A stretch of DNA of 64,000 nt, from NCBI GenBank assembly GCA_015709655.1, contig CP054181.1:547262-611261 (forward strand), written 5' to 3'. A program made the translations under genes and the position numbers. The DNA comes from Ignavibacteria bacterium. Its GTDB lineage: Bacteria > Bacteroidota > Ignavibacteria > Kapaibacteriales > Kapaibacteriaceae. Positions 1 to 64,000 of the stretch are shown one piece after another. Within the stretch, counting starts at the first letter, position 1. Each line of letters opens with the position of its first letter. The notes under the pieces were generated by a model, which saw only the letters and a list, made by a program, of their open reading frames with translations, was not told the origin of the DNA and searched no databases.

Positions 1-20
1 AAGCCGCAAACCGTTGGCAG
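1..20. repeat. 3' tail of an attC-like palindromic repeat
   Basis: The first bases end in AACCGTTGGCAG, which matches the right-hand core (AACCGTTA...) of the long palindromes seen further along. The left half lies outside the window, so this is judged by similarity of the core only. Confidence 0.5.
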
Positions 21-43
21 CAACTCAAACTGACATCCTACCA

Positions 44-679
44 ATGACAAAACTTACAAAATTCTTTAGCCTTATATTTCTTCTTGTCGCGATTACATCT
101 TGCGGTCAGACGCAGAAACCTTTTGACAATGGAAGTTATATTGTTGACAATTCTATCAAACAAAAAGTGGACAAAAAAGTAAAATCATACAACGGCGTAA
201 CAATGTCATCAATGGACGTTAAGTTATATGAAAACGACAGCGTAACTGCCGACACTTATTCAAAGGGAAAAAGCATTGATGAATGTATGACGTTTACAAC
301 TCTTGACGGAGACACAATAAACATAACAGGGTTTGCAGGAATGTTTGCAGGTTTCGGTTATCAAATTGCGTTATTCAAAGACACTTGCATTGTTAGACAT
401 TATGCAAAATCAGACGCAGAAATTTACAAACTTCACAAAACCGATAGTTTAGAATTTGGCGTTTCTGTTCCTTGCAAAACATACAAGTTGACACTTTCTA
501 AAAAACCAACTTTTAAAAAAGGAGAAGTTCTGGAGGGTATTATTGAGTTGACAAGCGAAGATTATTATGAAGTTGCCAATCGTGGCGAAACAAAATGTAA
601 AATACAATTGACAGGTTACTTTAAAACCGACCCGTTAGAAAGTACAGAAGATAAATACCTTAAAACGAAAGACAAATGA
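44..679 (+). CDS. putative lipoprotein, unknown function
   Basis: An 211-residue protein if translation starts at ATG 44 (residue 11 of the longest frame), which places a hydrophobic segment and a lipobox (VAITSC, Cys20) at the N-terminus. This predicts export and lipid anchoring. The mature part is Lys/Asp/Thr-rich with no domain I recognise. It stands alone between two attC-like repeats, so it looks like a single-gene cassette. The AT-rich composition and frequent GACA words match the other island genes. Function unknown. Confidence 0.75.
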   Translation: MTKLTKFFSLIFLLVAITSCGQTQKPFDNGSYIVDNSIKQKVDKKVKSYNGVTMSSMDVKLYENDSVTADTYSKGKSIDECMTFTTLDGDTINITGFAGMFAGFGYQIALFKDTCIVRHYAKSDAEIYKLHKTDSLEFGVSVPCKTYKLTLSKKPTFKKGEVLEGIIELTSEDYYEVANRGETKCKIQLTGYFKTDPLESTEDKYLKTKDK

Positions 680-682
680 GTA

Positions 683-884
683 TGCTGCCAACATTAGGTT
701 TGGCAATAGGCTGGCTGAAGGAATAACAATCGGCTGTAGTTAGCTATCAGCTTCGGTTCCAGCAGACGAACAAATATCGGCTTTTTATATTTATCTTCGG
801 CTATAGTTTTTCAATCGGCTAACGTTCGGGCGGATGTTCATTGAATACCAGCCCATCGCCAAGCCTTCAACGGTTACCAGCCAT
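683..884. repeat. attC-like long imperfect palindrome A1
   Basis: The left arm at 697-714 (GGTTTGGCAATAGGCTGG) pairs with the right arm at 848-865 (CCAGCCCATCGCCAAGCC) with three mismatches. The outer boxes are GCCAAC (left) and GGTTACC (right), resembling integron R''/R' core sites. At about 200 bp it is the longest copy in the window. Confidence 0.6.
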
Positions 885-1109
885 TTTAGACGACCGCACA
901 ATCCGACACTTGAAAAAGTAATCGTAGGACTGTCCTTGACGAACTTTCATCGAACTTTGTGCTAAACTTTGGCAACAGTTCTTCTAATCAACTTTTACTC
1001 TGGACAGTCCAACGCTGACTTTTAGAAAAAAATTATCTGACAGACAAACCGCCTAACACGACAAGTAACGATTTGGGCAGACAGACAACAAAATATTTAT
1101 CTTTGCAAT
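885..1109. promoter_or_regulatory. Intergenic stretch with Bacteroidota-type promoter
   Basis: There is no convincing gene in this interval. A Bacteroidota -7 element TATCTTTG lies at 1098-1105, only 4 nt before the ATG of the AraC gene at 1110. Either that mRNA is nearly leaderless or translation starts further in. The sequence after A1 (CGACCGCACA) recurs after other palindromes in the island. Confidence 0.45.
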
Positions 1110-1988
1110 ATGATTTTTCTCAAAGACTTTGAAGCCTTTAACAACTATGTTGGACTTCCTAAACCGTTGGACAACAATATTGACATCGGCTACTATGACG
1201 GACAAAATACGCTTTTACAGTCCGAACCTGTAATGATTGACTTTTACCGAATTTCCATAAAAAGCAATTACATTGATTTAAACAATCCCGACAATCCCAA
1301 ACCCGTAATTGGTGTATTTTTTACAAGTCCTGACAAACCACTTTCGTGGAAAATCGAACAGAATTTTAATGGAATGTATGTGCAGATTTCTAAAAAACTC
1401 ATTGACGAAAATCGTTTTCTTTTCCAAAACTATCTTGGTTATGGCGAACACGAAGCATTGCAACTAACAGACAATGAAGAAAAAGAAATAAGAACAGTTT
1501 TTGATTTACTGTTTAAGCATTATCATACCAAACAAAACAGTTACAATGTTTTGCTTTCTTACGTTCACGTTTTAGTTTCGTTGGTAGAAACTTTTTATCA
1601 CAGGCAGTTTTCAACTGACATCAAAAAATATAACCGTATCGTTTCTGAATTTCAACAACTCTTAAACGATTATTACAACACAGAAGCAACGCAGTTGCCA
1701 ACTGTTCAGTTTTTTGCAGACCAACTTCGTTTATCATCTAATTATTTAGGCGACATCATAAAGTACTTCACAAACAAATCGGCTATTGAAACCATACACG
1801 ATTTTGTGATTAACCGAGCAAAAAAGTTACTCACAGAAAGTAATTTGAACAATGCTGAAATTGCCTACGAATTAGGATTTGAATATCCGAACTACTTTGC
1901 CAAACTGTTCAAGAAACATACACAACTTACGCCAAAAGAATATCGCAACAAATTTCAATCAAAGCAAATTGGCGTAGCCAATAATTAA
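1110..1988 (+). CDS. AraC-family transcriptional regulator
   Basis: This 292-residue protein has the AraC layout: an N-terminal sensing half (about residues 1-180) without a recognisable catalytic motif, and a C-terminal double helix-turn-helix (about 190-285). The HTH part includes IHDFVINRAKKLLTES and the classic AYELGFEYPNYFAKLFKKH followed by LTPKEYR. It probably regulates the tautomerase, alcohol dehydrogenase and cupin genes that follow on the same strand in the same cassette-like interval. A hairpin terminator separates it from them, so they are probably a separate transcript. The effector is unknown. Confidence 0.88.
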   Translation: MIFLKDFEAFNNYVGLPKPLDNNIDIGYYDGQNTLLQSEPVMIDFYRISIKSNYIDLNNPDNPKPVIGVFFTSPDKPLSWKIEQNFNGMYVQISKKLIDENRFLFQNYLGYGEHEALQLTDNEEKEIRTVFDLLFKHYHTKQNSYNVLLSYVHVLVSLVETFYHRQFSTDIKKYNRIVSEFQQLLNDYYNTEATQLPTVQFFADQLRLSSNYLGDIIKYFTNKSAIETIHDFVINRAKKLLTESNLNNAEIAYELGFEYPNYFAKLFKKHTQLTPKEYRNKFQSKQIGVANN

Positions 1989-2045
1989 AAATGTGTGTGT
2001 CTGTTTTAATCAGTAAAATGTTTCCTTTTTTGTGGTAATATGTAT

Positions 2046-2075
2046 AGCCCAAGCCTGACGGCTTGGGCTAATTTT
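2046..2075 (+). terminator. Rho-independent-like terminator after araC-type gene
   Basis: A perfect 10-bp stem AGCCCAAGCC / GGCTTGGGCT (2046-2055 with 2060-2069) with a TGAC loop is followed by AATTTTG. It lies 57 bp after the AraC stop. Confidence 0.7.
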
Positions 2076-2097
2076 GTCGCACAAAAAAAGGAAGAAT

Positions 2098-2334
2098 ATG
2101 CCACACATTATTGTAAAACTTTGGGCAGGAAAAACAGAAGCACAAAAAAAGAAATTGACTGAAGAATTGACCAAAACGGCAATGTCTGTAATTGGTTACA
2201 GTGCAGGTTCTTTTTCTGTTGCCATTGAAGATTTTGAGCCGAAAGATTGGAAAGAAAAGGTATTTATACCTGACATTCTTAATCAACAAGACAAACTATA
2301 CAAGAAGCCGGAATATAGTATTAACGATTTATAA
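2098..2334 (+). CDS. Tautomerase-family protein (4-oxalocrotonate tautomerase-like)
   Basis: 78 residues when started at ATG 2098, which leaves proline as the residue after Met (MPHIIVKLWAGK). In this family the N-terminal Pro is the catalytic base. The KLTEELT and SVAIEDF segments fit the small beta-alpha-beta subunit that works as an oligomer. The longer upstream start would bury the Pro, so it is rejected. It is followed 12 bp later by an alcohol dehydrogenase, suggesting a small redox or detoxification operon. Substrate unknown. Confidence 0.85.
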   Translation: MPHIIVKLWAGKTEAQKKKLTEELTKTAMSVIGYSAGSFSVAIEDFEPKDWKEKVFIPDILNQQDKLYKKPEYSINDL

Positions 2335-2346
2335 AAAACAATTACA

Positions 2347-3399
2347 ATGAACACAAAACAGGTAAAAGCTTATGGCACGGAAACTGCCGAAGCACCATTG
2401 AAAAATTTGAACATTCAACGCAGAAGCGTTGCACCACACGATATAGAAATTGAAATTTTGTATTGTGGCATTTGCCATTCGGATTTACACGCCACAAAAA
2501 ACGAATGGGGCGGAACAACCTACCCGATTGTTCCGGGACACGAAATTGTTGGAAAAGTTACCAAAGTTGGCGACTACGTTACAAAATTCAAAGTTGGCGA
2601 TTTAGCAGGTATAGGTTGCATTGTGGATAGTTGCCACGAATGTGATTATTGTAAAGAAGGCGAAGAACAATTTTGCGAACAAGGAAGCACTATTGTATTC
2701 AACTCACAAGACAAACGTTTTGGCGGTATCACTTATGGCGGTTTTTCGGAAAGCATTGTAGTTGATGAAAATTATGTAGTGCATATTCCCGAAACATTAG
2801 ACTTAGCAAGTGCCGCACCAATTCTTTGTGCAGGCATTACGGTTTATTCGCCATTCAAACATTGGAATATAAAAGCAGGTAAAAAAGTTGGCATTATTGG
2901 CATTGGCGGTTTAGGACATATTGCTATCAAAATTGCAAAAGCAATGGGTGCTTATGTTACAGTATTTACAACATCAAATTCCAAAGCCGAAGATGCAAAA
3001 CGTTTAGGTGCAGACGAAGTTGTTTTATCTACTGACAACGAACAACTAAAAGCACAATCTAAATTTGATATGATTTTAGATACAGTTTCGGCAAAACACG
3101 ATGTAAACGCATATCTCAACATTCTAAAAGTGGACGGTGCATTGGTTTTAGTTGGTTTGCCTGTTGAACAACTTCCTGTTGGTGCTTTTAATTTAGTTCA
3201 CGGCAGAAAAAGTTTTTCAGGTTCAAACATTGGCGGTATTCGTGAAACACAAGAAGTATTAGACTTTTGTGCAGAACACAACATTACTCCCGACATTGAG
3301 TTAATCAACACAAACCAAATTAACGAAGCATTTGAACGTTTGGAAAAAAGCGATGTAAAATATCGTTTTGTTGTAGATATGGCTTCGCTCAAAAATTAA
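2347..3399 (+). CDS. Zinc-dependent NAD(P) alcohol dehydrogenase (MDR family)
   Basis: 350 residues, the full length for the medium-chain dehydrogenase family. Visible motifs are the catalytic zinc site CGICHSDLH and PGHEIVG, the structural zinc cysteines CHECDYCKEGEEQFC, and the Rossmann motif GIGGLGH. The YahK/Adh-like pattern suggests NADP-linked reduction of aldehydes in the cytoplasm. It is cotranscribed with the tautomerase before it and the cupin after it (5-bp gap). Together they suggest handling of reactive carbonyl compounds, which is an inference. Confidence 0.92.
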   Translation: MNTKQVKAYGTETAEAPLKNLNIQRRSVAPHDIEIEILYCGICHSDLHATKNEWGGTTYPIVPGHEIVGKVTKVGDYVTKFKVGDLAGIGCIVDSCHECDYCKEGEEQFCEQGSTIVFNSQDKRFGGITYGGFSESIVVDENYVVHIPETLDLASAAPILCAGITVYSPFKHWNIKAGKKVGIIGIGGLGHIAIKIAKAMGAYVTVFTTSNSKAEDAKRLGADEVVLSTDNEQLKAQSKFDMILDTVSAKHDVNAYLNILKVDGALVLVGLPVEQLPVGAFNLVHGRKSFSGSNIGGIRETQEVLDFCAEHNITPDIELINTNQINEAFERLEKSDVKYRFVVDMASLKN

Positions 3400-3404
3400 C
3401 TGAA

Positions 3405-3875
3405 ATGAAACGAATACTAACTTTACTTATCACAGCCACAGTCGTTGCAAGTTGTAACACAAAAACAGAAACAAAAATGAACACAACAGAAATATTTCCG
3501 AAAGGACAGCAATTACCAAACGATTGGTTTGTAGGAAACGCTTTTATCACACCATTAGTTGCCAAAGACAAAAACAATGAATTTTCCGCAGGTAGCGTAA
3601 CCTTTGAAGCAGGTGCAAGAACAAATTGGCATACGCACCCAAAAGGACAAGTGTTGATTGTAATTGACGGCAACGGTTTTTATCAAGAAAAAGGAAAACC
3701 CGCACAACCAATTAAAAAAGGCGATGTAGTAAACATTCCCGAAAATGTAGAACATTGGCACGGTGCAACGGCAACAACTCAAATGACACACATTGCCATT
3801 ACCAACTACAAAGACGACATTCAAGTAACTTGGTTGCAACCTGTAACAGACGAAGAATACAAAAGTGTAAACTGA
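3405..3875 (+). CDS. Cupin-domain lipoprotein/secreted protein
   Basis: 156 residues. The N-terminus has a signal peptide ending at a lipobox-like VVASC (Cys16). The rest is a single cupin barrel with the metal-ligand motifs HTHPKGQ (about residue 70) and ENVEHWHG (about 115), typical of quinone- or aldehyde-handling cupins near carboxymuconolactone decarboxylase-like proteins. It is last in the araC-tautomerase-adh-cupin group and ends directly before an attC-like repeat, as expected of the last gene of a cassette. Confidence 0.85.
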   Translation: MKRILTLLITATVVASCNTKTETKMNTTEIFPKGQQLPNDWFVGNAFITPLVAKDKNNEFSAGSVTFEAGARTNWHTHPKGQVLIVIDGNGFYQEKGKPAQPIKKGDVVNIPENVEHWHGATATTQMTHIAITNYKDDIQVTWLQPVTDEEYKSVN

Positions 3876-3887
3876 CCGACAAAAAAA

Positions 3888-4028
3888 ACGGCTGGTAACA
3901 AGGGTTTGGCGTAATGGCGGGTGAAGTGCTTCGTATGAACATTTTTGCTAAATTTGAACTGTGGTGCTTCGTATCAACGGCAGTGCTAAAATGCCGCCAC
4001 TACGCCAAGCCCCGAACCGTTATAGCCC
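3888..4028. repeat. attC-like palindrome A2
   Basis: The left arm GGGTTTGGCGTAATGGCGG (3902-3920) pairs with the right arm CCGCCACTACGCCAAGCCC (3994-4012) with two mismatches. The outer boxes are GGTAACA (left) and CCGTTATAGCCC (right). The loop carries the conserved words GTGCTTCGTATGAAC and AAATTTGAAC. The IS3-bearing block begins at its right core. Confidence 0.7.
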
Positions 4029-4076
4029 ATTTAAAAGACGCTAATGTGATCCCGGCCTAATTCGAGGTACGAAAGT

Positions 4077-4982
4077 TTAAGTACAACATACTGATCGATT
4101 GCGTTGATACCAATCGGCTTCGAATTGCACGGGCGAGAGTCCACCGATTGACGTGTGTCTGCGGCGTTGGTTGTAGAACAGATGTGTCCATCGATAGATG
4201 GCACCTGCGGCATGTTCGACGTTACGAAATGGAAAGTGATGCATCAACTCGGTCTTCATCGTGGCCCAAAACGATTCCATCGGAGCATTGTCATAGCAGT
4301 CGCCTGATGAGCCCATGCTACTAACGAGGCCGTACTTCTTGAGCTCATCTTTGAATGCATATGAGTTGTACTGCCCTCCTTGGTCGAGTGGTGGAAGATG
4401 ATGGGCACCTCTAATGTCCTGTGCTTCAGCCGACGCGCGATCACGGCTTGATGGAATGCTTTGAACAACGCTCCAACATGCAAATCATGCGAAACGTGGA
4501 TACCAAGAATGCGGTGCGATGCTTGATCCTTGATCGCCACGGCGTAGATCTTTGGACCGATCGCCGGAAGCTCAGAATAGTCGCTCAGCCACAGTTCGTC
4601 CAGTTCAGTCCTGTGGAACGCGCGCTGCACGAGATCCGATGAGGGTGATACGTCTCCGATGAATTCGTCGTTGCCATGCATTTCCATGTGTTCTTGCATT
4701 GAACAGGCATACCGTTTTGCTTCATGAGCCGACGAACCCGAGTCTTTCCGACACGTCTCCCGCCTTTCCTGATATCATGAGCGATCCACTCAGCACCATA
4801 GCTCCTCTCCGTTGCCTGATAGATCTCATTGATCTGAGCAAGCAGTTCGCGATCTTCTTGCTTGCACTTCCCTCAACACCCTTGCGCCACTGATAGTAGC
4901 CATCACGGGAAGCTTGCAAGACTCGACACATCACGTCTAACGGCCATTTCGAGCGATGACGCTCAATGAAGTCGTAACTCAT
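4077..4982 (-). pseudogene. IS3 OrfB transposase, frameshifted (copy 1)
   Basis: The N-terminal half (from 4982, starting SYDFIERHRSKWPLDVMCRVL) is typical IS3 OrfB. Conserved reading then moves through two other frames: ERSYGAEWIAHDIRKGG and then LVQRAFHRTELDELWLSDYSEL. These two shifts are shared with copy 2. Copy 1 has an additional private indel at about 4385-4405 that destroys the HSDQGGQY catalytic segment still present in copy 2. The C-terminal NAPMESFWATMKTEL (last catalytic Glu) survives in another frame. Confidence 0.8.
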
Positions 4983-5275
4983 CTCGGCCGTTGAGAGAAT
5001 ATACCGATGGCATTTTTTAGGATGTCGCGCTCCTGGGTCACCACCTTCAATTCACGACGCAGTCGGGCGTTTTCCTCGGCGCTCGCTTCCAAAGCATCTG
5101 GCTGTGATGATTTGCTCTTCTTATCTGCCTGTATCCAAGCATACAGCGTTTTAGCATCGATGCCAAGGTCACGGGCGATACTGGACTTCTGACGCTCGGG
5201 ATGGTCCCTTACTAGACCCAGCGCTTCAGCTCTAAACTGAGCCTCTATTGGCTGCCGTGTACGTTTACCTGCCAT
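4979..5275 (-). CDS. IS3 OrfA transposase helix-turn-helix subunit (copy 1)
   Basis: 98 residues, intact. It has the IS3 OrfA layout: a basic N-terminal HTH (RAEALGLVRDHPERQKSSIARDLGI, given here only as a motif span at residues 15-40) and a C-terminal leucine-zipper-like helix ending ERDILKNAIGIF. The stop overlaps the orfB start (ATGA), and the A-run just before it resembles the slippery site used for OrfAB fusion in this family. It probably binds IS ends. Since orfB is broken, it is likely vestigial. Confidence 0.85.
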   Translation of the reverse strand: MAGKRTRQPIEAQFRAEALGLVRDHPERQKSSIARDLGIDAKTLYAWIQADKKSKSSQPDALEASAEENARLRRELKVVTQERDILKNAIGIFSQRPR

Positions 5276-5430
5276 TGCGGTTCTCCTTTCTTGAATTGAA
5301 AAATTCAGTTTATCTTTCTGTACCTCAATTCAGGCCGGGTTCAAAAGGGCATCGTATTCCCGTAGCTGAATGTATGGAATAACCAACTTACCCGGAACCC
5401 GGGAGATGCCGACCTCGTTATACAACCAGC

Positions 5431-5619
5431 ACTAAGACGTATCCACAAGCAAGGCCCGGCATAGTGAGCGACACGGGAAGTCACTTTATCGCCATTCAAT
5501 TCAAAGGATACATCGCAGGCAGCAGTTTAGAACACCGTCGCTCTTCCGTGTGTTATCCGCAGTTTAATGGTATAGTGGAGCGTCGCTTCCGTCCGACTAA
5601 GGAAGGACTGCATCTTTGA
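5431..5619 (+). pseudogene. Remnant of a second IS3-like integrase (DDE core)
   Basis: A plus-strand reading frame contains ARPGIVSDTGSHFIAIQFK and later YPQFNGIVERRFRPTKEG. These match the rve catalytic core pattern ARPxIISDNGxQF...YPQxNGxxERxHxxxK of IS3-type transposases. It has no start, and the N-terminal half is missing. It is a fossil of a different insertion sequence lying beside the IS3 element, and it is duplicated at 12201-12389. Confidence 0.65.
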
Positions 5620-5722
5620 TGATTTGTAACAAACAACCTACACCAAGCCACTAATATTATATATATTTATGCAGTATTATTGCATGTATAAGCGAGTTAT
5701 AAGCCATTTTAAAACGACAACA

Positions 5723-6430
5723 ATGAGAAACATTCTAACATTTGTAATTACATTTTTTACATTGACTGCATTTGGACAACAAATGACTTTGGAACAATGG
5801 AACGAAGAAGCAAAAACTAACATTCGACTTTTACCAAAGTATGGACACGCAGTAAAAACCGAAGCTCAAAATAAATCAGACCAAGAGTTTATTGAAACTG
5901 CACTCAAGCAAGATTCTACCAATAGAAAAGCGTCTGACCACTTGATAAGTTTAGGCTTTAAATATCTATATCGAGATATAAAAACTGCAATGTATCGCTT
6001 TAATCAAGCGTACTTACTTGACTCGACAAATACGGACATTTATTGGGGATTTGGTGCTGTTTATATGACTTTAGGAGACTACTCAAAAGCTGAAAAACAG
6101 TATTTAGAAGGACTTGCAATTAATCCGGACAACACTCACCTTTTGACAGATTACGGGACTTATTTTATGGCTCAATATTATGGACTGCAACCAATAGACA
6201 AAAAAGGTGCCTTGACAAATTTAGAAAAGGCAATTGACTATTTGACCAAATCATATAACCTTGACCCGAAAGACCAAAACACGACTTTTAAACTTTCAAT
6301 TTGTTATTGGAACAAAGGAGACTGTGACAACGCTTGGAAATATTATGACATTTGTAAAGAACTCGGTGGACAACCAATTACCGAAGACTACACTAAAGAC
6401 CTGATGAAAAAATGCAAGCGGAAGAAATAA
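5723..6430 (+). CDS. Secreted tetratricopeptide-repeat protein
   Basis: 235 residues from ATG 5723, chosen because it exposes a signal peptide (MRNILTFVITFFTLTAFG, cleavage before QQ). The mature part holds TPR-like helical pairs, for example DIYWGFGAVYMTLGDYSKA at about residues 110-130 and NTTFKLSICYWNKGDCDNA near 190. It is likely periplasmic or surface-exposed and mediates protein contacts. It is a single gene between the IS block and attC-like repeat A3. No specific function can be assigned. Confidence 0.8.
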   Translation: MRNILTFVITFFTLTAFGQQMTLEQWNEEAKTNIRLLPKYGHAVKTEAQNKSDQEFIETALKQDSTNRKASDHLISLGFKYLYRDIKTAMYRFNQAYLLDSTNTDIYWGFGAVYMTLGDYSKAEKQYLEGLAINPDNTHLLTDYGTYFMAQYYGLQPIDKKGALTNLEKAIDYLTKSYNLDPKDQNTTFKLSICYWNKGDCDNAWKYYDICKELGGQPITEDYTKDLMKKCKRKK

Positions 6431-6433
6431 AAA

Positions 6434-6575
6434 CGGCTTATAACAGCACCTACCCAAAAGGCGGGGTTTCGTGCTTCACAGACACATTTGTGGTAGCCGA
6501 AAGTTCAGTTCACCGAATGAAGTTTAGTGCTAAAAATCCCGCCCTTCGGGTAGCTGCAAACCGTTACCTGCAAGC
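6434..6575. repeat. attC-like palindrome A3
   Basis: The left arm GCACCTACCCAAAAGGCGGGG (6446-6466) pairs with the right arm TCCCGCCCTTCGGGTAGCTGC (6537-6557). The core boxes are TATAACA on the left and CCGTTACCTG on the right. The loop shares GTGCTTC and GTTCAGTTC words with the other copies. Confidence 0.65.
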
Positions 6576-6779
6576 CTAAAAGACCACATAACAAGAATGA
6601 ACGACAGAATAAAACATAAACAAGTGACTGGAAAAACGAACTATCAGACAGCCGACCCAAAAGCCAACGCTTCTGTATTTTTATTTTTTTCCACCGTACA
6701 TTTTTTAAAAACAATTTTAGCCAGCCACACAAATGGCACATTTTACCGAACGCTCTTATAAAATCACAACTTTGAGATA
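6576..6779. other. Intergenic, no gene seen
   Basis: About 200 bp between A3 and the next AraC gene. It contains a partial match to the second palindrome family (AAATGGCACATTTTACC near 6731) and the AAACTTTGAG-like -7 region just before the ATG at 6780. No open frame is convincing. Confidence 0.4.
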
Positions 6780-7610
6780 ATGGATGAACTTTTCAAAATA
6801 TTTAAAGTAGACAAGACAGAAGCAACCAAAATAAGTGCTTCACCTGACGAACCACATCAACACAATTTTGAAGAGTTGATTATTGGTATTGAAGGAGAAT
6901 TGGAACATTTTATTGATTTTAACACCAATATCCTTGATGCCCCACTGGTAAGCTTTGTTACAAAATGTAAGGTTCACCGTGTAATCCCGAAATTGAAAAA
7001 CGGAAAGTGCGATATGTGGGTGATTCGGTTTAAAAGCGAGTTTATTCCTGAAATCACTTTCCAGCTTTACGCTTCCTTTCACAACCACGCAACGCTAAAA
7101 CTGCCAAGTGGAGATTGTTTCAAGCGGTTGGTTTCGATTTGCGAAATTATTGACCAAGAAATGCAACAGGAAAATCCTGACCTGAGTGTGGTGCGGCATC
7201 TGCTCAGTGCTTTATTCATTATGATTGAATCGGAAAAGAATAAAATAACACCCCAATCCAACGGATTGGCAACAACACAAAACACAACCCTGCACAACTT
7301 TTTAAAAATCCTTGAAGAAAATTACCACAGACCGGAAGGAGTTGACTTTTATGCCGAGAAATTATTTATGTCGGCAAGAAATCTAAATCTGATTTGCAAA
7401 AATATTCTTAACCAAACGGTTAGTGAACTCATTGAAATCCGAAAATTGATTGAGGCCAAAAATCAGTTGACCCACAGCGACAAGCACATTTCTGAAATCG
7501 GATTTGATTTGGGGTTTAACGACAAAGCGTACTTCACCAACGTGTTTAAAAAAAGAAGCGGACAAACTCCTTCGGAATTTCGGGAAGAGATGAAAAAGCT
7601 CTTTTCCTGA
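6780..7610 (+). CDS. AraC-family transcriptional regulator
   Basis: 276 residues. The N-terminal part (about 20-95) has a cupin-like sensor pattern with an HQHNFEELIIGIEG start, as in AraC proteins that bind small molecules. The C-terminal part has the double HTH ending FDLGFNDKAYFTNVFKKR and SGQTPSEFR. It heads a gene set (YceI, SDR, small protein, pirin remnant, dioxygenase), so it probably controls that set. It is a different lineage from the AraC protein at 1110. Confidence 0.88.
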   Translation: MDELFKIFKVDKTEATKISASPDEPHQHNFEELIIGIEGELEHFIDFNTNILDAPLVSFVTKCKVHRVIPKLKNGKCDMWVIRFKSEFIPEITFQLYASFHNHATLKLPSGDCFKRLVSICEIIDQEMQQENPDLSVVRHLLSALFIMIESEKNKITPQSNGLATTQNTTLHNFLKILEENYHRPEGVDFYAEKLFMSARNLNLICKNILNQTVSELIEIRKLIEAKNQLTHSDKHISEIGFDLGFNDKAYFTNVFKKRSGQTPSEFREEMKKLFS

Positions 7611-7705
7611 TTTTACAACTCTTCTTCCAAATACTGTTACCCTTTGCCCTTTAAATAGTTGCACCTTTGCAGTATCAAATTATTAATCATTTAAAAACAG
7701 ATAAA

Positions 7706-8234
7706 ATGGAAACAAAAACAAAATGGGTTTTAGACCCAACGCACAGTGAGCTTACTTTTAAGGTAAAACATATGATGATTACCAATGTAAAAGGCGAGCT
7801 CAAGAACTATTCGGTAGAAGTAGATGGAGAAGACATTTTTAAATCAAACGTTCTTGTAACTATTGATGCAGCATCCATCAATACGAACAATACCGACAGA
7901 ACATCACTTAAAGTCATCCGACTTTTTTGATGTGGAAAACCACAAAGAACTTTCTTTTAAAAGTGCTTCATTCAAACAAAAAGATGATGATGAGTATGAG
8001 TTGAAAGGCTTGCTTACCATCAAGGGCATCAGCAAAGAAATATCGTTAGAGGTAGAATTTGGCGGAATCAATAAAGACCCTTGGGGCAATGAGAAAGCAG
8101 GACTTTCCATCAGCGGAAAAATCAACCGCAAGGATTGGGGTCTAAACTGGAACGCAGCATTGGAAACAGGTGGTATTTTGGTTAGTGAAGACGTAAAAAT
8201 CTACGGTGAAATTCAATTTGTAAAACAATCTTAA
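7706..8234 (+). pseudogene. YceI-family protein, frameshifted
   Basis: The N-terminal part from ATG 7706 (KWVLDPTHSELTFKVKHMM) is typical of YceI lipid-binding barrels. After TDR at about 7900 the frame is lost. The rest of the family pattern continues in another frame (HLKSSDFFDVENHKELSFKS to the end, QFVKQS). A single indel near 7899-7905 accounts for it. In intact form this would be an about 176-residue isoprenoid-binding protein. It could instead be a sequencing error. Confidence 0.82.
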
Positions 8235-8246
8235 AAATAAAAAACA

Positions 8247-9029
8247 ATGAAAAATAAAGTAATCATTATCACAGGTGCCGGAATGGGACTTGGATATGCA
8301 GCAGCAAAAGAACTGGCTTCAAAAGGTGCAAATCTTGTATTGGTTGACTACAACGAAAAAGGTTTGGCAGATACAAAAACGGAAATCGCTAAAGAATTTC
8401 CTGATGTAAAAGTCATCACTGTTGTAGCAGATGTATCCAATGAAGAAGCCGTGAAAAATTATGTAGATGAAGCGGTAAAAGCATTTGGCAGAATTGACGG
8501 CTTATACAACAATGCGGGTATTGAAGGGAAGCAGGCAAGTATTACCGACTATGATGTGAATGTTTTCAAAAAAGTAATTGACATTAACCTGATGGGCGTG
8601 TATTACGGAATGCGTTATGTAATTCCTGTGATGCAAAAACAAAAATTTGGTCGCATTGTGAATGTGGCTTCTGTTGGCGGTATTCGTGGCGTGTTAAACC
8701 AAATGCCTTATGTGGCAAGTAAACACGCTGTTTCAGGGATGACAAAAAACGCAGCTTTGGAATACGGCAGAGATGGGATTCTTACCAATGCCATTGCACC
8801 CGGAGCAATTTTAACTCCTATGGTTGCCGAAGCATTCAAACAAGTGAATCCTGACAATCCAAAAGTAGCAGAAACGGAGTATGCGCAACGCAACCCAACC
8901 AAACGATTAGGTCAACCTCACGAAGTAGCCAAATTAGTTGCCTTTCTATTGAGCAAAGACAACGGCTATGTGAGTGGACAGACCATAGCGATTGATGGTG
9001 GAGAATCAAACATCTATGGAAACTCTTAA
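8247..9029 (+). CDS. Short-chain dehydrogenase/reductase (SDR)
   Basis: 260 residues, classical SDR. The NAD(P)-binding GAGMGLGYAAAKEL is at about residues 10-23, NNAGIEG near 90, the catalytic Ser in VASVGGIRG near 140, the YVASK active-site Tyr/Lys near 155, and the C-terminal SGQTIAIDGG. It is a cytoplasmic oxidoreductase of unknown substrate. It follows the broken YceI gene by 12 bp, probably in one operon, and ends at a strong terminator. Confidence 0.92.
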   Translation: MKNKVIIITGAGMGLGYAAAKELASKGANLVLVDYNEKGLADTKTEIAKEFPDVKVITVVADVSNEEAVKNYVDEAVKAFGRIDGLYNNAGIEGKQASITDYDVNVFKKVIDINLMGVYYGMRYVIPVMQKQKFGRIVNVASVGGIRGVLNQMPYVASKHAVSGMTKNAALEYGRDGILTNAIAPGAILTPMVAEAFKQVNPDNPKVAETEYAQRNPTKRLGQPHEVAKLVAFLLSKDNGYVSGQTIAIDGGESNIYGNS

Positions 9030-9034
9030 AAATC

Positions 9035-9072
9035 AAGGTTAGCATTTGAATAAACAAATGCTAACCTTTTAT
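9035..9072 (+). terminator. Rho-independent terminator after SDR gene
   Basis: A perfect 14-bp stem AAGGTTAGCATTTG (9035-9048) / CAAATGCTAACCTT (9055-9068) with a 6-nt loop and trailing T residues, just after the SDR stop. Confidence 0.85.
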
Positions 9073-9092
9073 AAAATTAAAATCTCTATAAT

Positions 9093-9400
9093 ATGAAAAC
9101 ATACACCACATTATCCGAAGCCATAAACGACCTTGCAAAAAAAGGCTAACCTTCAACTTCAATGTAAGCAAAGATTGCATTCATTGTGCTGAAAACAACT
9201 TGCAACTCCAACCTGACGAATTTGAGATTGATGAAGTGTATCGTTTTCAGGAAATGTCAGATATAGATAATGAAAGTATTCTGTATGCTATTTCATCCAA
9301 AGAACTTCAGGTGAAAGGGCTTTTGGTGAATGCATACAGTATATATGCAGATTCTGCTTTAACAAAATTGATTGAGAAACTAAAAAAGCACAAAAATTAA
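9093..9400 (+). pseudogene. Small PRPP-synthetase-annotated-type protein, frameshifted
   Basis: ATG 9093 starts KTYTTLSEAINDLAKKG, then meets a stop at 9147. One base later the family pattern resumes (TFNFNVSKDCIHCAENN, then FEIDEVYRFQEMSDIDNES and VKGLLVNAYSIYADS). A one-base deletion after GGCTA explains the break. Intact relatives are about 100-residue proteins common in Bacteroidota and often labelled phosphoribosylpyrophosphate synthetase without proof of that activity. Confidence 0.75.
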
Positions 9401-9409
9401 ATTATCGTT

Positions 9410-9550
9410 ATGTCCAATATCAATTTAATCATAGAAGAAAGAGCAGCCGATATTGGTAAATTTTTGGTTGGTCGGTTACTCCCTTTTCGCTAAAAGCGAA
9501 TGGTAGGTCCGTTTATTAATATTGACCACAATGCGAAACGATTATTGAAA
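9410..9550 (+). pseudogene. Pirin-family N-terminal remnant
   Basis: ATG 9410 begins SNINLIIEERAADIGKFLV then GRLLPFR, the start of pirin. It is followed by an in-frame TAA at 9491-9493 where relatives have a Glu or Gln codon, then KRMVGPFINIDH. After that the pirin sequence is lost. Only about 40 codons of a roughly 290-codon gene remain, so this is a truncated fossil. Confidence 0.7.
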
Positions 9551-9555
9551 GTATA

Positions 9556-10437
9556 ATGAACAGAAAAACATTTATTAAATCACTGGCACTTTTGCCATTA
9601 ACAGCAGCAGCAATGAAACTGAATGAATTAAATAAAATCACAGAAATTTTTGACAGCACTGTTAAAATGCCTGTGTTGTTCTTAGGACACGGTAGTCCAA
9701 TGAATGCGATTGAAGAAAATGAATTTGTAACAGGCTTTAGAAACATCGCCAAAGATATTCCAAAACCCAATTCTATTCTGTGCATTTCGGCACATTGGGA
9801 AACCAAAGGGACGTTTGTAACTGCAATGAAAAACCCAACTACTATTCACGACTTTGGTGGCTTCCCGAAAGAATTATTTGAAGTGCAATATCCCGCACCG
9901 GGAAGTCCTGATTTAGCAAAGGAAACTAAATTTCTCATTACGAAAACAGAAGTGGGCTTGGATGATAAATGGGGGTTAGACCACGGAGCTTGGAGCGTAA
10001 TAAAACATTTATATCCAAATGCTGATATTCCGGTAATACAATTGAGTTTAGATTACTCACAAACACCACAATATCACTACGAATTAGCACAGCAAATCAA
10101 TTCGCTTCGCAAAAAAGGTGTGCTTATTATAGGTAGCGGCAATATTGTTCATAATTTAAGAATGGTGGAATGGAAAAGATTGAATGAAACTTTTGGCTTT
10201 GATTGGGCAATAGAAGCTAACGAGAAAATGAAAAATTATATTCTAAATGGCGACCATAAGCAGTTAATTAATTTCCGTTCGCAAGGAAAAGCATTTGACT
10301 TAGCTATACCAACACCCGAACATTATTTGCCATTACTTTATTCATTGGCATTACAAGATAAAAATGAAGAAGTAAAATTGTTTAACGACAAAGCCGTTGC
10401 AGGTTCGTTGACAATGACATCATTGAAAATTGGATAA
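9556..10437 (+). CDS. ygiD: Class III extradiol dioxygenase, 4,5-DOPA dioxygenase type
   Basis: 293 residues. A Tat/Sec-like leader (NRKTFIKSLALLPLTAAA) is followed by the YgiD-type LigB fold: LFLGHGSPMNAIEENEF near residue 40, ISAHWETKG near 80, LDHGAWSV near 140 and GSGNIVHNLR near 195. The His residues in these motifs bind the metal. It probably opens catechol rings by extradiol cleavage. It belongs to the AraC/SDR gene set. The leader suggests the enzyme is exported, which is unusual compared with E. coli YgiD. Confidence 0.88.
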   Translation: MNRKTFIKSLALLPLTAAAMKLNELNKITEIFDSTVKMPVLFLGHGSPMNAIEENEFVTGFRNIAKDIPKPNSILCISAHWETKGTFVTAMKNPTTIHDFGGFPKELFEVQYPAPGSPDLAKETKFLITKTEVGLDDKWGLDHGAWSVIKHLYPNADIPVIQLSLDYSQTPQYHYELAQQINSLRKKGVLIIGSGNIVHNLRMVEWKRLNETFGFDWAIEANEKMKNYILNGDHKQLINFRSQGKAFDLAIPTPEHYLPLLYSLALQDKNEEVKLFNDKAVAGSLTMTSLKIG

Positions 10438-10442
10438 GACCA

Positions 10443-10545
10443 AAACACAAAAGCAAGCACATTGCCAAAGCCACACAAACCAACGCTAAAACCAATGCTT
10501 TGTCAAAAAGCTTGCTTTGCCAACGCAGACAAAATTGTTTTAAAA
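10443..10545. repeat. Second-family palindrome H1
   Basis: The left arm AAGCAAGCACATTGCCAAAGC (near 10451) pairs with the right arm GCTTTGTCAAAAAGCTTGCTT (near 10494-10515). The internal word CCAACGCT recurs in other copies. It precedes attC-like repeat A4, as H3 and H5 precede theirs. Confidence 0.5.
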
Positions 10546-10664
10546 TTTCCCAACGCTTCAAAAAAATAAAAATACACCAACACACAGCCCGACAAACACA
10601 GCAGACAATGACACAGAAACTCAATGTTGACAAGGCATACAGTGCACGGTGGACAGAAGGCCAG

Positions 10665-10800
10665 CAGGTAACAGCGGTTTGGCGCAAGCGGGGGTTCTGT
10701 TCTCCGTTTGACAGTTTTTCGTAAATTTGAACTGTTCGGCTTCGTATGAAAAGTAGTGGTAAAAGTCCCCGCCTTCGCCAATACCCGAACCGTTATAGCC
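10665..10800. repeat. attC-like palindrome A4
   Basis: Left box GGTAACAGC and arm GGTTTGGCGCAAGCGGGGG pair with right arm CCCCGCCTTCGCCAATACC and box CCGTTATAGCC. The loop has TAAATTTGAACTGT and GGCTTCGTATGAA. The second IS block begins at its right core, exactly as at A2. Confidence 0.65.
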
Positions 10801-10849
10801 CATTTAAAAGACGCTAATGTGATCCCGGCCTAATTCGAGGTACGAAAGT

Positions 10850-11753
10850 TTAAGTACAACATACTGATCGATTGCGTTGATACCAATCGGCTTCGAATTG
10901 CACGGGCGAGAGTCCACCGATTGACGTGTGTCTGCGGCGTTGGTTGTAGAACAGATGTGTCCATCGATAGATGGCACCTGCGGCATGTTCGACGTTACGA
11001 AATGGAAAGTGATGCATCAACTCGGTCTTCATCGTGGCCCAAAACGATTCCATCGGAGCATTGTCATAGCAGTCGCCTGATGAGCCCATGCTACTAACGA
11101 GGCCGTACTTCTTGAGCTCATCTTTGAATGCATATGAGTTGTACTGCCCTCCTTGGTCGGAGTGGATGATGATGGGCACCTCTAATGTCCTGTGCTTCAG
11201 CCGACGCGCGATCACGGCTTGATGGAATGCTTTGAACAACGCTCCAACATGCAAATCATGCGAAACGTGGATACCAAGAATGCGGTGCGATGCTTGATCC
11301 TTGATCGCCACGGCGTAGATCTTTGGACCGATCGCCGGAAGCTCAGAATAGTCGCTCAGCCACAGTTCGTCCAGTTCAGTCCTGTGGAACGCGCGCTGCA
11401 CGAGATCCGATGAGGGTGATACGTCTCCGATGAATTCGTCGTTGCCATGCATTTCCATGTGTTCTTGCATTGAACAGGCATACCGTTTTGCTTCATGAGC
11501 CGACGAACCCGAGTCTTTCCGACACGTCTCCCGCCTTTCCTGATATCATGAGCGATCCACTCGGCACCATAGCTCCTCTCCGTTGCCTGATAGATCTCAT
11601 TGATCTGAGCAAGCAGTTCGCGATCTTCTTGCTTGCACTTCCCTCAACACCCTTGCGCCACTGATAGTAGCCATCACGGGAAGCTTGCAAGACTCGACAC
11701 ATCACGTCTAACGGCCATTTCGAGCGATGACGCTCAATGAAGTCGTATCTCAT
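10850..11753 (-). pseudogene. IS3 OrfB transposase, frameshifted (copy 2)
   Basis: The catalytic half from about 11470 down reads LWLSDYSEL, HSDQGGQYNS and NAPMESFWATMKTEL, giving the D, D and E of the rve fold in one frame (206 codons). The N-terminal half (from 11753, YDFIERHRSKWPL) is in another frame, and the intermediate SYGAEWIAHDIRKGG block is in a third. The two shifts are identical to those in copy 1, so they predate the duplication. Confidence 0.8.
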
Positions 11754-12045
11754 CTCGGCCGTTGAGAGAAGATACCGATGGCATTTTTAGGATGTCGCGC
11801 TCCTGAGTCACCACCTTCAATTCACGACGCAGTCAGGCGTTTTCCTCGGCGCTCGCTTCCAAAGCATCTGGCTGTGATGATTTGCTCTTCTTATCTGCCT
11901 GTATCCAAGCATACAGCGTTTTAGCATCGATGCCAAGGTCACGGGCGATACTGGACTTCTGACGCTCGGGATGGTCCCTTACTAGACGCAGCGCTTCAGC
12001 TCTAAACTGAGCCTCTATTGGCTGCCGTGTACGTTTACCTGCCAT
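11752..12045 (-). pseudogene. IS3 OrfA, nonsense-truncated (copy 2)
   Basis: This is the same as the intact 98-residue OrfA of copy 1 up to residue 70, where an Arg codon (CGA in copy 1) is TGA at 11833-11835. A missing base in the A/T run near 11785 would also shift the C-terminal helix. The protein would lose its leucine zipper. Confidence 0.8.
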
Positions 12046-12200
12046 TGCGGTTCTCCTTTCTTGAATTGAAAAATACAGTTTATCTTTCTGTACCTCAATT
12101 CAGGCCGGGTTCAAAAGGGCATCGTATTCCCGTAGCTGAATGTATGGAATAACCAACTTACCCGGAACCCGGGAGATGCCGACCTCGTTATACAACCAGC

Positions 12201-12389
12201 ACTAAGACGTATCCACAAGCAAGGCCCGGCATAGTGAGCGACACGGGAAGTCACTTTATCGCCATTCAATTCAAAGGATACATCGCAGGCAGCAGTTTAG
12301 AACACCGTCGCTCTTCCGTGTGTTATCCGCAGTTTAATGGTATAGTGGAGCGTCGGTTCCGTCCGACTAAGGAAGGACTGCATCTTTGA
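12201..12389 (+). pseudogene. Remnant of second IS3-like integrase, copy 2
   Basis: Duplicate of the fossil at 5431-5619, with the same SDTGSHFI and YPQFNGIVERR motifs and one base change near the ERR codons. It carries no start codon or N-terminal half. Confidence 0.6.
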
Positions 12390-12521
12390 TGATTTGTAAC
12401 AAACAACCTACACCAAGCCACTAATATTATGTATATTTATGCAGTATTATTGCATGTATAAGCGAGTTGGGTGCCATATTGGAAAACCCGCTCCGAAAGA
12501 CAATATCACGAAATAAAACAA

Positions 12522-12529
12522 TAACTTTG
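12522..12529 (+). promoter_or_regulatory. Bacteroidota -7 promoter element for restriction gene
   Basis: TAACTTTG lies 17 bp upstream of the endonuclease ATG and matches the TAnnTTTG consensus. The -33 element is weak. Confidence 0.5.
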
Positions 12530-12546
12530 CGACTTTAATAAAACAG

Positions 12547-13233
12547 ATGAAAGTAACAGGAGAACAACTATATAAAAAGCTTGTAGACGAATACAAAATA
12601 ATTGGAGAGAAAGGAGTTATTAACTTCTCACTCAAAAACTTGACAATTGCAGTTGAGACAAAAGACACCGTTGGAAATCTGTTACAAGAATGGCTAAAAG
12701 CTTGGATGAAAAAAGAAAATGTTGAATTTGAAGAAAACACAAACTCACAGACCTTTCCAGACTTTCACCTTGACACAGAAAACAAAAAGAAAGGACTTTT
12801 AGAAGTCAAAACTTTCGATTGGGATCGTGGGCCAGGTTTCGACCTTGCCAATTTTGACTCTTATTGCAATTCGTTACTTGAAAACGCTTACAGAATAGAT
12901 TCAGACTATTTGATTTTTGCTTACCAAATGGAAGGCAGTCAAATAACAATCAAAAATGTTTGGCTTAAAAAAATATGGGAATTGTCTTGTCCCAGTGGAA
13001 CATATCCAATTAAAGTGCAAGAAAAGAAGCAAGTTATTTATAATCTAAGACCAGCAACGTGGTATTCAGAACGAACAACTTTTAAGCCTTTTTCTTCAAA
13101 AGAAGAATTTCTTTCAGCACTGAATGAGACAAGATACCAATACCCACAAACCAGACACGGAAATGGGCATTGGCTTAAAAACGTTCTGAAAAATTACGAA
13201 GCACACACCGGAGTTTCTTTGGTCGTAAAATGA
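12547..13233 (+). CDS. Type II restriction endonuclease, NgoBV-like
   Basis: 228 residues. A PD-(D/E)xK nuclease core is visible: FPDFHLD at about residues 76-82 and LLEVKTFDWDRGPGFDLANF from about 94. These match NgoBV/NlaIV-type enzymes, which by family knowledge cut GGNNCC; the specificity here is unproved. It converges with the methyltransferase gene and their 3' ends overlap by 40 bp, an economical R-M layout. It lies between the IS block and attC-like A5, so the whole system looks like one cassette. Confidence 0.85.
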   Translation: MKVTGEQLYKKLVDEYKIIGEKGVINFSLKNLTIAVETKDTVGNLLQEWLKAWMKKENVEFEENTNSQTFPDFHLDTENKKKGLLEVKTFDWDRGPGFDLANFDSYCNSLLENAYRIDSDYLIFAYQMEGSQITIKNVWLKKIWELSCPSGTYPIKVQEKKQVIYNLRPATWYSERTTFKPFSSKEEFLSALNETRYQYPQTRHGNGHWLKNVLKNYEAHTGVSLVVK

Positions 13234-14558
13234 TTTAGACTTTCTGACGACATAACTTCTGCAATTCTTGAAGTAACAAATTCAACAACAGGAACAGCAA
13301 CTGTATTTCCTAACAAATCAAAAGCGTCATATTCTTTTGTCGGAATTTCATACCATTCAGGATAGCCGAATAAACGCAAACCTTCACGGATAGTTAAACG
13401 TCTTAATCCATTTCCATCAGGAACAGCAAGACGAGAAACATCTGTAGCGACTAAAGTTGGAGCAATGTCATTTGGGTCAAGAATTTTATTAATTTCAAAA
13501 CTCAACTTTCCTGTTACTATATTATAGCCTTTTGGTTTTGTAGTATCGTAATCACGGTAAGTTTTAACTCCATTTTCAGTTTGCTCTTTCACTAATTTTT
13601 TCGGGTGTTCAAACTTCAAATAACCCTTTTTAACCAAGTCATCTAACATTGACTTTAATTCGCTTTTAGGTTTATCGATGAAAGTATTTATTTGTTCAAG
13701 AGTTAAAGCCATTCCGTCCATCCAATCAATGCCAATCTCAATTGCCCATTGTTTTTTTCTTCTTTCCTTGAACAACTTATTTAAAAGTTTGCATTGTTCG
13801 TCTGTTACTTCTCCTTTTATTCCAATATCCCAACTATGGATATTATTATCTCCGCCACGCTTGTCTTTGATAGATTTTCCAAACAAATCTTTAATTTCAA
13901 AATGCGATAATAGTTTATCTACAAAGTCGGATTTCAAAGGTTCAAGACCTTTTTCAAGAATACTTTCAAGCTTTGAAAACTTTGGTTCATTTCCATTTAA
14001 TTCAACTTTTTGGTCTTTAGTGCCAACAATAAAAATACGTTTTCGGGATTGTGGTAAACCAAACTCAATGGAATCAAAAACCCGCCAAGATACCTTATAT
14101 CCTAAGTCATTTTCAAGAGTATGTAAAATCGTTAACAAAGTTCTGCCAATTTCATCGTTCTTATTTTCTAAATCGTGTTTTACAAGACCTTCTACATTTT
14201 CAAGAATAAAACCATACGGTTTTTTATCTCTTAAAATGCGTTCAATCTCAAAAAATAAAGTTCCCCTTGTATCAAGAAAACCTTGTCTTTTTCCACCTGC
14301 ACTAAAAGGTTGGCAAGGAAAACCACCTAACAGAAAATCAAAATCAGGAATGAACTCATTTCTAATTTCAAAAATATCCCCAGCCAAAAAGTCGTGTTTG
14401 AAATTATGTTTCAATGTTTTAACGGCATACGGTTTTATTTCAGAAGTCATTACACACTCTGTTTCATACCCTAGCCCATTGAAGATATTTTCAAAACCAA
14501 GTCTAATTCCACCTAGACCTGCAAACAAATCAATGAATTTAATTTTCTTACTTTCCAT
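13194..14558 (-). CDS. DNA cytosine-5 methyltransferase (type II R-M)
   Basis: 454 residues when started at ATG 14558. A longer frame reaches 14600, but the 14558 start gives an 11-bp overlap with the upstream gene. Motifs in order are FAGLGGIRLG (SAM binding), GFPCQPFSAGG with the catalytic Cys, ENVEGLV, QSRKRIFIVG, and the C-terminal LLGNTVAVPV. The region between about residues 215 and 370 is the target-recognition domain. It should protect host DNA from the neighbouring endonuclease. It is cotranscribed with the DUF6471 gene. Confidence 0.93.
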   Translation of the reverse strand: MESKKIKFIDLFAGLGGIRLGFENIFNGLGYETECVMTSEIKPYAVKTLKHNFKHDFLAGDIFEIRNEFIPDFDFLLGGFPCQPFSAGGKRQGFLDTRGTLFFEIERILRDKKPYGFILENVEGLVKHDLENKNDEIGRTLLTILHTLENDLGYKVSWRVFDSIEFGLPQSRKRIFIVGTKDQKVELNGNEPKFSKLESILEKGLEPLKSDFVDKLLSHFEIKDLFGKSIKDKRGGDNNIHSWDIGIKGEVTDEQCKLLNKLFKERRKKQWAIEIGIDWMDGMALTLEQINTFIDKPKSELKSMLDDLVKKGYLKFEHPKKLVKEQTENGVKTYRDYDTTKPKGYNIVTGKLSFEINKILDPNDIAPTLVATDVSRLAVPDGNGLRRLTIREGLRLFGYPEWYEIPTKEYDAFDLLGNTVAVPVVEFVTSRIAEVMSSESLNHFTTKETPVCAS

Positions 14559-14844
14559 TGCTTGACTTTTTATTATATTCGACATTTGGTTCGGCTGCAA
14601 TTAACATTGATGATTCATATTCTTCAATTTCAATTTTTGAGCACCCAATTACTGAAAGACATTGTATGAAAAAACAGGCACTAAAACTTCCACGACTAAT
14701 TTTACTATCAATACTAGCTTTAGTTTCGTGGACACCTATTTCGTTCAAGAGAACAGCCAAATCAGCGTTGGACACGCCACGTTTGACAAGTTCAGATTTA
14801 AGAAGTCGTTTGACTTTATCGTTCCAACTGACCATAATTGACAA
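14548..14844 (-). CDS. DUF6471-like small protein upstream of methyltransferase
   Basis: 98 residues (or 95 from the second Met). The core WNDKVKRLLKSELVKRGVS...LAVLLNEIGV and SKISRGSFSACFFIQCL fits the DUF6471 pattern, a small helical protein often found next to DNA methyltransferases. Its last codons overlap the start of the methyltransferase, implying translational coupling. A role as an R-M controller is plausible from the helix pattern and position but is not established. Confidence 0.75.
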   Translation of the reverse strand: MSIMVSWNDKVKRLLKSELVKRGVSNADLAVLLNEIGVHETKASIDSKISRGSFSACFFIQCLSVIGCSKIEIEEYESSMLIAAEPNVEYNKKSSNGK

Positions 14845-14909
14845 GTTTGTGTTTGCAATATTAGAGACAAATTATCATATATGCAAATTATTTGACAAAA
14901 ATAAAAATA

Positions 14910-15050
14910 CGGCACCCAACATCACCTATACGCAAGCAGGGGTTTCATGCTTCGTAGGACAGGAAAGTGCTAAATTTAAAGTTCAGTTCTTCGTAGGAAA
15001 TTTAGTGGTTAAAATCCCTGCCTGCGTATAGCTGAGAACCGTTATGCCTC
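14910..15050. repeat. attC-like palindrome A5
   Basis: The left arm CCTATACGCAAGCAGGGGTTT (14925-14945) pairs with the right arm AAATCCCTGCCTGCGTATAG, and the right core is AACCGTTATGCC. The inside is very similar to A7 (GTGCTTCGTAGGACAGGAAAG and GTTCAGTTCTT), although the flanking cassettes are unrelated. Confidence 0.72.
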
Positions 15051-15051
15051 A

Positions 15052-15158
15052 TTGTAAAAAAGCCGACCGCACATTCAAGCACATTTGGTTTTTGCCGACA
15101 CGCAAAGCTCAAACTAAAAAACCAAAAGAGCTTGAATTTTACCAACGCTCGATAAAAT
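15052..15158. repeat. Second-family palindrome H2
   Basis: The arms TTCAAGCACATTTGGTTTTT and AAAAACCAAAAGAGCTTGAA pair almost perfectly apart from an asymmetric CACATT/AAGAG bulge. The interior has GCCGACAC. The leading AAAAGCCGACCGCACA is shared with H4. Confidence 0.6.
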
Positions 15159-15166
15159 ATAATTTG

Positions 15167-15174
15167 TAACTTTG
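15167..15174 (+). promoter_or_regulatory. Bacteroidota -7 promoter element
   Basis: TAACTTTG lies 13 bp before the ATG of the Cys-rich protein gene that opens the copper block. Confidence 0.5.
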
Positions 15175-15187
15175 CGTTATTGAATTT

Positions 15188-15562
15188 ATGACAAGACAAA
15201 TTTCCATATTGCTGATTATGATGCTTGGTTTCTTTCTGACACCAACATTAACCTATGCGTGTGGAAAAAAGACTGAAAAAACAGAAAAATCTTGTTGCGA
15301 GAAAAGCACTTCACAAACAGGTGATTCGAAAGACTGTTGCAAAAAAAGTCATTCACAAGATGACAAAAACGATGACGACTGTAACGGACAATGTGGAAAT
15401 TCATCTTGCCATTGCCCAACTATAAACATCACTATTGCACTACCTATTTTTCCCGAACTGAAACATAGCGTTTTCTACGCTAAAAAACTGAATTTCTTCT
15501 ATACAGAAACCTACATCTCTTCGGGTTTCCGTTCTATTTGGCAACCGCCAAAAATAAGCTAA
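15188..15562 (+). CDS. Secreted Cys/Lys-rich protein opening the copper block
   Basis: 124 residues. The signal peptide ends around TLTYAC (residue 22). The following 60 residues are packed with Cys, Lys, Asp and Ser (KSCCEKS, DCCKKSH, DDCNGQCGNSSCHC), suggestive of metal binding. The C-terminal 50 residues are hydrophobic/aromatic. I do not recognise a family. Its position directly upstream of copper-efflux genes suggests a periplasmic metal buffer or sensor; this is inference. Confidence 0.7.
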   Translation: MTRQISILLIMMLGFFLTPTLTYACGKKTEKTEKSCCEKSTSQTGDSKDCCKKSHSQDDKNDDDCNGQCGNSSCHCPTINITIALPIFPELKHSVFYAKKLNFFYTETYISSGFRSIWQPPKIS

Positions 15563-15698
15563 ATTCTTGACTTAACAGCCATAGGACTGTTCTGTTGAAA
15601 GCAAAATAAATGCTTTCAGAATTAGTATATTAATAAAAATTAGAAATTTCAAAAATTAAACGGAGTTCACAAATTCCGCTTCTCAAAATGTTATCATT

Positions 15699-16265
15699 AT
15701 GAGTAAATCATTAAAATATTTAATGACCGCATTGGTAATGCTGTCATTCGGAGTTAGTAATGCTCAAATTAAAAACTCAAAAACTGAAACACACGACCAT
15801 TCAAACCATACGGCAACAACCGAAAAGCAGGAAATAAACCAACTAAAAGCTGTTTTTGAAGGTTATTTTGCCGTAAAAGATGCTTTGGTAAAAGCCGATG
15901 CAGGTACTTCATCTACAAAAGCTGCAGAATTGCTAAAAGCTATCAAAGCGGTAGAGATGACCAAACTTTCGACTGACGAACATACAGTTTGGATGAAAGT
16001 AATGAAAGATTTAACGGCAAATACCGAAAAGATGGCTACTTCCAAAGATATTACCAAACAAAGAGAAGCCTTTGTCATTCTATCAACGAACATTTATGAA
16101 TTGGCAAAAGTGTCTAGGAAGGATGCCCCGATTTACTACCAACATTGTCCAATGGCAAACGGTGGCAATGGCGCAAACTGGTTAAGTAAAGAAAATGCAA
16201 TCAAAAATCCGTATTACGGTTCAAAAATGTTGACTTGCGGTAGCACAGTAGAAACATTAAAGTAA
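15699..16265 (+). CDS. DUF3347-type periplasmic copper-associated protein
   Basis: 188 residues with a signal peptide (cleavage after SNAQ). The body is helical (residues 50-140). It ends with the family signature YYQHCPMANGGNGANWLSK and NPYYGSKMLTCG, whose Cys, Met and His residues are plausible Cu(I) ligands. This type sits beside CusAB and CopB in Bacteroidota. It is paralogous to the protein at 18436. Probably a copper chaperone; the exact role is unproved. Confidence 0.85.
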   Translation: MSKSLKYLMTALVMLSFGVSNAQIKNSKTETHDHSNHTATTEKQEINQLKAVFEGYFAVKDALVKADAGTSSTKAAELLKAIKAVEMTKLSTDEHTVWMKVMKDLTANTEKMATSKDITKQREAFVILSTNIYELAKVSRKDAPIYYQHCPMANGGNGANWLSKENAIKNPYYGSKMLTCGSTVETLK

Positions 16266-16293
16266 TTGTTAACACTTTTAAATCAATGAAACG

Positions 16294-18423
16294 ATGAAAA
16301 AATATACTTGCCCGATGCACCTACAGGTGATAAAGGACGAACCGGGTAAATGTCCGCTTTGCAGAATGGATTTAGTGCCGATGGGTAGCTCTAAAAATCA
16401 ATCGAACATTCATCACACACACAAAGAACATTCTAATCATAGCCATCATTCAGAAAATGGCTATAACAAACACGAAGGACACCATACAAGTGATTTTATG
16501 AAACGCTTTTGGATATCGCTGATATTGACTATTCCAATCCTTTTGCTTTCAGAAATGATACAACTTTGGATAGGATTTCATATTTCTTTTTCGGGAGATA
16601 AATATGTGTTGCTAACGTTGGGAACAGCCATTTATATCTATGGAGGAATGCCCTTTCTTAGAGGAATGATTGGCGAAATCAAAGCCAAAGCCATAGGAAT
16701 GATGACACTTGTTGCCATAGCCATATCTGTTGCTTACATCTATTCCGTTGCTGTTGTTTTTGGCTTGCAGGGTATGGACTTTTTCTGGGAATTGGCAACG
16801 CTTATTGTCATTATGCTTTTGGGACATTGGTTAGAGATGCGCTCTCAAATGGCAGCATCAAAGGCATTACAATCTTTAGTAGCCTTATTACCAAACGATG
16901 TTACCGTAGAGCGTAACGGTGAAGCAATAAGAATAAAACTCGAAGAACTGAAAAATGGCGAAAAGGTTATCATTAAACCTGGCGAATAAATTTCTGCGGA
17001 CGGATTAGTAATTGAAGGATTTTCTTCTGTAAACGAAAGTATGCTTACGGGAGAAAGTGTTCCCGTAAAAAAAGAAGTGGATGGAAAAGTAATTGCGGGT
17101 TCTATCAATGGTGACGGTGCGTTGAAGATAAAAACAACTGGCGTTGGAAAAGACAGTTATCTCAATAAGGTAATCAATCTAGTTCAAGCTGCACAGGAAG
17201 CAAAATCCAATACGCAAAATCTTGCCGACAAAGTAGCCAAATGGCTTACTTTCATCGCCATTGCCATTGGAATTAGCACCTTCATTTATTGGTATAGCAG
17301 TAGTGGCGATATTGCTTTTGCATTAGAAAGAATGGTTACGGTGATGGTAACGGCTTGTCCTCACGCATTAGGGGTAGCTATTCCGTTAGTAGTTGCTATC
17401 TCCACAACGCTTTCGGCAACCAACGGTTTACTTATTCGCAACCGAACTGCATTTGAAACCACACGAAAATTATCTACTGTTATTTTTGACAAAACAGGAA
17501 CACTTACCGAAGGTTCTCACAGGGTGGAAAATATCTTTCCAATGACAGATAAATATTCTGCGAATGAAATTATTCAATATGCAGCAGCTATTCAGCAAAA
17601 TTCAGAACATCATATTGCAAAAGGTGTGATGCAGACGTTAAAAGAGAAGAATCTTACTTTATGGAAGTCTGAAAACTTTAACTATATGCAAGGTATTGGT
17701 GTGAGAGGGGGTGTAAATGGAAAGGAAGTTGTAGCAGCAGGACCAAATTATTTCAAAGAGAATAATCATACAATTCCTGAAATTCCAAAAGAAATCAATC
17801 AACATTCTGAAACCGTAAATTTTGTTTTAATAGATAATGAGATAATTGGGATTATTACTTTGGCTGACAGTATTCGTGACGGCTCTCAACAGGCAATTGA
17901 CGAATTGCGAAAAATGAATATCAAATCATTTTTGCTCACAGGCGATAATGAATATATAGCCAAAGCTGTAGCTGATAAATTAGGGATGGATGGTTATCTG
18001 GCAAATGTACTTCCCCACCAAAAACAGGAAAAAATAAAAGAGTTTCAGGCGAAAGGTGAAATCGTAGCAATGACAGGTGATGGTGTAAACGATGCACCAG
18101 CTCTGGCACAAGCAGATGTGGGGATTGCCGTAGGTTCAGGTACAGATGTGGCAGCCGAAACAGCCGATATTATTTTGGTAAACAGTAACCCAGAAGATGT
18201 AGTAAAATTGATTGATTTCGGCAACCGAACTTATAAAAAAATGGTTCAAAACCTTGCCTGGGCAGTGGGTTACAACATTATTGCGATTCCGCTTGCAGCA
18301 GGTGTTCTCTACCCGAATTTTGTTTTAAGTCCTGCTATGGGTGCAGTATTGATGAGCTTAAGCACTATTATAGTGGCATTTAATGCCACACTTTTAAAAT
18401 TAAATAAAATTAAACAATATTAA
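16294..18423 (+). pseudogene. copB: CopB-type copper P1B-ATPase interrupted by a stop codon
   Basis: One continuous frame of about 709 codons is broken only by TAA at 16987-16989, in KPGE(stop)ISADGLVIEGF; relatives usually have Lys there. N-terminal heavy-metal-binding motif YTCPMH...CPLCRMDL, a His-rich linker (residues 35-65), the membrane CPH motif (TACPHALGVAIP), DKTGT, TGDN and GDGVNDAP are all present. No frameshift accompanies the stop. It would export copper from the cytoplasm. Readthrough, a point mutation or a base-call error could each explain it. Confidence 0.9.
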
Positions 18424-18435
18424 AAATTTAGAAAA

Positions 18436-19008
18436 ATGAAAAATATTAAAATTCAAATTATAGCATTGGTTCTTATAGTAGCTACAGTCGTTTCGTGCAA
18501 TAATTCTTCAAATAAGGATAATTCAACCGTTGATACAATAAGTGTAATATCTGAAAAGACAGAAGTCAGAAAAGATGGTATTGCACCAATTTTATCAGGC
18601 TATCTGGCATTGAACAATGCACTTGCAGCCGATAACAGCAAAGGTGCCGCAGAAGCTGGAGAAAGCCTTCTCTCCGGCTTGGAAAATGTGGATATGAATA
18701 GCATTGCTGCCAACAAAATGAAACAGTTTATGGAATTATCTGCTGATGTAAAAGAAAACGCAGAACATATTCGAGACAATGCAGGTAAAATTGACCACCA
18801 AAGAGAGCATCTGGAGTTTTTAAGTAAAGATGTATTAGACCTGATTACTCTTTTGGGTGCGCCCCAAAAGCTGTATCAAATTCATTGTCCGATGGCAAGT
18901 AATGAAAAGGGAGCAGATTGGATAAGCGACAGCAAAGAAGTTAAAAACCCTTATTTCGGTAAAGATATGCTGACCTGTGGGGAAGTGGTAAAAGAATTTA
19001 AGCCGTAA
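18436..19008 (+). CDS. DUF3347-type lipoprotein, copper block
   Basis: 190 residues. A lipobox (VVSC, about residue 21) predicts lipid anchoring. The C-terminal signature IHCPMASNEKGADWISD and NPYFGKDMLTCG is shared with the protein at 15699. The CP-M-...M-x-CG ligands suggest copper handling in the periplasm. It lies 12 bp after the CopB frame and 21 bp before cusA, so it is probably in the same operon, bridging ATPase and RND components. Confidence 0.85.
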   Translation: MKNIKIQIIALVLIVATVVSCNNSSNKDNSTVDTISVISEKTEVRKDGIAPILSGYLALNNALAADNSKGAAEAGESLLSGLENVDMNSIAANKMKQFMELSADVKENAEHIRDNAGKIDHQREHLEFLSKDVLDLITLLGAPQKLYQIHCPMASNEKGADWISDSKEVKNPYFGKDMLTCGEVVKEFKP

Positions 19009-19029
19009 CCCCGGCAACATCAAATAAAT

Positions 19030-22000
19030 GTGAATGTTATGCTGAACAAATTCATTAATTACTTTCTAAATAACAGGGTTGTTACCCTGTTATTGTTACT
19101 CACCGTGCTGATATGGGGTTTGGTAACTGCACCTTTTAACTGGCACCAAAATCTGTTGCCCAATAACCCTGTCCCTGTTGATGCCATTCCCAATCTTGGG
19201 GATAATCAACAGATTGTTGCCACTGAATGGATGGGCAGGTCGCCAAAAGATATTCAGGAGCAAATAACCTACCCGCTTACCACTTCACTTTTGGGCATGC
19301 CCGGAGTGAAAACGATAAGGAGCACCTCTATGTTCGGGATGTCCTTTATCTATATCATCTTTGAAGAAAATGTAGAATTTTATTGGAGCCGTTCCCGTAT
19401 TCTTGAAAAACTCAATTCCCTTCCGGCAGGAACTTTACCAACTGGTGTAACACCCACCTTGGGCCCTGATGCAACTGCACTTGGACAAGTATTTTGGTAC
19501 ACTTTAGAGGGCAGAAACCCAAAAACAGGCAAGCCAACCGGAGGATGGGATCCCGATGAACTAAGAACCATTCAGGATTTCTACGCCAAGTACAGCCTTT
19601 CGTCTGCTGAAGGCGTATCGGAAGTTGCTTCTATCGGTGGTTTTATCAAAGAATATCAGGTGGACATCAATCCCGATGCACTGCGTGCATACAACCTGAC
19701 AATTATGGATGTAATGACCGCCATCCAAAAAAGCAATCTGGACATCGGTGCTGAAACAATTGAGGTAAACAAGGTTGAATATTTAGTGCGTGGATTGGGC
19801 TATATAAAAACGGTAGAAGACCTGGAAAATGCCGTAGTAACGGTAAGGAATAATATTCCGGTCAAAATCAAAGATGTAGCTTTTGTCAATCTGGGACCTG
19901 CTCCACGCAGAGGGGGATTGGATAAAGAAGGCGTGGAAGCTGTTGGTGGCGTTGTTGTTGCCCGTTTTGGTGCAAATCCGCTGGAGGTAATTAACAATGT
20001 AAAAGCAAAAATAGCTGAGATGGAAGCCGGGCTTCCGCAAAAAACATTATCGGACGGTTCCATATCCAAAGTTACCGTAGTACCTTTTTATGACCGTTCT
20101 GGATTAATTCACGAAACTATTGGCACACTAGAGTCAGCATTGGCACACGAAATACTGATTTCCATTATTGTGGTTATCGTATTGGTATTCAATCTCAGAG
20201 CTTCCTTAATCATTTCCAGCATTCTGCCACTTGGCGTTTTGGCAACCTTTATATTTATGAAATATCTTGGAGTAGAAGCCAATATTGTAGCCCTTTCGGG
20301 TATTGCCATCGCTATCGGAGTTATGGTTGATGTGGGGGTTGTCTTTGTGGAAAGCATTATCCGCTACATGGAAGAAGAACGGAAACAAGGTATTGAAAGC
20401 AAAGGAAAGGCATTTGTAAATTTAATCTCAAAAGCCGTTTCTGAAGTATCGGGTGCCATCACTACTGCCATGCTCACCACCATTGTCAGCTTTTTGCCTG
20501 TATTTGCTATGGAAGCACAGGAAGGTAAACTATTTCGTCCATTGGCATTTACCAAAACTTTTGCCATCACATCTGCATTCATTTTAGGATTGATAGTGAT
20601 ACCAACAATTGCCTACTATGTGTTTTCAATAAAAATTGAACGGAAAAAACTAAGAAGGATAATGAATTATATCTTAGTGGTTTCAGGCATTGCTTTGTGG
20701 ATTTACAGCGGAATTTTTGCATCGGTAGCTTTGACGCTTATCGGATTAAATAATCTTTTCATCAGCCAGTGGAAAGGAGAACGAATTGCCAATTACGTCA
20801 ATATTGCCATTACACTGGTAGTAGTTCTCTCCTATCTTTCCGAAGAATGGCTACCATTGGGTACTCAGGCGAAATTATCCACAAATTTTGTATTTGTATT
20901 TATAGCAATTGCTTTTGTGCTTGGGCTTCTGTGGATTTTGGTTATTTATTATGAAAAGATATTGAGATGGGCATTGACCCACCGTTGGAAATTTATGGCA
21001 ATTCCAATCCTGACCTTGCTATGGGGTATGCTTGCCTGGCAGGGAACGGACAAAACTTTTGGTTTTGTAGCCAAAGGTTTTGAAAGTGTCGGCTGGAAAA
21101 GTTTTAAGGAGACTGGTTTTTGGCAAAAGTCAACCAAAATGTTTCCCGGTATGGGACAGGAATTTATGCCGAGTTTAAACGAAGGTTCTTTTCTGCTGAT
21201 GCCCACAACTATGCCCCATACAGGTGTTCAACAGAATCTGCAATATATTCAAACTTTGGACAGGCGTATTCAAAATATTCCCGAGGTAGAACTTACGGTT
21301 GGAAAATGGGGACGTGTAAATTCTGCATTAGACCCCGCTCCCACACAAATGTTTGAAAATACCATCAACTACATTCCGGAATACATTTTAAATGAAGAAG
21401 GACACCGGGAGCGATTTCAGGTAAATAAAAAAGGAGAATATGAATTAATCGGGGGTCAAACATACAATCCTGAAAGCGGGTTCAGAAAAATTCCCAAAGA
21501 CAGTTTAATAACGGATAAAAACGGCAAATTTTTCAGACAATGGCGACCTGAAATAAAGAAAACTGACGATATATGGCAGGCAATCGTCAACGCATCGCAT
21601 TTACCGGGGATGACTTCTGCTCCCAAACTTCAACCCATAGAAGCAAGATTAGTTATGCTTGCTACAGGAATGCGTGCACCCATGGGGTTGAAAATTTCAG
21701 GACCAGATTTGGAGTCTATTGCAACTGCCGGAAAAGAATTGGAAACGGCTCTAAAAGGAGTTCCATCTGTTATCCCATCTACTGTGTTTTATGATCGTGC
21801 TATCGGTGCACCTTATGTGGAGATTCATTTGGACAGAAATAAAATGGCGAGATACGGCATCACAGTAGAAGATTTACAGGAAGTGATAAGTTCGGCTGTT
21901 GGCGGAATGACATTAACCACTACCGTAGAAGGTCGGGAACGTTTTCCGGTAAGGCTTCGTTATCCACGAGAACTGAGAGACCATCCCGAGGCATTGAAAA

Positions 22001-24183
22001 AAATAATAATTCCTACCGCAACGGGAACGCAGATACCTCTGGAAGAAGTAGCTCATATAGGGTATGCAAAAGGAGCTCAGATGATACAAAGCGAAAACAC
22101 CTTTTTAATCGGATATGTAATTTTTGACAAAATCAGTGGAAAAGCGGAGGTGGACGTAGTACACGAAGCAGATAAAATATTGAAAGGAAAATTAGCTTCG
22201 GGTGAATTAAAATTGCCCAAAGGTGTGAGCTACAAATTTGCCGGCAACTACGAGCAACAGGAACATGCCACCAAACGGCTGATGCTTGTTATTCCAATCA
22301 GCTTACTTGCCATCTTACTGATTTTATATTTTCAGTTTGAAACCGTAACGGCTTCACTCATTCATTTTTCAGGCGTATTTGTGGCATTTGCAGGTGGTTT
22401 TATTTTGTTGTGGTTATACAGTCAACCCTGGTTTATGAACTTTTCAGTCGGAGGTATGAATATGCGAGATTTGTTTCAGATGCACAACATTAATTTGAGT
22501 ATTGCCGTCTGGGTGGGCTTTATTGCACTGTTTGGATTGGCAACTAATGATGGGGTTATTATGGGTACTTATATTCACGACACCTTTATTGCCCGCAATC
22601 CTCAAACAAAAGAAGAAGTAAGGGAAGCCGTAGTCTATGCAGGTTTAAAACGGGTACGACCGGCCGCAATGACCACTGCCACCGCATTGATTGCACTATT
22701 GCCCGTATTGACTTCTACCGGAAAGGGGGCTGAAATTATGGTACCAATGGCTATCCCCACATTTGGTGGAATGTTGATACAATCCATGACCATGTTTGTG
22801 GTGCCTGTATTTCAATGTTGGTGGAGAGAGTGGGCAATTCGCAAAGGACATCCAACCGAAAAATTAAAAAGAAATAAAATGGAAAATAAAATTAAAAATA
22901 TCGGTTGTTTAATCATGTTAGTATTAACAACCATTGCTTTTCCCACACTATTGTTGGCACAAAGCACGGCAACAGATTCATTAGATTATTATATAGCAGT
23001 TGCAGTTCAAAATAACCCGGGAACGAAGGCTCAAAAATTGGCTTATGAAGCTTATTTGGAGAAAATACCGCAAGCGGGTGCTTTTGACGACCCCGAGTTT
23101 ACCGGAGAATTTTACCCTTCTCCAATGAACATAATTGGTGGTCGTTCAATTGCCAACTTCAGTGTAATGCAAAGATTTCCCTGGTTTGGCACAAGAAAGT
23201 TAGCACGCATGGAGGCAGGTTACGAATCTGAAATGCAGTTTCAGCAGTACAAATCAGCTATGGACAACCTGATACTCCAGGTTTCCGTTCAATGGTATTC
23301 AATGCAGCGGCTGAATGAACAGATTAATAATAATATGGAGCAAAAAAAGTTTCTTAAAAACCTGGAAGAACTTGCATTAAGAAGGTATGCTGCTCCATCA
23401 GGCAGCGCTTCACCCGGTATGTCGGATGTGCTTAGAATACGATTGGAACAGACAGAAGTTGACAATAACATAGAAAGTCTAAAGGCATTACTAAGGTCGG
23501 AAAAAGCAAAATTTAATATGCTTTTAAACAGAGATGTAAACGAAACGGTGAATATCGGTAACGCTATCTTCAAAACAACTTTCTTGTTTCAGATTGAAGA
23601 CATCCTAAAATCAATTGATGCCAACAATCCGGATTTACTGATGATTGAAAAAGAAATAATGGCATATAAAGCCAAAGCCGAAAAAGACAAAAAAATGAGC
23701 TATCCGATGCTTGGCATTGGCGTTCAGTATATGCTCATCGGCAAAACGAATGAAGAGATGTTTAAAATGGGAAGCATGAACGGCAGAGATATGGTCATGC
23801 CCATGGTGTCGGTTTCTTTACCTCTATTCCGCAAAAAATACCATGCACAACAAAATGAGAGCGTACTATGGCAGCAGTCAAATAAGGAAAAAAGAGAGAA
23901 CACATATAATAATCTCAAAAGTGATTTATATGGTTTTAAAAATCAATTGGACGATGCCGAACGCTCCATTGCTCTTTATGAAAAACAAACAGAACTGGCA
24001 CTTACCACTTACAACCTGACTGTGCAGGAATTTGTAACGGGCAAAGGCGATTTAACCAATGTTATTCAGGTGCAACGCCAGTTGTTGGATTACCAATTGA
24101 AGAAAGCCGAAGCCATAGCAGGTTATAATTCAATGGCAGTTTCAATTGAAAAATTAACCTCTTTTAATACATATCAAAAATAA
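19030..24183 (+). CDS. cusA: CusA-type RND copper/silver pump fused to a CusC/TolC-type outer-membrane factor
   Basis: 1717 residues; the start may be GTG 19030 or, more likely, ATG 19039. Residues 1-1283 are a heavy-metal RND pump: DNQQIVATEW near 50, GIAIAIGVMVDVGVVFVES near 430, an extra membrane block near 530-690, and FALFGLATNDGV-type helices near 1170. From residue 1284 (MENKIKNIGCLIMLVL...LLLAQ) a complete signal peptide opens a TolC-like domain with NPGTKAQKLAYEAYLEK and QVQRQLLDYQLKKAEA. The membrane fusion protein gene follows by 5 bp. The fusion would tether inner- and outer-membrane parts, if it is not cleaved. Confidence 0.92.
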   Translation: MNVMLNKFINYFLNNRVVTLLLLLTVLIWGLVTAPFNWHQNLLPNNPVPVDAIPNLGDNQQIVATEWMGRSPKDIQEQITYPLTTSLLGMPGVKTIRSTSMFGMSFIYIIFEENVEFYWSRSRILEKLNSLPAGTLPTGVTPTLGPDATALGQVFWYTLEGRNPKTGKPTGGWDPDELRTIQDFYAKYSLSSAEGVSEVASIGGFIKEYQVDINPDALRAYNLTIMDVMTAIQKSNLDIGAETIEVNKVEYLVRGLGYIKTVEDLENAVVTVRNNIPVKIKDVAFVNLGPAPRRGGLDKEGVEAVGGVVVARFGANPLEVINNVKAKIAEMEAGLPQKTLSDGSISKVTVVPFYDRSGLIHETIGTLESALAHEILISIIVVIVLVFNLRASLIISSILPLGVLATFIFMKYLGVEANIVALSGIAIAIGVMVDVGVVFVESIIRYMEEERKQGIESKGKAFVNLISKAVSEVSGAITTAMLTTIVSFLPVFAMEAQEGKLFRPLAFTKTFAITSAFILGLIVIPTIAYYVFSIKIERKKLRRIMNYILVVSGIALWIYSGIFASVALTLIGLNNLFISQWKGERIANYVNIAITLVVVLSYLSEEWLPLGTQAKLSTNFVFVFIAIAFVLGLLWILVIYYEKILRWALTHRWKFMAIPILTLLWGMLAWQGTDKTFGFVAKGFESVGWKSFKETGFWQKSTKMFPGMGQEFMPSLNEGSFLLMPTTMPHTGVQQNLQYIQTLDRRIQNIPEVELTVGKWGRVNSALDPAPTQMFENTINYIPEYILNEEGHRERFQVNKKGEYELIGGQTYNPESGFRKIPKDSLITDKNGKFFRQWRPEIKKTDDIWQAIVNASHLPGMTSAPKLQPIEARLVMLATGMRAPMGLKISGPDLESIATAGKELETALKGVPSVIPSTVFYDRAIGAPYVEIHLDRNKMARYGITVEDLQEVISSAVGGMTLTTTVEGRERFPVRLRYPRELRDHPEALKKIIIPTATGTQIPLEEVAHIGYAKGAQMIQSENTFLIGYVIFDKISGKAEVDVVHEADKILKGKLASGELKLPKGVSYKFAGNYEQQEHATKRLMLVIPISLLAILLILYFQFETVTASLIHFSGVFVAFAGGFILLWLYSQPWFMNFSVGGMNMRDLFQMHNINLSIAVWVGFIALFGLATNDGVIMGTYIHDTFIARNPQTKEEVREAVVYAGLKRVRPAAMTTATALIALLPVLTSTGKGAEIMVPMAIPTFGGMLIQSMTMFVVPVFQCWWREWAIRKGHPTEKLKRNKMENKIKNIGCLIMLVLTTIAFPTLLLAQSTATDSLDYYIAVAVQNNPGTKAQKLAYEAYLEKIPQAGAFDDPEFTGEFYPSPMNIIGGRSIANFSVMQRFPWFGTRKLARMEAGYESEMQFQQYKSAMDNLILQVSVQWYSMQRLNEQINNNMEQKKFLKNLEELALRRYAAPSGSASPGMSDVLRIRLEQTEVDNNIESLKALLRSEKAKFNMLLNRDVNETVNIGNAIFKTTFLFQIEDILKSIDANNPDLLMIEKEIMAYKAKAEKDKKMSYPMLGIGVQYMLIGKTNEEMFKMGSMNGRDMVMPMVSVSLPLFRKKYHAQQNESVLWQQSNKEKRENTYNNLKSDLYGFKNQLDDAERSIALYEKQTELALTTYNLTVQEFVTGKGDLTNVIQVQRQLLDYQLKKAEAIAGYNSMAVSIEKLTSFNTYQK

Positions 24184-24188
24184 AAAAA

Positions 24189-25487
24189 ATGAAAAAATTA
24201 AAAAATATATTTAAAAACAGAGCCTCACAGTTTGTACTCATTCTGTTGGCAGGCATTTTATTAGGATGGTTGGTATTTGGCAGAACTGAAACCCACGACC
24301 ATTCAAAGGAGATAGCGGCATCCGAAAAAAGCGGCACTATCTGGACTTGTTCTATGCACCCTCAAATCAGAATGGACAAACCGGGTAAGTGTCCTATCTG
24401 CGGCATGGATTTAATTCCTTTAAAAACAAACGATCACAACGACCACTCCAATCATGAAGTGGATGAAGATGCCATCCAGATGACCCCGGAAGCCATTGCA
24501 TTGGCAAATATTCAAACTACGGTTGTCGGTCATCAAAAGGCAATTAAAGACATGCAGTTGTATGGAACCATTCAGATTGACGAGCGTTTGCAACACTCTC
24601 AAACTTCACACGTCAATGGTCGCATAGAAGCATTATATGCCAACTTTACGGGAGAACCTGTAAAACAAGGACAAGCCATTGCCAAAATATACTCTCCCGA
24701 TTTGATGACGGCACAACAGGAGTTGCTGGAAGCAGCTAAATTAAACGATCTGCAACCGGGCTTGCTGGCAGCAGCTAAGGAAAAAATGAAGTTGTGGAAA
24801 ATGACTGAGGAGCAAATTTCCAAAGTACTAAGTTCAAAAACAGTTTCTCCTTATGTAACTATTTACGCCAATACAAGTGGCGTAATTGTAAGTAAAAATG
24901 TGAATCAGGGTGATTATATCAGTCAGGGCTCAGTGTTGTATAACATCGCAAACTTAAACCGCTTGTGGGCTGTTTTTGATGCTTATGAAAGCGATTTACC
25001 TTTTCTCAAAGTTGGCAATCAGTTGGAATATACCTTACAAAGTTTGCCTGGCAAGGTCTTTAAAGGAAAGATCGTATTCATAAATCCTATTGTGGATGCT
25101 GTATCACGTACCGTCAAAATAAGGGTGGAAGTTAACAATGCCCAAAATTTACTCAAGCCTGAAATGTATGCTACCGCAGTAGTTAATGCACCAGTAAGAG
25201 GCTCTGGTAAAGATATTATTGTTCCCAAATCAGCAGTTCTATGGACAGGCAAACGCTCGGTGATTTATGTGAAAGAACAGGGGACTTCCATCCCCACTTT
25301 CAAAATGAGAGAAATTGAATTGGGAGCTTCATTGGGCGATAACTATGTAGTCCTTTCGGGTGTGGAGAATGGTGATGAAGTGGTAACAAATGGAGCTTTT
25401 TCTATTGATGCCAGTGCACAATTGGAAGGGAAAGTAAGTATGATGAACGAGAGCAAAGGAATGGTTTCAAACGAACACCATCATTAA
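24189..25487 (+). CDS. cusB: CusB-type periplasmic membrane-fusion protein
   Basis: 432 residues. An N-terminal membrane anchor (FVLILLAGILLGWLVFG) is followed by a heavy-metal-binding motif WTCSMHPQIRMDKPGKCPICGMDL (described as a span at residues 49-72). Next come the barrel-sandwich and helical hairpin (SHVNGRIEALYANFTG; YSPDLMTAQQELLEA) and a C-terminal barrel. The C-terminus is His-rich (EHHH). It connects the RND pump to the outer-membrane part. The last structural gene of the efflux complex here. Confidence 0.92.
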   Translation: MKKLKNIFKNRASQFVLILLAGILLGWLVFGRTETHDHSKEIAASEKSGTIWTCSMHPQIRMDKPGKCPICGMDLIPLKTNDHNDHSNHEVDEDAIQMTPEAIALANIQTTVVGHQKAIKDMQLYGTIQIDERLQHSQTSHVNGRIEALYANFTGEPVKQGQAIAKIYSPDLMTAQQELLEAAKLNDLQPGLLAAAKEKMKLWKMTEEQISKVLSSKTVSPYVTIYANTSGVIVSKNVNQGDYISQGSVLYNIANLNRLWAVFDAYESDLPFLKVGNQLEYTLQSLPGKVFKGKIVFINPIVDAVSRTVKIRVEVNNAQNLLKPEMYATAVVNAPVRGSGKDIIVPKSAVLWTGKRSVIYVKEQGTSIPTFKMREIELGASLGDNYVVLSGVENGDEVVTNGAFSIDASAQLEGKVSMMNESKGMVSNEHHH

Positions 25488-25502
25488 ATAGGTAACAATA
25501 AG

Positions 25503-25958
25503 ATGAAACAAAAGCCAAAATGGAAAACAATAAGCCTTTCCGTAATAGGCTTTCTTGTTGCCTTTCAGTTCTATCAGCCTGCCCGTAATGTGTATGATGG
25601 GCAGGTTGAAGGATCTGATTTTATACAAGTATATAATCCGCCAAAAGCAGTAAATCAAATTTTGGAAAAATCCTGTTATAACTGCCACAGTAATAACACG
25701 AAATATGAATGGTTTGATTATATCCAACCTGGTAGAATGTTTGTTGAATCGCATATTACCAATGGAAAACAGGATCTGAATTTTAGCGAATGGAGCAACT
25801 ATTATAGAGGCAAACAGGAGCGACTGTTGCAATCAATTGTAACTCAGGTGGAGAAAAATGAAATGCCCTTGCTGTCTTATCTCTGGCTGCATCCTGAGGC
25901 AAGACTTACAAAAGACGAAAAACAAGCATTGATAAATTGGATAAAAGACAAAAAATAA
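25503..25958 (+). CDS. Haem-binding-domain protein with CxxCH motif
   Basis: 151 residues. One N-terminal membrane anchor (ISLSVIGFLVAFQFY) is followed by a single c-type haem motif SCYNCHSNNTKYEWF at about residue 58 and the pattern LPLLSYLWLHPEARLTKDEK near the C-terminus, as in the Haem_bd (DUF) family common in Bacteroidota. It is periplasmic facing and lies 15 bp after cusB, perhaps cotranscribed. Its link to copper efflux is positional only. Confidence 0.85.
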   Translation: MKQKPKWKTISLSVIGFLVAFQFYQPARNVYDGQVEGSDFIQVYNPPKAVNQILEKSCYNCHSNNTKYEWFDYIQPGRMFVESHITNGKQDLNFSEWSNYYRGKQERLLQSIVTQVEKNEMPLLSYLWLHPEARLTKDEKQALINWIKDKK

Positions 25959-25985
25959 GCAATAAAATCATCAGGTAAATTAAAA

Positions 25986-26192
25986 ATGGAAGTCACATTA
26001 CAATCAACAGTCACTTGCCCAAACTGCGGACATAAGAAAGAAGAAACAATGCCGACAGTCGCTTGCCAATATTTTTACGAATGTGAAAAGTGCAAGACCA
26101 TTTTGAAACCAAAACAAGGTGATTGTTGCGTATATTGTAGTTACGGAAATGTTGCTTGCCCACCAATTCAGCAAGACAAAAAATGTTGCTAA
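25986..26192 (+). CDS. GDCCVxC-domain small metal/thiol protein
   Basis: 68 residues with ten Cys: CPNCGHKKEE near the start, YECEKCKTILKPK in the middle, then GDCCVYCSYGNVACPP and the terminal KKCC. The GDCCVxC signature defines a small family found next to mercury and arsenic genes, some members of which contain selenocysteine; here it is Cys. Probably a cytosolic metal-trafficking or zinc-ribbon-like protein. It ends at palindromes H3/A6. Confidence 0.85.
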   Translation: MEVTLQSTVTCPNCGHKKEETMPTVACQYFYECEKCKTILKPKQGDCCVYCSYGNVACPPIQQDKKCC

Positions 26193-26206
26193 AAAAGCCA
26201 ACGCTA

Positions 26207-26278
26207 AAGCCATACACATTGCCAAGTCGCACCAGCCAGTGCACAAGCCAAAACTTGGCAAAGAGTATGGCTTTTCCA
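26207..26278. repeat. Second-family palindrome H3
   Basis: GCCATACACATTGCCAAGT pairs with ACTTGGCAAAGAGTATGGC with a CACAT/AAGAG bulge. The element ends ACAACGAAGGCATAAC, running straight into attC-like A6. H5 has the same order before A7. Confidence 0.6.
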
Positions 26279-26312
26279 CCGCTGACTGACAACAGGACGA
26301 GAAGAACAACGA

Positions 26313-26450
26313 AGGCATAACAAGCAGTTTTGCAATAGCGGGGGTGAAGTGCTTAAATCAACATTTGTACTTCGATTGAAATTTTGTACATTAGCCGAAC
26401 GAAAGTGCTTCGATTGCCCCGCCATCGCAAAGCTGCCGGACGTTATGCCT
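26313..26450. repeat. attC-like palindrome A6
   Basis: The terminal boxes AGGCATAAC (26313-26321) and GTTATGCCT (26442-26450) are perfect reverse complements. The inner arms GCAGTTTTGCAATAGCGGGG and CCCCGCCATCGCAAAGCTGC pair with two mismatches. At 138 bp it is the cleanest attC/VCR-like copy in the window. Confidence 0.75.
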
Positions 26451-26454
26451 CATT

Positions 26455-26550
26455 GTAAAAAGCCGACCGCACAAATGGCACATTTGGTTTTTGCCGACAC
26501 TCAACCCAACGCTGTAAAAACCAAAAGAGCCATTTTTTGCCAACGCCTCA
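26455..26550. repeat. Second-family palindrome H4
   Basis: AAATGGCACATTTGGTTTTT pairs with AAAAACCAAAAGAGCCATTT. The interior carries GCCGACAC and CCAACGC. It is closely related to H2, although the arms are a different sequence that has changed in a paired way. Confidence 0.6.
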
Positions 26551-26647
26551 AGACTGAAAAAATAATTTGAAAATAATTTGGAGACCACCCCCTGACCAGA
26601 CGCATCTTTGCAGTGTAATTAATTTTAATCATTAAAAACATAAAACA

Positions 26648-26920
26648 ATGAAACGACAAATTGAAGTGTTTACAGCAGGGTGTCCAGTATGTGAACCTGT
26701 AGTAAAAACAGTAAAAGAAATGGCTTGTGACTCTTGCGAGGTAACTGTTTACAACCTTGTTGAACAATGTGACGACAAAGTCTGTGTTGACAAGATGAAA
26801 AAGTATAACATTACTTCCCTTCCAGCGGTAGCTGTTAATGGAAAATTACTTGCTTGCTGTGAAAACAGAGGAGTAAGTAAGGAAGAATTAGCAGCCGCAG
26901 GTATCGGTAAAACCATTTAA
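26648..26920 (+). CDS. Thioredoxin/glutaredoxin-like small redox protein
   Basis: 90 residues. The N-terminal strand is followed by the active-site AGCPVCEPV (CxxC at residues 12-15), and the cis-Pro motif SLPAVAVNGKLL is near residue 60. Extra cysteines (CDSCEV, QCDDKVC, ACC) suggest metal or arsenite-related chemistry. Promoter-like CATCTTTGC lies upstream near 26601. It heads the second metal block and is closed by a strong terminator. Cytoplasmic thiol-disulfide exchange is likely. Confidence 0.85.
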   Translation: MKRQIEVFTAGCPVCEPVVKTVKEMACDSCEVTVYNLVEQCDDKVCVDKMKKYNITSLPAVAVNGKLLACCENRGVSKEELAAAGIGKTI

Positions 26921-26930
26921 TTTTTTAACC

Positions 26931-26972
26931 ATACAATCCAACTTCCAATTATTGGGGGTTGGATTGTATTTA
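26931..26972 (+). terminator. Rho-independent terminator after thioredoxin-like gene
   Basis: A 12-bp perfect stem ATACAATCCAAC (26931-26942) / GTTGGATTGTAT (26958-26969) is followed by TTTAA. Confidence 0.8.
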
Positions 26973-26983
26973 ATCAAACCATT

Positions 26984-27550
26984 ATGTTACCGAGAGATTT
27001 AACAAAAGACCTTAAAGACAGATTGAATAGCATTAAAGGTCAGGTTGAAGGAGTAATAAAAATGCTTGACGAAAGTAATGACCCTGCCCAAATTTTAAAT
27101 CAATTTAAGGCAGTAAACAAAGGTTTTGAAAAAGCACAGCACCTTCTATTAGATGAGGTTTTCAGAAAAACTTTGGCAATGATAATTTCCGAAGCATTAG
27201 AAGCCTGCCCGGGTAACTGTGGACAGGAAGAAAGAATATCAATTATCAAAAATCAATTCCCAGATTTAGGGCTTTATGAACTAACAGACAAAATGAAGGA
27301 AATTGATAAAGTTTATGAATATTTACTAAAAAAAAGAGAAGGTATGAAAGAAATATCATTAACCATTGACAATATGGTATGTCAAGGTTGTGCAGAAAAA
27401 ATATCCGACATCTTAAAGGAAACCAAAGGTGTAGAAGATGTAAATACAAAGGCTATAAAAAAAATAGTGAACATCAAGTTTAATCCGACTGAAACTAATG
27501 AAAATGAACTGATTGCCATACTGACAAAAGCAGGATATAAACCTAAATAA
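26984..27550 (+). CDS. CsoR/RcnR-family regulator fused to an HMA domain
   Basis: 188 residues. Residues 1-75 follow the CsoR-type helical repressor (LKDRLNSIKGQVEGVIKML; LNQFKAVNKGFEKAQHLLLDEVFRK). The position usually Cys in CsoR (CIDIL) reads PAQIL, and the second Cys is also missing. Residues about 118-188 are a heavy-metal-associated domain with MVCQGCAEK. The region between has CPGNCGQ. Metal sensing may have moved to the HMA part, which is inference. It probably regulates the MerP-like and CcdA-like genes downstream. Confidence 0.82.
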   Translation: MLPRDLTKDLKDRLNSIKGQVEGVIKMLDESNDPAQILNQFKAVNKGFEKAQHLLLDEVFRKTLAMIISEALEACPGNCGQEERISIIKNQFPDLGLYELTDKMKEIDKVYEYLLKKREGMKEISLTIDNMVCQGCAEKISDILKETKGVEDVNTKAIKKIVNIKFNPTETNENELIAILTKAGYKPK

Positions 27551-27563
27551 AAAATATAAACTT

Positions 27564-27900
27564 ATGGTTACGATAAAATCATTTAGCGTTTTATTAATCC
27601 TTCAAATGTTCTTTGTTGCTTGTTCGGGGAATAATTCACACAGCAACCAAACAACCATAAATGAGGGAGAGATAAAAGCAATTGAAATTCCTATTGAAGG
27701 TATGTCTTGTATGTCCTGTGTGGCAACGGTAAAGAAGAGCCTTTCAGGTATGGAGGGTGTTAAAGAGGTAAATGTTAGCCTAAAAGACAAAAAAAGCAAC
27801 GGTAAAGTTCGACCCTAAAAAAATTACACCTGAACAGTTGCAAGAAGCTGTCAACAAGTTGGGTTATAAGGCAGGTACGATACAAGAAATTAATAAATGA
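27564..27900 (+). pseudogene. MerP-like heavy-metal-binding lipoprotein, frameshifted
   Basis: The N-terminus has a lipoprotein signal (FFVACSG) and the HMA motif IEGMSCMSCVATVKKSL. After SLKDKK the frame breaks at a run of seven A (27788-27796 region). Removing one A restores a standard HMA end (TVKFDPKKITPEQLQEAV...LGYKAGTIQEINK) that stops at 27898-27900, overlapping the next ATG. This is either a homopolymer error or a slippage-prone inactive allele. Confidence 0.8.
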
Positions 27901-28583
27901 TGTTAGAGAACTTTTTGAATGAATTTATAAGCACTTTTCAAGAAGGTTCTATCCTTAGCTTAGGACTTGCTTTGTTGGCAGGATTGATTTCAAGTGGCGT
28001 TTGTCCTTGCACTTTACCCGTTGGACTTGGTTTTGCAGGTTATGTTGGCAGCACTACTATTCGTGAATCCAAAACAGGATTTTCGATAACATTTTCATTC
28101 TTTTTAGGAATTGTGTTTTGTTTGACAGTATTGGGAGCCATTGCCGGATATTTAGGAGTTTTTCTAACTGAAACTTTTGGCAAATATTGGGCATTGGTGA
28201 TGGGGATAATATCAATAATTGCAGCAGGTATTGCCTTTTATGGTCCTTATTTGCGTGTGCGACAACTTGAAGCATTACGCAGACCAGGAATTGGCGGGTC
28301 ATTTATATATGGTTTGATTTTTAGTTTGGGAACATCAGCAGCCCCCCTACTATTATTGTTGTCTTTTGCAGCATCTAAAGCAAGTATTTTCTACGGACTG
28401 ATTTTGGCACTTTTATTTGGAATCGGAAGAGGATTGCCTTTTTTAGTAGTTGGTCTTTTTGCAAGCTCTGTTTCAAAACTTGCCAAATTGACTTGGTTAA
28501 GGAAAAGTATTTAAATTATAAGCGGAGTAGCATTACTTTATTTGAGTTTCTATTTTTTTAGACTATTCAGTTACTATTTATAA
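27897..28583 (+). pseudogene. CcdA/DsbD-like membrane transporter with in-frame stop near the end
   Basis: 205 codons encode about five or six membrane helices with the CcdA-like SSGVCPCTLPVGLGFAG (CPC motif, residues 35-50) and LIFSLGTSAAPLLLLLSF. After WLRKSI a TAA (28512-28514) interrupts a continuing frame, IISGVALLYLSFYFFRL, the usual last helix of the family, ending at 28583. It could move reducing power or metal/arsenical compounds across the membrane, as in ArsG/MerT-like contexts. Without the last helix, function is doubtful. Confidence 0.78.
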
Positions 28584-28605
28584 AACGAGACAAAATTCCA
28601 ACCCT

Positions 28606-28680
28606 TCACATCCATACACATTGGCAAGTCGCTCAAAAAGCCAACGCACAAGCCAAAACTTGCCAAAGAGTATGGCTGCC
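28606..28680. repeat. Second-family palindrome H5
   Basis: CCATACACATTGGCAAGT pairs with ACTTGCCAAAGAGTATGG. It is near-identical in layout to H3, including the trailing CACCGCTGACAGACGGACG and AACGAAGGCATAAC leading into attC-like A7. Confidence 0.6.
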
Positions 28681-28714
28681 CCACCGCTGACAGACGGACG
28701 AAAAAGAACAACGA

Positions 28715-28851
28715 AGGCATAACAGCACCTAAACGCAAGCAGGGGTTTTGTGCTTCGTAGGACAGGAAAGTAGTATATTTGAAGTTCAGTTCTTAGTAGA
28801 AAGTGTAGTGGTTTAAGCCCTGCCTGCGTTTAGCTGCAAACCGTTATGCCC
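28715..28851. repeat. attC-like palindrome A7
   Basis: The boxes GGCATAAC (28716-28723) and GTTATGCC (28843-28850) are perfect reverse complements. The arms GCACCTAAACGCAAGCAGGGG and CCCTGCCTGCGTTTAGCTGC pair well. It lies directly upstream of the graspetide-like operon. Confidence 0.75.
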
Positions 28852-28891
28852 AAGCGTACGAAACGACATCACTAACAATAAAATAATTATT

Positions 28892-29239
28892 ATGAGACCA
28901 TTAATTTTAGAATTCACAGAAAAACCAACATTAAAGAATCTTGACTTTTCTTTAATTGAGTATTCTCATAAGCAAAACCTGTCTGTTATCAAAGACACTG
29001 AAATGCCAGCAATTAAATTTGTATCAATGGACACTGAAACATTTACTAGAACAACAGGTGAACCAACCGATTCGGACAATGACTATAAATTAAGTCTTAG
29101 ACGAGTTTTGGATACAAGCACAGATACGTTTACTTCGACAGAACCAAGTGACAGCGACAATGATTTAAAAAGACTGAAGTTGTTAATGGACACTCAAACA
29201 ATCACAGAATCAGTAGAAGGAACAGATTCAGATAAATGA
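28892..29239 (+). CDS. Graspetide-like RiPP precursor with three repeated cores
   Basis: 115 residues. Residues 1-40 look like a leader (RPLILEFTEKPTLKNLDFSL). Three related core units follow at about 46-64, 73-91 and 99-115, each built as DTxT(F/I)Tx...E(P/G)(T/S)DSD: for example MDTETFTRTTGEPTDSDND, then LDTSTDTFTSTEPSDSDND, then MDTQTITESVEGTDSDK. Thr hydroxyls and Asp/Glu carboxylates at regular positions are what ATP-grasp macrocyclases join as ester cross-links. The stop overlaps the ATP-grasp start by 4 nt (ATGA). Product and activity are unknown. Confidence 0.85.
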   Translation: MRPLILEFTEKPTLKNLDFSLIEYSHKQNLSVIKDTEMPAIKFVSMDTETFTRTTGEPTDSDNDYKLSLRRVLDTSTDTFTSTEPSDSDNDLKRLKLLMDTQTITESVEGTDSDK

Positions 29240-30162
29240 TTTTAATAATAACACATAAAGAAGATTTTACTACTGACTTCGTAATTGAAAAATTAAACGA
29301 ACAGAACATTAAATACTTCCGATTGAACTGTGAAGATTTAAACAAAAACAACTATTTGTTTGACAATTCTAATGATTTCAATTTTTCAATAAATGGAATT
29401 AGTGAGTTTTCGTCAGTATGGTTTCGAAGGACTAAACTTCCTGATATTGATACAACAGACCAAGACAAAAAAATATTCTTGCTTGCTGACTATGAATCGT
29501 TATTCGACAATTTATTCAATTTAATAAATTCCAAAAAGTGGTTAAGTAATCCAAATTATATTTACAAAGCTGAGAACAAATTGTATCAATTACAAAAAGC
29601 AAAGGAAATTGGTTTTAACATTCCGAATACAATTGTAACCAATAACCACAAACAACTTAGCGAATTTGTAAGTGACAACGCCAACGAAGTAATTATCAAA
29701 CCAATCAGACAAGGACGCATTCAACTTTCTGATGGAGTAAAAACGATATTTACAAATCAAGTTGGTAAAGAAGTTTTAGAAAACTTGATTGAATATGATT
29801 TAACACCTTGTATTGTTCAAAACCTAATTCAAAAAGAATATGAACTTAGGATAACTGTTGTGGGAGACAAAGTTTTTTCTGCTAAAATTAATTCTCAAGA
29901 AAATGAAAACACTCAAACAGATTGGCGAAAAGAAAAAAATCCATTCTTTGAATGCTATATTCCACAAGAAATTGAAAATAAATGTATCAAACTATTAACG
30001 GAATTAAACATTTCATTCGGAGCCATAGACTTAATAAAGGATAAGAATGGAGAATATATATTTTTAGAAATCAACCCCAATGGTCAATGGGCTTGGATTG
30101 AAATGGAAACAGGACTAAAAATATCCGAAGCCATCATAAATTTTTTAACTACGACAGAATGA
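29236..30162 (+). CDS. ATP-grasp peptide macrocyclase (MvdD/graspetide-synthetase-like)
   Basis: 308 residues. Family landmarks are the N-terminal ILIITHKEDFTTDFVIEKL, VWFRRTKLP near residue 62, EVIIKPIRQGRIQ in the central ATP-binding part, and FLEINPNGQWAWIE near 278, whose acidic and Asn residues bind Mg-ATP. It should phosphorylate Asp/Glu side chains of the adjacent precursor and drive ester or amide ring closure. Translational coupling (ATGA) to both neighbours supports a three-gene unit. Confidence 0.9.
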   Translation: MILIITHKEDFTTDFVIEKLNEQNIKYFRLNCEDLNKNNYLFDNSNDFNFSINGISEFSSVWFRRTKLPDIDTTDQDKKIFLLADYESLFDNLFNLINSKKWLSNPNYIYKAENKLYQLQKAKEIGFNIPNTIVTNNHKQLSEFVSDNANEVIIKPIRQGRIQLSDGVKTIFTNQVGKEVLENLIEYDLTPCIVQNLIQKEYELRITVVGDKVFSAKINSQENENTQTDWRKEKNPFFECYIPQEIENKCIKLLTELNISFGAIDLIKDKNGEYIFLEINPNGQWAWIEMETGLKISEAIINFLTTTE

Positions 30163-30959
30163 TAGGCAAATATTTGGTTTATATTGGGTTAAAGGAGAAG
30201 TCTCTAAAGTCTGTAGCTCAAGAAAATGAGTCAAGCAATACGCCAATTGCGAAGGAATCCTATGCTCCTGCAACAAGCATCAAAGTTGCCGAAAGATATT
30301 TAACATACTTAAAAGAAATTCACGATTATCAGCGAGACAGAAGAACAACAATTGAAAACAAAAATTCCCAATTAGTTGGTCAAGCAAGTATTGTAACATC
30401 AATATTTGCACTTTTTATTCCTTTATTAATTGACAATCTAAATGGCGTAACCTTATGGATTAAAATCCCATTATCATTACTTTTTCTGATTGTAATGTTT
30501 CATTACCTTTTATCAATTCTCCACGCCATTAAAACTTTAACAGTCAACAAATATAAATATCCAGGGCGCAGCACTAAATCAGTCACTAAAACAGATAGAA
30601 AAGATAAGGAATTAGACTTCGTTAACTCCGAAATTGAAGACTTGGTTTATATAATCAATAATACTACCCCGATTGACAATATGAAAGGTGGTAATTTAAT
30701 TTTCGGTGCAAGATGTTTCAAAATTGGAAACATTGGATTCGGAATAATGACTCTTCTAGTAATTGTTTCAACCTTTACATTAAAGAGAGAGAGTCAAGAA
30801 TTAACAATCAAAAATTTGAACGATATAAAACTTGATATTCCGGACACTTTAAATACAAGAGTTTATGGTTTAGAACTAAAGGATACATTAACTATTAGAA
30901 TCGACTCAATAAACAATAAAATTTATCAAATAAACAGACTGAATGGCAAGGCAAAATGA
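30159..30959 (+). CDS. Three-helix membrane protein of the graspetide-like operon
   Basis: 266 residues. A soluble, charged N-terminus with a helical segment (AERYLTYLKEIHDYQRDRR, about 44-62) precedes two membrane helices at about 75-92 and 100-122, a soluble loop of about 65 residues, and a third helix at about 188-207. A C-terminal soluble domain of about 60 residues follows. I do not recognise the family; the layout recalls small helical membrane effectors more than an ABC exporter. It starts within the ATP-grasp stop (4-nt overlap), so it is very likely part of the same system: exporter, receptor, immunity or effector. Confidence 0.75.
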   Translation: MIGKYLVYIGLKEKSLKSVAQENESSNTPIAKESYAPATSIKVAERYLTYLKEIHDYQRDRRTTIENKNSQLVGQASIVTSIFALFIPLLIDNLNGVTLWIKIPLSLLFLIVMFHYLLSILHAIKTLTVNKYKYPGRSTKSVTKTDRKDKELDFVNSEIEDLVYIINNTTPIDNMKGGNLIFGARCFKIGNIGFGIMTLLVIVSTFTLKRESQELTIKNLNDIKLDIPDTLNTRVYGLELKDTLTIRIDSINNKIYQINRLNGKAK

Positions 30960-30974
30960 AGAAACGCCAGCACA

Positions 30975-31007
30975 CAACAGGCGTTTGATTCAATGGCGGG
31001 TGATGTG
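30975..31007. repeat. Truncated attC-like repeat A8
   Basis: ACAACAGGCGTTTGATTCAA followed by TGGCGGGTGATGTG matches the left half of A2 (through GGCGGGTGAAGTG). The right half is missing, and the sequence switches to the IS256-like remnant and then to core DNA. Confidence 0.6.
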
Positions 31008-31031
31008 TCGCATTACGCGTGTCAGTTAACG

Positions 31032-31270
31032 TTACAAGGTTCGTTGAAGACGATCAGGGTAAAGGATTGACAGTTGCGCTGCTGTACCATTCCGGTTGTA
31101 AACGGGACGGCTCAATTTTGAAGTACTGTGTTCTTGAACCAGGAAGAGTTGCTTCATCAAGGCTTCGTTGCTTGGGTTTGGTCCATTCGATTTCATCACG
31201 GAGCGAAGCTGCCGGTGACAGTCTTCGATGCTGTTGGTGGTGTACGGCGATGAACCCGATTGTATTGTGG
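31032..31270 (-). pseudogene. C-terminal remnant of an IS256 (mutator)-family transposase
   Basis: On the minus strand, reading from 31244, the frame gives YTTNSIEDCHRQLRSVMK, then GPNPSNEALMKQLFL, then YNRNGTAAQLSILYPDRL, stopping at 31032-31034. YTTNSIE with its final catalytic Glu and the AL-K-L-L helix are the hallmark C-terminus of mutator transposases. Everything upstream is gone or frameshifted. It marks the boundary between the AT-rich island and the core. Confidence 0.8.
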
Positions 31271-31314
31271 GTATATTCTGACACCCCCCACTCCCCCATC
31301 ACTATTTTTGTCGT

Positions 31315-31938
31315 ATGACTCTAAACCCGGCAGATCGGTGGAACCAGCGCTATGCGCAACCTGAGTACGCCTACGGCTCGTTGCCAAATGTATATTTTCA
31401 GTCACGCCTCGATGAACTGACTCCCGGTACTATACTCCTGCCTGCCGATGGCGAAGGACGTAACGGTGTGTACGCCGCTACACGCGGATGGGATGTTGAT
31501 TCGTTCGATATTAGCACAGAGGGACAAAAAAAGGCTCTTGCCCTTGCAAAGGAAAGGAATGTTAATATTCGTTACCATGTGGGGACGCTTGACACAGCCC
31601 CCTTCCTGAATCAAACGTTCGATGCCCTTGCCCTGGTATATGCTCACTTTTCTCCCGATACCCGTTCTGATTACCTGGCATCGCTGGTTAACCTGCTGAA
31701 GGTAGGGGGCTATGTCATATTCGAGGCGTTTAGCAAGGAGAACTTGCTGTACCGTGGTAAGAATCCTGGCATTGGCGGTCCGCCCGATGCCGGTAGTCTG
31801 TACTCGCTGCAAGAGGTGCGCTCTGCGTTTGAACACTTTTCAATTGTTGAACTCGCCCAGGTTGAAACAGAGCTGCACGAGGGCCTATATCATAACGGTC
31901 TCGGCTCGGTAATTCGGTTTTTTGGTCGTAAGCTGTGA
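31315..31938 (+). CDS. Class I SAM-dependent methyltransferase
   Basis: 207 residues. The start is NPADRWNQRYAQPEYAYG, then ILLPADGEGRNGVYAATRGWDVDSFDIS (residues about 42-69) as SAM-binding motif I, and LALVYAHFS as motif post-I. The pattern is that of TehB/thiopurine-type small-molecule methyltransferases. It is the first intact core-type gene after the island, with a 4-nt gap to rmuC. Substrate unknown. Confidence 0.88.
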   Translation: MTLNPADRWNQRYAQPEYAYGSLPNVYFQSRLDELTPGTILLPADGEGRNGVYAATRGWDVDSFDISTEGQKKALALAKERNVNIRYHVGTLDTAPFLNQTFDALALVYAHFSPDTRSDYLASLVNLLKVGGYVIFEAFSKENLLYRGKNPGIGGPPDAGSLYSLQEVRSAFEHFSIVELAQVETELHEGLYHNGLGSVIRFFGRKL

Positions 31939-31942
31939 GGTA

Positions 31943-33358
31943 ATGATGTTTACAATGGTGCTTCTTGCGGTTCTGGTCCTTCTGGCAATGATTAATCTGG
32001 TGCTTTTGATGCGAAGCAATTCATCAGGAGATGCCGGTGTACTGTCTTCATTGTCGAAGCTGGACACAGAACTGCAGCGCATAGACCCGCTTGTGCGCGA
32101 CGAGTTCTCAAGGAGCCGTACTGAAAGCCAGCAGTCGTTCAAAGACAATCGCGAAGAGTTAACAAATTCGTTTTCAACCCTTGGTCGGACGCTCTCCGCC
32201 ACTGTTTCGGAGCTGTCAACTGCACAGAAGAACCAGTTCGATACCTTTTCGAACCAGTTGACGGAATTCGCGAAAGCCACAGCTGCCACACAGACTGAGC
32301 GCTATGACGAACTGGGCAAGCGACTGGATGCCATAAAGCAGGATACAGAAAACAAGCTGAAGGAAATTCGGGATACCGTCGAAAGCAAGCTGCGCCATAT
32401 CCAGGAAGACAATAGTGTTAAGCTTGAAGAAATGCGCAAGACTGTTGACGAAAAGCTCCACGAAACAGTCGAAAAACGGTTCAATGAATCCTTCAAGGTT
32501 ATCAGTGAGCGGCTCGAACAAGTGCATAAGGGGCTTGGCGAGATGCAAACCCTGGCCACCGGCGTGGGTGACTTAAAACGGGTACTAACAAACGTTAAGA
32601 CCAGAGGCACTTACGGCGAAGTTCAGTTGGGAACGATACTTGAACAGATTTTCTCACCTGAGCAATATTCAACGAATGCAGTAGTGAAGCCGGGAAGTCT
32701 GGAGCGGGTTGAATTTGTGATCAATCTGCCGGGTACGTCAGGTGATGATACGCCTGTACTGCTGCCAATCGATTCAAAGTTTCCTGTTGAAGATTACATT
32801 CGTCTGGTTGATGCCTACGAACAACCAGCCGACCCACAGGAAATTGAACAATTGTCGAAACAGTTCGAAAATGCAGTCAAAAAGAATGCAAAGGACATTC
32901 GCGATAAGTACATCAACGTACCGGTAACGACAGACTTTGCAATCATGTTTGTACCGACGGAAGGCCTCTACGCCGAAATCCTCCGTCGGCAGGGTCTGTT
33001 CGAACAACTCCAGCGCGAACACAAGGTAACCGTTGTCGGGCCAACAAACCTTGTTGCCTATCTCAGCAGTCTGCAAATGGGCTTCAAGACCCTTGCCATT
33101 GAAAAACGGTCGAGTGAGGTGTGGGAACTTCTCGGGGCGGTAAAGACGCAATTTGGTAAGTTTGGTGACATCCTTGACAAGACAAAGAAAAAACTGCAGG
33201 AAGCCACAAATGTTATCGACAGTGCCGGGACGCGCAGCAGAGTTATTGAACGAAAGCTCAGGCTGGTTCAGGAACTGCCGGCAACAGAGGCAAGCAAGCT
33301 GCTGCCTGATAATGATAACACTGATCTCGGGTTAGACGCCGACGACACCGACGCCTAA
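31943..33358 (+). CDS. rmuC: RmuC-family DNA recombination protein
   Basis: About 471 residues from ATG 31943. An N-terminal membrane anchor (MVLLAVLVLLAMINLVLLM) is followed by a long coiled coil (about 40-190) and the RmuC nuclease-like domain with RGTYGEVQLGTILEQI, LPIDSKFPVEDYIRLVDA and VTTDFAIMFVPTEGLYAE. It is thought to limit DNA inversions between short repeats, which is notable in a genome with many palindromes. It overlaps the methyltransferase end closely, so it is probably in one operon. Confidence 0.93.
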   Translation: MMFTMVLLAVLVLLAMINLVLLMRSNSSGDAGVLSSLSKLDTELQRIDPLVRDEFSRSRTESQQSFKDNREELTNSFSTLGRTLSATVSELSTAQKNQFDTFSNQLTEFAKATAATQTERYDELGKRLDAIKQDTENKLKEIRDTVESKLRHIQEDNSVKLEEMRKTVDEKLHETVEKRFNESFKVISERLEQVHKGLGEMQTLATGVGDLKRVLTNVKTRGTYGEVQLGTILEQIFSPEQYSTNAVVKPGSLERVEFVINLPGTSGDDTPVLLPIDSKFPVEDYIRLVDAYEQPADPQEIEQLSKQFENAVKKNAKDIRDKYINVPVTTDFAIMFVPTEGLYAEILRRQGLFEQLQREHKVTVVGPTNLVAYLSSLQMGFKTLAIEKRSSEVWELLGAVKTQFGKFGDILDKTKKKLQEATNVIDSAGTRSRVIERKLRLVQELPATEASKLLPDNDNTDLGLDADDTDA

Positions 33359-33377
33359 CAATGCAATCCACGGTTTC

Positions 33378-34235
33378 ATGAAACGGTTTTTTGATGCCAT
33401 CATCGGGTCAAACCTGTATATCTCTGCGGCAGCTCTTCTGCTCGCCATTCAAACGCAGATACAGCTAACAGGAACTGCACGGTGGCATCCGTACCTGTTT
33501 TTGATTTTCTTCGCAACTCTGTTCGAATACAATGTACACCGGCTTACAACAATCATCTTCTTTCCACAGGCATTGGAATCGCCTAAGCACCAGTGGGTGC
33601 GCGGGAACAGGCATCTCTTCCGAATCGTTGTTGTGATATCGGTACTTGGATTTTGTGCAACGCTGTTTGAAGCCAAGACCGAAGTGCTCATTGCCTTAGC
33701 CCCCTTCGCAGTACTGACAGTATTCTATTCAATGCCTGTGTCGAAAACTGCGAGGAAGCTCTTTAGACTGCGTGAAATACCGTATTTAAAAATTTTTCTT
33801 ATTGCCATTGTGTGGTCAGCCGTTACCGTTCTCCTTCCGGTAATGTACGAGACTCAAACGTTCAGCAGTACCGGCATCCGGCTAATGCTGCTCGAGCGTT
33901 TCTTGTTTGTGCTTGCGATAACCATACCTTTCGACATACGAGACATGGACACCGATCAGGAAGGCAGACTACGAACTATACCGCTTACACTCGGCAAGGC
34001 CTCATCGGTAAAGCTGGCTATCACTATCATGATCGCATTTACCGTCATTAGTATGATTCATTACAGTACAGTTGAACAATGGAATCTCGTTTCTGCCTTT
34101 TTTGTCAGCGGCCTCACCACGATGTACTTTGTAGGAAGCAAGCGTTTGCAGAGCTCACCATGGTATCATTACGGTATCCTAGACGGTACGATGATTGTAC
34201 AGGCATTGTTGGTTCTTTTACTAAATACGCTCTAA
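33378..34235 (+). CDS. UbiA-superfamily prenyltransferase-like membrane protein
   Basis: 285 residues with about eight hydrophobic segments. The aspartate motifs typical of UbiA are modified: FEYNVHRLTT near 50 and IPFDIRDMDTDQEGRLRTIPLTLG near 190, where DIRDMDTD is the second Asp-rich loop. It resembles the Bacteroidota UbiA-like proteins of unknown substrate rather than MenA. Together with fni, the polyprenyl synthase and menG in this window it hints at isoprenoid-quinone metabolism, which is inference. Confidence 0.8.
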   Translation: MKRFFDAIIGSNLYISAAALLLAIQTQIQLTGTARWHPYLFLIFFATLFEYNVHRLTTIIFFPQALESPKHQWVRGNRHLFRIVVVISVLGFCATLFEAKTEVLIALAPFAVLTVFYSMPVSKTARKLFRLREIPYLKIFLIAIVWSAVTVLLPVMYETQTFSSTGIRLMLLERFLFVLAITIPFDIRDMDTDQEGRLRTIPLTLGKASSVKLAITIMIAFTVISMIHYSTVEQWNLVSAFFVSGLTTMYFVGSKRLQSSPWYHYGILDGTMIVQALLVLLLNTL

Positions 34236-34414
34236 TATAGAAAACGGACACTGTCGCTGTTCTAAATTGTATATTATTTTTTTGTTAGGATAATTTCGGT
34301 TTCAGTCAAATTAATTTTGTATCGCTTTCGAGTGAATCGCTTAACGGGTTCTACGCCATTCTGAGCAAGATGTAATTAACTACATACCGAACCCGCACTT
34401 TGGGATGAATTACC
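34236..34414. other. Intergenic, no gene seen
   Basis: About 180 bp. It is AT-rich around 34265-34330 and probably holds the promoter of the DUF4142 gene. No clear hairpin terminator was seen. Confidence 0.4.
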
Positions 34415-34954
34415 ATGAAACTGCACAGGGCAGCCATTCGCCTGGCGGCTATTCTTGTTGTTGCCGCCTTCACTTCAGTAACTGTATTAGCGCAAAACGG
34501 ACCAAAGCTTACCGATCCGGAAATTGCTTCGATAGCTGTAACTGCGAACCAGATAGACGTTAATTATGGAAAGAATGCTCTTGCAAAGCTGCACAATCCG
34601 GATGTAAAGCATTTTGCGGAAACAATGATTAAGGACCACGAAGCCATTATCAAGCAGGCAACGGAGCTGGCAGCCAAGCTTGGCGTGAAGCCCAAAACAA
34701 ATCCAACAACAAAATCGTTGCTCAAGGCCGAAAAAGAAACCAATGCAAAACTTGCTAAGGTAAAAGGTGAAGCATACGATAAGGCATATATTGACAATGA
34801 AGTTGCATATCACGAGTCGGTTATTAACACCGTTAATAATGTGCTCATCCCCCAAACGACAAATGCTGAATTAAAAGATTTCCTTGTTAAAGCGGGCCCA
34901 CTACTTAACCATCACCTCGAAATGGCAAAAATGGCTCAGTCGAAAGTGAAGTAA
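34415..34954 (+). CDS. DUF4142-domain secreted protein
   Basis: 179 residues. The signal peptide ends at VTVLAQ. A helical DUF4142 domain contains LTDPEIASIAVTANQIDV, HFAETMIKDHEAIIKQA and the C-terminal LLNHHLEMAK. The family is a four-helix periplasmic bundle of unknown function, often with conserved His residues (here KDHE, YHES and NHHLE) that could bind metal. It is followed 4 bp later by a cupredoxin gene, suggesting a shared redox or metal role. Confidence 0.9.
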   Translation: MKLHRAAIRLAAILVVAAFTSVTVLAQNGPKLTDPEIASIAVTANQIDVNYGKNALAKLHNPDVKHFAETMIKDHEAIIKQATELAAKLGVKPKTNPTTKSLLKAEKETNAKLAKVKGEAYDKAYIDNEVAYHESVINTVNNVLIPQTTNAELKDFLVKAGPLLNHHLEMAKMAQSKVK

Positions 34955-34958
34955 CGTC

Positions 34959-35324
34959 ATGAGTTCTCTGCAAAAATCAGTGCTGCCTTTCATGGGTACA
35001 CTGTGGTTGATTTTTATGGGTTGCACATCCAATAACAATGACAATAAGACCACCGTTGAACAAGAACATGTTGGCGTTACGGATACCGTGGTGATTGAGG
35101 GGATGCAGTTCGTACCGCAGTCACTGACTGTACATAAAGGCGATACTGTCGTCTGGATTAATAGAGACATGGTTGTTCATAATGTTACTGACGATTCAAA
35201 TCGAAGTCAGAGCTCTGGTGATATAAATGTTGGAGCTACGTGGATGATGGTTCCTTCAAAAAGCTTTTCTTACCTCTGCACAATTCATCCAACGATGACC
35301 GGTTCTGTTACCGTTCAGCCGTAA
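34959..35324 (+). CDS. Plastocyanin-like cupredoxin lipoprotein
   Basis: 121 residues. The N-terminal signal has a lipobox-like LIFMGCT. The mature domain has the blue-copper pattern VIEGMQFVPQSLTVHKGD, WINRDMVVHNVT (His ligand) and SFSYLCTIHPTMTGSVTV (Cys, His and Met ligands). It is likely a periplasmic electron carrier. It is cotranscribed with the DUF4142 gene and ended by the terminator at 35340. Confidence 0.9.
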   Translation: MSSLQKSVLPFMGTLWLIFMGCTSNNNDNKTTVEQEHVGVTDTVVIEGMQFVPQSLTVHKGDTVVWINRDMVVHNVTDDSNRSQSSGDINVGATWMMVPSKSFSYLCTIHPTMTGSVTVQP

Positions 35325-35339
35325 ACTTACCTCTCAACG

Positions 35340-35376
35340 ATGCTGTCCGATACCTCGGTGTCGGACAGCATTTTTG
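35340..35376 (+). terminator. Rho-independent terminator after cupredoxin gene
   Basis: An 11-bp stem ATGCTGTCCGA (35340-35350) / TCGGACAGCAT (35361-35371) is followed by TTTTTG. Confidence 0.88.
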
Positions 35377-35392
35377 TTTGGTATATTGTACA

Positions 35393-37015
35393 ATGCTGTT
35401 GCGTTGTATCATCTTTCTTGCAGTTGCGGGGATCTGCGCCGCTGGTGTCCAGCCCAAGGTTATATGGGTCTTTACTGTGAACGATCTCGCTCACGGTCAG
35501 ACGGCTGCTGCCGATATCGACGGTGACGGGAAACTGGAAATTGTCTTCGGATGTTACCGAAACGACAGTACCGTGTACGCACTCAATGCCGAAGACGGCT
35601 CGCTGTTGTGGAAGTACAATACCTCCCTCCCTACGCGCGAGGGTTGCAACGATGTTGCCCCGGTTATTTATGATGTTGATGGCGACGGAATGCCGGAGGT
35701 AATTGTGCCGGCATCCTGTACCGACTCTACCTACTGCTTTAACGGCGCCGACGGCTCAATAAAGTGGACAGTGAAAACCCGTGGGAGCGGCTCACCGCCC
35801 ACCATCGCCGATATCGACGGCGATGGAATACCGGAAATCCTGCATGGTGAATTTGGCGGATACGTGATTTGCATTAACGCACTCGATGGGACCGTAAAGT
35901 GGGAAATCGCGGTTGATACAAAGTCATGGATACAAACCGCACCAACCATCGTTGATATTAATAACGATGGTGATCTTGACTTCATCGTTGCAACATGGAA
36001 CGCAGTTGACACTCTCAACAACAAGGTGTACGCATACCGGCGGAAGGATCAGAAGCTGCTCTGGACGTTTCCGGTTACCGACGTTATCTATCACGGAAGC
36101 GCGATTGCCGACCTGGATGGCGATGGCAGGCCGGAGCTGGTGATTGGAAGCTACAACGATACCCTGTATTGCATAAATGCTGACGACGGCGCACTAAAGT
36201 GGAAATACAGTCTGGGGAAATACTACTACGTTGGCGGTCCGGCCCAAATCGCCGATCTTGACAACGACGGCAACTGTGATGTGTTTTTCATCTCACGCAA
36301 TACATTTACCGCCCTGAAAGGCAACGGAGAAATACTATGGCAGAAAACCCTGAAAGACTACGACGACTGCTTTCGCGGAGCTGCCATCGCTGATATTACA
36401 AATGATGAGTATCCCGATGTAGTTTTCGGAACATCAAAGGGTCGGCTTATTGCTCTGAACGGAAACGACGGCAGCGAGATTTTTACATTCGACCTGAGGA
36501 AAGAATTTAACGACACCCTGTTTAGAATTGATCACGCACCACTCATTGCCGATTTTGATGGCGACGGTCTGCTTGATGCATTCATTGTAGGAGGATACTC
36601 GGTCATGCCTGATTTTTCAGGCAACTACGGTAAAGCGTGTCTGGTTAGTCTTGGCAAGGGTAAGGGACCAGACTGGCTGATGTTTCAAAATAACATCCTT
36701 CGTAACAGTGAGATGTGCCCGCTGCCGACGAGCACTGTAATGGAAGCCGTATCACCTGAAATCGAAGTTTCAGTTATTCCCAATCCAGTTACCGTGGGCT
36801 CAGTGCTGCAGATAACATCACCTACTGAAACTGTTTTCACCTGGCGTGCCGTCACCATTCAGGGTCGCACTGTATCGGGTCCGCATACAGCCTACCTCGA
36901 AACCGGAGCGAACACCATACCACTCAGCAGCTTCCCGGGTCTCGTAAGCGGTACCTACTACATCGTCTTCAGCAGCGGCAATCAACAACGAACAATTCAG
37001 ATTACCGTGCCTTAG
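35393..37015 (+). CDS. Secreted FG-GAP/VCBS-repeat protein with T9SS sorting domain
   Basis: 540 residues from ATG 35393, which exposes a signal peptide (LLRCIIFLAVAGICAAG). The body is a beta-propeller of about seven repeats, each with a calcium-loop motif such as DIDGDGKLEIVFG, DVDGDGMPEVIVP and DLDGDGRPELVIG. The last about 85 residues (SVIPNPVTVGS to GTYYIVFSS and QRTIQITVP) are a T9SS type A C-terminal sorting domain. It is predicted to reach the cell surface. The longer frame to 35240 overlaps the cupredoxin gene and is rejected. Confidence 0.9.
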   Translation: MLLRCIIFLAVAGICAAGVQPKVIWVFTVNDLAHGQTAAADIDGDGKLEIVFGCYRNDSTVYALNAEDGSLLWKYNTSLPTREGCNDVAPVIYDVDGDGMPEVIVPASCTDSTYCFNGADGSIKWTVKTRGSGSPPTIADIDGDGIPEILHGEFGGYVICINALDGTVKWEIAVDTKSWIQTAPTIVDINNDGDLDFIVATWNAVDTLNNKVYAYRRKDQKLLWTFPVTDVIYHGSAIADLDGDGRPELVIGSYNDTLYCINADDGALKWKYSLGKYYYVGGPAQIADLDNDGNCDVFFISRNTFTALKGNGEILWQKTLKDYDDCFRGAAIADITNDEYPDVVFGTSKGRLIALNGNDGSEIFTFDLRKEFNDTLFRIDHAPLIADFDGDGLLDAFIVGGYSVMPDFSGNYGKACLVSLGKGKGPDWLMFQNNILRNSEMCPLPTSTVMEAVSPEIEVSVIPNPVTVGSVLQITSPTETVFTWRAVTIQGRTVSGPHTAYLETGANTIPLSSFPGLVSGTYYIVFSSGNQQRTIQITVP

Positions 37016-37032
37016 CCCCCTAACTTTGCTCC

Positions 37033-38091
37033 ATGATTACAAACCGCAAGGAAGAGCATGTCCAGCTTGCCATCAGTGGCGACGTTGGGTTTCGGGAGCT
37101 CACGAACGGACTCGAAGAGGTACGTCTCCCCTACAATGCTCTGCCCGAGCTGAACTTCAGCGGCATTAGTACAGAAGTTGACTTCCTGGGGAAACGATTA
37201 TCATTGCCGCTCATCATCAGCGGAATGACAGGCGGTTACCCTGATGCGGAGCGTATTAACACAGGCCTTGCCGAAAGTGCTGCCGCATTAGGAATCGCAA
37301 TGGGCGTCGGCTCGATGCGGGCCGCATTTGACCGGCCCGAAACAAGAAGTTCATATACTGTTTTACAATCGATCTCGACCGCAGTGCCCGTGATTACCAA
37401 CATTGGTGCCGTTCAGCTTGCCGAGTGGTACAGGAAGGGGGCTTTGGCAGACCGTATTAACGAGTGTATTGAGCTTGTTGGTGCATCGGTGGTGGGGATT
37501 CACATCAATCCGCTTCAGGAGATGCTGCAACCCGAAGGTGAGCCGGATTTTTCAGGAGTACTTGAAGCGATCAGCGCTGCGGTGGACCTGTCGCCACTCC
37601 CGGTAATGGTCAAGGAAGTTGGCGCAGGAATATCCGGCGCGGCAGCTCATAAACTCGTAAAGACAGGAGTTGCATGCATTGATGTTGCAGGTGCCGGCGG
37701 AACAAGCTGGGCAGCGATTGAAATCAAGCGCCATCAGGAGCAGGATAAGCTTCAGGAGTTTCGCGAAGTAGGAATCAGCACTGCCGAATGCATCAGGCAA
37801 GTTGCTGCTCTGCGGAAACAACATCCCACACAGCACTCAAACCATAGCCCCTTTCCGACAATCGTTGGCAGCGGCGGAATATCAAGCGGATACGACATTG
37901 CCCGTGCATTATATCTTGGTGCCGATCTTTGTGCAACCGCACGGCCGGTACTGCAGGCATTTGCTACAGGCGGGACCGCACAAGTTATTCAACTTATTGG
38001 TGATTGGACATTACGGTTGCGGCAGTGGATGTTTATTACCGGTGCGGCTACACCACAACAACTAACGATGATGGACAAGACGCAGGCATGA
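37033..38091 (+). CDS. fni: Type 2 isopentenyl-diphosphate delta-isomerase (FMN)
   Basis: 352 residues, family length. Motifs are ITNRKEEHVQLAI at the N-terminus, LIISGMTGGYPDAERIN, MVKEVGAGISGAAA, VAGAGGTSWAAIE, and the FMN phosphate site GSGGISSGYDIARAL. It interconverts IPP and DMAPP in the cytoplasm. A Bacteroidota-like TAACTTTG sits 4 nt upstream. The stop overlaps the polyprenyl synthase start (ATGA), coupling the two isoprenoid genes. Confidence 0.94.
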   Translation: MITNRKEEHVQLAISGDVGFRELTNGLEEVRLPYNALPELNFSGISTEVDFLGKRLSLPLIISGMTGGYPDAERINTGLAESAAALGIAMGVGSMRAAFDRPETRSSYTVLQSISTAVPVITNIGAVQLAEWYRKGALADRINECIELVGASVVGIHINPLQEMLQPEGEPDFSGVLEAISAAVDLSPLPVMVKEVGAGISGAAAHKLVKTGVACIDVAGAGGTSWAAIEIKRHQEQDKLQEFREVGISTAECIRQVAALRKQHPTQHSNHSPFPTIVGSGGISSGYDIARALYLGADLCATARPVLQAFATGGTAQVIQLIGDWTLRLRQWMFITGAATPQQLTMMDKTQA

Positions 38092-39065
38092 CAATACAGC
38101 AAAAACTGGAACAGATCGAGGCGGCACTGGCCCAGGCGCTGGTGCAGTATCGTGATCCCGCAGAGCTGTACGATCCGGTGCATTACGTACTCAGCGCCGG
38201 AGGTAAGCGGATACGCCCGCTGCTGGTATTGCTTGCCACAGAGGCCGTCGGAGGTGAGACTACAGACGCAATGAATGCAGCACTTGCAATTGAGATGCTC
38301 CATAATTTTACATTGGTGCATGACGATATTATGGACCGGTCGTCACTGCGCCGCGGACGCGCAACAGCGCATATACAGTTCGATGAAAACTCAGCAATCC
38401 TTAGCGGCGACGTTATCGTTGGGATAGCATCGAAGCTTCTTAGCGCCAGTGCACAGCACTCACACAACCCGTCGGCGGTGTTCGATGTCTTCTCGCAAGG
38501 CTTTATTGACGTATGTGAAGGACAGGCACTTGACGTAGCCTTTACCAAACGAACTGACGTCCACCCCGACGAATACTTCGGCATGATCGAGCGCAAAACC
38601 GCACGTCTGCTTGAAACCAGCGTACACATTGGCGCACTCGTTGGCAACGGCGATCCGCAGCATACAAGCGCACTGCGCACCTTTGCACGTGATATCGGCC
38701 TTGCGTTTCAGATGCAGGACGACATCTTAGATGTTGAAGGATCGCACGGATTCGGTAAAACACCGGGGGGCGATCTAATCGAAGGCAAGCGCACGTGGCT
38801 GATGTTGCGGGCACGTGAAAAAGCAACTGGTAAGCCCGAATTCCAGGAACTCGTTCAGACATTCTTTTCACAGAATGGCATAGCCCCCACACAGGTAGAA
38901 CAGATGCGCACACATCTGATTCAGGAAGGCGTGCTGGCAGAAGGGACAGCGATGGTAGAAAAACTTACCGAAGAAGCATTTGTTCATCTCCACAAACTGC
39001 CCGACAGTACCGCACGGCAGCATCTGGAAGAATTAGCAACAACCCTGATGGAACGCACAACATAA
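38088..39065 (+). CDS. Polyprenyl diphosphate synthase
   Basis: 325 residues from ATG 38088, whose ATGA overlaps the fni stop. It has the trans-prenyltransferase motifs SAGGKRIRPLLVLL, the first Asp-rich HDDIMDRSSLRRG, and the second QMQDDILDVEG. The length fits a medium- or long-chain enzyme making the quinone side chain or undecaprenyl precursor. It shares an operon with fni and murD, consistent with supply of isoprenoids to envelope or quinone synthesis. Chain length cannot be told by eye. Confidence 0.93.
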   Translation: MTIQQKLEQIEAALAQALVQYRDPAELYDPVHYVLSAGGKRIRPLLVLLATEAVGGETTDAMNAALAIEMLHNFTLVHDDIMDRSSLRRGRATAHIQFDENSAILSGDVIVGIASKLLSASAQHSHNPSAVFDVFSQGFIDVCEGQALDVAFTKRTDVHPDEYFGMIERKTARLLETSVHIGALVGNGDPQHTSALRTFARDIGLAFQMQDDILDVEGSHGFGKTPGGDLIEGKRTWLMLRAREKATGKPEFQELVQTFFSQNGIAPTQVEQMRTHLIQEGVLAEGTAMVEKLTEEAFVHLHKLPDSTARQHLEELATTLMERTT

Positions 39066-40402
39066 TGGCACAAAACATTACCGTACTTGGAGCAGGCAAG
39101 AGCGGTCTTGCTGCTGCTGAACTTGCCAGTCAGCAGGGTAACCGCGTATTTGTAAGCGAGTCTCGAACAGAACAGCAATGCGCGGACATTAAGGTGCGCC
39201 TTGACCAGCTTGGTGTCGAATCCGAGTTCGGTGGTCATACCAACCGTGCATTGCAGGCATCCACCCTCATACTCAGTCCCGGTATCCCGCCAACCCATCC
39301 GATAAGGGTTGAAGCCCGAAATCGGAACATCGAAGTCATCGGTGAACTCGAATATGCATCCCGGTTTATCTCCAATAAAATTATTGCCGTCACCGGTACC
39401 AACGGGAAAACAACAACAACAGCGCTAACCGGATACATACTAAACAATGCGGGTACATCGGCAGTGACCTGTGGAAACATTGGAACACCGCTCAGTTCGC
39501 TGATATCCACATTGAGTCCCGACACCGTCGTAGTGGCTGAAGTAAGCTCATATCAACTGGATAGCATTGCTGACTTCCACCCTTTTATAAGTATTATTCT
39601 TAACATTACGCCTGATCATATTGGTTATCATGGAAGTTTTCAAGACTATGTGAAGTGTAAGTGGAAAATCTTTTCTCGACAAGGGGGCTCAGATATTGTA
39701 GTTTTGAATGCCGATGATGAGCATACAGCAAGTGCCGCATCGGCAGTCCGTTGCACTACAGCGTTTTTTAGTACTCAGCGTGAAGTGAAAGGCGCATTCG
39801 TCCGGGGGGACGAAGTAGTGTTTCGGAGCAGCAGCAACAAAGAGGAGGTACTTATGCCCACACATCGCCTGGGGTTACCCGGGTTGCACAACACATATAA
39901 TTCCATGGCTTCTGCCTTGGCATCACGAGCCTTCGAGGTCAGCAACGAGGCAATCCGTGAATCTCTGGAATCGTTTTCCGGAGTTGAACACCGCTTAGAG
40001 CGTGTTCGCATTTATAACCACATCACCTATATCAATGACAGTAAGGCAACCAACGTCAACGCTGCGTGGTTTGCGTTGGCAAGCTTTGATCGCCCGATTG
40101 TCTGGATAGCGGGGGGACGTGCCGATGACAACGATTATTCATTGCTCGACGAACTGGTTGCTACCAACGTCAAAGCAATCGTATGCATCGGCGAGCAGGC
40201 AGATGTTGTTTTTAACCACTGGTGTACTACCCGACGCTGCGTAAAAGCACATACGCTGACCGAGGCTGTACAGGCTGCCACCGAGCTTGCCGAACAACAT
40301 GATATCGTGCTGCTCTCGCCTGCATGCAAGAGTTTTGATATGTTCAGTAACTACGAAGAGCGCGGCCGGATGTTCAAGCAGGCTGTTCAAGACCTGAAGT
40401 AA
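39065..40402 (+). CDS. murD: UDP-N-acetylmuramoylalanine-D-glutamate ligase
   Basis: 445 residues. The N-terminal Rossmann motif VLGAGKSGLAAAELA, the ATP loop AVTGTNGKTTTTAL (about 103), Mur-ligase signatures NITPDHIGYHGSFQDY and YINDSKATNVNAA, and WIAGGRADDNDY are all present. It adds D-Glu to UDP-MurNAc-Ala in peptidoglycan synthesis. It overlaps the synthase stop by one base (TAATG). It lies outside a dcw cluster, which is unusual but known. Confidence 0.95.
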   Translation: MAQNITVLGAGKSGLAAAELASQQGNRVFVSESRTEQQCADIKVRLDQLGVESEFGGHTNRALQASTLILSPGIPPTHPIRVEARNRNIEVIGELEYASRFISNKIIAVTGTNGKTTTTALTGYILNNAGTSAVTCGNIGTPLSSLISTLSPDTVVVAEVSSYQLDSIADFHPFISIILNITPDHIGYHGSFQDYVKCKWKIFSRQGGSDIVVLNADDEHTASAASAVRCTTAFFSTQREVKGAFVRGDEVVFRSSSNKEEVLMPTHRLGLPGLHNTYNSMASALASRAFEVSNEAIRESLESFSGVEHRLERVRIYNHITYINDSKATNVNAAWFALASFDRPIVWIAGGRADDNDYSLLDELVATNVKAIVCIGEQADVVFNHWCTTRRCVKAHTLTEAVQAATELAEQHDIVLLSPACKSFDMFSNYEERGRMFKQAVQDLK

Positions 40403-40437
40403 GCAACAGTTGGCGTTGAAATTCGTTATTCACCCGC

Positions 40438-41184
40438 GTGCAAGAACCGATAATCGAAATTCGCGGACTGCGAAAGAACTATGGCAGTTTTACTGCCGTT
40501 GATGGTCTGGACCTGACCGTATATCATGGTGATATCTACGGCTTCCTGGGTCCGAATGGAGCCGGAAAAAGCACAACAATCCGTATGATCCTGTCGCTGG
40601 TAAAGCCATCAGCAGGCAGCATTACAGTTTTTGGGAAGCCCCTTTCCACTCATCGTGCAGAGATTTTACGCAAAATCGGTTGCATTGTTGAACGTCCGGA
40701 TTTTTACAACTACCTGTCAGCCTACAAAAACCTTGAACTCCTTGGCCGGCTTAGCGGCGCCGATGTAAGCAAGCAGAATATTTACCGAATGCTCGATATG
40801 GTGGGTCTTGGCAGCAGGGCAACCAGCAAGGTGAAAACATTTTCGCATGGGATGAAACAACGGCTTGGCATCGCACAGGCGCTAATCCACAACCCGGACC
40901 TGGTAATACTCGACGAACCAACAACCGGACTTGACCCGCACGGCATGGTAGACGTGCGCGACTTAATTGTAAGCCTCGCACACGATCACGGAAAAACTAT
41001 CGTACTCTCATCGCACATTCTGCCTGAAGTTGAACACATAGCTACCCGGATGATCATTATTAACAAGGGCAAGACAGTTGTGGAAGGGGCTGTGGCCGAC
41101 GTATTACGGGACCAGGATTTAGAGCAGTTTTTTATGCGCATTACAAAGGAATCCGGCAAGTCGGATATCACAGTAAGTTTATGA
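40438..41184 (+). CDS. ABC transporter ATP-binding protein
   Basis: 248 residues, GTG start. Walker A FLGPNGAGKSTTIRMI, signature FSHGMKQRLGIAQAL, Walker B DLVILDEPTTGLDP and the H-loop SSHILPEV are intact. The ABC-2 exporter type (CcmA/NatA-like) is suggested by the partner permease whose ATG overlaps its stop by 4 nt. Probably exports a hydrophobic compound or polymer. Substrate unknown. Confidence 0.94.
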   Translation: MQEPIIEIRGLRKNYGSFTAVDGLDLTVYHGDIYGFLGPNGAGKSTTIRMILSLVKPSAGSITVFGKPLSTHRAEILRKIGCIVERPDFYNYLSAYKNLELLGRLSGADVSKQNIYRMLDMVGLGSRATSKVKTFSHGMKQRLGIAQALIHNPDLVILDEPTTGLDPHGMVDVRDLIVSLAHDHGKTIVLSSHILPEVEHIATRMIIINKGKTVVEGAVADVLRDQDLEQFFMRITKESGKSDITVSL

Positions 41185-42020
41185 TTGCAACCGCAACAAG
41201 AGTTGAACTGTCGAAGGTGTTTTCAAAATGGCGCACCTATATCGGATTTATCGCCCTGGGGGTGGTAATACCAATTGTTATTATCAGCCTTGGCATCGAG
41301 GGGATGAAGTTTTTCTCGTTTGCGACACAAAACCTGCAGCAGCAATTTATCTTTAGCGGCAATCTGATGAACGGATACACGACCTCGTACCTGATCATTG
41401 GCATGCTGTACGTGCATGTACCGTTCCTGGTGACGCTGGTCGCAGGCGACATCCTGGCCGGTGAAGCTACCGGCGGAACCTACCGGCTGCTTCTCACCCG
41501 TCCGCTCTCACGAGCGACGCTGGTAAATGCCAAATACATTGCCGTCCTGGTAAGTACAAACCTGCTGATCGTATTTATGGCGGTACTAAGTCTCGGACTC
41601 GGCCTGCTAATCCTTGGCAGCGGCGACATGGTAGTAGTGCGGACCAAGATTTCGGTGATCACCGAGTCCGACATCTTGTGGCGTTTCATGCTAGCCTACG
41701 GCTTTGGCGTGGTGGCGATGACGGCCGTCTCAAGTATCGCCTTTCTGCTCTCGTCGTTTGTGGAAAACGCGATTGGGCCAATCATGACCACGATGGCAAT
41801 CATCATCGTTATGCTTATCATCTCCTCGATCAACGCCTCGTGGATGGATGCAGTGCGTCCGTGGTTCTTCACCACCCACCTGAACTCATGGCGCTACCTG
41901 TTCGACAGGACAGTTGACTGGACACCGGTCGTAAACAGCAGTATCATCCTGTTCATGCACAGCGTAGTTTGCTTTGTCGTCGCACACTTCGTCATCCACC
42001 GCAAGGACATTCTCAGTTAG
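41181..42020 (+). CDS. ABC-2-type transporter permease
   Basis: 279 residues with about six membrane helices. The cytoplasmic-loop pattern LAGEATGGTYRLLLTRPLSR is typical of ABC-2 permeases, where it contacts the ATPase. It starts within the stop of the ATPase gene, and a LolA-like gene follows by 2 bp. The three form one operon. Confidence 0.92.
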   Translation: MIATATRVELSKVFSKWRTYIGFIALGVVIPIVIISLGIEGMKFFSFATQNLQQQFIFSGNLMNGYTTSYLIIGMLYVHVPFLVTLVAGDILAGEATGGTYRLLLTRPLSRATLVNAKYIAVLVSTNLLIVFMAVLSLGLGLLILGSGDMVVVRTKISVITESDILWRFMLAYGFGVVAMTAVSSIAFLLSSFVENAIGPIMTTMAIIIVMLIISSINASWMDAVRPWFFTTHLNSWRYLFDRTVDWTPVVNSSIILFMHSVVCFVVAHFVIHRKDILS

Positions 42021-42022
42021 AC

Positions 42023-42730
42023 ATGAACGTACCCGGCAAAAACATCGTACTATGGGTTTTAATCATTACAGGCCTTCTCATCACTTCGGTAAGGAACAGT
42101 GCGCAGACTACTGCCGAAGCTCTGATGAAGGCACTTGAGGCGAAGATAGCAAAGGTTAAAACCTACACCGTCAACCTTCAGCTCGACATCAACATTCCAT
42201 TCGTTGAAGCCCCGCCGACTAAGGCCACGCTTTATTTTAAAGCGCCCGACAAGACCCACATCGAAACAAAAGGGTTTGCAATGCTCCCAAAGCAGGGACC
42301 GGACCTAAGTGTTTTTCGTATTCTCACTCAACCGTACGCAATAGTTGATGTCGGCACCACGAAACTCAACGGAAAGACACTCCGCCAGATTAAGGTAATA
42401 CCAACCACCGACGCATCGCCAATAGCCGTAGCCACATTTTACACTGATGTTGCAACAGCACTGCCAACAAGGGTAGAAGCAGTTACCCGCAACGGCGGAA
42501 CGCTTACAGCCGAGTTCAAGTTTACCAACACTAAGGCAAGCGCCTACGCACTACCCAGCTATGCCAAACTAATGTTCGAAGTCCCCCCGATGGACCTGCC
42601 CCGCATGATGAGCGGCGACCTTGATAAACCTAAAACCAACACAAACGGCAAACCCGTCAAGGCATCAGTTGAAATTCATTACACCGACTACAAGATAAAC
42701 GTGCCGATTAAGGACGACGTATTCAGGTAG
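42023..42730 (+). CDS. LolA-like outer-membrane lipoprotein-sorting-type secreted protein
   Basis: 235 residues from ATG 42023, which gives a signal peptide (VLWVLIITGLLITSVRNSAQ). The beta-rich body (LEAKIAKVKTYTVNLQLDI; ATLYFKAPDKTHIETKG; VHYTDYKINVPI-like end) resembles the LolA/LolB half-barrel fold of proteins that carry lipids or lipoproteins. It is the last gene of the ABC operon, so it may hand over the exported molecule. Family assignment is by pattern only. Confidence 0.65.
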   Translation: MNVPGKNIVLWVLIITGLLITSVRNSAQTTAEALMKALEAKIAKVKTYTVNLQLDINIPFVEAPPTKATLYFKAPDKTHIETKGFAMLPKQGPDLSVFRILTQPYAIVDVGTTKLNGKTLRQIKVIPTTDASPIAVATFYTDVATALPTRVEAVTRNGGTLTAEFKFTNTKASAYALPSYAKLMFEVPPMDLPRMMSGDLDKPKTNTNGKPVKASVEIHYTDYKINVPIKDDVFR

Positions 42731-42735
42731 TAGGA

Positions 42736-42775
42736 AGCCCCCTCCCCCCGGCCCCTCCCCCCGGCCCCCTCCCCA
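42736..42775. repeat. C-rich tandem repeat
   Basis: Three imperfect copies of a roughly 13-bp unit CCCTCCCCCCGGC run from the end of the LolA-like gene into the hairpin. Low complexity, unknown purpose. Confidence 0.6.
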
Positions 42776-42803
42776 AACGCACACGCGCGTTTGGGGAAGG
42801 GGA
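42766..42803 (+). terminator. Strong hairpin after the ABC operon
   Basis: CCCCTCCCCAAACGC pairs with GCGTTTGGGGAAGGGG around ACACGC. There is no clean T run after it, so it may act as an mRNA stabiliser rather than a terminator. Confidence 0.6.
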
Positions 42804-42839
42804 GGTAGATTCATGAGATTTTTTTTATAAACCGGATGT

Positions 42840-43130
42840 AGGGACGCACGGCCGTGCGCTTGGAATAGACGGCCGTAATGTTTTATAATGTTTTTTATGT
42901 TTTTTCGTGCGGGACGGGTTTGAAACCCGCCCCTATGGGTTGTCGTTTTATGATATTTCGTGGTGGGCGACCTCATAGGGGCGACCACGCGGGATCGCCC
43001 CTACGGGTTCGTGCCGATTTTACTATTGTTTTGCGGGAGCGACCACGCGGGATCGCCCCTACGGGTTCGCGCCGATTTTACTATTGTTTTGCGGGAGCGC
43101 GGATATGGCGTCCCTCCAATGATATAATAC
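42840..43130. repeat. Interspersed GC-rich repeat, tandem copies
   Basis: Two adjacent copies of an about 60-bp unit are seen: GCGACCACGCGGGATCGCCC, then CTACGGGTTCG(T/C)GCCGATTT, then TACTATTGTTTTGCGGGA (about 42980-43098). The flanking GGGACGC/GGCGTCCC words are related. A diverged relative lies at 51210-51330. No protein is convincing here. Confidence 0.65.
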
Positions 43131-43507
43131 CCACATTAACGGTTTAGCACCACCGCCCTACATGACCGAGGCGCGCCAATATCCCGAGCGGACGGACTAC
43201 GGCCCATCGGGCCCCACCCCCACCGCCACCACCATCGTGCTTCACCACCTACCAGTACAGCTCGGCCGGTCGACTGCGGTGTGCAGCCTACGTAAAAAAC
43301 CTTAGGAATTCCGGAGCAATTGCTTTTATGTATAGTGGGAGAAAGACAGGAATGTGTGACCATGACCCCACCCTCCAACCACTCCAGCCCCTCCCTCCGC
43401 CACGATCTTGCACCAGCATATTAGGTGATTGAGTGCTAGAGATACTGGTTAGCTGTTAGAATGATTGTACCAGATTCTCTACCTGTAATCCGGTTCACCC
43501 GTACACA
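43131..43507. other. Intergenic, no gene seen
   Basis: About 375 bp with C-rich low-complexity patches (CCCCACCCCCACCGCCACC near 43215) and no supported reading frame. It probably contains the 3' ends of the convergent transcripts. Confidence 0.4.
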
Positions 43508-45706
43508 TTATCTCAGCAACATGACGGTTGATATCCAGCCTGATGAGCGATCAACAATCGTATATAAGCCCGTAGGCAGGTTTGTGGAAACCACCCGTGT
43601 TCCCTCTCCCTCAGTGTATTTCATTATCCCAGCCTGAGTTACGTCTTCGCCATTGGTATTGAATACCCTGATGGATTCATCGGGCTTGGGTACGACAACA
43701 TCAAAAGTATTCCAATATGCCTTAGGTGAGGATACCCGGTAGATTGTTTGATCAAACGCAGGTACCGACGTTGCTAAATTATATTGAAGAAAAATAATAT
43801 CGCTAACGTCGGTTAGCCTTAGAGCTATCAGCCTCTTGGCTCTATTCACTGATACCAGGGGATAATGTGCTTCTGGAAAAACCGATATGGCTGAGATTGT
43901 GGATAATGTCGAATCTAGCAGATACAATGTATCTTTGAATAAACAAAGTATAGTATTGTCATCTATGACAAGAGCAGTCTCAAGAGGCCTTGAGAATTGG
44001 CGACTAACTCGGATAGAATTATCTGATCGTCTAAGGATTGATATTATGTCGTCTCTCATCGTATACAATAAAACATCTCCTGAGCCGGGGAATACAAATT
44101 GTTTAATTCTCGAAGAATTCCCACGGGCAAACAATTCACTATATTGTTGTAGGGCCAATGAGTCCATATTCCACACGCCTCCGCGGTTAGTGCCAAGGGC
44201 AATCATTTCATGGGTATTGGGAACATAGTTAATATACACATCCCCACATCCATCACATGTAGTATAGAGAGATCTGGTTGTATCAACAAGATCTTGAAAG
44301 ATAAGTCCGTCATTGTTTACTGAGATAGCCGCATAACGGAGATCCGGCGAGATAGCCTTAACCTTACCTCCCACAAGTTGCGATGGTGAATAAGGTAATG
44401 TAACAACTTTCACGGTCGAATCAGTAGCAAAGTCCACCAAACTAAGTCGCGATAGAGAATCAGTAACTGAAAGTATTGGACTAATATTTGTTTCGTCAGC
44501 ACATATCTGTGCGTCAAATCGCTTGAAGCGCTTCCTTAGCGTCTGGTCCTGTAAAGATAAATGATAATAAGGTTTTCCGAGGGTGCCCATTAATAGTGCT
44601 GTCCCAGACGTATCGTATCTCATGAGATTAGGTATAGGAACTGCGATTACACGGGAACTTCTATCTTTGATATCTAATAGATATGTTACATAATCCGTCG
44701 TACAGCCAATACGGCCATTTCCTAACCATACTACATCGTCAAAATGTACGTGAGGTAAGGTCCATATCCTCTTATAGCGTTCTCCTTCCAGTACATAGAT
44801 ACTAGTGATACTGTCAGAAATAAATTTATTCTCCTTGGTAATGAATTGCCTCACATATGAGATAATAATGGTGTCACCCGTGCTGTTAAACCAATGGCTC
44901 TTCGGCTGTTCTTCAATAAACTCATCAATATTGAAATCAGGAAGTCTTTCTCCGGTTGTTACATCAAACCTGTGAACTTTGGACTTGTAGTTGTCAAGAA
45001 ACAGCAAAACAGGATGGCTAAGGTTGCGGTCAGTAATTCCAATACTGCTACCGTAGGCGTCCAACATTCCTTTGGGCGTTGTAATAACTCGTTCCATTCT
45101 TCGCTCAAATAGGTTGTATATAGTTATCGTGTCATTTTCACACCCTACCACATATTTGCCGTTACCAACAATGTCTATTACACCTTTAATATCTGGTAAT
45201 GACGTAAATCGAACTGGATTGAGTTCTAAAAAACCGAATTCTTCTCCTCGTACAGCAAATATCACGTTACTACCGGGCCTCATCATCGGTCGCGTAAATT
45301 CAGCGGGTAACAACAAATTTGGAGTATCCTTGCCGGGTGTCCAAACTGAAACAACTAGGGATCGTGATGAAGTATCATTGTATCCATGAATAACTACCTC
45401 GCCAGAAGGCAGTATGCCGATTGGCTTACCATGATTACTTGAGTTTTTCAGGCCTGTTTTTACCATACCATGGATTTGAAATGGGTTATCAAGGTCATGT
45501 ACAATGTATAATGGGCCTACACAATTACCCACAAATAACTTACCGTCTGACGAAAACGTAGTACCTGAAGATATAGAGGGAAAAAGCAACACCGCAACCG
45601 AACCAATTGTATCTATGCCACGAGAAAGCAAGTTTTCCGAAGAGCAAAGTATTAACGAGTAAATGATACACAGAATCCGTAAACTGCGTATTCTTGATTG
45701 TTTCAT
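43508..45706 (-). CDS. Secreted beta-propeller protein with T9SS sorting domain
   Basis: 732 residues. The signal peptide is RILCIIYSLILCSSENLLS. The body is a long series of WD40/SMP-30-like repeats without a catalytic motif (for example GSNVIFAVRGEEFGFLELN and NGRIGCTTDYVTYLLDI). The end, DESIRVFNTNGEDVTQAG...NLPTGLYTIVDRSSG then WISTVMLLR, is a T9SS type A sorting domain, predicting cell-surface delivery. Third gene of the minus-strand operon from 51083. The IS256 copy lies between it and its promoter, so expression may depend on the IS. Confidence 0.85.
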   Translation of the reverse strand: MKQSRIRSLRILCIIYSLILCSSENLLSRGIDTIGSVAVLLFPSISSGTTFSSDGKLFVGNCVGPLYIVHDLDNPFQIHGMVKTGLKNSSNHGKPIGILPSGEVVIHGYNDTSSRSLVVSVWTPGKDTPNLLLPAEFTRPMMRPGSNVIFAVRGEEFGFLELNPVRFTSLPDIKGVIDIVGNGKYVVGCENDTITIYNLFERRMERVITTPKGMLDAYGSSIGITDRNLSHPVLLFLDNYKSKVHRFDVTTGERLPDFNIDEFIEEQPKSHWFNSTGDTIIISYVRQFITKENKFISDSITSIYVLEGERYKRIWTLPHVHFDDVVWLGNGRIGCTTDYVTYLLDIKDRSSRVIAVPIPNLMRYDTSGTALLMGTLGKPYYHLSLQDQTLRKRFKRFDAQICADETNISPILSVTDSLSRLSLVDFATDSTVKVVTLPYSPSQLVGGKVKAISPDLRYAAISVNNDGLIFQDLVDTTRSLYTTCDGCGDVYINYVPNTHEMIALGTNRGGVWNMDSLALQQYSELFARGNSSRIKQFVFPGSGDVLLYTMRDDIISILRRSDNSIRVSRQFSRPLETALVIDDNTILCLFKDTLYLLDSTLSTISAISVFPEAHYPLVSVNRAKRLIALRLTDVSDIIFLQYNLATSVPAFDQTIYRVSSPKAYWNTFDVVVPKPDESIRVFNTNGEDVTQAGIMKYTEGEGTRVVSTNLPTGLYTIVDRSSGWISTVMLLR

Positions 45707-45725
45707 GACTACCTATCCTTGAAGA

Positions 45726-45809
45726 TTACAGTATAACCGTATGGTATTCCTCGCAGAGGACTGCATCATTAATAAAAGTGATGTACATACACGCCAAGCC
45801 GCGATACTT
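45726..45809 (-). pseudogene. Severed C-terminus of the 206-residue T9SS-type protein
   Basis: Reading minus strand from the target duplication: KYRGLACMYITFINDA then VLCEEYHTVIL and TAA at 45726-45728. It is the missing end of the gene at 47194-47738. Joining the two pieces across one copy of the 8-bp duplication gives 621 nt, exactly 207 codons. Confidence 0.8.
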
Positions 45810-47193
45810 GACAGTGTCCGGAAGTTAGTTGAAAAAAAAGAGGCTCGCTTTGTGGTTGGTAATTTGGAGAAACTAAACAACCAAACACCAAACAAAGGAG
45901 CCCCATGCGATCCAAACATACGCACCCAGATCTTAGTGCGGCAATCGAAACACTAGCGGAGCTGGCAGGCGACGAAGTCGCGGCACTCGTGTTAAATCAT
46001 CTGGAGCTGAGCAGACATGTTGGCGTTCAGCTGATGGAACGGGAGGTGACGCACCTAGCCGGGGAGCGCCATAGCCATGACAAGCCTCACCAGGGCCGGT
46101 ACAGCCGCTGGGGACGTAATCCTGGCAGTCTTGCTGTAGGAGGACAGAAGCTGCCGGTGGCAGTACCCAGGGTGTATGATGCCGAAACCGGGAAGACGTT
46201 TTCGCCACAGATCTACCATGAAATGCGCCAGGCCGCGGAGCCACCGACCTACGTGATCGAGTCGTTGTTTCGTGGACTCGGCAGCCGCAATCTGGAGCTG
46301 GTTACCGAAGCATTGATGGATTCATTTGGACTCTCAAAGAGTCGGGTTTCTGAGCTTTTCGTTGAGCACAGCGCCGCGATCCTGGAAGAGTTTCTTCAGC
46401 GTCGCCTTGACGAGTCAACCTATGTGGCTGTCTTCATCGACGGAAAGTGCATACAGGGTCAGAACATCGTCTCGGTTATTGGCGTAACTGAAGCCGGGGA
46501 GAAGTATACGCTGGGGCTAACCCAATGTACGACAGAGAACGCCGGTGTGATCACGACGATGTTTCGCGAGATGATCAGCCGTGGTTTCTGCTTCGATGAC
46601 GGCCTGTTGTTTGTGATCGACGGCGGGCTAGGCCTTCGAAAGGCGATCGAAGAGGTCTTTGGCGAATATGCCGTCATTCAGCGCTGCCAAGTGCACAAGT
46701 TGCGCAATGTGCTTGACCACTTGCCGGAGAACGCACGTCCAGAATGGCGCAAACTTCTGAAGCAATTGTTCTCCTGCGATGACTACAAACACGCACGCAC
46801 TATGGCTGATGAACTCATAGCACGATTGCAGAAGATCAATCCCGCCGCTGCTGCATCACTCAAGGAGGGCATCGAAGACGTACTGACCCTGACAAGACTC
46901 GGCTTACGATCTGTGTTCGGCCGTTCGTTCGGCACGACAAATGTGATCGAGTCGGCGAACTCTGCCATAGCACGTCGTACGAGGCATGTTACGCGATGGT
47001 CCACAGGTGATCAGCGGCTACGGTGGTCAGCACTAGCTCTTCTTGATGCCGAACAATCATGGCGGCGAGTGCACAACTATAAACGATTGCCTATTTTGCA
47101 ACGGGCGATCAAAGACGAGGTCAACAATAGAATCCAGTCCAATCAGCCCAAAGCCAAAGTCTCTAGATTTTCAACTAAGAAACGGACATAGTC
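45810..47193 (+). mobile_element. IS256-family insertion sequence, intact, with 8-bp target duplication
   Basis: 1384 bp. The ends GACAGTGTCCGGAAGTTAGT and, on the opposite strand, GACTATGTCCGTTTCTTAGT are imperfect inverted repeats. Flanking CGATACTT occurs at both 45802-45809 and 47194-47201, an 8-bp duplication typical of the family. Transposase is complete, so this copy looks recent and potentially active. Confidence 0.92.
45905..47191 (+). CDS. IS256/mutator-family transposase
   Basis: 428 residues. The DDE motifs are VAVFIDGKCIQGQNIV (first Asp), LFVIDGGLGLRKAIEEVF (second Asp) and GTTNVIESANSAIARRT (Glu). CQVHKLRNVLDHLP is the conserved C-x2-H region. An RBS-like AAAGGAG lies 7 nt upstream. 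The stop codon lies inside the right inverted repeat. It is full length, unlike the remnant at 31032. Confidence 0.94.
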   Translation: MRSKHTHPDLSAAIETLAELAGDEVAALVLNHLELSRHVGVQLMEREVTHLAGERHSHDKPHQGRYSRWGRNPGSLAVGGQKLPVAVPRVYDAETGKTFSPQIYHEMRQAAEPPTYVIESLFRGLGSRNLELVTEALMDSFGLSKSRVSELFVEHSAAILEEFLQRRLDESTYVAVFIDGKCIQGQNIVSVIGVTEAGEKYTLGLTQCTTENAGVITTMFREMISRGFCFDDGLLFVIDGGLGLRKAIEEVFGEYAVIQRCQVHKLRNVLDHLPENARPEWRKLLKQLFSCDDYKHARTMADELIARLQKINPAAAASLKEGIEDVLTLTRLGLRSVFGRSFGTTNVIESANSAIARRTRHVTRWSTGDQRLRWSALALLDAEQSWRRVHNYKRLPILQRAIKDEVNNRIQSNQPKAKVSRFSTKKRT

Positions 47194-47738
47194 CGATACT
47201 TCCCGCTATTAACTAACTGAAGCATTTTTTCTGTTGAGTTAGTATTGCAAATCAGTTTCCCACGCACATCGTAAAGAGATATCCCTCTAATGTTTAGTCT
47301 CGATATTCTGGTGTTCAAGATGTTAGCGAATGATAGATTTAACTTATGATCTAAGAACATCTGTACAGAATCCTGCCTTTTCGATGCTCTGGAGACGATA
47401 CTAAAATATGCCGGTGATGACATCACGGTCCTACGCGACTGTGATTCTACTATACTGAGCCGATAATACTTACCTTGCAGTGAGCCCACACTCCATATAA
47501 ATTGCTGAACACTGGGCTGCAGTCTCACTAAATGTGTCCAGTACCCTTCTGAACCATTCCAAAGCATTACATCATACGATATCGCGGGTTCCAGCTTCAA
47601 ATCTTTAAACGTCACGACTGAGTTAGATACAATAATGTCAGATCCGCTCGGCAAAGAGTGTAGTGTCAATGGCTCATTCACCTGAGCATGAAGTTGCATT
47701 GCGACAGTCATGCACAGAACTAATACTATGATTTTCAT
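47194..47738 (-). pseudogene. T9SS-type secreted protein split by IS256
   Basis: ATG 47738 opens a signal peptide (IIVLVLCMTVAMQLHAQ). The rest is an immunoglobulin-like beta domain and the start of a sorting domain (RLNIRGISLYDVRGKLICN). The frame runs into the IS after GKYR, replacing the final 25 residues with RTMSVS. The original end lies at 45726-45809. Losing the tail should abolish T9SS export and anchoring. Its start overlaps the end of the large surface-protein gene by 4 bp. Confidence 0.85.
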
Positions 47739-50700
47739 CGTGGCTCCAACAAAACTGAATATGTAATTCGAATGTTGTTATTTTCAATAATGTGCTGCAA
47801 GGATTTGAACGGATCGAAATTTTCTTTTTCTCCAGATTTTTTGTCTCTAGGCTTCACACCCGTAAAGATGTTTCTATAATACGTTATTTCGTTTTTGGGC
47901 GTCAACTGCCCCATTACATCAGGCTCACCAGCATTAGTAAGAAGGTCTGCGTAGAAAGCTGAAACTGCTCCTAGTGCGTAAGTGATATAACCTTTATAAT
48001 CATCTGCAGAATCAATCTTTACTTGAGTCGCCAGAGTATCAGCCACTTTGCCAAAGTATGATGCTAAGTTGTCGTAGGAATAATCAATATCCAATACAAT
48101 AAAGTGTAGAAAAAGGTAACCATTATTAGCCAGAGGAGAGTATCCTCCTGCCTTGCTAATCAATTTACTGGGATACTGCGGATCTCCTTCGCCCATGCCG
48201 GAGTATTCACCTAACGTATCAGGTTCTACGGCATCAGAGAAATTAACTCCATGCTTTGATTCAGAATTCATTGAAGTTATGGCGATAACCAAGACATCCG
48301 GGTCGTTCGCACCAAATAACCACCAAAATGCATCCCAATCGTTATCTTTTAGAACTTCAATTTTGTCTACACGAACACTAACGGTAGGCGGTGCAATTTC
48401 GACGGTTGTGTGCGATGGATTGAGTAGGAGGGCGTCGCTAGTTGACCTTATTACTTCATCCCAATAAACCGATAGTTGCCCAGAACACCACGCATTCATG
48501 CCGTCACTGGCCCTACACTGAATTTTAATTTTCCTCGGTGTATCATTCATTAAAATGTAATAGTGTCTGGTGTCGTTATAGTCATTCCGAATTTGATCAT
48601 ATGCCCTAAGTCCCTGCCCACTATTCGAAGCATCTGCAGTCGACAGCTTCACAGGTTTATTAAATTCAACGATGGGATATACCGTTAAATTATAGCCAGA
48701 TTGTTCGAATTCAATTAGTGCTTTTGCAAGATTCTGTTCATCACTTATGTTTCCTTTTTCATCTATATCAAAGGAATACAAGCTGGCACCTCCGAGAGGT
48801 GTGGAATCGTTAGGATCACGGGTTTTAATCCATAATTTGATCGCATAGAATCCATCTTCATCGATAAGTAGCTTCACGATCCTGTCTTCATCCATGGTAA
48901 ACCGTATTATCTTTTTCGGAGCATCAATAACGGCCCCATACGTATACCCCGGATCATTGGACCAGCCAACAATCGCTTTACCTGCGTTTCGCTTTCCACT
49001 TTTGTCAATCACAGGCGTCAGGGTAACCACCTCATTGCAGGCATATTCAACAATGTTGTCCCAAAAGTCAAATTCATTCTGAACCGCAGTACCCTTCCAT
49101 CCTATCTTACCTGATGGTCGTCTGTACTCTTTTCCTTGACCGTTCCTAAGAATATCAATAGAGCTCCAATCAATTTTAGTTCCATCTAATCCTTCGATTT
49201 CCAACGTTAGTTTGTAGGTTTTATGTCGGAGTGTGACGTAAAATCGCTTGATGCAGGGGTCGCCGGTTACGCTAACAAGTTTCGACCAGGTAGCACCAAC
49301 AGGAGGACCGTCCGGATCGTCTGTACCTGCAATCAACACACCGTTCTCTCTTACAGTTTTTATTTCGTAGCATGTATTTGTTACGTTTACCCCAACAAGA
49401 AAATCAACAATGGGCATCATGCTGTTATAGGTTCCTACAGCATGATATGGCCCCACTGGAACTATTGCAACACCAACTCCGGTTGATACAGTAACTGGCT
49501 GTACCGGTACACGTGGTTCGTGTGCATTATGTGCGTAACCATCAACATTCAGTTCGATGGTGTAAGGAGGACAAACCGTAGGAGTAGGTGTTGGTATAAA
49601 GCCACCGCCTATTGATACGTTGTAGTTAGGGCCATCATATCTTCCAATAGGCACATATCGAATAACAGGATTTGTACTTCCATTTATTAACGGGATACTG
49701 GGTACCGTCCATGCACCGAAAGCATGTGGGCTATCAGCGGATGCCGTTAGTAACAAGCTTTCATTTGGCTGGCACCAAACGGTATACTTACCAGATCCCA
49801 GTGAATCTGCATAACCGGCAACCGAAATAGAACCCCACGACGAGCCGGAAACAGTAAGCTCAATAGTATCCTTTTTCACCTGGCGATAAACGGCGCGTAC
49901 GTCAAGCCTAACTATTGTTGAACATGTGTACACCTTGGAAAACGAGGGTGTTGTAATAGCTTCGATAGACGGATCGCTGGGACATAGCCAGTGTGAAAAA
50001 TACAAGTGATCAATAAACTTGGGGACGCTTACCTGTATCGTGTCCCCCGGCATGACCGTCCTAGCAACTTGACCAGATGCGTATTTATATGTTTCAGGGC
50101 GAAAAACAGTACTGTCAGGCCCTTGCAGTGTTACGAACAAGGCTCCGTGCCCGTAGTGGCGTACAAAATATTGAGCTGTATCACCGTCAGTTCCAGTGAA
50201 AATGCGATGATTAGATTGGATAAAATAGCCCTCACCGTCAATAATCGAATCGGTAGGAATATATACGGTAAGGCTGTCAGCACTAATACTCGGTGTAATT
50301 TCTACCGTATCATACGAAATCGAACAGATTGCGGAATCTATTGTTGTAACTGTACCTTGCCGCAGTAGATATATCAGGTCGCCGGAACCATTACTTAATG
50401 CCGGTATCTTTCGGTTATATGTAATCTTCACCGTGTCTCCACAACGTACCAACCCGTTACTAAACCCATAATCCACATCTACAATGGTGTGTGGGGCAAG
50501 TTCTGTGGTGAAGGATGTTACACTTTGAGTTATGGCGACTGTATCGTATTCACCGGCTTCTGAATCCCAAACGAGAACTCTTGCGTCGTCAACAATAACT
50601 TTATACTCTGTGTTAAATCTGAGTTGGTCAGGATCAATTGTAAACGTGAGTGTTGTGTCATCAACAATCGTAGAATGACCGTGCAGGGATAGACGCCGGA

Positions 50701-51083
50701 TCGCGGAGATATCATCTGAAATATGGTTGTACTCATCAGTTGAAAGAACATACATACATGGCATCGTATCAACATACTCGATGTTAAGTGAATCAAGCAA
50801 ATGATTCATCATGGTTGTATCGTAGCCGTAGGCCCTGCTGTGCTGTAATACTGAGGACTCGTCAACCTTGTGACTTAGAATGATGGTAACGGTTGACAAC
50901 GATTTCGCCACGTTGGTACTACCATTTGCTGGTGTTACCTTGGTAACAGTATGTGCGGAAAAAGTAGTTACCGCTGCTACAAGGAAAAACGCTACTAGTG
51001 TGCGTAGTGCGTAGTGCGTAGTGCGTAGTGCGTAGTGCGTAGTGCGTAGTGCGTAGTGCGTAGTGCGTAGTGCGTAGTTTCAT
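47735..51083 (-). CDS. Large surface protein, probably phase-variable (currently out of frame)
   Basis: A 1058-codon frame is open from 50911 down, but its natural start is upstream. ATG at 51083-51081 sits 3 nt after GGGGAGGT and is followed by Lys, eleven 7-bp repeats, and a hydrophobic signal peptide (LVAFFLVAAVTTFSA) that lies in the long frame. With 11 repeats the ATG frame is off by one base; 10 or 13 repeats would join them. The mature protein begins with a bacterial Ig-like domain (VTPANGSTNVAKSLSTVTI, HKVDESS). It then has InlB/BACON-like beta repeats with DGYAHNAHEP and EGLDGTKIDW. No T9SS tail was recognised; the operon partners have one. Confidence 0.75.
51001..51077. repeat. Heptanucleotide tandem repeat (TGCGTAG x 11)
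   Basis: Eleven perfect TGCGTAG units (CTACGCA on the coding strand) lie directly after the second codon of the surface-protein start. Because 7 is not a multiple of 3, each gain or loss of a unit changes the frame. None of the three frames of the repeat contains a stop (peptide LRTTHYA). Confidence 0.95.
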
Positions 51084-51369
51084 AGCACCTCCCCAATGTT
51101 TATAGAATAAATACAAACACTCTTAGCGGCAATATAACCAAATGTTTATATGAAAGCAAGTACCGCGTTAAATAAAATATATTTTGTCGAAATTGTATGG
51201 CTGCAGCATTGGGGGGCAACCACGCGGGGTTGGCCATATGGGTTCGTGTCGATCTTACTATTGTTTCGTTCGGGCGACCACGCGGGGTCACCTCTACCGT
51301 TGTGTGTTTTTTTATGGTGTTTCGTGGCGGGCGGCCACAAACGCAGCCACCGGTCGGGGTGAGGCCGTG
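51084..51369. other. Intergenic with promoter of surface operon and interspersed repeat
   Basis: The first 80 bp (51085-51165) are AT-rich and upstream of the surface-protein start, so they should hold its promoter; I cannot place -10/-35 boxes. From about 51210 a diverged copy of the GC-rich repeat at 42980 is seen (GGCGACCACGCGGGGTCACC, GTTCGTGTCGATCTTACTA). No gene. Confidence 0.5.
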
Positions 51370-52140
51370 CTACGGATTCACAATTATCCCTACCGGGCAG
51401 TGGTCGCTGCCCATGACTTCCTGTGAGATATATGCGTTTTTTAGTGATGGCCTGAGGTTGGAAGTGATCCAGTGATAGTCTATTCGCCAGCCAACGTTGC
51501 GCTCACGGGCTCTGGTGACCTGGTCCCAGTATGTGTACTCATCGGTGGTATCGGGATAAAACTCTCGGAAGGTGTCTAACCATCCGTCAGCAACGAGTTC
51601 ATCGAGCTTCACGCGTTCCTCAGGAAGGAATCCGGTGGTTTTTTCGTTTTCCTTTGGACGTGCCAGGTCAATTGGTTTATGGGCGGTGTTGTAGTCTCCG
51701 CACACAATGATACGCTTGCCTTCGGCTCTCTGCTTCCTGCATCGTTCAAATAAGTGATCATAAAATTCGAGCTTATAGGGTACGCGCATGTTACCACGAC
51801 TGCCATTGGGGAAATACACTCCGTACAGAGTAAACGCACCGTAGTCAAGTTCAAGTATCCTGCCTTCGTTGTCAATATCCTCCACACCAATCTTGGTGTT
51901 TACATTGTCGGGTTGTATCCGTGATAAGATGCCAACACCACTATATCCTTTTTTACGTTCGCACGGATGCCAGAACGTGTGGTAGCCCTCCATCTCAAGC
52001 AACTGCTGAGGTATGGTATCGAAGTCTGCCTTTATTTCCTGCAAGCATACAATATCCGGCTTATCCTGCTCTAACCACTCTAAAAACCCCTTCTTTAAGG
52101 CGGCGCGAATTCCGTTAATATTCCAGGATACGATTTTCAT
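51370..52140 (-). CDS. xth: Exodeoxyribonuclease III (AP endonuclease)
   Basis: 256 residues, family length. Motifs are MKIVSWNINGIRAAL, DIVCLQEIKAD (metal-binding Glu), YGVYFPNGS, VCGDYNTAHKPIDL (catalytic Asp and Asn), WRIDYHW and GSDHCPVGI (catalytic His). It repairs abasic sites and trims 3' ends in base excision repair. It lies 28 bp after pyrE on the same strand. Confidence 0.96.
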   Translation of the reverse strand: MKIVSWNINGIRAALKKGFLEWLEQDKPDIVCLQEIKADFDTIPQQLLEMEGYHTFWHPCERKKGYSGVGILSRIQPDNVNTKIGVEDIDNEGRILELDYGAFTLYGVYFPNGSRGNMRVPYKLEFYDHLFERCRKQRAEGKRIIVCGDYNTAHKPIDLARPKENEKTTGFLPEERVKLDELVADGWLDTFREFYPDTTDEYTYWDQVTRARERNVGWRIDYHWITSNLRPSLKNAYISQEVMGSDHCPVGIIVNP

Positions 52141-52168
52141 TGCCCAAGCCCCCTTCCATCAGTTCGGT

Positions 52169-52699
52169 TCATGCTGCTTCGAGTTGTGAACGCGTAAATA
52201 AACTTGACAGCTGGTAACCTTCTTTAGCAAGTGCTTCGCGTCCGCCCTGCTCTCTGTCAATCGCACACAACACGTGCGACACGGTTGCGCCAAGCGCACG
52301 CAAATCAGCACCGCTCAGCAGAACTTGTCCGCCCGAGGTAATAACATCTTCTACAATCAGCACGTTCTTTCCACTAACGTCTGCACCTTCGGAAAGGCGT
52401 CGTGTTCCATAATCCTTCGCCTTCTTGCGTACAAGTGCCGTGGGCAAGCCCGACTCAAGCGAAAGTGCAACAGCCAGCGCCACACCACCAAGCTCAAGTC
52501 CCGCCAGTATCTGCGTTCCCTCGGGGATAAGGGGCTTTGCCATCCGTGCAATCGATGCCAGGAGCACCGGATCACTTTCGAACTGGTACTTGTCAAAATA
52601 GACGTTGCTGATTTGTCCGCTGCGCAGCAAGAATTCTCCGTGCAACTGACTTACCCGAGCGATCTCCCGTGCGAGATCGGTATGTGTGGTGATAAGCAT
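52169..52699 (-). CDS. pyrE: Orotate phosphoribosyltransferase
   Basis: 176 residues from ATG 52699, chosen because LITTHTDLAREIARVSQLHGEFLLRSG (span, residues 2-28) is the usual start and upstream codons read like non-coding sequence. The PRPP-binding loop VLIVEDVITSGGQVL is near residue 105, and IARMAKPLIP and LAGLELGGVALA are the substrate-side motifs. It converts orotate and PRPP to OMP in pyrimidine synthesis. Confidence 0.94.
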   Translation of the reverse strand: MLITTHTDLAREIARVSQLHGEFLLRSGQISNVYFDKYQFESDPVLLASIARMAKPLIPEGTQILAGLELGGVALAVALSLESGLPTALVRKKAKDYGTRRLSEGADVSGKNVLIVEDVITSGGQVLLSGADLRALGATVSHVLCAIDREQGGREALAKEGYQLSSLFTRSQLEAA

Positions 52700-52768
52700 G
52701 GTCAAAAATACAGTAGCAAGCTGTTGAAGAGTGGAACAACGATCGTTCCGCCACCCAACAATCATGTA

Positions 52769-53767
52769 TCACCGGGCCGCAGCAATCAGTGCTTCTTTAA
52801 GTCTTTCTTCCGGCGGCATTCCGTTAAACCGCATGAACACAGAGCCACTGGGCTTCAGCACGAGTGTTGTTGGAGCTGCGTTCACAAGTAGTTTATTTAC
52901 AAAGTCCGATGGCGGATCCTGTACACAGACGATGCTCTTGTTCTGCAGATACACGTCCTTCTGATTCCCGTTCCACTTACCTCCCATTATTACGAGAATG
53001 TCGGCAATGATCCCCTGGAGTCGTAAGTCGGCCAGATACTTGAGTTCGATTTTGCATGCGGAGCAGGTACTGGATACAAACACTATTGCCGATGGTTTCG
53101 ACGGAGTAGTGCGGTGCCTGAGAATTGAAGCAGGAATATCTTGTATGTCTTCACCACCAAGCAGGCCCCGGGCATCCAATATACCGATAAGCGAATCAAG
53201 CTGTAAGGGGCTTAGGCGAGGTGGGAATCTTCTGTCAAGTGTCTGTACGGCTGCAGTGTCAGACGGCATGTATCTGTAGCTTACAGCGTAAAATGGACTT
53301 GAGTTAACGGTATCACCACGCTTATCCATCAATCCTGCCACCAATGAAGCCAGACCGGCAACCCTTGTATCCGAGCGTCTAAACGTTTGCATCATGGCTA
53401 AGGCAGGATGTACGTACGAATTATCTGCCTTGTTATAGTATAAAATTTTTGTTTCGAAAAAGGCAGTAATCTGACGGCTTAACCAGAGCTCATGCTCAAA
53501 CCGATTTCTAGGCCCGGGGATCCTCCTGTGCAAGGTTAATGTACTGTCGGTAACGCCTTGTACAAAGTTTGCAGCCTGATGTAGAGAATGAGGAGCGTAG
53601 TCGTTACTTCCACCTTTTGTAAGCTTTACAAGCAAATTCATTGCCGGCAAAGTCTTGCCTCGACTTACAAGACTACGAACCAGGTTGTCATAGTCCCGAC
53701 CTAATATACGTTTCCTGAACACATAAGTGTAGCTATCTGAAAAATCTGTACCCGGCAGCGTTACCAT
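52769..53767 (-). CDS. Thioredoxin-like-fold protein with CSAC motif
   Basis: 332 residues. The N-terminal about 215 residues are helical and unrecognised. The C-terminal third has a thioredoxin-type strand plus active-site-like SAIVFVSSTCSACKIEL (CxxC at about residues 236-239) and the later AAPTTLVLKPSGSVFMRF, as in TlpA/redoxin proteins. There is no signal peptide at this start, although the preceding gene suggests an envelope role. It follows the lipoprotein gene by 24 bp. Likely a periplasmic or membrane-linked disulfide protein. Confidence 0.65.
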   Translation of the reverse strand: MVTLPGTDFSDSYTYVFRKRILGRDYDNLVRSLVSRGKTLPAMNLLVKLTKGGSNDYAPHSLHQAANFVQGVTDSTLTLHRRIPGPRNRFEHELWLSRQITAFFETKILYYNKADNSYVHPALAMMQTFRRSDTRVAGLASLVAGLMDKRGDTVNSSPFYAVSYRYMPSDTAAVQTLDRRFPPRLSPLQLDSLIGILDARGLLGGEDIQDIPASILRHRTTPSKPSAIVFVSSTCSACKIELKYLADLRLQGIIADILVIMGGKWNGNQKDVYLQNKSIVCVQDPPSDFVNKLLVNAAPTTLVLKPSGSVFMRFNGMPPEERLKEALIAAAR

Positions 53768-53791
53768 GATCTCTGCAACGAATAACAGTAT

Positions 53792-54667
53792 TTAGTCGCA
53801 CTTGTCTTTTAATTGTTTATTCATAATGGAACTCATTAGGAGTTCCTTGTATCTCCAGTTGTCTAATGCTGCTGCTCCTGTTCGAGTTGATGTAAGTATT
53901 TCTGCCTGTGAATCAAATTGAGGTCGGTTGGTTAGTAGTGTTAATGTTAGATTCAGAATCAGACCTTCATTACCTTTTAGAGTCTGTCTGATTAAACTAT
54001 CAACGTACTCAACATGTTCAGGAGTTCGTATTGACTCGTCCTTCGCCATCAGATATAACAGCTTCAGTGCGGCAGTAACCGATCTGTCATCGTTTGACGT
54101 TATTTTGTCGAGCAACGATTCCGGCCATTTGCTGTAAATACTCTCATACAGATCATACACCGCTTTATACGTAGTTGACGGCTTGCAGTGCAATACCATG
54201 TCAGGGCTGTATTCCCAGTTAAGATTTACCATGGCAATAACGCTAGTGGCATTCCCGGGTATTGTAACCTGCACCTTCCGGCTAGCAGATTCTTGAGGTT
54301 CTAATTGCACTGCTATTGCAGTATCAGACAACAATGAAGGCCGAGTCACAAGAAGGAGAAGTGTCGAATAATTCTTTTTTGCCTGTTCGGGAAGTACAAC
54401 AGTAAATGTGTTAACTGCCCCGGGTATATAGCCGCTGTCACTTCCCGACTCCAGGTATACACCTGTTTCACGCTGACTTCCTTTGTCGGCCTGGTTGCTA
54501 GCACATCCCGTAAACCAAATGAATATTATTGCAAACAACAATAAACACCACCCGTGGTGCTTTATTGCAAAACCCCACGGGCGATAATTACCATTTGAGC
54601 GGTGAGAATTAATAGTAGTACTCCCCGGTACTAGGATTGTATCCTGCAGGAAACAAAGCTGAGCCAT
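53792..54667 (-). CDS. Putative lipoprotein in thioredoxin-like operon
   Basis: The frame allows 291 residues from ATG 54667. However, the likely functional N-terminus is the hydrophobic WCLLLFAIIFIWFTGCASN (Cys at about residue 54), a lipobox, so the real start may be a weak codon near 54550. The mature region has an Ig-like half (VNTFTVVLPEQAKKNYSTLLLLVT) and a helical half. The first about 50 codons overlap the amber-extension frame of the small peptide gene. Together with the redox neighbour it recalls peptide-lipoprotein-redoxin operons of Bacteroidota; function unknown. Confidence 0.6.
   Translation of the reverse strand: MAQLCFLQDTILVPGSTTINSHRSNGNYRPWGFAIKHHGWCLLLFAIIFIWFTGCASNQADKGSQRETGVYLESGSDSGYIPGAVNTFTVVLPEQAKKNYSTLLLLVTRPSLLSDTAIAVQLEPQESASRKVQVTIPGNATSVIAMVNLNWEYSPDMVLHCKPSTTYKAVYDLYESIYSKWPESLLDKITSNDDRSVTAALKLLYLMAKDESIRTPEHVEYVDSLIRQTLKGNEGLILNLTLTLLTNRPQFDSQAEILTSTRTGAAALDNWRYKELLMSSIMNKQLKDKCD
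54551..54581 (-). terminator. Hairpin between small peptide gene and lipoprotein
   Basis: CCCGTGG (54551-54557) pairs with CCACGGG (54575-54581). It lies just before the hydrophobic start of the lipoprotein, so it could be an attenuator or sequester its ribosome site. Confidence 0.45.
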
Positions 54668-54959
54668 ACTCTACAGGAGTATAACCAGAGGGTGGAGCTG
54701 GTGGCATACCAGGTAAATACCACTACGTGACCCAATCCCAAAGGTGACACTCATTGCCCGATGTCTGACACTGTCCTTGTCCCCATTGGCCACCTTCATA
54801 TACTCTTACTTCCGTCCAGTGCCCGGTCTCACTCGCCGGTGTTGCATCATGCCTGTCTATTCTATAATTCGCGTCGCCCGGCACAAAGGCTGGTCGTGCA
54901 GTTGCAAAAAACACCACTCCTACTGCAAAAGCCGCAGTGAAGAAAACCAGAGGTTTCAT
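54609..54959 (-). CDS. Small secreted peptide with in-frame amber codon and Tyr/Pro-rich extension
   Basis: ATG 54959 follows an excellent AGGAGG at 6-nt spacing. It encodes a signal peptide (KPLVFFTAAFAVGVVFFATA) and a short mature part (GHWTEVRVYEGGQWGQGQC...SGNECHLWDWVT), 78 residues to TAG at 54723-54725. The same frame continues 37 codons to TAA at 54609-54611: WYLPGMPPAPPSGYTPV, then EYGSALFPAGYNPSTGEYYY. The extension looks protein-like, so either the TAG is a recent mutation or it is read through. The family is unrecognised; it loosely resembles small exported peptide precursors. Confidence 0.65.
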
Positions 54960-54986
54960 AAATCCTCCTACACCATTATTGATCAA

Positions 54987-55196
54987 AATGAAGTAAGGAC
55001 GTCCCTGCCACTAATATACCCCCCGTATATAAGTCAAGTGTTTTTTTCAAAAAGTATAATATTTTTTAGGAGGTACAGTTGATCTTTACGGATAGACAGT
55101 AACAACAGCTAATCTTATGACTGTTTTTTTAAATCAGAAGCTGTCATCAAGCATACAGACCTTGAGTTCTTCAAAATGAAGTCTGTAGCCATTAAA
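54987..55196. other. Intergenic between divergent small-peptide and hip operons
   Basis: About 210 bp. It probably contains the promoter of the minus-strand peptide gene (AT-rich run 55030-55070) and nothing else recognisable. Confidence 0.4.
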
Positions 55197-55337
55197 TATA
55201 CCCTATAGGGTATATTTATTAGAATTTTACTCATTACTATACCCGTTAGGGTGTCATTTGTATTTATTCTTGTATAATTGCACCCTAAAAGGTATAGATT
55301 CACAATAAATTACTATATTTGTACCCAAAAGGGTATA
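55197..55337. promoter_or_regulatory. Four phased palindromic operators upstream of hipB
   Basis: Four sites of the form TATACCC-N4-GGGTATA lie at 55197-55214, 55238-55255, 55279-55296 and 55320-55337. The first is a perfect palindrome (TATACCCTATAGGGTATA); the others are degenerate in the outer bases. Their centres are exactly 41 bp apart. The last one overlaps the hipB ribosome site and ends 2 nt before the ATG. They are likely bound by HipB for autoregulation. Confidence 0.85.
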
Positions 55338-55339
55338 AA

Positions 55340-55549
55340 ATGAATCTTGCAAGCTTTGTTAAGACAAAAAGAAAATCTGTAAAACTTACCCAGCCTGAGT
55401 TGGCAGAGAAAGCTGGTGTAGGCTTACGCTTCATTCGTGAATTGGAGCAGGGCAAAGAAAGTCTTAGGATGGATAAAGTAAACCAGGTTCTGAAACTGTT
55501 CGGTTACCAGGTCGGTGCTGTACCACAAATGGCTGGCCCTAAGCTCTGA
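55340..55549 (+). CDS. hipB: HipB-like antitoxin/repressor (split module)
   Basis: 69 residues from ATG 55340; a TTG start at 55319 would overlap operator four and is rejected. It is an XRE-type helix-turn-helix: LASFVKTKRKSVKLTQPELAEKAGV then LRFIRELEQGKESLRMDKVNQVL. HipB proteins dimerise, bind operator palindromes and hold the HipA kinase inactive. It is followed 42 bp later by hipS. The four operators directly upstream suggest tight autoregulation. Confidence 0.9.
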   Translation: MNLASFVKTKRKSVKLTQPELAEKAGVGLRFIRELEQGKESLRMDKVNQVLKLFGYQVGAVPQMAGPKL

Positions 55550-55591
55550 TTAGCTTGTACCTAATTTTAAACGACTCAACTACAGGTTACG

Positions 55592-55918
55592 ATGCGTAAA
55601 GCTGCGATAAAAATAGAAGACAAATTGGCCGGATGGCTCACGCAGGATGAGCATGGTTACAGTTTTGTGTATGACAGTGACTATGCATCGCAGCCAAATG
55701 CCCGTCCAGTGAGCCTTACGTTGCCGGTAAAAGAAACCTCTTTTATCTCTAAAACCTTATTTCCGTTTTTTGATGGCCTGATTCCCGAGGGATGGTTGCT
55801 GGATATAGCCGAAAAAAACTGGAAACTCAATCCGAGAGACCGGATGGGCTTGTTACTGGCCTGCTGCAAAGATTGTATCGGTGCCGTAAGTGTTGAAGAA
55901 ATCAAAGCCGAGGAATGA
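55592..55918 (+). CDS. hipS: HipS-like protein (HipA N-terminal subdomain, separate gene)
   Basis: 108 residues matching only the first subdomain of HipA: AAIKIEDKLAGWLTQDEHGYSFVYD, then VSLTLPVKETSFISKTLFPFFDGLIPEGWLLDI and RDRMGLLLACCKDCIGAVSV (spans by position, residues 4-103). In HipBST systems this domain is a separate protein that neutralises the kinase. The gene ends ATGA into a 41-codon frame rather than into hipT directly. Confidence 0.85.
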   Translation: MRKAAIKIEDKLAGWLTQDEHGYSFVYDSDYASQPNARPVSLTLPVKETSFISKTLFPFFDGLIPEGWLLDIAEKNWKLNPRDRMGLLLACCKDCIGAVSVEEIKAEE

Positions 55919-56040
55919 CACGCAAAAATCATGCAGTCAGAAACTGGATGTCGAAAACCAATGATTTAAAAAATAATACTAGGGTGTTCCTCAAAACAGG
56001 AAGTTATATTTTCCCTGCTTTTATGGTGTGTTCCGCTTAA
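55915..56040 (+). CDS. Small 41-codon frame between hipS and hipT, uncertain
   Basis: ATG 55915 overlaps the hipS stop by 4 nt and runs 41 codons to TAA 56038-56040 (RKNHAVRNWMSKTNDLK, ending FPAFMVCSA). It resembles nothing known. In many relatives hipS and hipT abut, so this insert is unusual. It may be a real small protein or a chance frame. Confidence 0.3.
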   Translation: MTRKNHAVRNWMSKTNDLKNNTRVFLKTGSYIFPAFMVCSA

Positions 56041-56051
56041 GTACTGGACCA

Positions 56052-56987
56052 ATGAACTGCTTATACTGCTATAAAGAATTGCAAAATCATGAGCGAGACT
56101 TTCATGCCGCCTGCTCGAAAAAAATATTTGGTCAAGCAGCACCGCCGGAACTGCCTTATTCAGAAAACGACCTGGAACCGCTGGCGAGAATGGTGATACA
56201 AAGTCAGACTGCAATAACAGGTGTACAAGCCAAACTGTCACTACACATTACGGGAAATAAAAAAGATACCGGACAAATATTTACCATTGTGGGTTTGTGG
56301 GGAGGCTACATACTAAAACCGCCAACGGCCTTCTATCCACAATTACCGGAAGTAGAAGATCTTACCATGCACCTTGCAGCCGCAGCCAACATAAAGACTG
56401 TTCCCCATAGCCTCATTCGTTTGCAATCCGGTAACCTTGCCTATATCACCAAGCGTGTGGACCGAACCTCAAAGAAGAAACTGGCTATGGAGGATATGTG
56501 CCAGCTTACAGAACGGCTTACGGAAGACAAATACCACGGCAGCTATGAGCAAATAGGACAAGCTATCCTGAGGTACTCGTCCACTCCCGGTCTGGATATT
56601 GTTAATTTTTTGGAATTGATACTATTCTCTTTCATTAGCGGCAATGCCGATATGCATTTAAAGAACTTTTCATTATTAGAACAGCCCGGAATCGGTATGA
56701 CCTTATCACCGGCTTATGATCTGGTTAACACTCTACTGGTTAATCCCGCCGATGCCGAGGAAATGGCACTATCGTTAAATGGTCGGAAGAAAAAGCTAAA
56801 AAAGCGTGATTTTATTATGGTAATGGATAAATTTAATACCTCCGTTAAGCAACAATCCAATATTTTTAACAAGATGCAAAAAGCGCTTCCAAAATGGCTT
56901 ACTATAATTGATGAGTGCTTTCTGGTTGATGATTTTAAAGAGCAGTACAAGTCAATTATACGCGACAGACTTAGCCGTTTGGAATGA
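56052..56987 (+). CDS. hipT: HipT-like Ser/Thr kinase toxin
   Basis: 311 residues from ATG 56052. It begins with a small zinc-ribbon-like CLYCYKELQNHERDFHAACSKKIFG (C-C-H-C, spans residues 3-27), common in Bacteroidota HipA proteins. The kinase core has the Gly-rich-equivalent loop QTAITGVQAKLSL, GGYILKPPTAFYPQLPEVE, the catalytic NADMHLKNFSLLE and LSPAYDLVNTLL (metal-binding Asp). By homology it phosphorylates a translation component such as a tRNA synthetase, causing dormancy. Toxin of the split module. Confidence 0.88.
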   Translation: MNCLYCYKELQNHERDFHAACSKKIFGQAAPPELPYSENDLEPLARMVIQSQTAITGVQAKLSLHITGNKKDTGQIFTIVGLWGGYILKPPTAFYPQLPEVEDLTMHLAAAANIKTVPHSLIRLQSGNLAYITKRVDRTSKKKLAMEDMCQLTERLTEDKYHGSYEQIGQAILRYSSTPGLDIVNFLELILFSFISGNADMHLKNFSLLEQPGIGMTLSPAYDLVNTLLVNPADAEEMALSLNGRKKKLKKRDFIMVMDKFNTSVKQQSNIFNKMQKALPKWLTIIDECFLVDDFKEQYKSIIRDRLSRLE

Positions 56988-57428
56988 CTCGATTCAATGC
57001 TCGGGGCAAAATTCTTCATAGCAGCAAGCACTAGGTTGCGATATCAGTTACTGCGTGAATTCACTTGAGTATATAACTCACCAAACAGTATTTTAAACCA
57101 ATAACTAAAAAACCAGAAGCAGTTTTTACTACACTCCCCGTGCTCAGACTTGTGCATCGGCTTATAACCGAAATGTTCGTCAACTTCAGTATCAACCAGT
57201 GACCATGTTCCGCAAATCATTCATTCGGAAGATGGAGCTTTACTGAAAACAACCCAATTGCGAGATGAATTCAGGATAATGGTATTTCGAGGCAACTCTC
57301 AAAGAAAATTAGGAATTTTAAAATCCAGGTAACTGATAATACGAATGATCTTTAAGTCATTATAGCTTTAATAGTCACTTTTTGACTGATTTATCATTCA
57401 CACTAACCGCCTTGTTCTGATTCTTAAT
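56988..57428. other. Intergenic between the two hip modules
   Basis: About 440 bp of mixed composition with no supported gene. No HipB-like operator copies of the TACCC type are seen here, so the second module is probably controlled separately. Confidence 0.45.
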
Positions 57429-57457
57429 TGATATTCGGATAAAATTGCTATTTTTGC
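57429..57457 (+). promoter_or_regulatory. Bacteroidota-type promoter of second hip module
   Basis: TTG at 57429-57431 and TATTTTTG at 57450-57457, separated by 18 bp, match the -33/-7 pattern. The element lies 38 bp upstream of the hipB-like ATG at 57495. Confidence 0.55.
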
Positions 57458-57494
57458 ATGAAATATAAACCAATAACCATTGTATTTGCGTTTT

Positions 57495-57845
57495 ATGAAT
57501 GATAAAGCATACAAGAATTGGTATTCTATGAGCGACCATGCACTGGCGGTTCACATCGGGGTATTTGTCAAGCACCACCGGCTGGAGCAGAACAAAACAC
57601 AGGATGTGCTTTCACGTGCTGCAGGCATCAGCAGGTCCACACTTAGTTTATTGGAACGAGGTGAAACTGTAACCCTTGCCACGCTTATCCAGGTGCTCAG
57701 GGTGCTGAACCAGCTACAAATAATGGATGCCTTTGAAGTGCAACGCGGGATCAGTCCGCTGGCTCTGGCCAAAGCCGAAATGAAAAGACGCAGAAGAGCA
57801 AGAATTGCAAAAACACCTGACTCTAAAAGCCGGCTTGGGCAATAA
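57495..57845 (+). CDS. hipB: HipB-like XRE antitoxin/repressor (second module)
   Basis: 116 residues from ATG 57495. The HTH is VFVKHHRLEQNKTQDVLSRAAGI then SRSTLSLLERGETVTLATLIQVL (span residues about 26-72). A basic C-terminal tail (MKRRRRARIAK) probably touches DNA or the toxin. The stop overlaps the hipA start by one base (TAATG). It is a different lineage from the 69-residue hipB at 55340. Confidence 0.9.
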   Translation: MNDKAYKNWYSMSDHALAVHIGVFVKHHRLEQNKTQDVLSRAAGISRSTLSLLERGETVTLATLIQVLRVLNQLQIMDAFEVQRGISPLALAKAEMKRRRRARIAKTPDSKSRLGQ

Positions 57846-59146
57846 TGACTACGGCCTTTGTAAAAATATGGGGCGAACTGGCAGGTGCGGTCGCATGGGA
57901 TGATACTACGGGCTATGCCACATTTGAATTTGATTCCAAATTCAAGACTAAAGGCTGGGATTTGGCTCCCTTGCTAATGCCTGTCAATAGAAGTAAAAGT
58001 AGTTATAACTTTCCATCCTTACGTAAAAAGCCGGATCCTGACCTTGATACATTCAAGGGTTTGCCGGGCTTACTGGCTGATGTGCTACCCGACCGGTATG
58101 GTACAGAACTCATCAATCTGTGGCTGGCCGGGCAAGGACGTCCGCCGGACAGTATGAATCCGGTTGAAACACTGTGTTTCATTGGCTCACGGGGAATGGG
58201 CGCACTCGAATTTGAACCAACAACACTAAAGGAAAGCAAAAGAGCGTTTTCAGTTAAGATTGATAGTCTGGTGGACATAACCAGAAAAATGCTTACGAAA
58301 AAAGAAGCTTTTGTAACCAATCTGCGAACAGAGGAAGAAAAGGCAATTCTTGACATACTGAAAATTGGCACCTCTGCAGGCGGCGCTCGCCCCAAGGCTG
58401 TAATCGCTTACAATGAACATTCCAGTGAAGTAAGGTCAGGCCAAACCGGCGCACCCAAAGGCTTTGAGCACTGGCTGATAAAACTGGATGGAGTAAGTGA
58501 TGTACAGCTTGGAGCAAGCAAAGGTTACGGTCGGGTGGAGATGGCCTACTACAACATGGCCCTGGCGTGCGGCATCGATATGATGCCTTCCAGATTATTG
58601 GAAGAAAACGGCAGGGCGCATTTTTTGACCAAACGTTTCGACAGGGAAGGAGGCTCCGGCAGACACCACATTCAGACCTTTTGTGCAATGAAACACTTTG
58701 ATTACAATCTTGTAAACAGTTTTAGTTACGAGCAGTTGTTTCAAACCATGCGGGAACTCAAACTGCCGTATCCGGCTGCAGAACAGATGTTTCGCAGAAT
58801 GGTGTTCAATGTCATGGCACGCAACTGCGATGATCATACAAAGAACTTCGCATTCCGGATGAAAATAGACGGAATATGGGAACTGGCTCCGGCATACGAT
58901 GTCTGCCACGCCTATAACCCCAACCATCAATGGGTAAGCCAGCATGCTTTGAGCATTAATGGCAAACGAACCAATATTACCAGGGACGACCTTCTGACAA
59001 TAGGCAAAACCATTAAATACAAAAAAGCTGCTGAAGCCATTGATGAAATCAGTGATACGGTTAGCCAATGGAAGTACTTTGCCGACGAAGTAAAAATGTC
59101 TTCTAAACTACGTGACGATATTGCTGCCACCTTGATTCGGTTGTGA
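57845..59146 (+). CDS. hipA: HipA Ser/Thr kinase toxin, full length
   Basis: 433 residues, complete fold. The N-terminal subdomain (VKIWGELAGAVAWDDTTGYATFEF to GLLADVLPDRYG, spans 6-85) precedes the kinase: GTSAGGARPKAVIAY as the ATP loop with autophosphorylation site region, HFLTKRFDREG, NCDDHTKNFAF (catalytic Asp) and LAPAYDVCHAY. It probably phosphorylates an aminoacyl-tRNA synthetase and is held by the HipB encoded just upstream. Confidence 0.93.
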   Translation: MTTAFVKIWGELAGAVAWDDTTGYATFEFDSKFKTKGWDLAPLLMPVNRSKSSYNFPSLRKKPDPDLDTFKGLPGLLADVLPDRYGTELINLWLAGQGRPPDSMNPVETLCFIGSRGMGALEFEPTTLKESKRAFSVKIDSLVDITRKMLTKKEAFVTNLRTEEEKAILDILKIGTSAGGARPKAVIAYNEHSSEVRSGQTGAPKGFEHWLIKLDGVSDVQLGASKGYGRVEMAYYNMALACGIDMMPSRLLEENGRAHFLTKRFDREGGSGRHHIQTFCAMKHFDYNLVNSFSYEQLFQTMRELKLPYPAAEQMFRRMVFNVMARNCDDHTKNFAFRMKIDGIWELAPAYDVCHAYNPNHQWVSQHALSINGKRTNITRDDLLTIGKTIKYKKAAEAIDEISDTVSQWKYFADEVKMSSKLRDDIAATLIRL

Positions 59147-59167
59147 GTTCGTTATTTCAACAGTGCG

Positions 59168-59869
59168 CTATCCCACGCCGTTGTCCCTTACTCCAACGTA
59201 CACGTACGCTATGCCACCATTTAGCGGTTTCATGGTACAGCTGCGAAAGCCCCCTGCCTTATTCATCAGCTCCAAAAAGGCGGTGCCCGCAGGAAACACC
59301 GATGCGGTAGCCGGCAAGTATTGGTAAGGGGCTTTGTATCCGGTGATCAGTTTGCCAATAGTAGGCACGATGATCCGGCTGTACATCCGGTAGATGCTTC
59401 CCCAAATACCACGTGGCTGACCAAACTCGAGGACCACGACTCTGCCGTCCGGTCTGGTAACCCGAAGCATTTCGCGCAACGCCTGTACAGGATCGTCAAC
59501 ATTGCGAATACCAAATGCAATACTGGTAACATCGAACCGGTTGGAGGGAAACGGCAGATGTTGCGCGTCGGCTTGTAAAAACTGAACTTTCGTCCGGCGC
59601 TGGGCCGACTTTTGAATGGCAACTGCCAGCATGTCGGCATTAAGATCGGTCCCGGTAACCACACCGGTTCTCCCCACGGCCCTCTTGTACGCAAAAGCCA
59701 GATCTCCCGTACCGGTAGCGCAATCCAGGACCTCCATGCCTGGGCGTACCTGTGATAGATGCACTGTCTGCCGACGCCACCGGTGGTGGATGCCGAGTGA
59801 CAAAACCGAGTTTGCCGCGTCATACCGTCTGGCAATTGCCGAAAACATTGTCTGTACGTGCTGCGTCAT
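59168..59869 (-). CDS. menG: Demethylmenaquinone methyltransferase (MenG/UbiE)
   Basis: 233 residues from ATG 59869, where the usual family start TQHVQTMFSAIARRYDAAN begins. Motifs are VLDCATGTGDLAFAY (SAM binding), GTDLNADMLAVA, ADAQHLPFPSNRFDVTSIAFGIRNV and VVVLEFGQPRG. It does the last methylation of menaquinone, fitting with fni and the polyprenyl synthase earlier in the window. It is divergent from the BNR-protein gene with a short shared promoter region. Confidence 0.94.
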   Translation of the reverse strand: MTQHVQTMFSAIARRYDAANSVLSLGIHHRWRRQTVHLSQVRPGMEVLDCATGTGDLAFAYKRAVGRTGVVTGTDLNADMLAVAIQKSAQRRTKVQFLQADAQHLPFPSNRFDVTSIAFGIRNVDDPVQALREMLRVTRPDGRVVVLEFGQPRGIWGSIYRMYSRIIVPTIGKLITGYKAPYQYLPATASVFPAGTAFLELMNKAGGFRSCTMKPLNGGIAYVYVGVRDNGVG

Positions 59870-59954
59870 TCTGTTCAGATAGTAGAACGCATGCTCATCA
59901 CACACGGACTACGGAAAGTTAGGGTATTTTGCATGATTGATGGAGAACAAGTAT

Positions 59955-62900
59955 ATGAAACAACTGGTTATTCTGCTGACACTGTGCTGTGCTTTGGCAC
60001 AAACGGTGCCGGCCCAGCTGCGTCCGGACGATGAGAGTGGTACAATCCATAAAAAGTTCGAGGCCTTCAAATCTCGCAGAGTACCCGCCGGAGCGGTACT
60101 GCCGGAAGATATCAGAGTACACGCTATCACAACTGCACGCAGGATGGAGATCAGCAAGAGCATCGACAACGTACTTGCCGATCAGCCGGAGTGGAAACCT
60201 ATTGGTCCGTACAGCACTGCCGGGCGGGTGAAGGATATTATCGTACACCCTACTGACGCAAACACGGTGTATATCGGTGCAGCCGCAGGAGGGGTCTGGA
60301 AAACCACCAATGCAGGTGCTACCTGGGAACCCCTTACCGATGATGCCAACGCAACTGCAATGGGTTCACTGTGGTTTCACCCAAACAACCCCGATATTAT
60401 CTATGCCGGTACCGGTGAATCGGTCACCAATGCCAATACCTTCCTGGGTGCGGGTGTACTGCGGTCCACCGATGCCGGACAAACCTGGACATCGATTGGC
60501 CTGACACACGTGGGCTCGGTCTCGCGTATTTACTCACACCCACGCAACCCAAAACTCCTGATGGCCGGATGCATGAACACAAATGCCGGCGTGTATAAAA
60601 GCACCGATGAAGGCGAAACATGGACGAAGATCCTGAATGAGTCGGTGTACGACATGACTATTAACCCGCTGGACGAAAATGAATGGTTTGTGGGGGTGCG
60701 TGATAAGGGCATCCTGTACACGTCGGACGGTGGCACAACCTGGCAGCCCAGGATGACAGGTCTGTATGGTTCCATTGGCAGAACCTCGATTAAACAAAGC
60801 GCTTCCGACCCTAACGTTCTTTACGTCCTTATGGAAATTAACAAGCTGGCGGTGATCGCAAAAAGTACTGATAAGGGGCTTACGTGGACTGCGCAGTATA
60901 ACGATGGCGTTGGATGCTTTTTTGCGGGCAGTTGCAACCCCGAGGCTAGTCAGGGCTTCTACGACAACTATATCAGCATCTCTCCTACCAACCCCGATGT
61001 GTGTTTTGCCGGTGGCATTGATATTTACGGCACCACAAACGGGGGGACCACCTGGATTAACCTTACCAACGGGTATGCCGACGGCAACGGACAGAATCCC
61101 GTACACGTAGACCAGCACTGCCTGGCCTTCGGACCACCCGGAAGTAAGCTGATTTACGCTGGCAACGACGGCGGGATGGTAAAAAGCACCGACAACGGCA
61201 ATTCTTGGTTTGTGATTAATAACGGCTTGAGTATTACACAATTTTATGACTTTGATAATGACCCTACCCGTACCGAACGATCGTTTGGCGGTACGCAGGA
61301 CAACGGAACTCTGGGTACCTTTGGAAGCATGGAATGGGATAGTCTGTGGGGTGGCGACGGCATGGTTACTGCCATCAATCACGATGACCCCGATATTCTT
61401 TATGGCAACAACCCAAACGGTGCACCATTCCGGATTGACTTTAAAACTAAGAAAGGCCGACTTATCGTAAGCGGAATTGACCAATCCGAATCAGCATTGT
61501 GGACGGCACCTCTGGTGGTTAACCCGCTCGATGGGTTTGACCTGATGCATGGTCGTACACGGGTTTACCGCTCATTTGACGGCGGCGACCTGTGGTATCC
61601 GTCAAGCCCCTACTTCAGAAACGAAATCTCGGCCCTTGCCTTCTCGCCCGTTGAGTATGGTCAGCAGTGGGCCGGAACCTCGGCAGGTGACCTGTGGCTT
61701 TCTACAAACGACGGTGAGTCGTGGCAACCGATAAAACAAATGAACCTGACCAACAGATTCATTTCCTCGATACAATGTTCGCGTAAGGATGGCGCTACGG
61801 CATGGATTACCTACGGTCAGTACGGTGCTCCCAACGTATGGAAAACAACAAACCTTGGTGAAACCTGGACATCGGCCTGGGGAAACATGCCAGACATTCC
61901 CGTCAACGGTCTGGCAGTTCACCCCGAAGACGAGAATATCCTGTTTATTGCCACCGACATTGGCGTTTTTGCCACATTCGACGGCGGCATCCATTGGATG
62001 CCCTATGGGAAGGGGCTGCCCCGCACCGTTGTTACCGGTATTAAGCTTAATTATGAATTTGGCTACCTGCGCTGTGTTACCCACGGAAGGAGCGCCTGGG
62101 AAACACCACTCCTTTCGGTTGCCCCCTCTGAGCCAGCAATTACGGCTCCGGCGGGCGCTGAAGTCTTTACCGGCACACTGCATACCACCATATCGTGGGT
62201 TGGCTTTGCATCACCGGTAAACCTTGAATACAGCCTTGATGACGGCAAAACCTGGAAACCCCTTGCAGATGGCGTTTCAGGCACTGCCTACCGCTGGCAG
62301 ATCCCCAACTGGCCAACCATTGTGGCGCGTATCCGGGTTACATCGCAATCCAACCCCAACCAGCAGCGTATCAGCCGATCGTTTACCATAGTTCCGATTT
62401 CCAAGGGTGGTATCGTACAGCAAACCATGGTTCCGTGGACGCCGTACGGGCTGGCTTGGGACGGTAAGGACGGGCTATGGAGCACCAGTTTCTATACGCC
62501 ATACCTGTACAAGCTCGACCGCAACACACTTAGCGTGCTGAAGGAAGTAAGACTTCCAAAGTCTGTTGGCGATTCGCTGTTTACTGACCTCACCGTTGAT
62601 CGCGAAAACGGAATCATCTACCTGCACATGCTCTCCAACACCTCCGGCTACGGGGCTCAGGTTATTGCCGTTGACACAAACGGCACCCTGGTGAAGTGGT
62701 TCATGTCGGCAGCGCTCCGCTACCCTACAGGCCTGGAATATATCGATGGGAAGCTCATTGCTCTGGAGCGCGATGGTGATCAAAATGTTTATATTATGGA
62801 CACAGACGGACAAACGATTGACCACGTTTCCAACCCATGCAGGTCTCGGTACGGTCCCAGAGGTCTGGCCCATGATAACAACGGAAACCTGCTACAGGTA

Positions 62901-63422
62901 TGCACTGATTTTTCAGCCGAAAATGAACAGCTTACCAATTGTTCCGCCGTTCTCGCCAGCAGTCAGTCAATCACCGTGGAGTCAGACCGGTTACTGCTCA
63001 CAACCAACAGTTATCTGATTAACGGACGCGGCATAGAATACGACGAACGCGACGGCAACATGTGGGTTAGTGACTTTGGCGGATCAATCTATAAGGTGGC
63101 AGGCTTTAATTTTGTAGAGCCATCAATAACCTCAGTCAGCAATGCTGAATACCAGGCAAGCCGATTAACGATCAGACCCAATCCTGCTTCGGATGTTGCG
63201 GTAATTTCGTTATCGGCAATCTCTGATAAACGCAATGTTACTGTTACTGTCCGTGACATTCACGGCAGAATTCTTCACACGGTTTTTCACGCAACCCAGC
63301 CCATTGGACTTGATTGTGTTTTCAGCTGGAATACGTTGTTGTTGGCAAATGGAATGTACACTCTTACTGCTGAGGCAGACGGTCGTATCGTGGCGTGTAC
63401 GCCGTTTATCGTATATCGTTAA
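59955..63422 (+). CDS. Giant secreted BNR/VPS10-type propeller protein with T9SS sorting domain
   Basis: 1155 residues from ATG 59955, which gives the signal peptide KQLVILLTLCCALAQTVPAQ. Residues about 60-720 are sortilin-like BNR repeats with recurring Asp-box motifs (WKTTNAGATWEPL, STDAGQTWTS, TSDGGTTWQP, STNDGESWQP). An Ig-like domain (AITAPAGAEVFTGTLHTTISW) and a second propeller follow. The last 85 residues (IRPNPASDVAVISL to NGMYTLTAEADGRIV) form a T9SS type A tail. Probably a surface adhesin or glycan-binding protein; no catalytic site seen. Confidence 0.9.
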   Translation: MKQLVILLTLCCALAQTVPAQLRPDDESGTIHKKFEAFKSRRVPAGAVLPEDIRVHAITTARRMEISKSIDNVLADQPEWKPIGPYSTAGRVKDIIVHPTDANTVYIGAAAGGVWKTTNAGATWEPLTDDANATAMGSLWFHPNNPDIIYAGTGESVTNANTFLGAGVLRSTDAGQTWTSIGLTHVGSVSRIYSHPRNPKLLMAGCMNTNAGVYKSTDEGETWTKILNESVYDMTINPLDENEWFVGVRDKGILYTSDGGTTWQPRMTGLYGSIGRTSIKQSASDPNVLYVLMEINKLAVIAKSTDKGLTWTAQYNDGVGCFFAGSCNPEASQGFYDNYISISPTNPDVCFAGGIDIYGTTNGGTTWINLTNGYADGNGQNPVHVDQHCLAFGPPGSKLIYAGNDGGMVKSTDNGNSWFVINNGLSITQFYDFDNDPTRTERSFGGTQDNGTLGTFGSMEWDSLWGGDGMVTAINHDDPDILYGNNPNGAPFRIDFKTKKGRLIVSGIDQSESALWTAPLVVNPLDGFDLMHGRTRVYRSFDGGDLWYPSSPYFRNEISALAFSPVEYGQQWAGTSAGDLWLSTNDGESWQPIKQMNLTNRFISSIQCSRKDGATAWITYGQYGAPNVWKTTNLGETWTSAWGNMPDIPVNGLAVHPEDENILFIATDIGVFATFDGGIHWMPYGKGLPRTVVTGIKLNYEFGYLRCVTHGRSAWETPLLSVAPSEPAITAPAGAEVFTGTLHTTISWVGFASPVNLEYSLDDGKTWKPLADGVSGTAYRWQIPNWPTIVARIRVTSQSNPNQQRISRSFTIVPISKGGIVQQTMVPWTPYGLAWDGKDGLWSTSFYTPYLYKLDRNTLSVLKEVRLPKSVGDSLFTDLTVDRENGIIYLHMLSNTSGYGAQVIAVDTNGTLVKWFMSAALRYPTGLEYIDGKLIALERDGDQNVYIMDTDGQTIDHVSNPCRSRYGPRGLAHDNNGNLLQVCTDFSAENEQLTNCSAVLASSQSITVESDRLLLTTNSYLINGRGIEYDERDGNMWVSDFGGSIYKVAGFNFVEPSITSVSNAEYQASRLTIRPNPASDVAVISLSAISDKRNVTVTVRDIHGRILHTVFHATQPIGLDCVFSWNTLLLANGMYTLTAEADGRIVACTPFIVYR

Positions 63423-63439
63423 TACATTTTAGTATCGTT

Positions 63440-64000
63440 ATGGAACTATCAAACGGACAAGACAAATTTTTTCAAAACAACGGCCTTGGCAACAGGTCAG
63501 AGCGTGAGTTTCTGGAGGGACCGCATGGTCGGCTAAAGGAATTTGGTTTTGTGCTGCGCTCGGCCTGGGAGTTCGTTCGGGGATTCCGAAAGCTCCACTT
63601 TGTAGGCCCTTGCATTACTGTATTCGGATCCGCACGATTTAAGGAAGATCACAAATATTACCAGCTTGCCCGCGAAACCGGTGCTGCTTTGGCGGATATG
63701 GGATTTACTGTTCTCACCGGTGGCGGTCCCGGTATCATGGAAGCTGCCAATCGCGGAGCACGCGAAGCCGGCGGCACCAGCATTGGCTGTAATATCGTAC
63801 TTCCTCATGAGCAGCACCCCAATCCATACCTTGATCTGATGATCGAGTTCGACTACTTTTTTGTCCGCAAATTCATGCTGATAAAGTACTCACTCGGCTT
63901 TGTTGTTATGCCAGGGGGCTTTGGCACACTCGATGAGCTGTTCGAAGCGCTAACCTTGATGCAAACCAATAAAATTCGCAACTTCCCTGTGGTGTTAATG
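63440..64000 (+). CDS. LOG-family (TIGR00730-type) protein, 3' end outside window
   Basis: 187 codons are visible and open at the window edge. Motifs are VGPCITVFGSARF, ADMGFTVLTGGGPGIMEAANRGA and the signature VVMPGGFGTLDELFEAL, typical of LOG/lysine-decarboxylase-fold nucleotide 5'-monophosphate phosphoribohydrolases. The catalytic-type PGGxGTxxE motif is intact. It follows the BNR-protein gene by 17 bp. It is partial only because the window ends. Confidence 0.88.
   Translation, partial: MELSNGQDKFFQNNGLGNRSEREFLEGPHGRLKEFGFVLRSAWEFVRGFRKLHFVGPCITVFGSARFKEDHKYYQLARETGAALADMGFTVLTGGGPGIMEAANRGAREAGGTSIGCNIVLPHEQHPNPYLDLMIEFDYFFVRKFMLIKYSLGFVVMPGGFGTLDELFEALTLMQTNKIRNFPVVLM

Follow-up and report, generated by a model that had tools for sequence, protein, structure and literature searches.

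A heptanucleotide repeat between start codon and signal peptide that likely switches a large predicted secreted protein on and off

Results

The heptamer tract and the genes around it

The window is the whole 64,000-nucleotide stretch of DNA that was analysed here. The features discussed below are all within it, and their coordinates are those of the window:

51081..51083, minus strand: start codon ATG, preceded by the ribosome-site-like GGGGAGGTGCT
51001..51077, minus strand: tract of 11 perfect CTACGCA copies, every three units encoding LRTTHYA
50954..50998, minus strand: hydrophobic core and cleavage-like end of a signal peptide, LVAFFLVAAVTTFSA, in the long frame (judged by eye)
47735..50998, minus strand: long frame, 1087 codons, encoding P0001, a predicted secreted protein with a Big_5 Ig-like domain at residues 15-53
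50919..51083, minus strand: short out-of-frame product from ATG 51083 at 11 copies, 54 aa plus stop
47175..47738, minus strand: next gene, 187 aa, with a signal-peptide-like start and a T9SS sorting-domain match below cut-off
45905..47191, plus strand: Mutator-family (Transposase_mut) transposase of the downstream IS
43508..45706, minus strand: 732-aa gene beyond the IS, with a T9SS sorting-tail match below cut-off (E 0.099)

On the minus strand, ATG 51083 is followed by the codon AAA and then by 11 x 7 bases of CTACGCA, which places a pure non-triplet repeat, as expected of a contingency locus, near the 5' end of a coding frame. The initial annotation had reported this start codon with its ribosome site, the lysine codon and the 11 copies, and each of them was found where it had been placed. 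TRF called the tract at 51000-51078, with 11.3 copies and a 100% match. Two bases separate the end of the tract from the opening of the long frame at 50998, which begins CTAGTAGCGTTTTTCC... and is translated into the signal-peptide-like LVAFFLVAAVTTFSA; the upstream limit of this frame is a TGA overlapping ATG 51083. At 11 copies the frame of ATG 51083 reaches a stop after 54 codons, and the signal-peptide-like segment does open a different, 1087-codon frame, as had been claimed.

When copy numbers from 0 to 15 were modelled, the ATG and the long frame were joined only at 1, 4, 7, 10 and 13 copies. This agrees with the earlier reckoning that 11 copies are out of frame and that 10 or 13 would restore one continuous protein of about 1110 residues, as the modelled 10-copy product has 26 + 1087 = 1113 aa. 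The first ATG, GTG or TTG start listed in the long frame itself is GTG 50911, which is located past the signal peptide. Ribosomal frameshifting as a way to join the two frames was rejected, as no slippery site was found by eye.

A chance origin of the tract was ruled out: the longest period-7 run in the window has 72 matches, and none of 30 first-order Markov surrogates exceeded 10. Three exact CTACGCA units in tandem occur at only one site in the 2.84 Mb single-contig genome, the tract at 51001-51077, and the same pattern was absent from 122 other genomes of the order (1/123, the one being the own genome) and from all but the own genome among 395 genomes of the phylum. The lineage was judged from a neighbouring gene (51370-52140): among the 80 of 314 matches listed, 12 named loci have at least 67% identity, of which six bear the name Candidatus Kapaibacterium, three Ignavibacteria, one Bacteroidetes and one 'bacterium'; the highest (79%) is labelled Bradyrhizobiaceae and was taken to be a mislabelled MAG. 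The genome is thus likely one of the uncultured Kapabacteria. With a single copy, the gene start would read as MKLRTLVAFFLVAAVTTFSA, a normal signal peptide, and the heptamer therefore probably arose from the gene's own sequence. Three weak matches came out of a promoter scan, one of them on the strand of the long-frame gene. Also near the heptamer locus, at window positions 42981-43099 and 51180-51300, are a 58-base unit repeated 2.1 times, of the GCGACCACGCGGGATCGCCCC... type, and GC-rich pieces resembling it.

The predicted secreted protein and the genes downstream

Protein searches with the long frame, in which 7995 candidates sharing most words were scored, gave two proteins, P0002 and P0003. 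The latter, 1099 aa in length and encoded on a 7,913-bp contig, shows 52% identity to the long-frame protein over 1086 columns, nearly the whole length, and its N-terminus is an ordinary signal peptide without repeat. In a genome search, P0001 had a match in 10 of 60 genomes, the own genome included; the homologue in the best relative, genome G030, is 27% identical, and P0001 was without a match in the five same-genus genomes searched. Scans of genomic and viral contig collections for P0001 or its start found no relative in these collections, which may lack the own genome or those closest to it.

The Big_5 Ig-like domain (1.4e-6) is the sole Pfam match on P0001. No NCBIfam match was found on it up to E 0.1, and so no C-terminal T9SS sorting domain, while the sorting tail TIGR04183 has 112 matches at E <= 0.001 in the own 2.84 Mb genome, some of them below the curated cut-off. 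The long-frame protein is predicted to be exported, by Sec, and a surface location is suggested by the signal peptide together with the Ig-like domain. The earlier designation as a surface protein leans on these two features, as no sorting domain was found on P0001. The AlphaFold2 model of the protein is poor (mean pLDDT 56.8, pTM 0.32), and none of the Foldseek matches listed for it, Ig-like and S-layer chains included, exceeds a TM-score of 0.13 when normalised by query length; for these reasons, no function was drawn from them.

The ATG of the 187-aa gene overlaps the stop of the long frame (ATGA), and an OFF state of the latter would thus likely reduce translation of the former. This gene is interrupted near its 3' end by the IS, which extends over window positions of about 45802-47201 and is flanked on both sides by AAGTATCG, a target duplication.

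Copy-number variation

To find other alleles, the 54-residue OFF peptide was compared with about 5.8 billion clustered proteins, giving 118 candidates and 5 matches. The best match, P0004, is a protein of 61 aa with 2 member sequences, from one contig of 218,704 bp. This peptide, taken from a protein collection, is identical letter for letter to the modelled 14-copy product, and tract lengths of 11 and 14 therefore very likely both exist in assemblies. Repeat number thus very likely differs between isolates, as at a contingency locus (11 in the window; 14 deduced from the P0004 peptide). A copy number fixed everywhere, which the initial annotation had named as a ground for refutation, has so far not been met with, given this public contig encoding the exact 14-copy product.

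The two alleles seen, 11 and 14, share the same OFF frame, and no in-frame allele of the heptamer locus is among them; only the paralogous (CT)n cassettes described below, taken together, include both ON and OFF states. The search with the OFF peptide could reveal out-of-frame alleles only, because in-frame products would join the P0002 cluster. This cluster has 6 members on 7 contigs, and its representative is a 1058-aa protein that starts at GTG 50911; if cluster representatives are the longest members, then no P0002 member was ON.

LRTTHYA-like peptide repeats are also found in the unrelated small proteins P0005-P0008, one of which is from Pandoraea, and it seems that this heptamer, or one like it, arises time and again in distant bacteria.

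The same anatomy in paralogues and relatives

The homologue of P0001 in G030 (locus L011) carries a 14-mer x7.4 after its own ATG, followed by KFLLLLLCSIFFMSRPSALMA in a 1098-codon frame, with which this ATG is out of frame. The P0001 gene and its homologue therefore have unrelated non-triplet repeats at the same point, suggesting that selection acts on the switch and not on the sequence. The other homologous loci read beside L011 had no such array. Two more G030 loci are an in-frame 7-mer x7 and a G10 tract for which ATGs are present in two frames.

In the own genome, three paralogous two-gene cassettes begin with ATGAA(CT)n followed by a signal-peptide-like segment. They were found by a 400-kb sample and then by pattern searches:

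G000:C1 851169-851195 (L107): (CT)11 cassette, in frame
G000:C1 473692-473722 (L192): (CT)13 cassette, out of frame
G000:C1 2262515-2262555 (L188): (CT)18 cassette, out of frame

Downstream of each (CT)n gene is a second gene, about 800 codons long; two of these second genes correspond to T9SS tail matches, of which one scores above the cut-off and the other below it. The (CT)11 and (CT)13 genes encode proteins that are 92% identical, and the 30 bases before the tract are the same in both while the copy numbers differ. The dN/dS of these two gene bodies is 0.53 at a dS of 0.091, a mild constraint that is not decisive. In G009, no array was present in two other homologues of the (CT)n genes.

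Genome G006, of the same family and another genus, has T10(CT)7, (CT)8.5, (TC)9 and 8-mer x4.8 loci. None of these four has a listed in-frame start within 60 bases upstream, and T10(CT)7 and (CT)8.5 were taken to start at GTG; an 8-mer x3.6 locus of the same genome is without a clear start. Altogether, 13 loci were compared and three of them set aside: the 8-mer x3.6, the G10 tract and an A10 tract in a lipoprotein-like start. Two of the remaining ten, all with a usable start, are in frame, which is near the one third expected of free slippage.

Repeats of other placement were also seen. Tracts on the promoter side of genes with signal-peptide-like starts are (TG)9.5 and C11 in the own genome, G11 in G003 and (AC)13.5 in G006. 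The own-genome pair (L116:5629-5647 and L116:15431-15441, respectively) is ~50 to 70 bases upstream of start codons, and these two tracts are possible promoter-spacing switches. Relatives also have heptanucleotide arrays away from signal-peptide starts, such as AGGTTCA x13; these are at L210:16324-16513 (G003) and at L197 and L198 (G006). A C12 tract (L122, G000:C1:542710-542721) adjoins a fragment resembling by eye the end of a DsbA-type thiol oxidoreductase.

Frequency of the start-repeat-hydrophobic arrangement

Arrays were screened by a single automatic rule for start-repeat-hydrophobic arrangements, which also catches promoter-side and homopolymer cases and which missed two of the listed G006 loci. 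The own genome was sampled over 780 kb, where 2 of 14 arrays fit the rule, one of the two being already known when the stretch was taken. Four of 14 arrays fit in the chosen contigs of G006 (100 kb), two of the four being one locus, and 2 of 12 in its unchosen contigs (109 kb), namely one promoter-side repeat and one case that is hardly a signal peptide. The count was 3 of 6 for G030 without its chosen contig (315 kb; two are 10-base homopolymers), 0 of 7 for G003 of the same genus (326 kb), 0 of 8 for ten named Kapabacteria/Ignavibacteria-type loci (L022-L031, 113 kb) and 1 of 11 for other named loci (755 kb). A coarser test marked 4.9% of bases as close to the start of an export signal, and 2 of 14 own-genome arrays fell within them; as its rule called 243 of 605 frames and misses out-of-frame genes by design, this is a rough base rate only.

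The array counts are too small, and an enrichment at the start/signal-peptide position over other positions is therefore not proven. The weight of any generalisation rests instead on the (CT)n paralogues and on the homologue with another repeat.

Discussion

Slipped-strand gain and loss of CTACGCA units likely switches the predicted secreted protein, with copy numbers of 1 mod 3 being ON, and the assembly is predicted to be OFF. What is observed here is the tract with its frame arithmetic, a long frame that is intact and has a 52% homologue, and a public 14-copy peptide; slippage as the cause and an ON state at 10 or 13 copies are what we infer from these data. The initial interpretation as a slipped-strand contingency locus has gained support from the public 14-copy product and from the same anatomy, with other repeats, in paralogous and homologous genes. 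In the proposed mechanism, slipped-strand mispairing would add or remove CTACGCA units between the start codon and the signal peptide. At copy numbers of 1 mod 3 (10, 13), the ATG would be joined to the long frame and the gene would be ON; at 11 copies, ribosomes would stop after 54 codons, and the 187-aa gene with the ATGA overlap would likely be translated less. The genome encodes MutS; loops of seven bases are poorly recognised by mismatch repair.

Several other explanations need to be weighed against such a switch. The locus might be a recent pseudogene, in which expansion of the heptamer broke the frame, the protein is no longer made and the repeat length drifts without function. Both alleles seen being OFF would be consistent with this notion, and decay of the locus is possible because this patchy gene has no match in the five same-genus genomes and its 187-aa neighbour is cut by the IS. 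However, the 1087-codon frame is intact and aligns nearly end to end with P0003, and the anatomy recurs with different units in other genes, 2/10 of them in frame; we therefore consider a pseudogene unlikely. There is a similarly small chance that the count of 11 is an assembly error, with the true dominant count being in frame (10 or 13) and the tract variable or not. Tandem repeats are error-prone in assembly, and the 11-copy count comes from one genome of the species, but the product found in another public assembly is a clean 14-copy one, and it is out of frame too.

The tract could also be a short tandem repeat of the intergenic type which has no coding role and came to lie in the gene by chance, given that LRTTHYA-like peptides occur in unrelated proteins (P0005-P0008) and that 7-mer arrays outside gene starts occur in G006 and G003. 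This is quite improbable, as a CTACGCA array exists only here in the genome and in only one of 395 genomes of the phylum, and as unrelated repeats occupy the same site, after the start codon and before the signal peptide. Finally, translation might begin at GTG 50911, yielding a cytoplasmic protein with the repeat merely upstream of the real gene. The gene-caller product P0002, 1058 aa, is present in the protein collection, but such a start would strip off the signal-peptide-like segment, while the homologue P0003 has a signal peptide, and GTG 50911 is preceded at best by a weak GGTAG compared to GGGGAGG before ATG 51083. An alternative start already reading the long frame had been named at the outset as grounds for giving up the switch; the first start listed in that frame is this GTG, which would drop the signal peptide, and we regard its use as the true start as very improbable.

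Returning to the switch, the heptamer locus likely belongs to a group of contingency loci that this lineage carries, together with the three (CT)n cassettes in the own genome and the 2-, 7-, 8- and 14-base repeats placed alike in relatives. A broader proposal, which may just as well prove wrong as right, is that Kapabacteria run a phase-variable secretome, in which the first genes of export cassettes would carry quickly evolving, interchangeable 2-, 7-, 8- or 14-base repeats at a fixed site between start codon and signal peptide. Each cell would then produce a random subset of large secreted proteins, plausibly as a protection against phages or grazers.

Comparison with known phase-variable systems

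Opa is a beta-barrel. In Pfam, P0001 gives only Big_5, and neither homology to Opa nor a CTCTT unit is found at the heptamer locus. The opa genes of Neisseria carry CTCTT pentamers in the leader-peptide region (PMC3960869). The heptamer locus is alike in having a non-triplet tandem repeat in the leader-peptide coding region of an exported protein, with the unit number setting the frame, and several paralogues per genome recall the (CT)n cassettes described here. It differs in its 7-base unit, CTACGCA, in the large Ig-like protein and in the organism, which is likely of Kapabacteria, and switching is here predicted.

NeuO is a capsule O-acetyltransferase, and its repeat is not known to lie before a signal peptide. 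P0001 is not such an O-acetyltransferase with AAGACTC repeats; the two loci share a heptanucleotide tract in the 5' coding region, with full-length translation at one residue class mod 3, whereas the unit sequences differ (AAGACTC and CTACGCA). The neuO gene of E. coli K1 resides on phage CUS-3, and a survey gives 3 to 53 AAGACTC copies in 64 genomes, 42 of which are OFF (PMC13001214). Most of the loci here are OFF as well.

Heptamers of the Haemophilus influenzae adhesins lie in the promoter and alter transcription, whereas the repeats here are within the coding frame; in both cases a heptamer array controls, or here would control, a large protein, the Haemophilus one being an adhesin. Heptamers of the high-molecular-weight adhesins are named in PMC5953494.

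Our literature search found no paper joining Kapabacteria and phase variation. Phase variation is described as characteristic of surface genes in bacterial pathogens with small genomes (PMC11475388). The mechanism proposed here is of a known kind, that of opa and neuO; what is new is the lineage, likely Kapabacteria, and the occurrence of different repeats at one position. If such a set of contingency loci indeed exists in this lineage, which is known from environmental MAGs, random surface switching would occur outside small-genome pathogens as well.
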